Source: Desulfobulbaceae bacterium
GTDB lineage: Bacteria > Desulfobacterota > Desulfobulbia > Desulfobulbales > Desulfocapsaceae
Length of the DNA stretch: 33,483 nucleotides
NCBI GenBank assembly: GCA_008933635.1
Contig: WBUQ01000037.1
Location: forward strand, 1-33,483
Direction: 5' to 3'
Both the position numbers and the translations under genes were made by a program. Below the pieces are notes generated by a model. It searched no databases and was not told where the DNA came from. It saw only the letters and a program-made list of their open reading frames with translations. Below, piece after piece: positions 1-33,483 of the stretch; the first letter of the stretch is position 1; each line of letters starts with the position of its first letter.

Positions 1-1
1 C

Positions 2-70
2 GAGGCGATCTGGCTGGCCGGCCGGCCCAGCCCTCATTACCGGAAAAACCCTCAGGAGAGCACTGACTGA
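2..70 (+). CDS. 3' end of an upstream gene (partial)
   Basis: Frame 2 is open from the left edge of the window to a TGA at 68-70. The A of this stop is the first base of the ATG of the acetyltransferase gene, a TGATG overlap typical of translationally coupled genes. The last residues would read EAIWLAGRPSPHYRKNPQES plus TD. Only about 22 codons are visible, so no family can be named. The overlap geometry is the only argument that this is the real frame. Confidence 0.4.
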   Translation, partial: EAIWLAGRPSPHYRKNPQESTD

Positions 71-516
71 TGCACTGGCAGAAAGACGAATTCATCATCA
101 CCGACAACCGGGACGATCTCGATATCGGGGTCATCCACCGATTTCTCCACGAATCCTACTGGGCAAGGGGGATTTCGCGGACCGTGGTCGAGAGGTCGAT
201 GGCTAACTCCCTCTGCTTCGGACTCTACCTCGGCGGCCGGCAGATCGGCTTCGCCCGGGCGATCACCGATCGCGCCACCTTCGCCTACCTCGCCGATGTC
301 TTCATCCTGCCGGATTTTCGCCGGCGAGGCCTGGCCGCCTGGCTTGTCACCTGTATTGTCGGGCATCCGGAGCTGCAGGGCCTGCGACGGATCATGCTGG
401 CCACAGCCGATGCCCATGGCCTCTACCGGGGCTGCGGTTTTTTGCCGCTGAAGTCGCCCGACAATTTCATGGAAATCGGCCGGGCCAACCCGTACGGCGA
501 CGGCCAGCCGGACTGA
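70..516 (+). CDS. GNAT-family N-acetyltransferase
   Basis: A 148-residue protein matching a single GNAT fold, which usually moves an acetyl group from acetyl-CoA to an amine. The acetyl-CoA binding motif A is visible at about residues 90-105 (ADVFILPDFRRRGLAAWLV, with the R-R-x-G-L/A turn). It is followed by the GLRRIMLATADAHGLYRGCGF stretch that usually closes the fold (strand, Y, GF). The length is normal for single-domain members. The start is the ATG overlapping the upstream stop; a GGAG lies about 13 bases upstream, which is distant, so coupling to the upstream gene is likely. The substrate cannot be deduced. The downstream kinase has its own promoter, so the two need not be co-transcribed. 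Confidence 0.85.
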   Translation: MHWQKDEFIITDNRDDLDIGVIHRFLHESYWARGISRTVVERSMANSLCFGLYLGGRQIGFARAITDRATFAYLADVFILPDFRRRGLAAWLVTCIVGHPELQGLRRIMLATADAHGLYRGCGFLPLKSPDNFMEIGRANPYGDGQPD

Positions 517-587
517 ACCGTTCCCCTGGCCGGCACGAGGGGTGCATGAAACTGATCTGCCGGGATTTTCCTTTACAGCCCGATGAG

Positions 588-616
588 TTGACAAACCGGG
601 CGTGAGGCCATTTAAT
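588..616 (+). promoter_or_regulatory. Sigma-70-type promoter for the hybrid kinase
   Basis: TTGACA at 588-593 and TTTAAT at 611-616 are separated by 17 bases: a perfect -35, and one mismatch in the -10. The pair lies about 80 bases before the kinase ATG at 699, in an otherwise gene-free stretch (517-698). Confidence 0.65.
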
Positions 617-698
617 GAAGCAAGACCGATCAACGGAGCCAGGGCAAGAGAAAGGGGAAAGCCGTTGTCTTGATCGAATGAATCAGCGATGAGGTGAG

Positions 699-3509
699 AT
701 GCAGGTGCGGAACGGAAAATCAATTGCACGGACAGTATGCCTCGCTATCCTCGTGACTGCGCTGTCCCTGCATCCGATGATCGCCCGGGCGGATTCTCCC
801 GGGGCGGGAAGCGGCGTGCAACCGGCTGCGATTACGGTGGTGATGGACAACAACTATCCGCCCTTCGTCTTTCCCGGCAGCGACGGCCGCGCCCAGGGAG
901 TGCTCGTTGACCAGTGGCGTCTGTGGGAACAGAAGACCGGCATCCGGGTCAACATCGAGGCCATGGACTGGGACAGTGCCCTCAAGGGTATGCAGGAGGG
1001 CCGCTTCGATGTAATCGATACTATCTTCAGGACAAAAGAACGGGAGGGATGGCTTGCTTTCACCCAACCCTATGCCCGCCTGGAAGTGCCCATCTTCTTC
1101 AATCGGGAGATCGGCGGCATTTCGGGTATCGCTTCCCTCAGGGGTTTTGTCGTCGCGGCCAAGAAAGGCGATGCCGCGGTCGATCTCCTGCAGCGGGAAG
1201 GGATCGACAACCTGGTGCTGTTTGACAGCTACGAGGCCATCGTCCGGGCGGCGAAGGAGATGAAGGTCAACGTCTTCGTCGTCGACAAGCCGCCGGCGCT
1301 GTATTTTCTCTACAAGTTCAATATCCACGAACAGTTCCGGGAATCCCCGCCTCTCTACGTCGGCGAGTTCCATCGGGCTGTCGGCAAGGGGAACACCCAT
1401 CTGCTGCGACTGGTTGAGGACGGGTTTGCCAGGGTGACCGAGGCGGAACTGCAGGCCATTGACAGAAAATGGCATGGCTCATCGATCCAGGATCATTTCC
1501 CGTATCAGCTCATCCTGCCGGCGGCGGCGATTCTGCTGCTCCTGTTCCTGGCCCTGATCGGCTGGAACCATCTGCTGAAACGGGCGGTGGCGCATCGCAC
1601 CAATGATCTCCGGCAGAGCGAGGAGAGATACCGGCAGCTGTTCAATGTCGGTTCCGATGCCCTGCTGGTGATCGATGTCGACACCCGGTCGCTGATCAAT
1701 GCCAACGAGGCGGCCGTCGAGCTCTATGGCTATACCAGGGAGGAACTACTGGCGCTCCGTATCACCGACCTCTTCGCCGACCCGGAGGAGGGGGAGGGCC
1801 GCCAGATCGTCAGCAGCCGCAGCGGTATTCTCCATATCCCGCTGCGATACCACAGGAAAAAGGACGGAACGGTGTTTCCCGTGGAGATCTCCTGCAGCTT
1901 CTTCGAGCTTGACGGACAGCGGCTGCGTCTGGCCGCGATGCGGGATATCAGCGAGCGGATGCGGACGGAGCAGGAACTGCGGGAGAGCCGTCAGTTCCTC
2001 AGCGAACTGATCGAGAACAGCGGCAACCTGATCTGTGTCAAGGACCGGGACGGGCACTATACCATGGTCAACCGGAAGTGGGAGGCAGTCACCGGTCTGC
2101 AGCGCGAGAACGTCATCGGCAGGACCGATGCCGACCTCTTCAGCGCCGGGGATGCCGAACAGTTCCGTCGCAACGACCTCGAGGTGATCGAAACGGGACG
2201 GGTGATCGAAAAGGAGGAATATCTCGATGACGCCGACGGCAGGCGCTTCTTCCTGGCGATCAAATTCCCCGTGTTCAGCGATGACGGCACCGTATCCGCG
2301 GTCTGCGCGATGATCACCGAACTGACGGAGCGGCGTCAGGCGGAAGAGGAGCGGGAGAGGTTGCGGGAACAACTGTCACAGGGGCGAAAAATGGAGTCCA
2401 TCGGCCGGCTCGCCGGTGGCATAGCCCATGATTTCAACAATATGCTCGGCGTTATCCTCGGTCATACGGAACTGGCGATGTTGAAGCTCGGCCCGAAGGA
2501 TCAGCTCTACGGCAACCTCAAGGAGGTCGAGAAGGCGGCCAAGAGATCAGCGGACCTCACCCGGCAGCTGCTCGCCTTTGCCCGCCGGCAGACGGTGGTG
2601 CCGAAGGTCCTCGACCTCAACGAGACCGTGGCCGGTATGCTGAAGATGCTGGAGCGGCTGATCGGCGAGGATATCGAGGTCGTCTGGCAGCCGGCCGGCA
2701 ACCTCTGGCCGGTCAAGATGGACCCCTCCCAGATCGACCAGATCCTGGCCAATCTCTGCGCCAACTCGCGGGATGCCATCGCCGATGTCGGCAGGATAAC
2801 GATCTCTACGACCAACGTCAGTCTCAGCAGCTCGTTCTGTGTCGGCCATGAGGGCTGCGCCGCCGGCGATTTTGTCATGCTTTCGGTTGCCGATACCGGT
2901 TGCGGGATGGAAAAGGATATGATCGACCTGCTGTTCGAGCCGTTCTATACCACCAAGGAGGTCGGCAAGGGCAGCGGGCTGGGATTGCCGACGGTCTACG
3001 GCATCGTCCGTCAGAACAGCGGCTTTATCAAGGTGGACAGTGAAGTCGGCGGTGGCACAACCATCAGGATTTACCTGCCAAGGCACCACGAAGTCACCGT
3101 TCACCGGCAGGAAATCCCGGCGGCGGCGAAAGGTGCTCCGGGCGATGCCACCGTGCTGCTGGTCGAGGATGAACCGGCAATCCTCGATATGGCCAGAATG
3201 ATGCTCGAAAACCTCGGCTACCACGTGCTGACGGCGACGACGCCGGCCCAGGCCATCCGTCTCGTCTCGGATTATGGCGGCACCATCAACCTGCTGGTCA
3301 CGGATGTCATCATGCCGGAGATGAACGGCTGGGAGCTGTCAAAGAAGCTGCAGGCGATCCAGCCCGACCTGAAACGGCTGTTCACCTCAGGGTATACCGC
3401 CGATGTCATCGCCCATCACAATGTGCTGGAGGAAACGGTGCATTTCGTGCAGAAGCCCTTCACCATCGAGGCCTTGTCAGACAAGGTGCGCGAGGCCCTG
3501 GCGGGTTGA
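699..3509 (+). CDS. Hybrid sensor histidine kinase with periplasmic SBP_bac_3 domain
   Basis: A 936-residue one-piece phosphorelay protein. In order: signal or anchor segment (about 10-32), an SBP_bac_3-type amino-acid-binding domain (about 44-260, opening with ITVVMDNNYPPFVF), a membrane helix (about 271-289), two PAS domains (about 308-420 and 432-545), HisKA with the phospho-acceptor His577 in GGIAHDFNN, a HATPase_c domain (N box near 686-694, ADTGCGM at 731-737, GKGSGLGL at 756-763) and a receiver domain with phospho-acceptor Asp869 in VTDVIMPEMNG. It should bind a small solute in the periplasm and signal through its own receiver. A phosphotransfer partner or output regulator is not in the window. 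The start has GAGGTGAG directly upstream. It converges on the Gly-rich gene at 3542. Confidence 0.93.
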   Translation: MQVRNGKSIARTVCLAILVTALSLHPMIARADSPGAGSGVQPAAITVVMDNNYPPFVFPGSDGRAQGVLVDQWRLWEQKTGIRVNIEAMDWDSALKGMQEGRFDVIDTIFRTKEREGWLAFTQPYARLEVPIFFNREIGGISGIASLRGFVVAAKKGDAAVDLLQREGIDNLVLFDSYEAIVRAAKEMKVNVFVVDKPPALYFLYKFNIHEQFRESPPLYVGEFHRAVGKGNTHLLRLVEDGFARVTEAELQAIDRKWHGSSIQDHFPYQLILPAAAILLLLFLALIGWNHLLKRAVAHRTNDLRQSEERYRQLFNVGSDALLVIDVDTRSLINANEAAVELYGYTREELLALRITDLFADPEEGEGRQIVSSRSGILHIPLRYHRKKDGTVFPVEISCSFFELDGQRLRLAAMRDISERMRTEQELRESRQFLSELIENSGNLICVKDRDGHYTMVNRKWEAVTGLQRENVIGRTDADLFSAGDAEQFRRNDLEVIETGRVIEKEEYLDDADGRRFFLAIKFPVFSDDGTVSAVCAMITELTERRQAEEERERLREQLSQGRKMESIGRLAGGIAHDFNNMLGVILGHTELAMLKLGPKDQLYGNLKEVEKAAKRSADLTRQLLAFARRQTVVPKVLDLNETVAGMLKMLERLIGEDIEVVWQPAGNLWPVKMDPSQIDQILANLCANSRDAIADVGRITISTTNVSLSSSFCVGHEGCAAGDFVMLSVADTGCGMEKDMIDLLFEPFYTTKEVGKGSGLGLPTVYGIVRQNSGFIKVDSEVGGGTTIRIYLPRHHEVTVHRQEIPAAAKGAPGDATVLLVEDEPAILDMARMMLENLGYHVLTATTPAQAIRLVSDYGGTINLLVTDVIMPEMNGWELSKKLQAIQPDLKRLFTSGYTADVIAHHNVLEETVHFVQKPFTIEALSDKVREALAG

Positions 3510-3541
3510 GCGGGCAGAAGGCGGTTTCGTCAGGCGGGTGT

Positions 3542-3838
3542 TTACGATCGGCCCCCGCCACCGCCATTGCCGCTGCCGCCGGAACCATTGCCATTGCCGC
3601 TGCCGCCTCCACCGCCGCCGCTGCCACCGCTGCCGGAATCATTGCCATTGCCGTCGGATCCACCGCTGCCACCGGCTCCGCTACCGCCTGACCCGCTGCC
3701 GCCCGAACCGCCCGAACCGCCTGGACCGCTGCCGCCTGACCCGCCGCCGCTGCCGCCCGCTCCGCCGCCGCTGCCGGCCTCACTCCTGTTCCCTGAGCCA
3801 TCGCCGGGCCCGCTCTGCAATTGCCCGGCGCCTGCCCC
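3542..3838 (-). repeat. Gly/Ser-coding low-complexity tract
   Basis: On the plus strand this reads as runs of CCGCCGCTGCC-like units. It encodes the Gly/Ser tail of the protein at 3542-4549. Imperfect short-unit repetition makes length variation by slippage plausible. Proline-rich and alanine-rich frames on the other strand are artefacts of the same composition. Confidence 0.8.
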
Positions 3839-4549
3839 CCGGTTGATGGCTTCCCCGAAGCGCCGCGCGGTGGCCTCCATGTCCGCGCTGCTGCTCTCGA
3901 CGGCCTGACGCAGGGTCCGCATCTCCTCGCTGCCGTACCCGCGCGCCAAGGCGGTGCCTATCAGCTCGGCCGTGGTTCCGGAGGAGACGTTCTGGCGGAC
4001 CATCGTTCTCGCGGTGAGCAGGGTCTGAATCATCAGGCTGCGGGTTTGAGGATCGCTCATGTCCCGTGTCCTGGTATGCAGAGAGGCAGTGATCCGCATG
4101 GCCTCCTGTTCGGTCAGTCCGGCTGCGAGACAGTCGGCCAGTGTCGCTGTGAGCCGGTCATCCCGGGTCGGCGCGAGCCGCAGTGCCAGCCGCTCTGCAA
4201 GCCGGTAGCGGTCTCTGACCCTGGCGGTCGCCGTCAGGATTGTCTCCGGGGGGATACCCTTGGCGATACCCTCGTGGATCTTTGCCAGCACCGGACCGGC
4301 GGCGTCTGCCGGCCCGCCGTCGGCGCTCAGCTGCTCCCCGGCACGGAGCATCTGTTCTTCGGAGAACCGGGCCCGTCTCATCGCCTGGATCAGCGATGCC
4401 GCCTCCTCCGGCCGGATTCCGGCCTGTGTCAGCTGGCGCTCGATCGCCTGCGCTCCTGGCAGGGCAATCAGCTCTGCGCCCGGTTGCTCACCGGCGCCAG
4501 CCACTATAGCCGTCAGCAGGATGAGCAGTGCGGCAATACCTGTTTTCAT
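3542..4549 (-). CDS. Secreted protein with helical N-terminus and Gly/Ser-rich tail
   Basis: A 335-residue protein of unknown function and last gene of the sigma-factor operon. Residues 1-20 form a signal peptide (KTGIAALLILLTAIVAGAG). Residues about 25-237 are predominantly helical, rich in Ala, Arg, Glu and Leu. From about residue 238 to the end the chain is almost only Gly and Ser with some Asn and Asp (GSGG and GNGN units), a low-complexity tail that could be an extracellular linker or matrix segment. The ATG at 4549 has AAGGAG eight bases upstream. A GTG three codons earlier is less likely because it overlaps that site. The gene follows the lipoprotein stop by five bases, so it is co-transcribed. 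No catalytic motif was seen. Confidence 0.75.
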   Translation of the reverse strand: MKTGIAALLILLTAIVAGAGEQPGAELIALPGAQAIERQLTQAGIRPEEAASLIQAMRRARFSEEQMLRAGEQLSADGGPADAAGPVLAKIHEGIAKGIPPETILTATARVRDRYRLAERLALRLAPTRDDRLTATLADCLAAGLTEQEAMRITASLHTRTRDMSDPQTRSLMIQTLLTARTMVRQNVSSGTTAELIGTALARGYGSEEMRTLRQAVESSSADMEATARRFGEAINRGAGAGQLQSGPGDGSGNRSEAGSGGGAGGSGGGSGGSGPGGSGGSGGSGSGGSGAGGSGGSDGNGNDSGSGGSGGGGGGSGNGNGSGGSGNGGGGGRS

Positions 4550-4554
4550 TGTCG

Positions 4555-4923
4555 TCACTCCTTGTTCCGGACGACAGTCGCCCGTCTCCGGTGATCGTCC
4601 GTTCCGGGCAGATGGATGCAGTTCACCTGCCCAAAGTCATCGGCCTCGCGATAGCGGCAGTCGGGTATGTGCACAGTGCCGTCCACGAGGTAGAAATATC
4701 TGAACTCTTCGTCGGCGAGCCCCCTTTTCACCCACAGGCCGTCGGCGTCTCTGCCGAGGGCGTGGCGGCGGTAGTTGTCCCGGGAAGAGAGAAAGACCAC
4801 GCTCCTGGCATCGGGCGCCTCGAGGTACAGCGTGACCTCGCCGGATTTCCCGCCGCCGAAATGGCTGGGGGCGGCGCATCCGGTGCAGAGCACAAGCAGG
4901 ATGCCGCTAAGAAACCGGCGCAT
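4555..4923 (-). CDS. Lipoprotein with glycogen-binding (CBM48/AMPK-like) fold
   Basis: A 122-residue protein. Residues 1-17 look like a lipoprotein signal (RRFLSGILLVLCTGC, lipidated Cys17; the -3 residue is Cys, slightly non-canonical). The rest resembles the glycogen-recognition domain found in isoamylase N-domains and AMPK beta: a VTLYLEAPDARSVVFLSS strand pair, then FRYFYLVDG, then a P...E.DDFGQVN ending. That last part repeats the pattern seen in the membrane protein encoded just upstream (YSYMIDG, then DP...DDFGGEN), suggesting duplication of the sensor fold. It starts at an ATG with GGAGGAG upstream and overlaps the end of the upstream gene by 17 bases. Ligand binding is an inference from the fold; no enzymatic motif is present. 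Confidence 0.75.
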   Translation of the reverse strand: MRRFLSGILLVLCTGCAAPSHFGGGKSGEVTLYLEAPDARSVVFLSSRDNYRRHALGRDADGLWVKRGLADEEFRYFYLVDGTVHIPDCRYREADDFGQVNCIHLPGTDDHRRRATVVRNKE

Positions 4924-5503
4924 TGTCTCCTCCGACGACGATCACCGAGTTTTCGCCACCAAAATCGTCCTGCTCCCGGGTGGCCACCGAGGGATCGGCC
5001 ATCCGGTTTTGTCCATCGATCATGTAGCTGTAACGGTGCTCGCCGGGAGGGACTTTGACGGTGACGGCCCAGTAGCCGGAGTTGCCGATTTTCCGCATCG
5101 GCAGCGGATTCCAACCGGTGAAGCTGCCAACGATCCGGGCCTGGCTGACCTGCGGCAGGTAGAGGACGAAGCGATGCTCAGTTGCCGGGGAGGGGCTGAC
5201 CGGTTCGTCCAGGCCGGATTGCAGGAGAAATCCCAGACCGGCGAGGAGCAGCGCGGTGACGAAACCGGCCATCGGCGCCAGCCAGGTACGTATCCCTCTG
5301 TCCCGGAGAAAAACGGGGGGGTGGTTCGATTGCACTGTGGCCGGGGCTGTCTCCAGGGCAACAGCGAGTACCTTCTCCTGTTGCAGCAGTGCGACCGTCT
5401 CATCGGCGAACCGCCGGTCGTCCCGGACAATCCCGACGAAGGTGATTTTTTCATCCAGGTCCAGTTCGTCGTCGATGAACTGGGATATCAATGTTTCACT
5501 CAT
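4907..5503 (-). CDS. Anti-sigma-like membrane protein with periplasmic CBM48 domain
   Basis: A 198-residue single-pass membrane protein encoded right after the sigma factor, overlapping its end by 8 bases. Residues 1-50 are acidic and helical (SQFIDDELDLDEKITFVGIV, then RDDRRFADETVALLQQEK) and resemble the cytoplasmic segment of anti-sigma factors. A membrane helix spans about 72-95. The periplasmic part (about 110-192) matches the glycogen-binding fold: FVLYLP, VGSFTGWNPLPM with Trp131, GEHRYSYMIDG and DDFGGENSVIV. The chosen ATG has GCAGGAGGAAG upstream; an in-frame extension lies inside the sigma gene and was rejected. Position and topology suggest it restrains the sigma factor and senses a glucan or a protein outside the cytoplasm. 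The role is inferred; the fold is well supported. Confidence 0.8.
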   Translation of the reverse strand: MSETLISQFIDDELDLDEKITFVGIVRDDRRFADETVALLQQEKVLAVALETAPATVQSNHPPVFLRDRGIRTWLAPMAGFVTALLLAGLGFLLQSGLDEPVSPSPATEHRFVLYLPQVSQARIVGSFTGWNPLPMRKIGNSGYWAVTVKVPPGEHRYSYMIDGQNRMADPSVATREQDDFGGENSVIVVGGDNAPVS

Positions 5504-5975
5504 GGCCTTCCTCCTGCATGAGTTGCCGAATTTTTTGTCGTGCCCGGTGCACCTTGACCTTGACATTGGCGACGGAGTATCCCCGCATGTCGGCTATCTG
5601 CTGATAGTTCAGGTCGCCGCCGATAACCAGGGCGAGGAGTTCCCGCTCATCGTCGCCGAGCGATTCCATGGCGGTGAGGATCTTCCTCGATTGTTCACGC
5701 AGGATACAGGTTTCCTCCTGGTCGGGCCGGTTGCCCGGCAGGTCGTCCCGCAGGGGGACTGTCCGGCTGTCCCGCCGCCACTGATCGATGAAGAGATTGC
5801 GACCGATGCTGAACAGCAGGGCCGGGGTGTGCTCTCGATCCCGGTACCTTTCCAGGTAGCGGACGAAGGTCTCCTGAACGAGGTCAGCGGTCGCACTGAC
5901 ACTGCCAGTACGGCGAAGGAGATAGCCGTGGAGCCTGTCCCGGTTTTCCGTATAGAACTGTCGAAACCTGTCCAT
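5496..5975 (-). CDS. ECF-type RNA polymerase sigma factor
   Basis: A 159-residue sigma-70-family protein with only regions 2 and 4, the ECF layout. Region 2 spans about 5-75 (ATADLVQETFVRYLERY at about 29-45 and LLFSIGRNLFIDQWRR at about 53-68). Region 4 spans about 100-155 (LGDDERELLALVIGGDLNYQ, then the helix-turn-helix IADMRGYSVANVKVKVHRAR). It directs RNA polymerase to a dedicated promoter set, probably the paired motif on both sides of this intergenic region. There is no Shine-Dalgarno site before the ATG at 5975, but a CGTT -10 element ends only 11 bases upstream, so the mRNA is probably leaderless or nearly so. It leads a four-gene operon down to 3542. Confidence 0.92.
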   Translation of the reverse strand: MDRFRQFYTENRDRLHGYLLRRTGSVSATADLVQETFVRYLERYRDREHTPALLFSIGRNLFIDQWRRDSRTVPLRDDLPGNRPDQEETCILREQSRKILTAMESLGDDERELLALVIGGDLNYQQIADMRGYSVANVKVKVHRARQKIRQLMQEEGHE

Positions 5976-5986
5976 TGCAGATGTAT

Positions 5987-6013
5987 AACGCAGATCCCTG
6001 TGCAAGGTTACAG
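5987..6013 (-). promoter_or_regulatory. ECF promoter of the sigma-factor operon
   Basis: On the minus strand CTGTAACC (6013-6006) is followed after exactly 15 bases by CGTT (5990-5987). This is the general shape of ECF promoters (an AAC-containing -35 and a CGT-type -10). The same 8-mer, spacer length and CGTT occur on the plus strand at 6154-6180. It implies autoregulation of the sigma factor. Confidence 0.75.
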
Positions 6014-6153
6014 AAATAATGCCGGAGAACGACCCGGGGCTCCATCCCCGTATCCCGGGTTGTCCCGAACGAATACATATTCCGTGCAAGGCAGGCAGGA
6101 TCAGAGGTTGTCGGGTCCTCCATGACGTCATTATACCCCGGGAGGAAAAAAAC

Positions 6154-6180
6154 CTGTAACCATTCCATCGCATCGTCGTT
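6154..6180 (+). promoter_or_regulatory. ECF promoter of the divergent Gly-rich gene
   Basis: CTGTAACC at 6154-6161, a 15-base spacer, and CGTT at 6177-6180: identical in core and spacing to the promoter of the sigma operon facing the other way. The expected transcription start is about 75 bases before the ATG at 6263. The A-rich stretch just upstream (GGAGGAAAAAAA, 6141-6152) may act as an UP-like element. Confidence 0.75.
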
Positions 6181-6262
6181 TCCGGAGCAGCGACAACAAT
6201 GCCTGGACAGACAGCCGGATGGGCCGGCTGGCTGGCAGGCAGATGCCGAAAAAGGTGATGGA

Positions 6263-6808
6263 ATGAATTGGAACAGGCAACTGGCACGGATCTGCATGGT
6301 GGGTATCACAGTGGTTTTCCTCTCCGCCCCGGCAGTGGCCGGCAACGGGTACGGACCCGGCGACGGGACGGGTAACGGTGGTGTCGGGCCACAGGACGGC
6401 ACCGGTTATGGCCCTGGCGACTGCACGACGGCGATCCTGCAGCTGGACGGGCTTCCTCTGCTGGCCCAGGGTGGCGGTGGGAACGGCAACGGCGGCGGTA
6501 ACGGCGGCGGTAACGGCGGCGGCAACGGTGGTGGCAATGGCAACGGTGGCGGCAACGGTGGCGGCAACGGTGATTGCGACGGCACCGGCAACAGTGCGGG
6601 GGGCAGCGGTGGTGGAGATGGCGGATACGGGCCGGGCGACGGTACGGGTAACGATGGTGATGGGCCCGAGGACGGCAGCGGCTATGGCCCGGGCGGTTCC
6701 GGGGACAACAGCGGATACGGGCCGGGTGACGGGACGGGCTATGATGGCGAAGGTCCGGAAGATGGGACCGGCTACGGTCCGGGTACCGGAATCTGCATCA
6801 ACGCGTGA
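6263..6808 (+). CDS. Secreted Gly-rich protein with GYGPGDGTG repeats
   Basis: A 181-residue exported protein of unknown function, transcribed away from the sigma operon. Residues 1-27 are a signal peptide (RQLARICMVGITVVFLSAPA, cleavage near AVAG). The mature part has a 24-residue unit, GYGPGDGTG then N/Y, then D/G-G-x-GP, then x-DG-T/S-GYGPG, at residues 29-52, 121-144 and 151-174. A GGGN tract lies at about 69-103. Cysteines at 54, 105 and 178 follow the repeats and could form disulfides. The periodic D-G-T-G-x-G and P-x-D-G pattern recalls calcium-binding or adhesive extracellular repeats, but no named family is recognised. AAAGGTGATGGA precedes the ATG. The gene shares its promoter motif with the sigma operon and is a likely regulon target. 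Confidence 0.75.
   Translation: MNWNRQLARICMVGITVVFLSAPAVAGNGYGPGDGTGNGGVGPQDGTGYGPGDCTTAILQLDGLPLLAQGGGGNGNGGGNGGGNGGGNGGGNGNGGGNGGGNGDCDGTGNSAGGSGGGDGGYGPGDGTGNDGDGPEDGSGYGPGGSGDNSGYGPGDGTGYDGEGPEDGTGYGPGTGICINA
6347..6784 (+). repeat. Three 72-base coding repeats around a GGN trinucleotide tract
   Basis: The units encoding the 24-residue repeat are at about 6347-6418, 6623-6694 and 6713-6784. Between the first and second lies an imperfect GGCGGTAAC-type tract (about 6467-6571) encoding Gly/Asn. The repeats keep their protein sequence better than their codons, which suggests selection on the protein. Confidence 0.75.
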
Positions 6809-6866
6809 CAGACCAGCCGTCCTGCGACAAGATAGACAGTCGCCGGTCAGCGCGGGATGAGCGGGG

Positions 6867-6885
6867 CGGGGATGTTCATTCCCCG
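6867..6885. terminator. Possible hairpin terminator between convergent genes
   Basis: CGGGGA (6867-6872) pairs with TCCCCG (6880-6885) around a 7-base loop, between the stop of the Gly-rich gene and overlapping the stop of the OsmC-like gene. The stem is only 6 bp and there is no clear T tract. Confidence 0.3.
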
Positions 6886-7298
6886 TCCTCTATCCTGATT
6901 TCCCAGGAGATATCCATGATCTTCCGGTACATGGCGCTGACCCCGCAGTATGTGTCCATCGACAATTCAACCGCCCGCCGCAGCTTTCCGGCATTCAGTT
7001 GTCTGCCGGTGAACCGGTAGACGATGTGCATCGCCGTATAGACCGATGGGGTGTCGTCTGTCAGCTCGCCTTCGACAGTGATGGCGATGGCGGCGACCGG
7101 AATCCGCATTTTTTCGAGGATGGCTGCCACGTCGACGCCGGTGCAACCGGCCAGGGCAACCATCATCAGCATCTTCGGGCTGGCACCGCTGTTCTCTCCG
7201 CCGTGAGCGGCGCCGGCATCGGTTCGCACTTCGTGATCGCCCACTCTGGAAACAAAGGCCAGCTTGCCCTGCCAGGTGCAGGTGATGGTGTTCTTCAT
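6876..7298 (-). CDS. OsmC/Ohr-family protein
   Basis: A 140-residue OsmC-fold protein. The family uses two cysteines to reduce organic peroxides or to sense redox stress. Cys52 sits in MLMMVALAGCTGVDVAAILE and Cys118 in DTYCGVSAM, the usual positions of the peroxidatic and resolving residues. The length is normal. It starts at ATG 7298; GGAG lies about 12 bases upstream, a long spacing, but no better in-frame start exists. It is downstream of the di-haem peroxidase on the same strand with 155 bases and a hairpin between, so it may be a separate unit. The shared theme is peroxide handling. Confidence 0.85.
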   Translation of the reverse strand: MKNTITCTWQGKLAFVSRVGDHEVRTDAGAAHGGENSGASPKMLMMVALAGCTGVDVAAILEKMRIPVAAIAITVEGELTDDTPSVYTAMHIVYRFTGRQLNAGKLRRAVELSMDTYCGVSAMYRKIMDISWEIRIEDGE

Positions 7299-7378
7299 CC
7301 GGTAGAGGTACTCCTGCAACAAAGATTGTTCTGTGGAGCGGCCTCCCCTCCGGGCTGCCGCTCCTTCCACGTATTTCA

Positions 7379-7409
7379 GGCTACCCTTTTCCCGGTGAAA
7401 AGGCGAGCC
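7379..7409 (-). terminator. Hairpin between peroxidase and OsmC-like gene
   Basis: CCTTTTC (7385-7391) pairs with GAAAAGG (7397-7403), loop CCGGT, flanked by GGCT/AGCC arms (7379-7382 and 7406-7409). It lies 45-75 bases after the peroxidase stop on the minus strand. No T tract follows, so termination would be weak or partial. Confidence 0.4.
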
Positions 7410-7453
7410 TTCTCCGCCAGTCGTCCCTGACGATGCCGGGTCGCATCAGGCCT

Positions 7454-8539
7454 TCAATCGCCCTGTGCCGCGGTCTGGGGAGCGACGGTGTCCGTCTGGT
7501 CGGTGAGGGTCAGGAGAAACTGCACGACGGCGTCAACCTGGTCCTCGGTCATCCCGAGATTGCCGATGGCGTTGGTGACATTCTCCGCGACATCGGGTGT
7601 CAGGCCCATGGAATCCCTTGCATTCTTGAAATTGACCACGTCCCTCAGGGTGGGGAAGTAGCCGTTATGCCCATAGGGGGCGGTCTTCTCGACGTTGCGG
7701 AGGGTCGGGATCTTGAACTTGCCTTCCTGGGCTTTTTCCCCGACGACCGCACCCAGTCCGAGGTCATGTTCGTCCCCGGTAACCAGGGGATTTTCGGGGA
7801 TACCGATGTTGGCGTACCCGAAACTGGTGAACAACGGCCCGTCACCTCTCGATCTCCCCATGAAATGGCAGGAACTGCAATGCATCTTGAACAGGCCCTG
7901 GCCGTATTCCTCAACCGGAGTCAGCGACCTGCGGTCGAAGCGTGAATTGAATTTCAGCACTTCGGGGGAACGTTCATAGGCGGCGATGGCCCTGGCGAAG
8001 AGGTTGTATGCCTCGTCTTCCTGGTCGAATGAGTCGAAATCATAGACAATTTTAAATTCCTCGGCGTAATTGCCTTCGATGACCTCAACGATTGCCGCTA
8101 CGTCCGGCATGTTCATTTCCACCGGGTTGAGCGGCGGTCCCTGCGCCTGCTCCGCCAGCGGATCTCCCAGCAGCGAGCCGTCGGCCCGGCTGTCCCAGAA
8201 CAGACCGCCGAAGTATTCGCCGGTTCTTTTCGTTTTGTAGCGTGCCGGACTGTAGCCGGCATATGCCGCAGTAGGGGCATTGCGTCCTCCCTTCTGGACC
8301 CCGTCGGCGCCAGTGGAAACGAACGAATTGTAAGGATCGGCGGCGTTTTCCGGATCGGCGAAACCGGTCGCTTCGTCGTGGCAGCTCTGGCACGACTGTG
8401 TCTGGTTGAACGAAAATTCGACATCCATGTACATCGCCTTGCCGAGTTGTTCCTCCGGTGTCAGGTCGACTGCCATCGAGGTGTTTGCAAGACAGCCGAG
8501 GGTTACAGCCAAAGCGCAAGCCAGTATTCGTTTCTTCAT
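7454..8539 (-). CDS. Di-haem cytochrome c peroxidase (MauG/CCP family)
   Basis: A 361-residue periplasmic enzyme that would reduce hydrogen peroxide with electrons from c-type cytochromes. A signal peptide covers about 1-23 (KKRILACALAVTLGCLANTS). Two c-haem motifs are present: CQSCH at 50-54 and CSSCH at 221-225. Between them are FWDSRADGSL (about 114-123) and PPLNPVEMNM (about 135-144), typical of the family, and near the end KIPTLRNVEKTAPYGHNGYF (about 276-295). The length fits bacterial CCPs. The ATG at 8539 has GGAGG upstream. The family also holds MauG-like oxidases; the NPVEM block fits peroxidases. No partner cytochrome is encoded nearby. Confidence 0.92.
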   Translation of the reverse strand: MKKRILACALAVTLGCLANTSMAVDLTPEEQLGKAMYMDVEFSFNQTQSCQSCHDEATGFADPENAADPYNSFVSTGADGVQKGGRNAPTAAYAGYSPARYKTKRTGEYFGGLFWDSRADGSLLGDPLAEQAQGPPLNPVEMNMPDVAAIVEVIEGNYAEEFKIVYDFDSFDQEDEAYNLFARAIAAYERSPEVLKFNSRFDRRSLTPVEEYGQGLFKMHCSSCHFMGRSRGDGPLFTSFGYANIGIPENPLVTGDEHDLGLGAVVGEKAQEGKFKIPTLRNVEKTAPYGHNGYFPTLRDVVNFKNARDSMGLTPDVAENVTNAIGNLGMTEDQVDAVVQFLLTLTDQTDTVAPQTAAQGD

Positions 8540-8925
8540 TGTGCCGCCTCCGTTGAAATGGGTTCTGAAGTGCCCGGGAATCATGACATTTTCCGCACGC
8601 AATTACCCATGCGGATTCATCACCCATCCGACAGAAGGACGGAGGATGTGTTCCCGATACGGGTGATGGCGTGCAGGTCTCAGATATGCAACGCTTGAGG
8701 CGGGGTGAGGTTACGGATTATTTGTGATAGGATGGAGGGGGCCGGCAAGCCCATGTCGCAGCCGGCCGTGATGGGGCGGAGGTCCCGCCCGGATGCTGCA
8801 CGGGCGGGATGCCTTCAATCGTCAGTCGGTCGGTAAGGCGGTCTGTTCCGCGAGGCCATTCCTGACACAGTGAATGCGCATGAACCGGAGACGGGAGGCC
8901 CGGGGAGGGGCGTTCGAATTTCTCC
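8540..8925. other. Intergenic region before the peroxidase gene
   Basis: 386 bases without a convincing gene. It must hold the peroxidase promoter, but no clear -35/-10 pair was found on the minus strand. The only clear structure is the hairpin at 8783-8809. Confidence 0.6.
8783..8809 (-). terminator. Perfect 9-bp hairpin after the second hybrid kinase
   Basis: TCCCGCCCG (8783-8791) pairs perfectly with CGGGCGGGA (8801-8809) around a 9-base loop, about 117 bases downstream of the kinase stop on the minus strand. No T tract follows. Confidence 0.45.
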
Positions 8926-11568
8926 TCACTCCGCTTTGCGGTCGAGGATGTCCCGCAGTTTCCGCAGCAGTTCGGTGGGAGTGGCCGGTTTGGGCAGGAA
9001 GTCGAAATGCTCCTCGAGCAGGCCCTGGCGGCGGATGATGTCGGTGGTGTAGCCGCTGGTGAACAGGGCCTTGATATCCGGTCGCAGACGGCGGATTTCC
9101 TCGTACACTTCCCGGCCGTTCTTTTTCGGCATGATCACGTCGAGAAACAGGCAGTCGATCTGTCCGCCGAAGGCCCGGTACTGGTGCAGGCCGTCCTCGC
9201 CGTCCCCGGCCTCGATGACCCGGTAGCCGAACTGCTCCAGTACGCCCCGTTCGAGGTGGCGGAGAACCGCATCGTCCTCTATCAGCAAGATCGTTTCGTT
9301 GCCTCCCCTGGGGGGAGCGGAGGCGCCCAGATCCTCTTCCCTGATCGCCGTGGTTGTCGGCAGGTAGATCCTGAAGGTCGTCCCCCTGCAGATTTCGCTG
9401 TAGACGTTGATCTCGCCGTTGTGCTGTTTGACGATGCCGTGGAGAATCGACAGCCCCAGGCCGGTGCCCTTGCCGGATGCCTTGGTGGTGAAGAACGGTT
9501 CGAAGATCCGCATCCTGGTGGCCTCATCCATGCCGCAACCGGTATCGGAAACGGCTATCTCCACATAGCGCCCAGGCGGCAGGGAGGCAAGCGACGGAAT
9601 TTCACCGCCTGCCAGGTTGACCGCGCGGGTGCCGATGCTGAGGATGCCACCTTCCTGCATGGCGTCCCTGGCATTGGTGGCGAGATTCATCAGCACCTGT
9701 TCGATCTGGCCCCGGTCGGCGATCAGCACGAGATCCTCATCGGCCAGTTCGGTTCTCAGCTCGATGTCTTCGCCAATGATCCGGGATAGGAATGTCTTGA
9801 ATTGCCTGATGCAGTCGTTGATATCGAACGCTCTCGCCTCCATCTCCTGCTTGCGGCTGAAGGCGAGGAGACTCTTGGTCAGGGCCGCCGCCCGCTGCGA
9901 CGACCGCAGGATCTCGTCGACATAGGCCCGGTTGGCGCTGTCCCGGTCGATCTGCATCTGCAGGAGGTTGGCATAGCCAATGATCGCCGTCAGGATATTA
10001 TTGAAATCATGGGCTATGCCTCCGGTGAGGATGCCCATTGCCTCGATTTTCTGGGTCTGCCGCAGTTGCGCCTCGAGCTTTCTCCTCTCGGTAACATCCT
10101 CTAACGTGCCGTCAATCCAGTCGATGTTGCCGGAGCCGTCATGGTGGGCCTTGGCGTTGGCGGCAACCCAGATTTCAGTCCCGTCTTTTCTCTGCATCAG
10201 GATTTCCCGTTTGGTGAGATGGCCGCTGCGGCGGAGTTCTTCCAGTTGCGGGCTCCGGTCCCGGGCATCCGGATAGAGGGCGGAGATGGAGGAGGCCATC
10301 ATCTCCGCCATCGAATGATAACCGAACATCGCCACCATGGCCGGGTTGACCTGGATGAACCCGCCCGCATCGTCAGGCGCGCAGCGGTAGACCCCAAGCG
10401 TCAGGTTGTCGACCAGCGTGTGGTATCGCTGTTCGCTGGAGCGCAGTGCGGCCTCGGCGATGCTTCGCCTGCGGATATTGATCAGCAGGACGACCACCGT
10501 GATGAACATGGCGGCAAAGCCGATGCTGATCCCCCAGATCAGCTTCTTGTTGACCGTATAGAATGAGGGCGGATGGTTCACGATGTCGCTGCCCGGCGGG
10601 AGACTCTCCGGCCGGATGGCGAACCGCTGCATCTGTTCGAAGTCGAAGCGCAGACGGTTCGGACTCTGCATGACGACCGGGATGGATCCGGCAGGTTCTC
10701 CCGCCAGGATCCGCCGGGCAATCCTGCCGGCGGTCTGTCCCTGGGCGTAGCCGCTGGTCAGCATGCCGCCGACGATGCCGTAGCCGAGGTGGAAGTCCCA
10801 CAGGCCATAGATTGGCACCCGGCTCCCGGACGACATCGCACCCGGCACTTCAAAGAAATCGACATAGCTGCCGGTCAGGTCCTGCTGGTAAACGGTGAGC
10901 AGGACGAGGCTGCCGGCGCTGAGTGAGGCGACCCGTTCGATCAGGTCCCGGACCGGCAGATCCGGCAGGATGTCGATGTCGACCCGGTCGCGGTAGCGGG
11001 GGAGCAGGTCGGAGAGCTTGTTCTCGACGATGCGCCCGGTGGTCGTGTGGTCGATGACGACATGGATGGTTCTGGTATCGGGATGGAGACTGAGCATCAG
11101 GTCGATGGTGGCGGCGATGTCGGCGTCTTCATTGACACCGGTATATCCCCGGCGGCCGGCGATTTTGCCTGGGTCGAACCAGTTGATGCCGCAGAAGACC
11201 ACCGGGACCGCACCGAAGATGTCATCGCGGAAGAGGAGGAGAAAATCGAAGGCGTCGTTGTCGGTGGCGATGATCAGGTCAAAAGGGGTTTTCCTGTATT
11301 TGGTCGAATAGAGGGTGCGGAGGGTGGCGGAATAAATCGGGCCGTGAATCCATTTGGTACCCATGAACTCGATGAAGAAGCTGCATGACTTTCTGTCGGG
11401 ATCGATGCTTTCCAGAATTCCCAGCAGCTGTTCATCGGTCCATTTGTACCCCTGGTGATAGGAGTTGAGGATGAGGATATTCTTTTTGTCCGCGGACGCT
11501 GCGGTCCCGGCCCAGAGCAGGACGAGCGCGAAGGGGAGAACCAGCAGGAAAGGGCGGAGGCTGCGCAC
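8926..11568 (-). CDS. Hybrid sensor kinase with ABC_sub_bind-type periplasmic domain
   Basis: An 880-residue protein. A signal peptide (about 1-26) precedes a periplasmic domain (about 28-325) of the ABC substrate-binding type seen with ILILNSYHQGYKWTDEQ, LIIATDNDAFDF and PVVFCGIN; this differs from the SBP_bac_3 fold of the first kinase. A membrane helix is at about 344-365, a PAS domain at about 378-495, HisKA with His520 (GGIAHDFNN), HATPase_c (NLATNARDAM, SDTGCGM, GKGTGLGL) and a receiver with Asp810 (FLDVIMPKKNG). The start is GTG at 11568 with only a weak ribosome site, but a strong promoter lies 50 bases upstream. It should sense a small ligand and pass phosphate to its own receiver. 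The solute-binding gene at 11697-12473 is just upstream and may be functionally linked. Confidence 0.92.
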   Translation of the reverse strand: MRSLRPFLLVLPFALVLLWAGTAASADKKNILILNSYHQGYKWTDEQLLGILESIDPDRKSCSFFIEFMGTKWIHGPIYSATLRTLYSTKYRKTPFDLIIATDNDAFDFLLLFRDDIFGAVPVVFCGINWFDPGKIAGRRGYTGVNEDADIAATIDLMLSLHPDTRTIHVVIDHTTTGRIVENKLSDLLPRYRDRVDIDILPDLPVRDLIERVASLSAGSLVLLTVYQQDLTGSYVDFFEVPGAMSSGSRVPIYGLWDFHLGYGIVGGMLTSGYAQGQTAGRIARRILAGEPAGSIPVVMQSPNRLRFDFEQMQRFAIRPESLPPGSDIVNHPPSFYTVNKKLIWGISIGFAAMFITVVVLLINIRRRSIAEAALRSSEQRYHTLVDNLTLGVYRCAPDDAGGFIQVNPAMVAMFGYHSMAEMMASSISALYPDARDRSPQLEELRRSGHLTKREILMQRKDGTEIWVAANAKAHHDGSGNIDWIDGTLEDVTERRKLEAQLRQTQKIEAMGILTGGIAHDFNNILTAIIGYANLLQMQIDRDSANRAYVDEILRSSQRAAALTKSLLAFSRKQEMEARAFDINDCIRQFKTFLSRIIGEDIELRTELADEDLVLIADRGQIEQVLMNLATNARDAMQEGGILSIGTRAVNLAGGEIPSLASLPPGRYVEIAVSDTGCGMDEATRMRIFEPFFTTKASGKGTGLGLSILHGIVKQHNGEINVYSEICRGTTFRIYLPTTTAIREEDLGASAPPRGGNETILLIEDDAVLRHLERGVLEQFGYRVIEAGDGEDGLHQYRAFGGQIDCLFLDVIMPKKNGREVYEEIRRLRPDIKALFTSGYTTDIIRRQGLLEEHFDFLPKPATPTELLRKLRDILDRKAE

Positions 11569-11618
11569 GATTCATTCCACCGGGGCGAAGGAGGTGTGTG
11601 GGACGAAGGCTCTTCTTC

Positions 11619-11646
11619 ATTGTACTGCCATGGCGCTGCTTGTCAA
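11619..11646 (-). promoter_or_regulatory. Sigma-70-type promoter for the second hybrid kinase
   Basis: On the minus strand TTGACA (11646-11641) and TACAAT (11624-11619) are spaced by 16 bases. The -35 is perfect and the -10 has one mismatch. The GTG start lies about 50 bases downstream. Confidence 0.65.
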
Positions 11647-11696
11647 ATGGGGCTTCCTGAAGGCGATCGGCCCGGGTCGGAGATCCTGTCTCCCGC

Positions 11697-12473
11697 CTAC
11701 TCCCGCTCGAGCAGGTATTTCCCGCGGATCTTCTCGAATCGTCCCTTCCTCTTCGCCACTTCATAGGCATTCTGGAGTGTTGTCAGCAGTTTCGGAGAAA
11801 CGGATTGCTTCGACAGGCCGAAATAGACCCAGTCCTGGTTGACGATGAAGGGATGTACGGCGAAATCCCGGTACAGGGGGTTGGTGCGGATCTGGTGCAT
11901 GACGTTGTAGCCATAGCCGAGAAAACCGCTGAGCCGGGCGAGGGAAAGCTTCCGGGCGCTGAAATTGACGTTGCCGGCCTCCTCCAGCCTGCTGCTGAAA
12001 TCCGGGTCAAGGCGCCGCTTCCGTTCGAATGCGTCGCCGTAGAGCTTGCCGCGGTCGATTCCGACCGGCTTCGGGAGCTTCTTGAAGTCCTCGAGGGAGG
12101 CGACGGCCAGCGGCGTGTCGGCCCTGGTCACCAGCAACACCGTCTCGTCGAGCTGCGGACCGATGAACGAAACGAACTCCCGCCTTTCCTCGGTGATGGA
12201 CATGTTCGGCATCAGGTCGATAGCACCTGTTTTCAGGGACTGGATAGCGCGGGAGAAGGGGAGCGGGACATAGACGGGGGTGCAGGCTGTTTCTGCGAGC
12301 AGCGCCTCGGTCAGTTCGATGCTCAGCCCGCTCCACGTCCCGGAGCTGTCCCGGATGTAGAAGGGCGCGTAGGAGTTGTCCTCCGGCACCCTGACCCGCA
12401 GTTCACATGCGGTCGCGATCCGGGAGAGCGTCAGGATGGTCAGAAGGATCGCGAGCAGGGGGGCCTTGTTCAT
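11697..12473 (-). CDS. SBP_bac_3-type solute-binding protein
   Basis: A 258-residue periplasmic binding protein of the amino-acid type. A signal peptide covers about 1-22 (PLLAILLTILTLSRIATAC). The fold opens with LRVRVPEDNSYAPFYI and GLSIELTEALLAE, followed by LKTGAIDLMPNMSITEERRE (the ligand-clamp region) and a second lobe with FLGYGYNVMHQIR. The length is normal. The ATG at 12473 gives a proper signal peptide; an earlier ATG at 12518 adds 15 residues with no ribosome site. No permease or ATPase gene is nearby, so it may feed a sensor rather than a transporter. The kinase downstream has its own promoter. Confidence 0.88.
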   Translation of the reverse strand: MNKAPLLAILLTILTLSRIATACELRVRVPEDNSYAPFYIRDSSGTWSGLSIELTEALLAETACTPVYVPLPFSRAIQSLKTGAIDLMPNMSITEERREFVSFIGPQLDETVLLVTRADTPLAVASLEDFKKLPKPVGIDRGKLYGDAFERKRRLDPDFSSRLEEAGNVNFSARKLSLARLSGFLGYGYNVMHQIRTNPLYRDFAVHPFIVNQDWVYFGLSKQSVSPKLLTTLQNAYEVAKRKGRFEKIRGKYLLERE

Positions 12474-12659
12474 CAACGGAGATGTCCCGGCGAGGGTGCC
12501 GCTGTCGTCTGGTATCATAGCGGTGTCTGCTGCAAGCGGTGTTGAAGCTGAGAAAATTGCTCCCGTGAACCTCCGTCCTGTTGTTCGCCTGTCCGCCCAG
12601 GCAACGATGCCCTCATCCCCTCCCCGGTCACGGGATCAGGCCCGGACCCGAACGACAGG

Positions 12660-13103
12660 TCAGTGCCAGTCGAAATGGGCCCGGATGTTCCTGGCCACGA
12701 TATTGATCGGCAGGCTGGCGGCCCTGGGAAAGTGAGCGACGTTCGGTATCGCCGGGCTGATCGGGTGGATGCCGACCACTGCGGTGCTGACGAAGTCCCA
12801 GCCTGCAGCGAGAAAGGTGTCGATATAGGTCTGAGCGTCCGGGAAGGGGATCGGGAAGAGGGGATTCGGGTCGGGAAGCAGGCTGAAGATGACATTCGGG
12901 CAGTTGCGTTTCTGCACTTCCACGAGGAAATCCTTCGGTGTCGTCTTCGATTCCTGCAGGGTGGAAACCCGGGCATAGATTCTGATCGTGCGGCCGTCGA
13001 GCAACTGGATGTCGCGTTCGTTGCGGTTAAAGCAGCCGGTCAGGCTGCGGAGCAGGGACGACTTGCGAGTCCCCGGTTCGCCGATGAGCAGGTAGGCGTT
13101 CAA
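12660..13103 (-). CDS. Small protein with atypical P-loop, function unknown
   Basis: A 147-residue protein beginning NAYLLIGEPGTRKSSLLRSL. Residues 8-15 look like a Walker A loop (GEPGTRKS), but the glycine normally before the lysine is Arg13. A hydrophobic strand at about 69-76 (PNVIFSLLP) could take the Walker B position, though no acidic pair follows, so NTP hydrolysis is uncertain. The start is TTG at 13103 with a strong AAGGAG six bases upstream; no ATG competes. It lies 41 bases after the vWA-like gene and is the last gene of a three-gene cassette. Not recognised as a named family; it could be a nucleotide-binding partner of the vWA protein. Confidence 0.7.
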   Translation of the reverse strand: MNAYLLIGEPGTRKSSLLRSLTGCFNRNERDIQLLDGRTIRIYARVSTLQESKTTPKDFLVEVQKRNCPNVIFSLLPDPNPLFPIPFPDAQTYIDTFLAAGWDFVSTAVVGIHPISPAIPNVAHFPRAASLPINIVARNIRAHFDWH

Positions 13104-13144
13104 GAAGGTCTCCTTCGCTGGTGAGGCAGCATGGGCAGCCGGCC

Positions 13145-13846
13145 CTATTTTCTCCCCGCCGGATCAAGCCGGAGGATGCATTTCCGGAACAGGTGGTTGC
13201 CGTGGACGGTGATGAGGTCGCCGGATTGCTTTTTCAGGGCGCCGAGATCGCCCGCGACCACCGGTCCGATCAGCTTCATGTATTCGTACAGGGTCCGCAG
13301 GTTTTCCGAGTGGAAGGAAACGTGCAGTCCGTTGGCCCACATCGACGCCTTGTCGAACTGGCTGCTGATATGGGATGACACCAGATTGTACTCGTCGGCG
13401 TTGTCGAAGATGAAGACTGTCACGCCCATCGCCTTCAGGCGCTGGGCCAGGGGGCGGATCTCGCTCTCGATGGACTTGCCCTTGCTCCGCTGCTTCTGGG
13501 TTGCGGCGAAGATGACCAGACCGTGCAACGGCCGCTGTTCCGCCTCCAGCAGAGCGTAACGGAAGATTTCCGGGAGGTCGAAATCGCAGGGAGAGCCTTT
13601 CACCGCATCGGCGAATTTCTGCAGTTCCTTGTGCTGCGCGCTCAGCCAGGGACTGGCCTGCACTCCGTCCTCCCTGTCCTGACGGGTATAGCAGACGAAC
13701 TGTTTGCTGACCTCCGTCCCCATCTCTTCAAAGGATCTGGTCAGAAACGGCGCGTAATCGCTGGTCAGCGACGACCAGAACGATTCGTTCATGTAGGTCG
13801 AGTCAACCGCGAGGATGATATTGAATTCTTTTGTGTTTTTTGTCAT
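13145..13846 (-). CDS. vWA-like protein with degenerate MIDAS
   Basis: A 233-residue cytoplasmic protein with the look of a von Willebrand A domain. The first strand FNIILAVDSTYMNE (8-21) would carry the metal site, but the usual D-x-S-x-S is D-S-T-Y-M here, so metal binding may be lost or altered. A helix (LPEIFRYALLEAE, 91-103) and the strand LHGLVIFAATQ (107-117) follow, then a long helix and GVTVFIFDNADEYNLV (141-156). No signal peptide. The ATG at 13846 places the first strand at the N-terminus. It lacks a ribosome site; a GTG at 13930 after AAAAAGG would add 28 non-domain-like residues and cannot be excluded. It lies between the hydrolase and P-loop genes, which suggests a shared task. 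Confidence 0.65.
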   Translation of the reverse strand: MTKNTKEFNIILAVDSTYMNESFWSSLTSDYAPFLTRSFEEMGTEVSKQFVCYTRQDREDGVQASPWLSAQHKELQKFADAVKGSPCDFDLPEIFRYALLEAEQRPLHGLVIFAATQKQRSKGKSIESEIRPLAQRLKAMGVTVFIFDNADEYNLVSSHISSQFDKASMWANGLHVSFHSENLRTLYEYMKLIGPVVAGDLGALKKQSGDLITVHGNHLFRKCILRLDPAGRK

Positions 13847-13992
13847 TTGCGACCATTTTTCAATTCGGGGGTCATGTCGCCGCGATGGCGGGGCGATTGG
13901 ACTGATCGACCAATATGTCGTTTTTTTCACCCTTTTTCAAGTGCTTCAATCGCAATGTGCCGATGCCGGGAACGGGCATACCCGGCAGCCGT

Positions 13993-14499
13993 TTACAGCA
14001 GTTTTTTGATATGGCGGGCGAGCAGCTTGAGATCCTTGTACTGGTGGTTGTCGCCGGGAATCTCGACGATCTCCACCGACTCGATGCCTGCGACCGCGTC
14101 GCGCAGGCTGGCGCAGGAGCCGACGATGTCATTGGCCTGCTGGATGAACAGGCGGTGACCGGTCAGACCGGCAACCAGCTGGCGCAGGTCGATGTCCTGT
14201 TCGCGGAAGGCGGTGACCGGGGTGCCGATCAGGACCATCTTCTGCGGGGCGATGATGCCCCGGCTGCAGGCCACCAGGCCGATCATCACCCCCAGCGATT
14301 TGGCGACCAGCAGGTCGATTTCGCATCCCCGCAGGCGCTCTACCTCGCCGTGGAAATTCAGGCACTGTTCGCCGCCACCGTCCCAGTGGCCGTAGTGCTG
14401 AACGGTCATGTTCCTGTCGTCCGCGGCGAATTCCTGCAGCAGGTTCGCCGCCCATTTCTCCGTTTTCTGGTTGATTCCCGGTAGGGCGAAAATGTTCAT
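13993..14499 (-). CDS. Small alpha/beta-hydrolase-fold protein
   Basis: A 168-residue protein with a compact alpha/beta-hydrolase layout. The first strand leads into MNIFALPGINQKTEKW. The nucleophile elbow is LLVAKSLGVMIG with Ser68. The acid is probably Asp124 (QQANDIVGS) and the base His152 (PGDNHQYKDL), in the right order and spacing for a Ser-Asp-His triad. There is no signal peptide, so it acts in the cytoplasm. Small esterases of the RdgB/PGAP1-like or YqiA type have this size. GAGGT precedes the ATG at 14499. It is the first gene of the cassette with the vWA and P-loop genes, 146 bases upstream of the vWA start. The substrate is unknown. Confidence 0.75.
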   Translation of the reverse strand: MNIFALPGINQKTEKWAANLLQEFAADDRNMTVQHYGHWDGGGEQCLNFHGEVERLRGCEIDLLVAKSLGVMIGLVACSRGIIAPQKMVLIGTPVTAFREQDIDLRQLVAGLTGHRLFIQQANDIVGSCASLRDAVAGIESVEIVEIPGDNHQYKDLKLLARHIKKLL

Positions 14500-14531
14500 G
14501 TTGACCTCGCGTGGCTGTTCTGGCGGTTAGC

Positions 14532-14561
14532 GGACCGGCCTGGAAGAACCTGGGCCGGTCC
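14532..14561 (-). terminator. Hairpin after the ybaK gene
   Basis: GGACCGGCC (14532-14540) pairs perfectly with GGCCGGTCC (14553-14561) around a 12-base loop, between the ybaK stop and the hydrolase start. No T tract, so it is a terminator candidate only. Confidence 0.45.
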
Positions 14562-14596
14562 GGTCTGTCATTGACCTTGCGGATATGACCGGTCCA

Positions 14597-15073
14597 TCAG
14601 TGATCCGGCTGGCAGATGGCGGCAGAACCGGCACCGGTAAGCTTCTTCAGGTCCGACGGGCTGAGTTCGATTTCCAGTCCCCGGCGGCCGGCACTGACGA
14701 ATATCGAGGCGAGAGGGTCCGCCGAGGCGTCGATGATGGTCCGCAGCCGCTTCTTCTGGCCCAGCGGGCTCACCCCGCCCAGGACATAGCCGGTTGTCCG
14801 CTCGACATCCGCCGCTGCGGCCATGGCACATTTCTTGACGCCTGCGGCCCTGGCGAACAGCTTCATGTTCAGCATCGACGACACCGGGATCACCGCCACC
14901 GCCAGTTCCCGGTCGTCGAGGCTGACAACCAGGGTCTTGAATACCTGCCCCGCCGGTACGCCGAGCTTCTCCGCGGCTTCCATGCCGTAGGAATCGGCGG
15001 CGGGGTCGTGCCGGTATTCATGGATCGTATAGCGGATTTTCGCCTTTTTGGCGGCGTTGATGGCCGGGGTCAT
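14597..15073 (-). CDS. ybaK: YbaK/EbsC-family Cys-tRNA deacylase
   Basis: A 158-residue protein of the YbaK family, which hydrolyses misacylated Cys-tRNA(Pro) and so corrects an error of prolyl-tRNA synthetase. The family signatures are visible: AINAAKKAKIRYTIHEYRHD at the start, the catalytic-lysine region GQVFKTLVV (about 42-50), LAVAVIPVSSMLNMK, and TGYVLGGVSPLGQKKRLRTI near 94-113. The ATG at 15073 gives the standard length; in-frame sequence upstream is not conserved-looking. No strong ribosome site. Transcribed away from the chemoreceptor. Confidence 0.92.
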   Translation of the reverse strand: MTPAINAAKKAKIRYTIHEYRHDPAADSYGMEAAEKLGVPAGQVFKTLVVSLDDRELAVAVIPVSSMLNMKLFARAAGVKKCAMAAAADVERTTGYVLGGVSPLGQKKRLRTIIDASADPLASIFVSAGRRGLEIELSPSDLKKLTGAGSAAICQPDH

Positions 15074-15495
15074 GGGTGCGGTGGTCCGTGGTTCGGGTGA
15101 AGCGAATTCGCGGCAGAACGCCTGCCAGCCTCTTTTCGGGCGTGAACGGGAATCGAGTGTTTCCGCATGCCTGTCCATCCGTTTCTTCTTCTTACACAAA
15201 GACGGGAGCGAATTCAACTGCGGTGGGCAGGAGGGCGAAGCGAAGGCAGCGCAACCTCTGCTGACAGGGCCTGGTTGCGGTTTTCCCGTTTCCTGTTATT
15301 CCAATGGCTTAATAATCCGGCTTGGCCGGCCGATACGAGCTGGGTGGGCGATTGCGGCCCGACAGGGGACAGGCCAAGAACGTCGAGGTTGCGTTGCAGG
15401 CCTCGATCATGGCGATTTTATTTCACTAATTCATCTCTGCCGGGTATATTGCCAATCGGACATCGGGGGGTATTCAACCTTTGACAGGAGTTGCC
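15074..15495. other. Divergent intergenic region, ybaK and chemoreceptor
   Basis: 422 bases with no supported gene. It should hold both promoters. A candidate for the chemoreceptor is at 15422-15450; none was clear for ybaK. No riboswitch-like fold was recognised. Confidence 0.6.
15422..15450 (+). promoter_or_regulatory. Possible chemoreceptor promoter
   Basis: TTCACT (15422-15427) and TATATT (15445-15450) with 17 bases between; the -35 matches 4 of 6 and the -10 matches 5 of 6. It ends 45 bases before the ATG at 15496. No sigma-28-type flagellar promoter was seen. Confidence 0.4.
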
Positions 15496-17553
15496 ATGGC
15501 CAGTCTCTCTTTCAAGTCGATGAAATTCACCACGAAACTCTTCTCGGCGGTCGTCCTGCTCTGTCTGTTGTCGATAGTCATCATCTCGGGCAACGCAGTC
15601 TGGATGTCGCAGAACGGGCTCAATACCCTGGGCCGGAATGCCCTCGAACAGATCCACGGCTCGGTCTATAACTCCTTGCTGACCTATAACCAGACCATAG
15701 GTCGCAAACTGGAGAGCGATCTCAAGATCTTCGACAAAGAATTGCAGACCTGGGGCAGCCCGATGCTCGACACGGCGAACACCACCCCGACGACCATCGT
15801 CAACCAGGTGACTCAGCAGTCTGAAAAGGTCGACCTGCCGCGCCTGCTGGCCGGGGCCAACCCGATCAGCGGTTCCGACGAGATCGTTGACAGTGTCACC
15901 GCCAGCACCGGCAGCGTGGCGACGATCTTCCAGCTTATCGACAACAGGCTGCTGCGGATTTCGACAACGGTGAAAAAACCTGGTGGCGAGCGGGCGACAG
16001 GCACCTATATCCCGGCAGACAGTCCGGTCTACAAGACGATAGTCCAGGGACAAGTCTACAAAGGCAAGGCCTTTGTCGTCAACGACTGGTACCTGACCGC
16101 CTATGCCCCACTGCGCGACAGCGACGATACCATCGTCGGTGCACTCTTTGTCGGCCAGATCATGCTTGCCCCGGAAATACAGAGCTATATCTCCGGCACC
16201 AAGCTCAATGATGGCTATTTCTTCGCCTACACCGAAACTGGCGATTTCGTCATCCATCCCACCTTTGGCAAGGACGATAACCTCTTCAAGATTGTTCCGG
16301 CCTTCGCAGATCACAAAGAAGGTTTTATTGAATATGAGCATGGCGGCGAAGATAAGGTCGCCTTTGTCAAGTATATCAAGGAATGGGGTATGTACCTGGC
16401 GATCAACATCTCCCACGCCGGCATCGACAACGGTCTGGCGGCGAAGATGATCCGTAACAACCTGCTGGTCGGCCTGGTCGTCGTCATTGCCGCCGTCCTG
16501 ATCACCATCCTGCTGGTCCGCACCATCAACAGGCCGCTGCAGGATCTTGCCGCCAAGAGCGTCAAGGTCGGCGAAGGCGACTACACCATCACCTTCGAAG
16601 CCGTAACCGACGACGCGATCGGCCAGCTCGCCAGGTCTCTCGGAGTCATGGTGACCAAGGCCAGGGAGATGCTGGAGGACATCATCCACTCATCGCAGGC
16701 CCTGGCCGCCGCATCGACCGAACTCGCCTCCATTTCCGAGCAGATGGTCAGCAACGCCGATGCGACGGCCCGGATCGCCGACACGGCTTCCGGCAACGCC
16801 CGGGATGTCTCGGACAACATGACCTCGATCTCGGCGGCGATGGAGCAGTCGGCGACCAACCTCGATATGATTGCCTCCGCCTCCGAGGAGATGGGGACCA
16901 CGATCAGGGAGATCGCCGAGAACAGCTCCCGGGCGCGGGCGACAACCGAAGACGCGGTTGAAAAGGCCCGGAAATCCCATGACGGCGTGCGCGAACTCGG
17001 CGAGGCGGCCCGGGCCATCGGCACGGTGACCGAGACAATCACCGATATCTCCGATCAGACCAACCTGCTGGCGCTGAACGCCACCATCGAGGCGGCACGG
17101 GCCGGCGAGGCGGGCAAGGGCTTTGCCGTCGTCGCCAACGAGATCAAGGAACTGGCCAAGCAGACGGCGGCCGCCACCGGCAAGATCCGGGAGGCGATCG
17201 AGGATATCCAGAACCAGACGGGCGAGACGGTCAAGGACATCGAGTCGATCACCGTGGTTATCCAGGACGTCAACGATGTGGTCAACAGCATCGTCAGCGC
17301 CGTTGAAGAGCAGTCGATCACCACCGCGGAGATCGTCAACAACGTCAGCCAGGCGTCCCAGGGGATCACCGAGATCAACGAGAATATCGCCAGCAGCAGT
17401 GCCATGACGGCGCAGATGTCGGATGGCGTCGGTCAGGTCAAGGAACGGTCGGTCGAGGTGATGAGCAACAGCCAGTACGTCCGCAGTTCGGCCGACGAAT
17501 TGTCGCAGCTGTCGGAAAAACTGACGGCCCTGGTATCACGATTCAGGATTTAG
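15496..17553 (+). CDS. Methyl-accepting chemotaxis protein with periplasmic Cache domain
   Basis: A 685-residue transmembrane chemoreceptor. TM1 is at about 14-33 and a periplasmic region at about 35-313, with a double Cache look ([20 protein letters not shown], then [20 protein letters not shown], the conserved end of the Cache sensor). TM2 is at about 317-338, a HAMP domain at about 336-390 ([20 protein letters not shown]) and a coiled-coil signalling domain to the end. The CheA/CheW-binding hairpin tip is near residue 518 ([20 protein letters not shown]). It steers motility or a chemosensory pathway in response to a small ligand, probably an organic acid as for other Cache receptors. AGGAG five bases before the ATG at 15496 fixes the start. 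No C-terminal CheR-docking pentapeptide. Confidence 0.95.
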
Positions 17554-17562
17554 CCCTTTTCC

Positions 17563-17610
17563 GGGTATCGGCGATCCGGCCAAGGTCCTGCGGCCGGACC
17601 GCCGATACCC
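17563..17610. terminator. Long bidirectional terminator hairpin
   Basis: Arms 17563-17581 and 17592-17610 pair over 19 positions with one mismatch (A/C), loop of 10. It lies between the convergent chemoreceptor and ligase genes. On the minus strand a short run of A/G follows rather than T, so the long stem itself probably causes termination. Confidence 0.7.
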
Positions 17611-17632
17611 TCTTCACCCGCGCAGCCCGGGA

Positions 17633-19156
17633 TCATCCCCCTTCACCATACAACTCCTTGACCTTCCTGCGATCCGGGGAGCCGTCCGCCAGCCGCGGCA
17701 GTTCGTCGACATACTGGACGTACTGGGGTTTCTTGTAGCGGGCGATTCGTTCGCCGACAAAGTCGATCAGCTCCCTGGCGGACAGGCTGTGGCCGGGAAG
17801 CAGCTGGCAGACCGCCTTGATCCCCTCCTTCCATTTCGGGTCCGGAACCCCGATCACCACCGTCGCGGCGATGGCCGGATGCAGAAGGATGGTGTTTTCG
17901 ACCTCCGCCGGATAGACGTTTTCGCCGCCGGGCTTGATCAGTTCCTTCTCCGCCTTCCGCCCCTTGTAGTGCAGGAAGCCGTCTCCATCGAAGCGGCCGA
18001 GGTCGCCGGTGTGATGCCAGCCGCGGCGGAAGGCGTGGGCCGTGTCCGCCTCCAGGTTGATATAGCCCTTGAAGACCATCGGCCCCCGGACGACAATCTC
18101 GCCGGTTTCGCCTTCCCCGACCGGTCGGCCGTCGTCGTCGACAAGGTCGACCTCGGCCGCCGGCACCGGCCTGCCGGCCGATCCCGGTCGGTCGTCGTAG
18201 CGGCTGACCGTCGTCAGGCAGCTGGTTTCGGTCTGGCCGAAGAAGCTGTAGAAAGTGCCTCCCGTGGTGTTCTGGTATCGGACGATGGTGTCGGGAGAGT
18301 CAAGGCCGATGACCTTTTTCAGTGAGGAGATATCCGCCCCCTCTTTTGTGCCGTGATCGAGCAGCGCCCCGAGGATCGGGGCGAAATCGAACATCACCGT
18401 CGCCTTCTTCTCCGCGATCAGGCCGACGGCGGCCCCGGCGTCGAATTTGGCCAGGTTCAGGCAGGCGGCCCCGGCGTGGAAGCAGCTCATCGTTATGCAC
18501 AAGCCGCCGACATGGAACAAGGGCAGGACGTTGAGGTGCACGTCGTCCGCCTGCAGCGACATCGCCCGGATGAACTCGAGATTGGAGAAGACCAGATTGG
18601 CATGGCTGAGCATCGCCCCGCGCGGCCGGCCGGCGACAGCGGCGGTGTGGATGATGAAGAAGTCGCTGTCGGCCGGGATATCCTCGGCGGTAAAATCCGG
18701 GCTTTCTGCCGGCAGGCGGGGGAAGGCGGCAAGCATCGTCCCCGGTTCCGCCAGCGAATGGAAATGGCGGACCGTGGAGAGCTTGTCCCGGATCTGGGCG
18801 ATGGTCTCCTCGAATTCCGGGTCGGCGAAGACGATGGCCGGTGTCCCGTCGTTGAGGTTGAAGGCGACCTCGCCCGCGGAAAGACGCCAGTTCACCGGCA
18901 GCATCACTGCGCCGAGAGCGGCGGCGGCACCGTAGAGGAGAAAGAATTCGAGGCTGTTCTTGCCGAGAACGCCGATCCGGTCGCCGCGGCCGACCCCGAG
19001 GGCTCTGAGCGCCGCAGCCAGGCTGTCGGTCATTCTCCTGAATTCGGCAAACGAGACGGATCTGCCGGTGCCGGCCTCGTACCAGGCCATCCTGTTTCCG
19101 TACAGCCTGGCGTTGCGGCAGATGATGCGGTAGTGGGTAAGATCGTTCAGGGCCAT
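17633..19156 (-). CDS. AMP-forming acyl-CoA synthetase-like ligase
   Basis: A 507-residue ANL-superfamily protein. Members activate a carboxylate as acyl-AMP and usually transfer it to CoA. The A5 motif is FFGQTE (305-310), A7 is HTGDLG (382-387) and A8 runs KGRKAEKELIKPGGENVYPAEVE over 398-420 with Glu replacing the usual Asp. The A10 lysine is Lys498 or Lys500 near the end (PDRRKVKELYG). The A3 phosphate loop is unusual: HTAAVAGRPRG (170-180) in place of TSGTTGxPKG, having lost the Ser/Thr-Gly core. Substrate unknown; a long- or medium-chain or aromatic acid is possible. GAGGAG precedes the ATG at 19156. It follows the QueG-like gene by 48 bases and is probably co-transcribed. Confidence 0.88.
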   Translation of the reverse strand: MALNDLTHYRIICRNARLYGNRMAWYEAGTGRSVSFAEFRRMTDSLAAALRALGVGRGDRIGVLGKNSLEFFLLYGAAAALGAVMLPVNWRLSAGEVAFNLNDGTPAIVFADPEFEETIAQIRDKLSTVRHFHSLAEPGTMLAAFPRLPAESPDFTAEDIPADSDFFIIHTAAVAGRPRGAMLSHANLVFSNLEFIRAMSLQADDVHLNVLPLFHVGGLCITMSCFHAGAACLNLAKFDAGAAVGLIAEKKATVMFDFAPILGALLDHGTKEGADISSLKKVIGLDSPDTIVRYQNTTGGTFYSFFGQTETSCLTTVSRYDDRPGSAGRPVPAAEVDLVDDDGRPVGEGETGEIVVRGPMVFKGYINLEADTAHAFRRGWHHTGDLGRFDGDGFLHYKGRKAEKELIKPGGENVYPAEVENTILLHPAIAATVVIGVPDPKWKEGIKAVCQLLPGHSLSARELIDFVGERIARYKKPQYVQYVDELPRLADGSPDRRKVKELYGEGG

Positions 19157-19204
19157 TTTCTCCTCGTCGGTTGGGTTGGATGTTGTCGTTCTGCTGTCGG
19201 ACAA

Positions 19205-19972
19205 TCAGGGCGATCGTCCTTCTTGTTCCTGTAGGCCGTGGGGCGACGCTGGTACCTGCCGGTTACCGAAGGGGCAGATGTGCAGGCAGAGGCCGCACAC
19301 TGCCGTTTCCGGGTCCTTTTTCCGCATCATGCTGAAATAGCGGTCGCATCTGCCGGCGTCGAAGCGGGCCGACCGTGGTTCATCCGCCCGGAATGGCCTG
19401 CCGGTGAAGGCCCTGACCGGGCAGATGTCGACGCAGAGCCGGCAATCCCCGCACTTCTGTTCCATGGCCTGGCCGGTCGCGGCCAGCGGCGCGTCGGTCA
19501 GCAGAGTGGCCCAGCGGACCCTCGGTCCCATGTCGGGGGTGATCAACAGACAGTTCCTGCCGATCCAGCCCAGCCCGGCGAGGTGGGCGGCCAGCTTGTG
19601 CGGAAAGATGGCGCAGAGCTGCTCGTCGTCGATCCGTTTCGAGGCGGCGACGGGATAAGCGTGCCAGCCGCGGCGCTGTACGGTGCTGGCCAGGCGGGAA
19701 ACGATCTGGTCAAGCCGGGTGTTGATGACGTCGTAGCAGTGTGATCGGTAGCTGACGGCGGCCGGTCGCTCGATGGAACGGCGGAGCTGATCGACGACGG
19801 GATGGAGCAGGGCGACGCCGATGGAGACGGCGCGGGGGTATCCGGCGATATCCTCTCCACCCTGGCCGGAGATCATGCCAGAGGCCGGCGTCAGGTCGGC
19901 AATGCCGAAATAATCGGCCCCCAGGGCCATGGCCGAGTCGTGGAGCTCGGTCCGGAATGCGTTCTCGGGCAT
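19205..19972 (-). CDS. QueG-like double-cluster iron-sulfur protein
   Basis: A 255-residue protein resembling the catalytic and ferredoxin parts of epoxyqueuosine reductase (COG1600). GWIGRNCLLITPDMGPRVRW (135-154) is the family's central motif. Two 4Fe-4S binding sites follow: Cys174, 177, 180, 184 (CGDCRLCVDICP) and Cys209 with 226, 229, 233 (CGLCLHICP). The HEAT-like C-terminus of full QueG (usually above 330 residues) is absent, so it is more likely one of the shorter paralogues with an unassigned electron-transfer role than the tRNA enzyme. ATG 19972 is chosen as the first start giving the DUF1730-like opening; no clear ribosome site. It leads the two-gene unit with the ligase. Confidence 0.82.
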   Translation of the reverse strand: MPENAFRTELHDSAMALGADYFGIADLTPASGMISGQGGEDIAGYPRAVSIGVALLHPVVDQLRRSIERPAAVSYRSHCYDVINTRLDQIVSRLASTVQRRGWHAYPVAASKRIDDEQLCAIFPHKLAAHLAGLGWIGRNCLLITPDMGPRVRWATLLTDAPLAATGQAMEQKCGDCRLCVDICPVRAFTGRPFRADEPRSARFDAGRCDRYFSMMRKKDPETAVCGLCLHICPFGNRQVPASPHGLQEQEGRSP

Positions 19973-20011
19973 GGGTTGGCGGCAATGCGGCGTTCTCAGT
20001 GGTCGGCATGT

Positions 20012-20061
20012 CAGAGCCCCTCCCCCCGGACCCGCCGTCGGTCCGGGGGGAGGGGGCTCTG
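20012..20061 (-). terminator. Very stable G/C hairpin
   Basis: The arm 20012-20032 (CAGAG, CCCC, T, CCCCCC, GGACC) pairs with 20040-20061 with one bulged G and a loop of about 7. It lies 25 bases after the stop of the 63-residue gene and 40 bases before the QueG-like start. No T tract on either strand; the extreme stem suggests a terminator or RNA-processing barrier. Confidence 0.6.
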
Positions 20062-20085
20062 TCTTCATCCTCTGTCGATGGGCCT

Positions 20086-20277
20086 TCAGATCCCGTCCAT
20101 GTGCTGCTGCTTATAGGTTTTGACCGTTTCTTCGTCAACAAAGTGGCGGATCCGGCTGAGGCAGGCTTCGTCGGTGCAGACTTTCGGCATGATCTCGGTC
20201 AGTACTTCCGTGATCAGACGTTTCTGTTCGCTTGGCTCGAGGGCGAGCACCGCATCTTTCAACTGATTGAATTCCAT
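20086..20277 (-). CDS. Small 63-residue protein, function unknown
   Basis: A 63-residue acidic, mainly helical protein: an amphipathic opening (EFNQLKDAVLALEPSEQKRL), then a pair of cysteines, Cys34 and Cys39, in VCTDEACLSRIRHFVDEE, ending with a Lys/Gln-rich tail. GGGAG lies seven bases upstream of the ATG at 20277. It overlaps the end of the upstream solute-binding reading frame by 19 bases. No family is recognised; the size and charge fit a soluble adaptor or regulator. A strong hairpin follows. Confidence 0.65.
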   Translation of the reverse strand: MEFNQLKDAVLALEPSEQKRLITEVLTEIMPKVCTDEACLSRIRHFVDEETVKTYKQQHMDGI

Positions 20278-21257
20278 GATAATTCTCCCATTTTTGATGT
20301 TGTCCGCGCAGCGTGCGGAGACCTGCCCGGTCGTTCACCGGCCGGTTCAGGCATACTTTCCGCGCCACTGCATGGTGTAAGTGCCCCCTGATCGGCTGCA
20401 GGCTGCCAGTTCCCCCTGTCACCCGGGTCTCCTGCCACCGGTGCGGCATGCCGCAGACCTGGCTGCCGGGGGCAGTTCAGCCGGGCATATTCCAGTGCTA
20501 GTTTTTCCAGCGTACCGTCCGCCATCAGCTTGCCGATGGCGGCGTTGATCTTCGGCATCAGGCCGGCATGCCGCGATTTCCTGCTCATCAGCAGGTGGAA
20601 GTTGACGGGGCCGAAACGGACGTCGGTCTGGACGATGTCCGCTGTCAGACCGTATTGCCTGATCAGGCGGTTCATCGAGATCGGGGCGTCGATCATGATG
20701 TCCGCCCGCCTTTTTGCCAGGAACTGGACGAGATTCTCATCGTTGGGGACGTACAGGGTCTTGATGCCCAATGAATCGATATTCTCCTTGTGCCAGCCAT
20801 TACCCTCGTTGGTGACCGGGGTCAGGTCCAGTCTGATGATGTCCATCGGTGTCCCGATCTTCCTGATTTCATCGAGCCGGGGATGACCGGCGTAGGCGTA
20901 CACATGGAGATCCATCTTCAGCAGCGGCTCGTCGCTGGCGATGCTGTAGAGCAGCCGTTCCCTGGTCGGCACGGAAATCAGGAAGTCAGCGTTGCCATCC
21001 TCGACCTGTTTCTGGGCCCGTTTCCACGGGTAGGATTCAAAGGCCAGCCCCATCCCGAGTTCCTGGACCATCACCCGGTCGAGGATGTCGATGAACAGCC
21101 CCTTCCAGCCGTAGCGGCTGCCGTGATCGGGTGTGTGGAAGGGCGCCCCGGGAGTCCCGACGGCGCAGACCAGGACCGGTCTTCCCTGCTCGGCACAACG
21201 GCCATGACTGGGGATCATCAGGAGGAAGGCTGTCAGCAGCAGGAGCGAAATCCTCAT
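20259..21257 (-). CDS. SBP_bac_3-type solute-binding protein with odd C-terminal tail
   Basis: A 332-residue periplasmic binding protein. A signal peptide is at about 1-21 (RISLLLLTAFLLMIPSHGRC). The binding fold runs from about 27 to 262: GLFIDILDRVM, FESYPWKRAQKQVEDGNADF, RRADIMIDAPISMN and a last helix LEKLALEYARL. After that, residues about 263-332 are Pro/Gly/Arg-rich with no domain look and overlap the next gene, so they may be read-through after a lost stop or a frameshift. A TGA in another frame occurs right after the last helix (inside CGGCTGAAC). The ATG at 21257 has GGAG at good spacing. No permease gene is near. It follows the HTH/Zn-ribbon gene by 45 bases. Confidence 0.82.
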   Translation of the reverse strand: MRISLLLLTAFLLMIPSHGRCAEQGRPVLVCAVGTPGAPFHTPDHGSRYGWKGLFIDILDRVMVQELGMGLAFESYPWKRAQKQVEDGNADFLISVPTRERLLYSIASDEPLLKMDLHVYAYAGHPRLDEIRKIGTPMDIIRLDLTPVTNEGNGWHKENIDSLGIKTLYVPNDENLVQFLAKRRADIMIDAPISMNRLIRQYGLTADIVQTDVRFGPVNFHLLMSRKSRHAGLMPKINAAIGKLMADGTLEKLALEYARLNCPRQPGLRHAAPVAGDPGDRGNWQPAADQGALTPCSGAESMPEPAGERPGRSPHAARTTSKMGELSWNSIS

Positions 21258-21302
21258 CGGTATCTCCATGGATAAGAGGCGGTCAGGCAGACTGCCTTCC
21301 GC

Positions 21303-21611
21303 TCATCGTCCGGTGGCGATGGAAAAGAGGGGCTGCTCGATATGGGTCCCTTTGCATTGCGGGCACTTCCCCGGTTTCTTCAGCCTGTTCCGTTTTGCGA
21401 AGAGGTAGCCGCAGCCGGTACATCGAGCAGGGGTTATATTCAGTATACCCGTCCGCTGCATCTGTTCAAGGTGGCTGTAGATTTCTTTTTCGGACAGTCG
21501 GATCTCCCGGGAGAGAAGGCTGACCGAAAGGCATTGGCCGGCGAGAAGGTGCATCAGTTCCTGCCGGATGGTCAGATTGCGTTCCCGGGGGATGGTTTCT
21601 TTCTTTTTCAC
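21303..21611 (-). CDS. HTH and zinc-ribbon transcriptional regulator (COG3357-like)
   Basis: A 102-residue protein. Residues about 12-60 form a winged-helix-like DNA-binding segment (RQELMHLLAGQCLSVSLLSR, then EIRLSEKEIYSHLEQMQRTG). A zinc ribbon follows with Cys64, Cys67 (CTGCG) and Cys83, Cys86 (CPQCKG). This arrangement matches the small predicted regulators grouped as COG3357. The start is GTG at 21611 with AAAGGA upstream; longer in-frame extensions run through intergenic sequence and were rejected. It is first in a run with the solute-binding and 63-residue genes, and has a good promoter upstream. It may be a local regulator; its signal could be metal or redox. Confidence 0.8.
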   Translation of the reverse strand: MKKKETIPRERNLTIRQELMHLLAGQCLSVSLLSREIRLSEKEIYSHLEQMQRTGILNITPARCTGCGYLFAKRNRLKKPGKCPQCKGTHIEQPLFSIATGR

Positions 21612-21742
21612 CGGTATTGTCCTTTCGATCCGGCACCAGCTGCCGGGATCAGCTCTTCCTCTCCGGCGGCGCAAGGGCAGCGGGATGGGGCGACGGACAG
21701 GAAGAAGAGATGGTAGTGGTGTGCAGAGATGCGTTTGCTGGT

Positions 21743-21772
21743 ATGATAGATAATGATCAGTCGCGGTGTCAA
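21743..21772 (-). promoter_or_regulatory. Promoter of the HTH/Zn-ribbon operon
   Basis: On the minus strand TTGACA (21772-21767) and TATCAT (21748-21743) are 18 bases apart. The expected start leaves a leader of about 125 bases before the GTG at 21611. The spacer contains TGATCA and mirrored ATGATA/TATCAT segments that could be an operator. Confidence 0.5.
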
Positions 21773-21856
21773 CCCGGTTGCCGGGCCAGCCGATCTGAGC
21801 GGTCCGGTGCGGCAATGCCCCGGAAACCAGGGAAAAGCGGGAATTGGAGGAACGCA

Positions 21857-22753
21857 ATGCATATCGGTCTGGCCCTCGGTAGTGGTTCTTCCCGCGGCTG
21901 GGCGCATATCGGTGTCATCAGCGCCCTGACCGAGCAGGGCATCATCCCCGATATCGTCTGCGGGACGTCGATCGGGTCGCTGGTCGGGGCATCCTATGTG
22001 TCCGCTACGCTGGAAAAGCTGGAGCAGTGGGTGTGCTCGCTGACAAAATTCGAGACGGTACGCTTCTTTGATATCAATTCCTCGCTGAATGGCTTTGTCG
22101 ACACGGATCGGCTGCACCGTTTTCTCAACGAATATGTCGCCAACGATGAGGCGCAGATCGAGGACCTCGGCAAGCAGTATGCCGCCGTTGCGACTGAGCT
22201 GGAGACCGGCAGGGAGGTGTGGCTGACGAAGGGGCCGGTGCTGGAGGCGGTCTGGGCGTCGATCTCGCTGCCCGGCCTCTTTCCGGCGATCCGACACGGA
22301 AACAGGTGGCTGGTGGACGGCGGTCTGGTCAATCCGGTTCCGGTTTCGGTCTGCCGCGCCCTCGGGGCCGATATCGTCATAGCCGTCAACCTGAACGGCG
22401 ATATTGTCGGCAAGCATTTCCAGAAATCCCCGGCTATTACCAAAAAAGTCGAGAACCACGGGGTGATCGACAAGCTCAGCAATCTCGTTACCGAATACAC
22501 CTCGTCGATATTCTCCCCCGCAAAAAACGTGGCCCAGCCGCCTGGCCTGTTCGAGGCCATCGCCGGCTCGGTCAATATCACTCAGGACAGGATCACCAGG
22601 AGCCGGATGGCCGGCGATCCCCCGGATATCCTGCTGGCGCCGAAACTGGCCCATATCGGGCTGCTGGAGTTTTACCGGGCCGCCGAGGCGATCCGCGAGG
22701 GCAGGGAATGTGTCCGCCGGATGCTGCCGGTGATCCGGGATGCCCTGGACTGA
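21857..22753 (+). CDS. Patatin-like phospholipase (RssA-type)
   Basis: A 298-residue serine lipase of the patatin family. The oxyanion-hole motif is GSGSSRGWAHIGV (8-20), the nucleophile is Ser38 in GTSIG, and the catalytic aspartate is Asp154 in VDGGLVNPVPV. Such proteins use a Ser-Asp dyad to cut acyl esters of membrane lipids. No signal peptide, so cytoplasmic or membrane-associated. GGAGG lies 6 bases before the ATG at 21857. It is divergent from the HTH/Zn-ribbon gene and followed by a terminator. The C-terminal ~80 residues include a helix (LLEFYRAAEAIREGRECVRR) usual in RssA relatives. Confidence 0.9.
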   Translation: MHIGLALGSGSSRGWAHIGVISALTEQGIIPDIVCGTSIGSLVGASYVSATLEKLEQWVCSLTKFETVRFFDINSSLNGFVDTDRLHRFLNEYVANDEAQIEDLGKQYAAVATELETGREVWLTKGPVLEAVWASISLPGLFPAIRHGNRWLVDGGLVNPVPVSVCRALGADIVIAVNLNGDIVGKHFQKSPAITKKVENHGVIDKLSNLVTEYTSSIFSPAKNVAQPPGLFEAIAGSVNITQDRITRSRMAGDPPDILLAPKLAHIGLLEFYRAAEAIREGRECVRRMLPVIRDALD

Positions 22754-22792
22754 TCCTGGCCATCACCTGCCTCGGCCATCGATGACCGCTCC

Positions 22793-22828
22793 GATCGGTT
22801 GTCGGGTATCACCGCCGATCCCGTTTTT
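22793..22828 (+). terminator. Rho-independent terminator after the patatin gene
   Basis: GATCGG (22793-22798) pairs with CCGATC (22815-22820), followed by CCG and five T. The stem is short with a 16-base loop, but the T run at 22824-22828 is the clearest in the window. Confidence 0.5.
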
Positions 22829-23044
22829 CCCTTGCTGAAGGCTGCTTACTGCCTGCGTGCCGGTTCCGGCGCTGGAGAAAACACTTCGGCCCCTTGATCA
22901 TCGGGGGCAGTTGTTTAACAGTATCTGATGGGGAACGACAATGTTAACCTTAGATGAAAAGGAGAGTCGTTGACAACGGGGAAACACGAGTGACTTACGA
23001 TGATGTCTTTGAGTTGCAGGCTTCTCAAACACAAGGAGGGGGCA

Positions 23045-23680
23045 ATGAAAAAAATCATAAGTACTTCACTGGTCGCATGTTCCGTCATGTTGACTGCCAA
23101 TGCCTATGGCGCGGATGGGTTGTACGTGAGCGCCGATGTCGGCCTCGCGATGCTCAACGATGCCGATGCGACTGATCGGTCTCTGCCGGGGATTGAGGCA
23201 AACATGGAATATGATGCCGGGGTGGCGGTGATTGCCGCACTTGGCTACAGGATGCAGCAGTTCCGTTTTGAGGGCGAGATCGGCTATCAGGTCAACGATT
23301 TCGACCAGCAGAGCGGCTTTGGCCAGAACCTGGATCTGGAAGGAGATCAGACGGTGCTCTCGTTTCTGGCCAACGTCTACTATGACATACCGACCAACAG
23401 CAGGTTCACGCCGTTCATTACGGCCGGTATCGGATTTGCCATGGTGGATATCAATGACCTGCGGTATGCCGCCGCCACCAGGCAGCAGCCCTTCAGTGAT
23501 GATGACACGGTACTGGCAGGGCAGGTCGGTGCGGGGGTGAGCTACGCTGTCAACGATAAGACGGATGTCGAGCTGAAATACCGGTATTTCATGGCGGATG
23601 ACCTGGAATTTTCGGATGGCAGCACCCTGGATGGCCCATCAAGCCACAACATCTATCTTGGCATGCGCTACACATTCTGA
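23045..23680 (+). CDS. Outer-membrane beta-barrel protein
   Basis: A 211-residue exported protein. A signal peptide covers 1-22 (KKIISTSLVACSVMLTANAY, cleavage before GADG). The rest alternates short amphipathic strands and loops: GLYVSADVGLAML, GVAVIAALGYRMQQFRFEGE, TVLSFLANVYYDIP, FTPFITAGIGFAMV, TVLAGQVGAGVSYAV, TDVELKYRYFMADD, and a last strand NIYLGMRYTF ending in Phe, as outer-membrane barrels do. An eight-stranded OmpA/OmpW-like barrel fits the length. AAGGAGG lies just before the ATG at 23045. The 290 bases upstream show a TTGACA at 22970 but no matching -10, so the promoter is not assigned. Likely monocistronic. Confidence 0.85.
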   Translation: MKKIISTSLVACSVMLTANAYGADGLYVSADVGLAMLNDADATDRSLPGIEANMEYDAGVAVIAALGYRMQQFRFEGEIGYQVNDFDQQSGFGQNLDLEGDQTVLSFLANVYYDIPTNSRFTPFITAGIGFAMVDINDLRYAAATRQQPFSDDDTVLAGQVGAGVSYAVNDKTDVELKYRYFMADDLEFSDGSTLDGPSSHNIYLGMRYTF

Positions 23681-23689
23681 CCTTATTCG

Positions 23690-23728
23690 CCCAGCCGTCG
23701 CATCGGTTCGGCCGGCGCGACGACTGGG
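23690..23728. terminator. Hairpin between convergent genes
   Basis: Arms 23690-23701 and 23717-23728 pair over 12 positions with one mismatch around a 15-base loop, just after the outer-membrane gene and before the Mut7-C stop. No T tract. Confidence 0.5.
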
Positions 23729-23769
23729 ACGGCTTGTCCGGAACGGCGGTATCGATACATGTCTGCTGA

Positions 23770-24507
23770 TCAAGGACACATCTGAGCCAGCAGCATCCCC
23801 ATCTTCTCCACGTGGCTTCCTTCCCAGTAGATCCTGTCACAGTTTCGGCAGATGCCGAACAGGTCGACATACCGGATGGTCAGCGGCTCCAGCCGCGGCA
23901 GGATGTCGCTTTTTGCAACCGGCTCAAGGGGCAGGTTGCATTCGAGGCAGCGGCTGAACGGCTTGGGCGGTTCACGGATGCCGAACAGCACGATTACCTC
24001 GCGCAGCTGGTCGAGGGGATTGTCGGCCCTGATACGCCGTCCGAATGCTACCTGTTTCCGCTTCAGCAGATCGAGGTTGCGGCTCAGCAGGAGGCGGGGT
24101 TCGGCCTGCAGAACGGCCAGGATGGTGCGGTCATCCCAGCAGGGGTCGTAGAGGGTGTCGAAACCGGCCATGCGCAGATATCGGGCCAGCCTGCCGGCAT
24201 TGACATCGACGACAAAGCGCAGCTCCGGCAGCGGAACCGGGTGCAGGATGGTCGGCCGCGTCACATCCCAGGGGGTCGGATGAGGGAAGATGTCGAAGCG
24301 CTGTCCGGCCTCGACCCGCCGGCAGAAATCGGCGGGCAGGCCGTCGCAGGCGATATCGCCGACCTCGGTATGCGGCAGGCCGAACGCTTCGATCGCGTCC
24401 TTGATTGAGGTGGCGCGGGTGACGGGCAGGGCGATCGGGTTGGCCGTCCGCCAGCGTGGGCGGAGCAGCCGGGGCAGATCGCCGTGGAAATGATAGATGG
24501 CGTTCAT
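23770..24507 (-). CDS. Mut7-C RNase with N-terminal ubiquitin-like domain
   Basis: A 245-residue fusion. Residues about 1-80 look like the MoaD/ThiS-type ubiquitin fold found in front of Mut7-C domains (NAIYHFHGDLPRLLRP; IKDAIEAFGLPHTEVGDIAC). From about 95, the PIN-like Mut7-C RNase core appears: RFVVDVNAGRLARYLRMAGF with Asp101, DTLYDPCWDD, and LLLSRNLDLLKRK. A zinc ribbon closes it with Cys187, Cys190 (CLECN) and Cys220, Cys223 (CRNCDRIYWEGSH). The family is predicted to act on RNA; no substrate is established. The ATG at 24507 has only a weak ribosome site. A candidate promoter lies at 24582-24610. Confidence 0.88.
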   Translation of the reverse strand: MNAIYHFHGDLPRLLRPRWRTANPIALPVTRATSIKDAIEAFGLPHTEVGDIACDGLPADFCRRVEAGQRFDIFPHPTPWDVTRPTILHPVPLPELRFVVDVNAGRLARYLRMAGFDTLYDPCWDDRTILAVLQAEPRLLLSRNLDLLKRKQVAFGRRIRADNPLDQLREVIVLFGIREPPKPFSRCLECNLPLEPVAKSDILPRLEPLTIRYVDLFGICRNCDRIYWEGSHVEKMGMLLAQMCP

Positions 24508-24581
24508 GGCATCACGAGATGACCTGGTCCGGGCGGCGGGTTGCCGGCGTGTGCGGTCTCCTGCTTCCCCTCTCTCCCGCT

Positions 24582-24610
24582 ATCATATCACAGACGGTAG
24601 GAAAGGTCAG
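24582..24610 (-). promoter_or_regulatory. Possible promoter for Mut7-C
   Basis: On the minus strand CTGACC (24610-24605), 17 bases, TATGAT (24587-24582). The -35 matches 4 of 6 and the -10 matches 5 of 6. It overlaps the gap after the upstream gene, so Mut7-C can be transcribed alone as well as by read-through. Confidence 0.35.
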
Positions 24611-24620
24611 GCCTGCACGT

Positions 24621-25838
24621 TCAGTCTATCAGCGTCACCGGCGGCACGCCGCCTTTTCCGGTCTCCGCCGCCTTTTCCGTGCAGAGGGAGAGGAACCTGC
24701 CGTCCGGGATGACCAGGCACTGCCATCTCGTCCCATGCCGGTAGAGGAATTGCAGCAGCTGTGCCTGTTCTTCCGCTTCGAGCTGCATCTCGCTGACATC
24801 GATCAGCCATAATGGCAGGTTGCCCCGGATATCCTCATGGATTGCGGTGGCGGCAGCCAGCAGCGCCTCGATTCTCCTGACGGGCGTCAGTTCCGGCAAC
24901 GGTCTGGCATACGGACCTTTGCCGCTTTCCAGCGTTATCAAGCCTTCGGCCAATCGGCAATGGAGGGCCAGCTGATGGTATCCGGCCTGCAGGGAAAGGT
25001 TGATCCGTTCCAGGCTGTGGGCGATGGCGGTTGTCCCGGTGTGGCCGTTGTCGAGGGCTTCGGCGAGAAAGCCAAGGGGTGAAAGGCAGGCGGCTGCTGC
25101 GAGAGGGGAGTCTGCCTGGTTCGGGATGAGGCCTGTTGTCACGGCGTTTACAAAGAAAAAGCAGGGTAGATGCTCGCCCGCCAGTTGTCTCGCCTCCCTG
25201 AAATGCTGCGCCCGTTCGACGGCATGGATGCAGGCTTCGAGACCTGGCAGGGCTTTTTCAGGCAGAAAGGGGCGCAGGGCCATCAGCCGGCTCTTCAGTT
25301 CGCCCTCGATATTGCCCCTGATCCGGTCCGCACCGCGCAGGCCGGCGATGAGGTCGCGCAGGCGACCGGCAACCGAATCTCCGTCCTTGCCGACCCGGGA
25401 CAGCAGGCCGGCGATCGCCGGTTCTATCTCGCTCCAGCGGGTCGATCCCGCCAGCTCGACGAAATTGCTCCAGCGACTGTAATCCCGCCTCCTGCCAAAC
25501 TCCACCCGGTCAGTGGCATAATACAGCGGATCGATCGTAGCCAGTCCCTGCACCAGTTCGGACGAAGCGGCAAAGACCGCGATGGCGGCCGTCTTCTTGG
25601 ACGGGATGATCCTTCTGGTATAGTCCGGGCCGGCTATCGACCGGGGAAGATCGCGAAAAGGGTCCATCGCCTGGATATCGTATGGCGGATTGATGGTCTG
25701 CAGCATCTGCAGCAGGGCCCGGGAGTGGTCCGCCTGGGGGTTCCTGAAGACGTTGATCCCACTGTCGACCTGGATCCACTGGCTGTTGGGGATGGCCGGG
25801 TGACCGACGATGCGGAATGTCAGCAGCTGCATCGGCAT
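24621..25838 (-). CDS. ABC/SMC-like ATPase relative with degenerate motifs
   Basis: A 405-residue protein not recognised by name. Its opening has the shape of an SMC/RecF-type ATPase head: a strand pair (QLLTFRIVGH...WIQVDSGINV), then FRNPQADHSRALLQMLQTIN (31-50) where the Walker A loop and first helix would stand, but without the G-x-x-G-x-G-K-S/T residues. The end mirrors a Walker B/D-loop region: LPLWLIDVSEMQLEAEEQAQ (341-360) and LVIPDGRFLSL (375-385), with Asp347 but no catalytic Glu pair. The middle (about 130-300) is mostly helical. It is likely an inactive or scaffolding relative. The start is the ATG at 25838 with CAGGA upstream. It follows the thioesterase by 25 bases. Confidence 0.65.
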   Translation of the reverse strand: MPMQLLTFRIVGHPAIPNSQWIQVDSGINVFRNPQADHSRALLQMLQTINPPYDIQAMDPFRDLPRSIAGPDYTRRIIPSKKTAAIAVFAASSELVQGLATIDPLYYATDRVEFGRRRDYSRWSNFVELAGSTRWSEIEPAIAGLLSRVGKDGDSVAGRLRDLIAGLRGADRIRGNIEGELKSRLMALRPFLPEKALPGLEACIHAVERAQHFREARQLAGEHLPCFFFVNAVTTGLIPNQADSPLAAAACLSPLGFLAEALDNGHTGTTAIAHSLERINLSLQAGYHQLALHCRLAEGLITLESGKGPYARPLPELTPVRRIEALLAAATAIHEDIRGNLPLWLIDVSEMQLEAEEQAQLLQFLYRHGTRWQCLVIPDGRFLSLCTEKAAETGKGGVPPVTLID

Positions 25839-25863
25839 CTATCCTGAACGATGGGGTTGTCCG

Positions 25864-26304
25864 TCATTCCGTGCCATAACCCATGGCCTCGCGGAGCTTC
25901 ATCCGGCTGCGGACAAAGATGCCGCTGCCCCTGCCCACCTCGCTGCCGCTGCCGTCATACAGCACTGACTCGGCGACAAACTGGGTCCTGTTGCTGCTGA
26001 CCACCTTCCCGACCGAGCGCAGGCTGCCCGAAGATACCGGGCGGGTGAGATAGGTCGTGAAGGCGGTGGTCAGGACGAAGAATTCCGGTTCGCAGGAGTT
26101 GGCTGCGAAAAAAGCGGCGTCGTCCAGCATCTTGAAGTAGACCGAACCGTGCAGGGCGCCACCGGAGTGGAAGAACTGTTCCGTCACCACCATTTCGATC
26201 TCCGCCTCCCGCTCCCTTACCTGCATGGCAGGTCGATAGATGGCGTTGATCGGAGCGGCGGCATACATCCGTGCAAGTCTGGCATAATGGTCGGGGTTGC
26301 TCAT
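25864..26304 (-). CDS. Hot-dog-fold thioesterase (PaaI-like)
   Basis: A 146-residue protein of the PaaI/4HBT thioesterase group, which hydrolyses acyl-CoA thioesters. The hot-dog helix region is FFHSGGALHGSVYFKMLDDA (about 45-64), with His54 and Asp61-Asp62 in the usual active-site positions. It is followed by strands AFTTYLTRPVSSGSLRSVGK and FVAESVLYDGSGSEVGRGSG. The length is standard. AAGGAG precedes the ATG at 26304. It follows the DUF3786 gene by 84 bases. Its substrate could relate to the acyl-CoA synthetase-like protein at 17633, but the two are far apart. Confidence 0.88.
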   Translation of the reverse strand: MSNPDHYARLARMYAAAPINAIYRPAMQVREREAEIEMVVTEQFFHSGGALHGSVYFKMLDDAAFFAANSCEPEFFVLTTAFTTYLTRPVSSGSLRSVGKVVSSNRTQFVAESVLYDGSGSEVGRGSGIFVRSRMKLREAMGYGTE

Positions 26305-26388
26305 TTGGCCATCTCCTTCCTGGGCTGTGCGACGGGAATGTCGCACGCATCTTCCGGGGCGGGCCTGCATTGTCCGCCGCCGCTTACT

Positions 26389-26991
26389 TCAATCCCTCTC
26401 CCTGCCCAGACGGTCGCAGATGCCCACGGCCAGGGCGAAGACGACATCGGCAGCGAGAAAGCTGCCGATGGCCGCGTCGAAGAGGACCTTCGCCTCCGCC
26501 GGGAATTCATCGTCGCCCTGCCAGTACAGTACCGCCACCGGGATGCGGGGGGTGATGGCGAAACGCCAGGAGGCATCGGCGAGGCTGAGAGGAACTCCCT
26601 GCAACTGCTCGCACCGTCTGTTGAACCTCTCGATATCATTGTTGAATCTGGCCGTGATCAGGTCGCTGGGGATGGCGTGGGGGCCACGGAAAAAGGTGGC
26701 GCCGCCGGGGATATCCTTCTCGGAGATCCAGTGGCCGGCCGCTTCCATCCCGTTTGCCCGCAGAAGATAATGGACGAGGAAGAGTTCGAGATAGGGATGA
26801 AGCGGCGCTATTGCAGGGTCGGCCGGCCCGACCCGTTGCAACTCGGGCTGGACACGGTACAGCCGGTCCCAGAGAGTGATCGTATACGCCCGTTCACGGC
26901 CGTCGCAGGTGCAGGCCGTTCTTCTGCAGACGTCTTCAGCAGGCATTGCGGCGAGTTGCTGGAAAAATACCCTGTCGATCAGTTCAGGCAT
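26389..26991 (-). CDS. DUF3786 protein
   Basis: A 200-residue protein of the DUF3786 family, common in anaerobes and of unknown function. Its signatures are GATFFRGPHAIPSDLITARF (about 99-118), the RFNRRCEQLQG helix, ITPRIPVAVLYWQGDDEFPA (with the conserved W-x-G-D-D/E-F-P) and VLFDAAIGSFLAADVVFAL. Two cysteines at about 22 and 27-29 (CRRTACTCDG) are often associated with metal binding in such proteins. The start at ATG 26991 overlaps the end of the DUF488 gene by 8 bases and has AGAAGG right upstream. Co-transcribed with DUF488. Confidence 0.85.
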   Translation of the reverse strand: MPELIDRVFFQQLAAMPAEDVCRRTACTCDGRERAYTITLWDRLYRVQPELQRVGPADPAIAPLHPYLELFLVHYLLRANGMEAAGHWISEKDIPGGATFFRGPHAIPSDLITARFNNDIERFNRRCEQLQGVPLSLADASWRFAITPRIPVAVLYWQGDDEFPAEAKVLFDAAIGSFLAADVVFALAVGICDRLGRERD

Positions 26992-27436
26992 CCTTCTGTC
27001 TTCCTGTGGTGAGACTGTGTTCCGGTTTGTCGGCGGGTTCATTCGCTTCCCCTATGATCTTCGCCCCGCACTCGGCCAGGAGCTGCCTGAGGATGGAGCG
27101 GTGGCACCGCTGTTCGTTTTCGCAGTAGCAGCCGACGGAAAAATCGGTCGAGTGCGACAGGGCCGCCAGCAGTTCGAGATCGTGGCGAGCCTCCGGAGCG
27201 GCCATCTCCGCTTTGTACTTCCTGGCGAACAGTTCCCACTGGGCATCGGATCCGGCGTTCCGGCCGAGCTTCATCGTATCGGCGCTGGGGGCGAGGTTGG
27301 GGAACCAGACGTCATACCAGTCCTGTTCCGAGTAAAGGGCCTTCGGTACGCCGCGTGGTGGCCGCCGGACCGTGCCGACCCTGAGCCCTTCACCCGGTTT
27401 CCTCGGTGTGCCGAGGCGGACGATACTGATGCTCAT
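26984..27436 (-). CDS. DUF488 family protein
   Basis: A 150-residue protein of the DUF488 family. Signatures: VGTVRRPPRGVPKALYSEQD and YDVWFPNLAPS (about 20-50), and the Cys motif SVGCYCENEQRCHRSILRQL (about 99-118), where C-x-C with a later C-H is the usual family ending. Function unknown; a nucleic-acid or redox role has been suggested from the motif. AAGGAG precedes the ATG at 27436. First gene of the run to 23770. The last 25 residues (NEPADKPEHSLTTGRQKDA) are unstructured. Confidence 0.85.
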   Translation of the reverse strand: MSISIVRLGTPRKPGEGLRVGTVRRPPRGVPKALYSEQDWYDVWFPNLAPSADTMKLGRNAGSDAQWELFARKYKAEMAAPEARHDLELLAALSHSTDFSVGCYCENEQRCHRSILRQLLAECGAKIIGEANEPADKPEHSLTTGRQKDA

Positions 27437-27749
27437 ACGGACTCCTTGCTGTCGGGATTATCGAAACGGATCCCTGTCGGCCCGCTGGAGGCAGGGGCAG
27501 TTCTGCCGAGCGGCAGCCTGGGCGCGCCCACCCTGCCGATACTGGATTGCGGGACGGGTTGCGGGGCAGCCATCTTGTGTTTCTGTCGCGAGGTTACTCT
27601 CTGCCGCACCTAAAAAGCAATGATGTTGTTGTGTCTCGCAAGGGATGCCGGACTTCCGCTCAGCTCAGGCCTGGCGTGTCGATTGGCTGTTGAAAGGGCT
27701 GCAGTCCGGTGTCCGTATTGCGGGATTGCCACTGGTCAGCCTGACATGG
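27437..27749. other. Gene-free stretch before the DUF488 operon
   Basis: 313 bases with no supported gene on either strand. It should hold the DUF488 promoter (minus) and termination for the 27750 gene. A short palindromic segment (GCCGAGCGGC) lies at about 27508-27517. No clear promoter or T-tract terminator was found. Confidence 0.5.
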
Positions 27750-28019
27750 TCAGACCGGGAAAATGGCCGCCCGGAATGGACGGCCCCCACGTGCACCTGC
27801 GGTGCCGGAATACGCGGTATCTGAGGAGAACCGCAGATGGTTGAGGTTTTCCAGGGAGAATCTGCTGTTGCAGTCGTGGAACGTCTTGCAGGTCGTCTGC
27901 TCATCCTTGGACAGGGAATCGAGGCTTCCACTACCGTGCATCTCTTCAGTCACTGTGCAGACATAGCCGCGGCCTTCATTATCTGTTACCCATACATGGG
28001 TCATGAAAGAGTCGTTCAT
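27750..28019 (-). CDS. Small 89-residue protein, function unknown
   Basis: An 89-residue protein. The first half is well formed and acidic: FMTHVWVTDNEGRGYVCTVT, then LDSLSKDEQTTCKTF. The second half, from about residue 50, becomes Ser/Gly/Arg-rich and ends in GRPFRAAIFPV, which may be non-native. The ATG at 28019 has GAGGAGGG seven bases upstream, the strongest evidence that the gene is real. A GC-rich hairpin (27765-27785, GGCCGCCC with GGACGGCC) lies in its last codons and could end the transcript. No family is recognised with certainty. Confidence 0.6.
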   Translation of the reverse strand: MNDSFMTHVWVTDNEGRGYVCTVTEEMHGSGSLDSLSKDEQTTCKTFHDCNSRFSLENLNHLRFSSDTAYSGTAGARGGRPFRAAIFPV

Positions 28020-28142
28020 CGTGCCCTCCTCGATCGGATGGAAAGGGCATTGAGCCCGGCAATTCGTGGATAGCTTCGCCCTGGATCATCTCGGTGGCCT
28101 GCCGTCGGGGACAGGTCGTGAATCGGGGACGAGGCCTCGGCG

Positions 28143-28160
28143 CAGCCGGCCGACCGGCTG
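28143..28160. terminator. Hairpin after the flavodoxin gene
   Basis: CAGCCGG (28143-28149) pairs perfectly with CCGGCTG (28154-28160), tetraloop CCGA, about 80 bases after the flavodoxin stop on the minus strand. No T tract. Confidence 0.35.
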
Positions 28161-28241
28161 TATGGCGCCGGCGGCATGACGGGAATCGGCAAAGCATACC
28201 TGCAACGATAAGGGCTTTTCCGCGGAGGGCAATGGCTGAAA

Positions 28242-28676
28242 TCAGCCGATTTTGGCAGCCAGTTCCCGGCCGTAGGACTGGGCCACCTTGACGCCGCCGC
28301 CGACCGAACTCGACTTCAGCATCAGCGGTCCACCCGCCATCTCCATGCCGTAGACATTCCGCATCGTCTCGAAAATTCTCTCGGCTGCCTCGCCGCTCCA
28401 GCCGAAGGCTCCGAATGCCCCGCCGACCTTTCCCTGCAGGGCGGCCCGCTCGGCGAGGAAGAGAAAGGTCTTCATCCTGTCCATCATTGTCCCGTGATAG
28501 GTGGACGAGCCGAAAGCATAGATATCGTAGCCCTCGAGTTCGGTCTCACGCTTGATCTCGGTGACGTCCTTCACGGTTACGTCGATGGCGGAAAATCGCA
28601 GTCCTTCCGCGATCAGTTCGGCGATGTTTCTGGTTTCTCCGGTGCGGGTGGAATAGGCGATGAGTGCTTTCGGCAT
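28242..28676 (-). CDS. Flavodoxin
   Basis: A 144-residue FMN-binding electron carrier. The phosphate-binding loop is AYSTRTGETRNIAELIAEGL (7-26, S/T-x-T-G-x-T), then YDIYAFGSSTYHGTMMDRMK (50-69) and GAFGAFGWSGEAAERIF (87-103), the family's second and third FMN contacts. The length fits short-chain flavodoxins. AAGGAG lies eight bases before the ATG at 28676. It is 90 bases downstream of the DUF362 ferredoxin and may be its electron partner. Confidence 0.9.
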   Translation of the reverse strand: MPKALIAYSTRTGETRNIAELIAEGLRFSAIDVTVKDVTEIKRETELEGYDIYAFGSSTYHGTMMDRMKTFLFLAERAALQGKVGGAFGAFGWSGEAAERIFETMRNVYGMEMAGGPLMLKSSSVGGGVKVAQSYGRELAAKIG

Positions 28677-28766
28677 GTGGTCTCTCCTTGTGCGGGATGG
28701 ATTGATCGGGTTGAGGCGTCATTTTCGGTTGCGGGGCGATGCTGAAGGCAGGCCCCGAACCGGTGG

Positions 28767-29834
28767 TCAACGGTGGATCAGCTCATAATCCGTGTCGCCG
28801 AACTGCAGTTCCCTGGCATAGTCGAGCTGGAGCCGGTAAGGGATGTCGTACGCGAGCTGCGACAGCGCCTTGCCGGCCTGCATCTCGACCAGGTCGAGGG
28901 AGGCGGCATCGAGTGCAACCGGGTCCTGGGAAACCAGGATGCCGATGTCCGGCACGATTTTCTTGTAGGTGTGCCCCATACAGTCGCAGTCCTTGGAAAT
29001 GCGGGTCAGCATGTTGACGAACAGGCTCTTGTCCTGAAACAGGGAGCAGATGCCCATCGCATGTTCGACGACCTTTTTCTGCAGATCCTCATAGGTTGCT
29101 CCCCAGTCGAATTTAACGGCATCGAAACGGCACATGGCGAGGCATTGGCCGCAGCCGATGCACTTATTTGCACTGATCGCCGCCACCTTTTTTCTGAGGG
29201 TGACAGCATCCTGCGGACACCATTTGACGCAGGTGCCGCAACCGGTGCATTTCGCCGTGACGATCTTCGGCTTGGCGGTGGAGTGCTGCTCCATCTTGCC
29301 CTTGCGGCTGGCGCAACCCATGCCGAGGTTCTTCAGCGTGGCACCGAAGCCGGCGGCGAGATGGCCGGTGAAATGGGAGACTGCGACCAGGGCGTTGCAT
29401 TTGGCGAACAGGGCGGCGATATGCACGGACGAATACATCCTGCCGGCTACCGGCACCAGGCATTCCTCGTCGCCGAACAGGCCGTCGGCCATGATTGTCG
29501 GCATGCCGGTGGCGGCCATCCCGAATCCCTGGCTATGGGCATGGGTGATGTGGCTGATGGCGTCGCTGCGGTTGCCTTTGTAAAGTGTCGAGGTCTCGGT
29601 GAGGAAGGGATGTCCGCCCCGCTGCCTGACGGCATCGCCGATGACCTTCAGGAAAGGCGGCCGGGCATAGCCGGTCTTCTTCGATTCGCCGAAGTGGGTC
29701 TTGACGGCGGTGACATCTTTTTCGGCGATGCAGCCAAGCAGGTTTTCCGCCTCGATCAGGTCGCCGAGCCGATCGCACAGTTGCCCGTCCTTTTCGTTTG
29801 GTGCTGCCTCGATACAGTAGACTTTCGCGCTCAT
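28767..29834 (-). CDS. DUF362 protein with two 4Fe-4S motifs
   Basis: A 355-residue protein. The DUF362 fold flanks an inserted ferredoxin: THFGESKKTGYARPPFLKVI (about 46-65), ETSTLYKGNRSDAI (80-93), ALVAVSHFTGHLAAGFGATL (148-167) and, at the end, VSQDPVALDAASLDLVEMQAG. Two 4Fe-4S sets are present: Cys196, 199, 202, 206 (CTGCGTCVKWCP) and Cys225, 228, 231, 235 (CIGCGQCLAMCRF). Function of the family is not established; a cytoplasmic electron-transfer or metal-insertion role is expected. The start is ATG 29834 with AGAGG upstream. It sits between two flavodoxin-type genes on the same strand. Confidence 0.9.
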   Translation of the reverse strand: MSAKVYCIEAAPNEKDGQLCDRLGDLIEAENLLGCIAEKDVTAVKTHFGESKKTGYARPPFLKVIGDAVRQRGGHPFLTETSTLYKGNRSDAISHITHAHSQGFGMAATGMPTIMADGLFGDEECLVPVAGRMYSSVHIAALFAKCNALVAVSHFTGHLAAGFGATLKNLGMGCASRKGKMEQHSTAKPKIVTAKCTGCGTCVKWCPQDAVTLRKKVAAISANKCIGCGQCLAMCRFDAVKFDWGATYEDLQKKVVEHAMGICSLFQDKSLFVNMLTRISKDCDCMGHTYKKIVPDIGILVSQDPVALDAASLDLVEMQAGKALSQLAYDIPYRLQLDYARELQFGDTDYELIHR

Positions 29835-29915
29835 GGTGGCCTCTTTGGTTGATGAGGTGATATATGGCGAGCAGAAAAACGGCCGATCGGCTGCCGGTGC
29901 CGGTCAGGAACGGGG

Positions 29916-30383
29916 TCAGAAAATTCCGAAATCGAGTCCGGCAGCCAGAGTCTGTCCCAGTTCCTCCAGTTCTGCCAGCTCCTTTTCGCCCGGTCTCCCC
30001 ACGATCCGGAGATGTTCCAGGACCTTGCGCCATTTGTAGCCGGCGGCGATCCGCTCGATCTGCATGATGGCGCCGCGACCGTCGTTGCCGGCGCAGACAA
30101 AGATGATAAACGGCAGGCCGATGGTTTTTTCCTGCGCCGCGCCGAAGGTGCGATCGAAGAAATCCTTGATCATGCCGGCCATGGTGCCGAAATACTCGGG
30201 GGAACCGATGGCGATCGCGCCACAATCGAGCAGGTCGTCGATGCCGGCCTCTGCTGCCGGCTTGAGCACCGTCGTGATCTCTTTTTCCCTGGCCGCTCCC
30301 CTGGCGAAGTGCCGGGCCATCAGTTCCATCGTGCCGCCCTGGGAGTGATAGATCACCAGGATCCTCTTCTTGCCGGTCGCCAT
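29916..30383 (-). CDS. Flavodoxin-family NAD(P)H:FMN reductase-like protein
   Basis: A 155-residue flavodoxin-fold protein. The FMN phosphate loop is VIYHSQGGTMELMARHFARG (10-29, S-x-G-G-T). GAIAIGSPEYFGTMAGMIKD (55-74) is the second contact, and FIIFVCAGNDGRGAIMQIER follows. Such proteins pass electrons from NAD(P)H or ferredoxin to FMN-dependent partners. The ATG at 30383 has a weak ribosome site; the gene follows the CAP lipoprotein by 19 bases, so it may be translationally linked. It lies 81 bases upstream of the DUF362 gene. Confidence 0.87.
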   Translation of the reverse strand: MATGKKRILVIYHSQGGTMELMARHFARGAAREKEITTVLKPAAEAGIDDLLDCGAIAIGSPEYFGTMAGMIKDFFDRTFGAAQEKTIGLPFIIFVCAGNDGRGAIMQIERIAAGYKWRKVLEHLRIVGRPGEKELAELEELGQTLAAGLDFGIF

Positions 30384-30402
30384 CGCCTAACCCGGTCTCT
30401 GG

Positions 30403-30834
30403 TCACATGCAGGCAAAATAGGTCACGTACCGGCCGACCTCGGCGATACCGACCCGATTCACCCGATCGTTCAGCATGTTATCGTTATGGCCGTCGGACT
30501 GGCGCCAGCCTTCGAACATGTGCTGCGGCGACGGGTAATTCCAGCCGACGTTTTCGACGCAGACCCAGCTGCCGGCCTGTCTGAAGCGTTTGTCGAAACC
30601 ACGGTGGCTGGATTTTTCCCTGCGGAACATATTGATGCTGTGATCCCTGGCCAGCAGGGCGAGTCCGGAATCCCAACGCAGGGCATCAAGGCCGCAGGAT
30701 GTGCGGTACCGGTTGATCCGATCGAACAGGGTGAGGCTGTAATAGTCGGGCGCCTCTTCCGGGATAACGAGGGGCTTGGGTGTGCAGGCTGTGACTGCCA
30801 GCAGGGCCATGAGGATGAAAAATGTCGATTTCAT
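30403..30834 (-). CDS. CAP-domain lipoprotein
   Basis: A 143-residue envelope lipoprotein. The lipobox is LLAVTAC with Cys17. The mature part is a CAP/SCP-PR1 domain: LFDRINRYRTSCGLDALRWD (36-55), LALLARDHSINMFRR with a conserved His, VCVENVGWNYPSPQHMFEGW with Glu, and SDGHNDNMLNDRVNRVGI with the second His. These are the residues lining the CAP cavity. Bacterial members act on the cell envelope with mostly unknown substrates. The ATG at 30834 has no clear ribosome site. It precedes the flavodoxin-like gene in the same direction. Confidence 0.87.
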   Translation of the reverse strand: MKSTFFILMALLAVTACTPKPLVIPEEAPDYYSLTLFDRINRYRTSCGLDALRWDSGLALLARDHSINMFRREKSSHRGFDKRFRQAGSWVCVENVGWNYPSPQHMFEGWRQSDGHNDNMLNDRVNRVGIAEVGRYVTYFACM

Positions 30835-31282
30835 CGGTTGATCGGCTACGGGCCGCCAGCTTGGTGAGCAGTTGAATGGCGGCATGCGATGCCGCCTTCC
30901 TTCCGGACGCTGTCACTTCAGAACCTCTCATATCTTCGGGGAGATGTCCAGAAGATAGTGCGCATCCATCGGCAGACGGCTCTTTTGCCCTGACACTTCG
31001 CTGCCCGCAGAATCGAATCATCGAAAGAGTGTGCTCGTACCTGTGGTAAAATTCATCGAGCGCCCCGATGCAGAATATGATGTCTCGTCTCCGGTCGGGC
31101 GCTGGTCAGTGTGCAATCATGGTTTTTCCAGGTCGAATGCAACTGGCTGCGGGTCGGGTTTCGTCACCCCGCGAGGCATCCCGACCTGAAGGCGGGTGGA
31201 GGGGAAATGCGAAGGGGCCTCCCGGGTAGGGAGACCCCTGTGGGTGGATGGGGTTGATTGTCTCGCTGCGGGTTTCCTGGCG
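30835..31282. other. Intergenic region upstream of the CAP gene
   Basis: 448 bases without a supported gene. It holds a perfect 8-bp hairpin with a GCG loop at 30878-30896 (GGCGGCAT with ATGCCGCC) in the presumed CAP leader, a GGTCGGG/CCCGACC inverted repeat at about 31155-31190, and the terminator hairpin at 31213-31239. No promoter was clear. Confidence 0.55.
31213..31239 (-). terminator. Terminator hairpin after the 87-residue gene
   Basis: AGGGGCCTCCC (31213-31223) pairs with GGGAGACCCCT (31229-31239) with one wobble and a 5-base loop, 44 bases after the stop of the minus-strand gene. On that strand it is followed by TCGCATTTCC, a poor T run. Confidence 0.55.
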
Positions 31283-31546
31283 TCATGTTTCGGCGCAGGT
31301 GGAAAGCTCGAAATTGCGTTTCAACTGGGCGATCTGCATTCCCAGCGGGATGCATTTCTCTCCTTCCAGGCAGCTGTCAGCCTCTTCGGTTTCAATGAAT
31401 GTCCGCAGATGATGTTCGCCACGGTGCAGATCGACTGCCCAGGCACTGACGTTTTCATCATATTCGACATCGAAATCGATACCACAGGCTCCTGCCTTCG
31501 GGAAAACTTCCTCTATCTTTCTGCACAGTTCTTCTCTGGTTGTCAT
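31283..31546 (-). CDS. Small 87-residue Cys-containing protein
   Basis: An 87-residue acidic protein. It reads MTTREELCRKIEEVFPKAGA then CGIDFDVEYDENVSAWAVDL, then HRGEHHLRTFIETEEADSC, ending LGMQIAQLKRNFELSTC. Cysteines at 8, 21, 56, 62 and 84 hint at metal binding or disulfides; the sequence is cytoplasmic. The ATG at 31546 has a perfect AGGAGG eight bases upstream; earlier starts at 31552 and 31555 overlap that site. A strong promoter and a terminator hairpin frame it, so it is a stand-alone unit. No family name is assigned. Confidence 0.75.
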   Translation of the reverse strand: MTTREELCRKIEEVFPKAGACGIDFDVEYDENVSAWAVDLHRGEHHLRTFIETEEADSCLEGEKCIPLGMQIAQLKRNFELSTCAET

Positions 31547-31608
31547 TGTCATCACCTCCTGCAGGGAGAAAGGAATGTCCGGCAGAGAAACGCTCTACCG
31601 ATACCGTT

Positions 31609-31636
31609 ATTATAAGAACGAGTGGCAGATTGACAA
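31609..31636 (-). promoter_or_regulatory. Strong sigma-70-type promoter for the 87-residue gene
   Basis: On the minus strand TTGTCA (31636-31631) and a perfect TATAAT (31614-31609) lie 16 bases apart. The leader to the ATG at 31546 is about 55 bases. Confidence 0.7.
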
Positions 31637-32003
31637 GAACAGGGCGGTGGCGGACAAGGCGGCTGTCTCTTCACCCACCACGGTGATATGTGAAAGGCCC
31701 GGCAGGAGGCGAGTGAGGTCCACGCCCTCGGGAAATGTGGAATTCATGTTCAATATCGGCATGGTATGCGACCCTACATCGGCCCGACATGGCCTGGGCA
31801 TGAGGCCGTCCGCGACCCGGTTCGCCCTGATGTCCGCTTTTCATCCCGGGGAGAGTGAGTATTGTCTTAACGAGAAAAGGTTTTACGTTCCGGGTGCGGA
31901 TGGCGCATCTCGACGATATGTTACCGGCGGCGGTGACCATTGCGTCGACCGGCAGCGATCATGGCAGCGCTCAACAATGATATCTGAGGTAAGGAGGGAA
32001 GAG
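31637..32003. other. Intergenic region before the secreted Cys-rich gene
   Basis: About 370 bases. An in-frame extension of the downstream gene is open across it, but its translation lacks protein-like composition and no ribosome site fits, so it is treated as non-coding. No promoter pair was clear for the plus strand. Confidence 0.55.
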
Positions 32004-32510
32004 ATGACGAAAACAGTCTGTTTCAGCTTCATTCTGGCGGTTGCCATGGCGTGTATGGCCTCGGCGGCGGCCGCCGCCGAATGTTCCGGTGCGTGGCGGG
32101 TCCTGCCGAACTATCGCGGTGGTGCGGGCGGCCCCTGTGCCGCAATCGGCCTGAATACGCACCAGGCGGTCTGTCAGCCCGGCCAGCGGTTTGCGACGTA
32201 TTGCGACGATGCATCAGGAGGACGGTACCGGACCTGTCAGAGCAGCATCCCCTGTGGCGGTCGCGGCTACCGGAACGACTACGGTGGGTATCGGGGTTAT
32301 GACGACGATTGGCGGGATGATCGTCGCGATTGGCGCTATGATCGCCGGGAGGACCGTCGCGACTGGAGGGATCATCGCAGAGACGATTACCGCGATTACC
32401 ACCGCAACCCCGGTTTCGACTGCACGAGGTGGGATTACCAGGCCAATCGTCCCTGTCCTCCGGGTACCGTCAACCGGGATTGCCGCAATGATTGCGGCCG
32501 AGCCTGGTAG
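32004..32510 (+). CDS. Secreted Cys-rich protein with Arg/Asp/Tyr-rich segment
   Basis: A 168-residue exported protein of unknown function. The signal peptide covers about 1-26 (CFSFILAVAMACMASAAAAA). Cysteines at 27, 45, 57, 67, 78, 84, 140, 151, 160 and 164 (ten, even number) suggest five disulfides, arranged in two clusters. Between them residues about 85-135 are a charged repeat (DDRRDWR, DRREDRRDWRDHRRDD and Gly-Tyr units), with no hydrophobic core. AAGGAGGG precedes the ATG at 32004. It converges on the acyltransferase with 25 bases between the stops. It could bind polyanions or metal at the cell surface; this is a guess from composition. Confidence 0.7.
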   Translation: MTKTVCFSFILAVAMACMASAAAAAECSGAWRVLPNYRGGAGGPCAAIGLNTHQAVCQPGQRFATYCDDASGGRYRTCQSSIPCGGRGYRNDYGGYRGYDDDWRDDRRDWRYDRREDRRDWRDHRRDDYRDYHRNPGFDCTRWDYQANRPCPPGTVNRDCRNDCGRAW

Positions 32511-32535
32511 GCTGGAGGAAGAGCGCGTTCCGGTT

Positions 32536-33483
32536 TCAGGGTGTCCTGTGGTGGGTGACTATCTGCGGAGCGAGTACCGGTGCGATGAAATTGTTCACCA
32601 CGTATTCCGAGGCAGGCAACGTGAAGTGGCCGTAATCGTAGGTAATCAGCCCCTCTTTCGGATTGCCGTCGACATGCGTCAGGCAGCCGTCGGCATTGCA
32701 GAGGCTGTCGACAAGCGAGATATAAGTGAGCTCCGGGGAGTGCCCGTAGCGTTCCTTCATGATCCGGTCGGCGGCGAAGACCGACTGCCGCAGGTGGTGA
32801 TTGAGGCGTAGCGGGACAGCTCCCCAGTAGTTTTTCAGGATCAACTTGTACAGGGAGGGTTGCCACTGGGGCACGGGGCCGATGAGGATGACCTGACGGA
32901 CCCCGAAACCTCTGAGCTTGGCTGCCAGCCCCTCGAAGTCAGTGCTCTGGTGATCGACGGACTGGGCGAGGATGACTGTGTCGGGGCTGACCTCGGCGAT
33001 CTTTTCGATGGCGAAGCGGTTGGCGCGGTTGCATGTGCCGAGGGCGTCGTGTTCGTGGTCTTCAGCCGACGGCGCGCAGCCCGATGAGCCGACCTGCAGC
33101 AGGGAGACATCCTCCTGCAGGGTTCTCTTCAGCCCGTGGTTGAGGTGCTGGGCATGGGAATCCCCCCACAGGAATACCGTCTTGGCGGAATGGGGGGTGT
33201 AACAGCTGCTGTCGATAGCCGGTTTGACCTTGCGCCCGATGATATCGTAGAAATTGCACTCATGGCGGTCTTCGGCCATCAGGTTGAAACCCATGGTGTA
33301 GCCCCAGCCGAAAAAGGCGCTGTAGTCGGCCCTTTCCTTCATCCTGGAGGGGATGCCTTCGGCAAGATCCGTAGCGATTCCGGTCGCCACCAGCAGCGCC
33401 ATGATCACGGTCAGGGCCGGGACAATCCTGCGGATCGGCAGGCGCAGACGGATCGGCCGTTCAAGGAAGCGGTAGGTCAGCCA
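32536..33483 (-). CDS. Acyltransferase with SGNH domain (partial, 5' end outside window)
   Basis: 315 visible C-terminal residues; the reading frame is open through the right edge of the window. The beginning, WLTYRFLERPIRLRLPIRRI, is the end of the membrane acyltransferase_3 (OafA/YrhL) domain with its typical Y-x-F-x-E-x-P-x-R, followed by one more membrane helix (IVPALTVIMALLVATGIA). The remainder is the soluble SGNH domain: VFLWGDSHAQHLNHGL carries the catalytic Ser of block I, and TYDYGHFTLPASEYV carries the catalytic Asp and His. Such two-part proteins O-acylate surface polysaccharides. A GTG near 33408 would give a shorter soluble protein but would cut the acyltransferase end, so it was rejected. 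Confidence 0.88.
   Translation of the reverse strand, partial: WLTYRFLERPIRLRLPIRRIVPALTVIMALLVATGIATDLAEGIPSRMKERADYSAFFGWGYTMGFNLMAEDRHECNFYDIIGRKVKPAIDSSCYTPHSAKTVFLWGDSHAQHLNHGLKRTLQEDVSLLQVGSSGCAPSAEDHEHDALGTCNRANRFAIEKIAEVSPDTVILAQSVDHQSTDFEGLAAKLRGFGVRQVILIGPVPQWQPSLYKLILKNYWGAVPLRLNHHLRQSVFAADRIMKERYGHSPELTYISLVDSLCNADGCLTHVDGNPKEGLITYDYGHFTLPASEYVVNNFIAPVLAPQIVTHHRTP

Follow-up and report, generated by a model that had tools for sequence, protein, structure and literature searches.

A predicted ECF sigma/anti-sigma switch with a CBM48 outer domain, linked to exported glycine-rich proteins in Desulfobacterota

In the RpoE-RseA and SigW-RsiW systems, an ECF sigma factor with regions 2 and 4 is followed by the gene of its class I anti-sigma factor, a protein that crosses the membrane once and has a helical domain at its N-terminus; expression is autoregulated, and loss or proteolysis of RseA or RsiW frees the sigma factor. 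The N-terminal domain of class I anti-sigma factors comprises a three-helix bundle, a linker and a fourth helix (PMC7406223). Here we describe a locus from a Desulfobulbaceae bacterium, contained in a window (the whole stretch of DNA analysed) of 33,483 nucleotides, that shares with these systems the sigma regions, the kind of protein encoded next and, by prediction, autoregulation. It differs from them in the periplasmic CBM48 domain of the membrane protein and in the co-encoded CBM48 lipoprotein and helical protein with a Gly tail. We found no CBM48 anti-sigma factor described in the literature searched. The best explanation of the locus, and a probable one, is an ECF sigma/anti-sigma switch that controls exported Gly-rich proteins.

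The five genes named in a preliminary description of this DNA (ECF sigma factor, CBM48 membrane protein, CBM48-like lipoprotein, Gly/Ser protein and GYGPGDGTG-repeat protein) all lie at the positions it gave. The sigma gene (5496..5975, minus strand) encodes 159 residues that match Pfam Sigma70_r2 (9.2e-12) and Sigma70_r4_2 (1.2e-09), and it scores 77.5 bits against the sigma70-ECF model TIGR02937, for which the cut-off is 42.9. With regions 2 and 4, short length and no match to region 3 in the Pfam scan, the protein is an ECF (group 4) sigma factor. The start given in the open reading frame list, 6287, is too far upstream, as relatives start near a matching M-x-x-F-R.

Overlapping the sigma gene by 8 nt is the gene for the CBM48 membrane protein (4907..5503, minus strand, 198 aa), whose matches to AMPK1_CBM (1.8e-09) and CBM_48 (1.5e-06) both exceed the curated Pfam cut-offs. 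The AlphaFold2 model (mean pLDDT 83) comprises three N-terminal helices within residues 2-51 (2-10, 16-26 and 30-51), a low-confidence linker, a membrane helix at 72-96, the only one in the model, and the CBM48 domain at 107-191; the fourth anti-sigma helix is not seen in it. Among the more distant CBM48 proteins, of which 14 were fetched and eight scanned, four carry the zinc anti-sigma domain zf-HC2 above its cut-off, and the N-terminus of the window protein is not significantly similar to these zinc-type relatives (hhalign E 0.2). Because of the adjacent sigma gene, whose end lies no more than 120 nt from the membrane gene's start in 79/80 loci from named genomes, the modelled layout and the zf-HC2 relatives, the membrane protein is very probably, as predicted from model and neighborhood, an anti-sigma factor, in keeping with the role first suggested for it.

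The preliminary description had staked its proposal in part on gene order in relatives, and that order is kept. The sigma gene directly precedes the CBM48 gene in 79/80 named loci, and in all ten loci of the window's own family the two adjoin; all four genes occur in order in 70/80. Cultured sulfate reducers that carry the locus include Desulfobulbus rhabdoformis and Desulfopila aestuarii. Because this order recurs across so many genomes, the gene set is, on comparative grounds, beyond chance. In 14 loci fetched from more distant Desulfobacterota, the CBM48 and helical proteins occur in every one and a sigma gene in 12; at one of these loci, L173, no sigma gene was found and the other two proteins are present. 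Across the phylum, CBM48 matches at E≤0.001 were obtained in 186 of 395 genomes, many of them weaker, and viral contigs held no relative of the membrane protein.

The lipoprotein gene (4555..4923, minus strand, 122 aa) shares 17 nt with the membrane gene and lies downstream of it in 75/80 named loci. Its product has no Pfam family at E≤1; a phmmer search limited to these and related loci gives it a weak similarity to the membrane protein (5e-4), and, like its relatives, it carries a lipobox by eye. Five nucleotides further on lies the gene for the fourth protein (3542..4549, minus strand, ATG start), found downstream in 72/80 named loci. First described as a secreted Gly/Ser protein, it is indeed secreted with a Gly/Ser tail; the tail is of low complexity, however, and the protein consists mainly of a conserved domain, all-helical and about 225 residues long (window positions 3815-4489; model mean pLDDT 93). 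This domain has an invariant K-x-x-E-G-x-x-K motif, with K70, E73, G74, K77, A87, R94 and R165 invariant in our alignment (A3, n=58). Foldseek returned nothing for it at E≤0.001, and VIA-align returned mostly designed helical repeats with Z up to 10.9, which may reflect only an arrangement common to helical repeats. In PHROGs, searched for the helical domain and for the lipoprotein, no match was better than E 0.034. Neither the helical protein nor the divergently encoded GYGPGDGTG-repeat protein (6263..6808, plus strand, 181 aa, from the open reading frame list and translation) has an NCBIfam or Pfam family at E≤1. The listed start of the latter is an earlier in-frame ATG at 6122, and a signal-peptide-like start lies at 6263. 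A search for neighbor families present in at least six loci placed the GYGPGDGTG family near 12 of 80 loci and a DUF2202-like family, recognised by eye, near six; it also returned generic families, histidine kinase, ABC ATPase and ligase families among them, and one cluster that resembles the anti-sigma gene read in an antisense frame. An Rfam scan of window positions 3000-9000 gave no match at the gathering score.

Two readings of what the periplasmic domain recognises are ligand choices within the sigma/anti-sigma explanation. The first follows the original proposal that the system reads a glucan: the CBM48 domain would bind an alpha-glucan or a different glycan, whether of the envelope or outside the cell, sigma would be released, and the Gly-rich proteins would remodel the surface. 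We regard this as possible and hold it tentatively. The domain superposes on the AMPK beta1 glycogen-binding domain (1z0n) with Z 13.1 and an rmsd of 1.5 over 80 residues. The glycogen-contacting residues of AMPK beta we take to be W100, K126, W133 and N150; W131 and N185, which match W100 and N150, are invariant in 57/57 sequences, and several distant relatives have a Trp near the W133 site by eye (for example, DGKKWLPDP). Within the window's clade, however, the K126 position is mostly S, T, A or V and the W133 position mostly R or Q, the lipoprotein by eye lacks a Trp equivalent to W131, and we noticed no enzyme of glycan metabolism in the set of predicted targets. The full AMPK contact set is thus, by alignment, incomplete here, with the Trp and Asn kept and the K126 and W133 equivalents replaced; the fold is that common to CBM48, and glycogen binding should not be assumed. 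Carbohydrate-sensing anti-sigma factors do exist, as an account of RsgI indicates (PMC12203970).

The loss of some glycan contacts would also suit the second reading, in which the CBM48 domain binds a co-encoded protein, either the CBM48 lipoprotein or the helical protein with the K-EG-K motif, and sigma is freed when exported Gly-rich material is absent or wrongly assembled. At all the distant loci fetched, the one without a found sigma gene included, the helical protein occurs together with the CBM48 protein, and its motif is strongly conserved. Elsewhere in the window's own genome, contig C35 pairs a CBM48 lipoprotein with a helical protein, and no sigma match was found there by model over L040/L041 or by visual inspection of 11 kb. 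Co-occurrence is no proof of contact, however, and six of the 80 named loci, together with L032, have sigma and CBM48 genes and no helical gene detected in the stretch searched, and we consider this reading rather doubtful. An extension of it, which we judge unlikely, is that these loci represent an undescribed signalling family widespread in Desulfobacterota, in which an anti-sigma CBM48 domain switched from sugar binding to recognising the co-exported all-helical protein, such that feedback would monitor export of Gly-rich DGTG-repeat extracellular material via a dedicated GTAAC-N16-CGT promoter.

This promoter-like element lies upstream of the sigma operon (5988..6011, minus strand) and of the GYGPGDGTG gene (6156..6179, plus strand). 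In the former, CGT starts 15 nt upstream of the sigma ATG, and therefore the predicted leader is very short. A first guess at a -35 element, GGTTACAG on the other strand, was dropped once GTAAC-N16-CGT lined up. Among 81 loci, the element occurs upstream of sigma in 70 (the other 11 have no site by the position rule used); 42 loci have it before the helical-protein gene and 23 before a divergent gene, mostly one for a Gly-rich secreted protein. A scripted rule found a Gly/DGxG-rich frame after 18 of 24 divergent sites and none after six. With a spacer of 16, there were 168 matches, 157 of them within 2.5 kb of the CBM48 gene, compared with 7-21 matches (0-8 near) at any other spacer length between 8 and 24, 8-21 (3-6 near) for four shuffled motifs and 57 (19 near) for the reversed motif. 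Since the sigma and GYGPGDGTG genes have this element in common, sigma is predicted to control Gly-rich secreted proteins, as originally proposed. Promoters of SigX-like ECF factors contain TGTAAC. That the element instead serves another regulator or a different sigma factor is very unlikely: its link to sigma is drawn from position and some GYGPGDGTG genes lack it, but its fixed spacing, two-block form and placement at the sigma gene resemble ECF promoters, and its sites concentrate near the sigma/CBM48 gene set.

The locus had been called self-contained, which is not quite so, as the predicted targets include a MauG-like gene and extend to a second contig. A third element in the window (8691..8714, minus strand) lies upstream of a MauG/cytochrome c peroxidase-like di-heme protein gene (7454..8542, minus strand; CCP_MauG 6.1e-33), a possible extra target. 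The pattern GTAACY-N15-CGTT has eight sites in the genome, of which three lie in the locus within 2.73 kb (sigma, GYGPGDGTG and MauG-like genes) and two on C35, before the helical-protein paralogue and a DUF2202 gene; in genome G001, a cluster with the same composition includes the sigma and CBM48 genes. An exact site precedes a GYGPGDGTG gene away from the locus in G030, and no exact element was found in the stretch searched at those of G036 (contig 81), G025 and G009, the last of which also gave no full-length CBM48 anti-sigma match. The MauG-like homologue on G036 contig 59 has the element; those at L144, L152 and L154, three of four MauG-like neighbors in named loci, lack it. We rejected a genome-wide regulon from the motif alone, as counts fell below the reversed control in the window's genome (8 versus 9) and in 8/8 relatives searched. 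Given this lack of genome-wide enrichment, the trans regulon is small or due in part to chance.

In the sigma/anti-sigma switch that we favor, the CBM48 membrane protein would hold sigma with its cytosolic N-terminal helices, as their position, predicted fold and zinc-type relatives suggest. A signal on the periplasmic CBM48 domain would free it, probably via loss or proteolysis of the anti-sigma factor by analogy with RseA and RsiW. Free sigma would recognise GTAAC-N16-CGT, the common element, and transcribe its own operon, so that sigma, anti-sigma factor, lipoprotein and helical Gly-tail protein would rise together in an autoregulated loop; it would also transcribe the GYGPGDGTG gene and perhaps the MauG-like gene and the second cluster. 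This model offers a testable setting for sulfate-reducer families for which no function was found, namely the helical K-EG-K protein, the GYGPGDGTG/DGSC secreted proteins and, in part, DUF2202, and the promoter sequence could be used to seek local targets wherever the sigma factor occurs. It would also mean that, across a phylum, probable anti-sigma factors have a glycogen-binding fold for their outer domain, making sugar versus protein sensing directly testable.

Other described systems share parts of this arrangement. As in FecI-FecR surface signalling, a sigma gene precedes that of a membrane regulator; unlike there, no FecR is among the Pfam matches of the membrane protein at E≤1 and no TonB receptor was noticed beside the module. 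SigI-RsgI of Clostridium thermocellum likewise has a membrane anti-sigma factor, and RsgI senses polysaccharide outside the cell. The sigma type and sensor modules of that system are other than those found here, and no cellulosome-type genes were seen at this locus. The ECF52/ECF53 systems of Actinobacteria combine an anti-sigma part, a membrane part and predicted carbohydrate-binding domains (PMC10766802), but they belong to another phylum, and in them it is the sigma factor that carries these domains as fusions. With AMPK beta, the outer domain shares its fold, one stacking Trp and an Asn; two other glycogen contacts differ, and here the CBM48 domain follows anti-sigma-like helices and a membrane helix in one chain.

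ORF reading and Pfam searches confirmed, in the window, the five genes of the preliminary description; the window is one of the 240 contigs of a 4.55-Mb assembly. On the minus strand, the ECF sigma gene (5496-5975) is followed by genes for a CBM48 membrane protein (4907-5503), a CBM48-like lipoprotein (4555-4923) and a secreted protein with an all-helical domain and a Gly/Ser tail, hereafter the helical protein (3542-4549), with the same overlaps of 8 nt and 17 nt and the same final gap of 5 nt as first described. The divergent plus-strand gene (6263-6808) encodes a GYGPGDGTG protein.

The CBM48 membrane protein was matched in 26 of 58 genomes at E ≤ 0.001 in a first search of relatives, with near-full-length matches in only ten loci, the window's counted. 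A sigma gene lies directly upstream in all ten, and nine also have both the CBM48 lipoprotein and the helical protein; L032, one of the ten, has the sigma factor and CBM48 protein only. The ten-row alignment was then used to scan named genomes; 117 relatives were confirmed and 80 kept, seven of the 80 apparently from the same contigs as loci among the first ten. The top matches to the window protein carry mostly Desulfobulbaceae titles; across the set, titles include Desulfobulbaceae, Desulfocapsa, Desulfosarcina, Desulfobacterales, Syntrophaceae and others, some no finer than Deltaproteobacteria, Proteobacteria or uncultured bacterium. In 79 of the 80 loci, the end of the sigma ORF lies no more than 120 nt from the start of the CBM48 ORF, most commonly with a 4-nt overlap (45 of the 79); in the one exception, L107, the boundaries of the sigma ORF are odd. 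The lipoprotein gene comes next in 75 loci, the helical-protein gene lies downstream in 72 and somewhere in the locus in 74, and all four genes stand in order in 70. Among 395 genomes sampled evenly across the phylum, 19, our own counted, have the full-length form (E ≤ 4.4e-54), with no match between that value and 1.3e-19.

The next 21 matches span E 1.3e-19 to 4.1e-15; 14 of these distant loci were picked by hand and fetched before their neighbours had been seen. A model of the helical protein matches beside the CBM48 gene in all 14 (E 1e-15 to 7e-8), compared with one of 41 loci fetched for other reasons, that one (L041) being the own-genome paralogue. Twelve of the 14 also have a sigma gene. 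L174, which lacks it, ends at a contig end, and in L173 (genome G091, contig 125) the CBM48 membrane-protein and helical-protein genes are paired, and 6.5 kb of sequence showed no sigma gene. Among eight distant CBM48 proteins scanned with Pfam, zf-HC2, the zinc form of the anti-sigma domain, scores above cut-off in four and below it in a fifth; its occurrence in these relatives is the best evidence for the predicted anti-sigma role of the CBM48 protein. The N-terminus of the window protein shows only a three-helix pattern, in its structure model, and profile comparison found no significant similarity to the zinc-form relatives.

Comparison of upstream sequences from ten loci yielded a promoter-like element, GTAAC-N16-CGT, predicted for the ECF sigma factor. 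Across 81 loci (the window and the 80 named loci, 73 not used in its discovery), 168 matches occur at a spacer of 16, and each of the other spacings between 8 and 24 gives 7-21; for matches no further than 2.5 kb from the CBM48 gene, the figures are 157 versus 0-8. Four shuffled motifs gave 8-21 matches each (3-6 near the CBM48 gene), and the reversed motif gave 57 (19 near). By position, 70 of the 168 sites precede sigma, 42 precede the helical-protein gene, 24 are divergent (in 23 loci) and 32 fall elsewhere; all three consensus strings read TGTAACCTT, then CGTT. By the positional rule, the sigma site is absent in 11 of 81 loci, some having a site further upstream (L112, L115, L148, L152). 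At 34 of the 70 sigma sites, the nearest ATG or GTG, ignoring any closer than 6 nt, stands 15 nt after the C of CGT, a distance from which we infer that the sigma transcript would be nearly leaderless. At approximately 8565-8602 of L032, two divergent elements, read by eye, stand back to back and form an inverted repeat whose arms span 13 bp or more.

With a simple rule applied by script, a Gly/DGxG-rich ORF lies downstream of 18 of the 24 divergent sites and 11 of the 32 other sites. Reading ORFs by eye added further Gly-rich cases (L092, L099, L161, L123, L127, L156 and L157) and left some sites with none, such as that of a weakly PAS-like gene in L112. The Gly-rich secreted proteins have two repeat styles, GYGPGDGTG and RLKDGSC, at times in one protein (divergent genes of L085, L087, L106, L161 and others), and several have in common an LLARGGNG-like stretch and a C-x-N-A/S ending. 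In L033 (5207-5836) and L038 (10142-10804), promoter-like sites stand before genes for small Cys-containing proteins, one weakly PAS-like, below the Pfam cut-off, and the other with no Pfam match.

The stricter form of the element, GTAACY-N15-CGTT, occurs eight times in the own genome of 4.55 Mb, versus nine for the reversed pattern. Three of the eight fall in the window (5987-6011, 6156-6180 and 8690-8714), in a 2.73-kb stretch where the control density predicts about 0.005 by arithmetic. The element at 8691-8714 lies ahead of a gene for a CCP_MauG di-heme protein (7454-8542). Of the 80 named loci, four have a MauG-like homologue close to the module, with the element in one (G036 contig 59, also L160) and without it in L144, L152 and L154; another homologue occurs in distant locus L169. 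Contig C35 carries two more of the eight sites, one ahead of a helical-protein paralogue and the other ahead of a DUF2202 gene. This second cluster (L078, 3800-10987) encodes a choice-of-anchor O protein, a lipoprotein paralogue followed by the helical-protein paralogue, and the DUF2202 protein, with no sigma gene seen; genome G001 has a set of genes of the same kinds that includes those for sigma and the CBM48 protein. The other three sites have no evident link to the gene set. The reversed control outnumbers the pattern in each of the eight other genomes searched, and the scattered sites are therefore probably mostly chance. One site, on G030 contig 56, is an exception in that it stands ahead of the GYGPGDGTG gene of that genome; the GYGPGDGTG genes of G036 contig 81, G025 and G009 show no exact match to the pattern in the stretch examined.

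We read the locus as a classical ECF switch whose outer domain is unusual. Sigma would be held at the membrane, a signal at the CBM48 domain would release it, and the freed sigma would transcribe its own operon and the genes of a few exported Gly-rich proteins. In ECF systems, positive autoregulation of sigma together with its inhibitor is usual. As for the signal, CBM48 may read a glucan. Its model superposes on the AMPK beta1 glycogen-binding domain (1z0n; Z 13.1, rmsd 1.5 over 80 residues), with a sequence profile match of 1.3e-08. Across 57 sequences, W131, N185, Y144 and W145 are invariant, and the positions aligned to AMPK K126 and W133, which we take to be glycogen contacts, are not kept. 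That the partner is instead the helical protein is nearly as serious a reading, because CBM48 and helical proteins are paired with no nearby sigma gene in L173 and on our own contig C35. The helical domain was modelled with a mean pLDDT of 93, and structure searches gave no convincing PDB match.

In the literature searched, mostly non-subscription main texts, no paper brings together ECF sigma factor, glycogen-binding and anti-sigma, and none pairs ECF sigma with AMPK1_CBM; nor do Desulfobacterota appear there alongside both an ECF sigma factor and anti-sigma. Three GYGPGDGTG-type strings are likewise absent. CBM48 was not found among the matches listed for ECF sigma/anti-sigma literature, nor, in titles and abstract openings, was a comparable system among those listed for carbohydrate-binding module, for isoamylase, for CBM48 with sigma factor, or for AMPK1_CBM or zf-HC2. 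PMC7406223, in its introduction and further passages, contains neither 'carbohydrate' nor 'CBM'. The CBM48 system could conceivably stand as an unnamed entry in a table of some ECF classification; among known groups, predicted carbohydrate-binding domains are mentioned for ECF52/ECF53 in PMC10766802.
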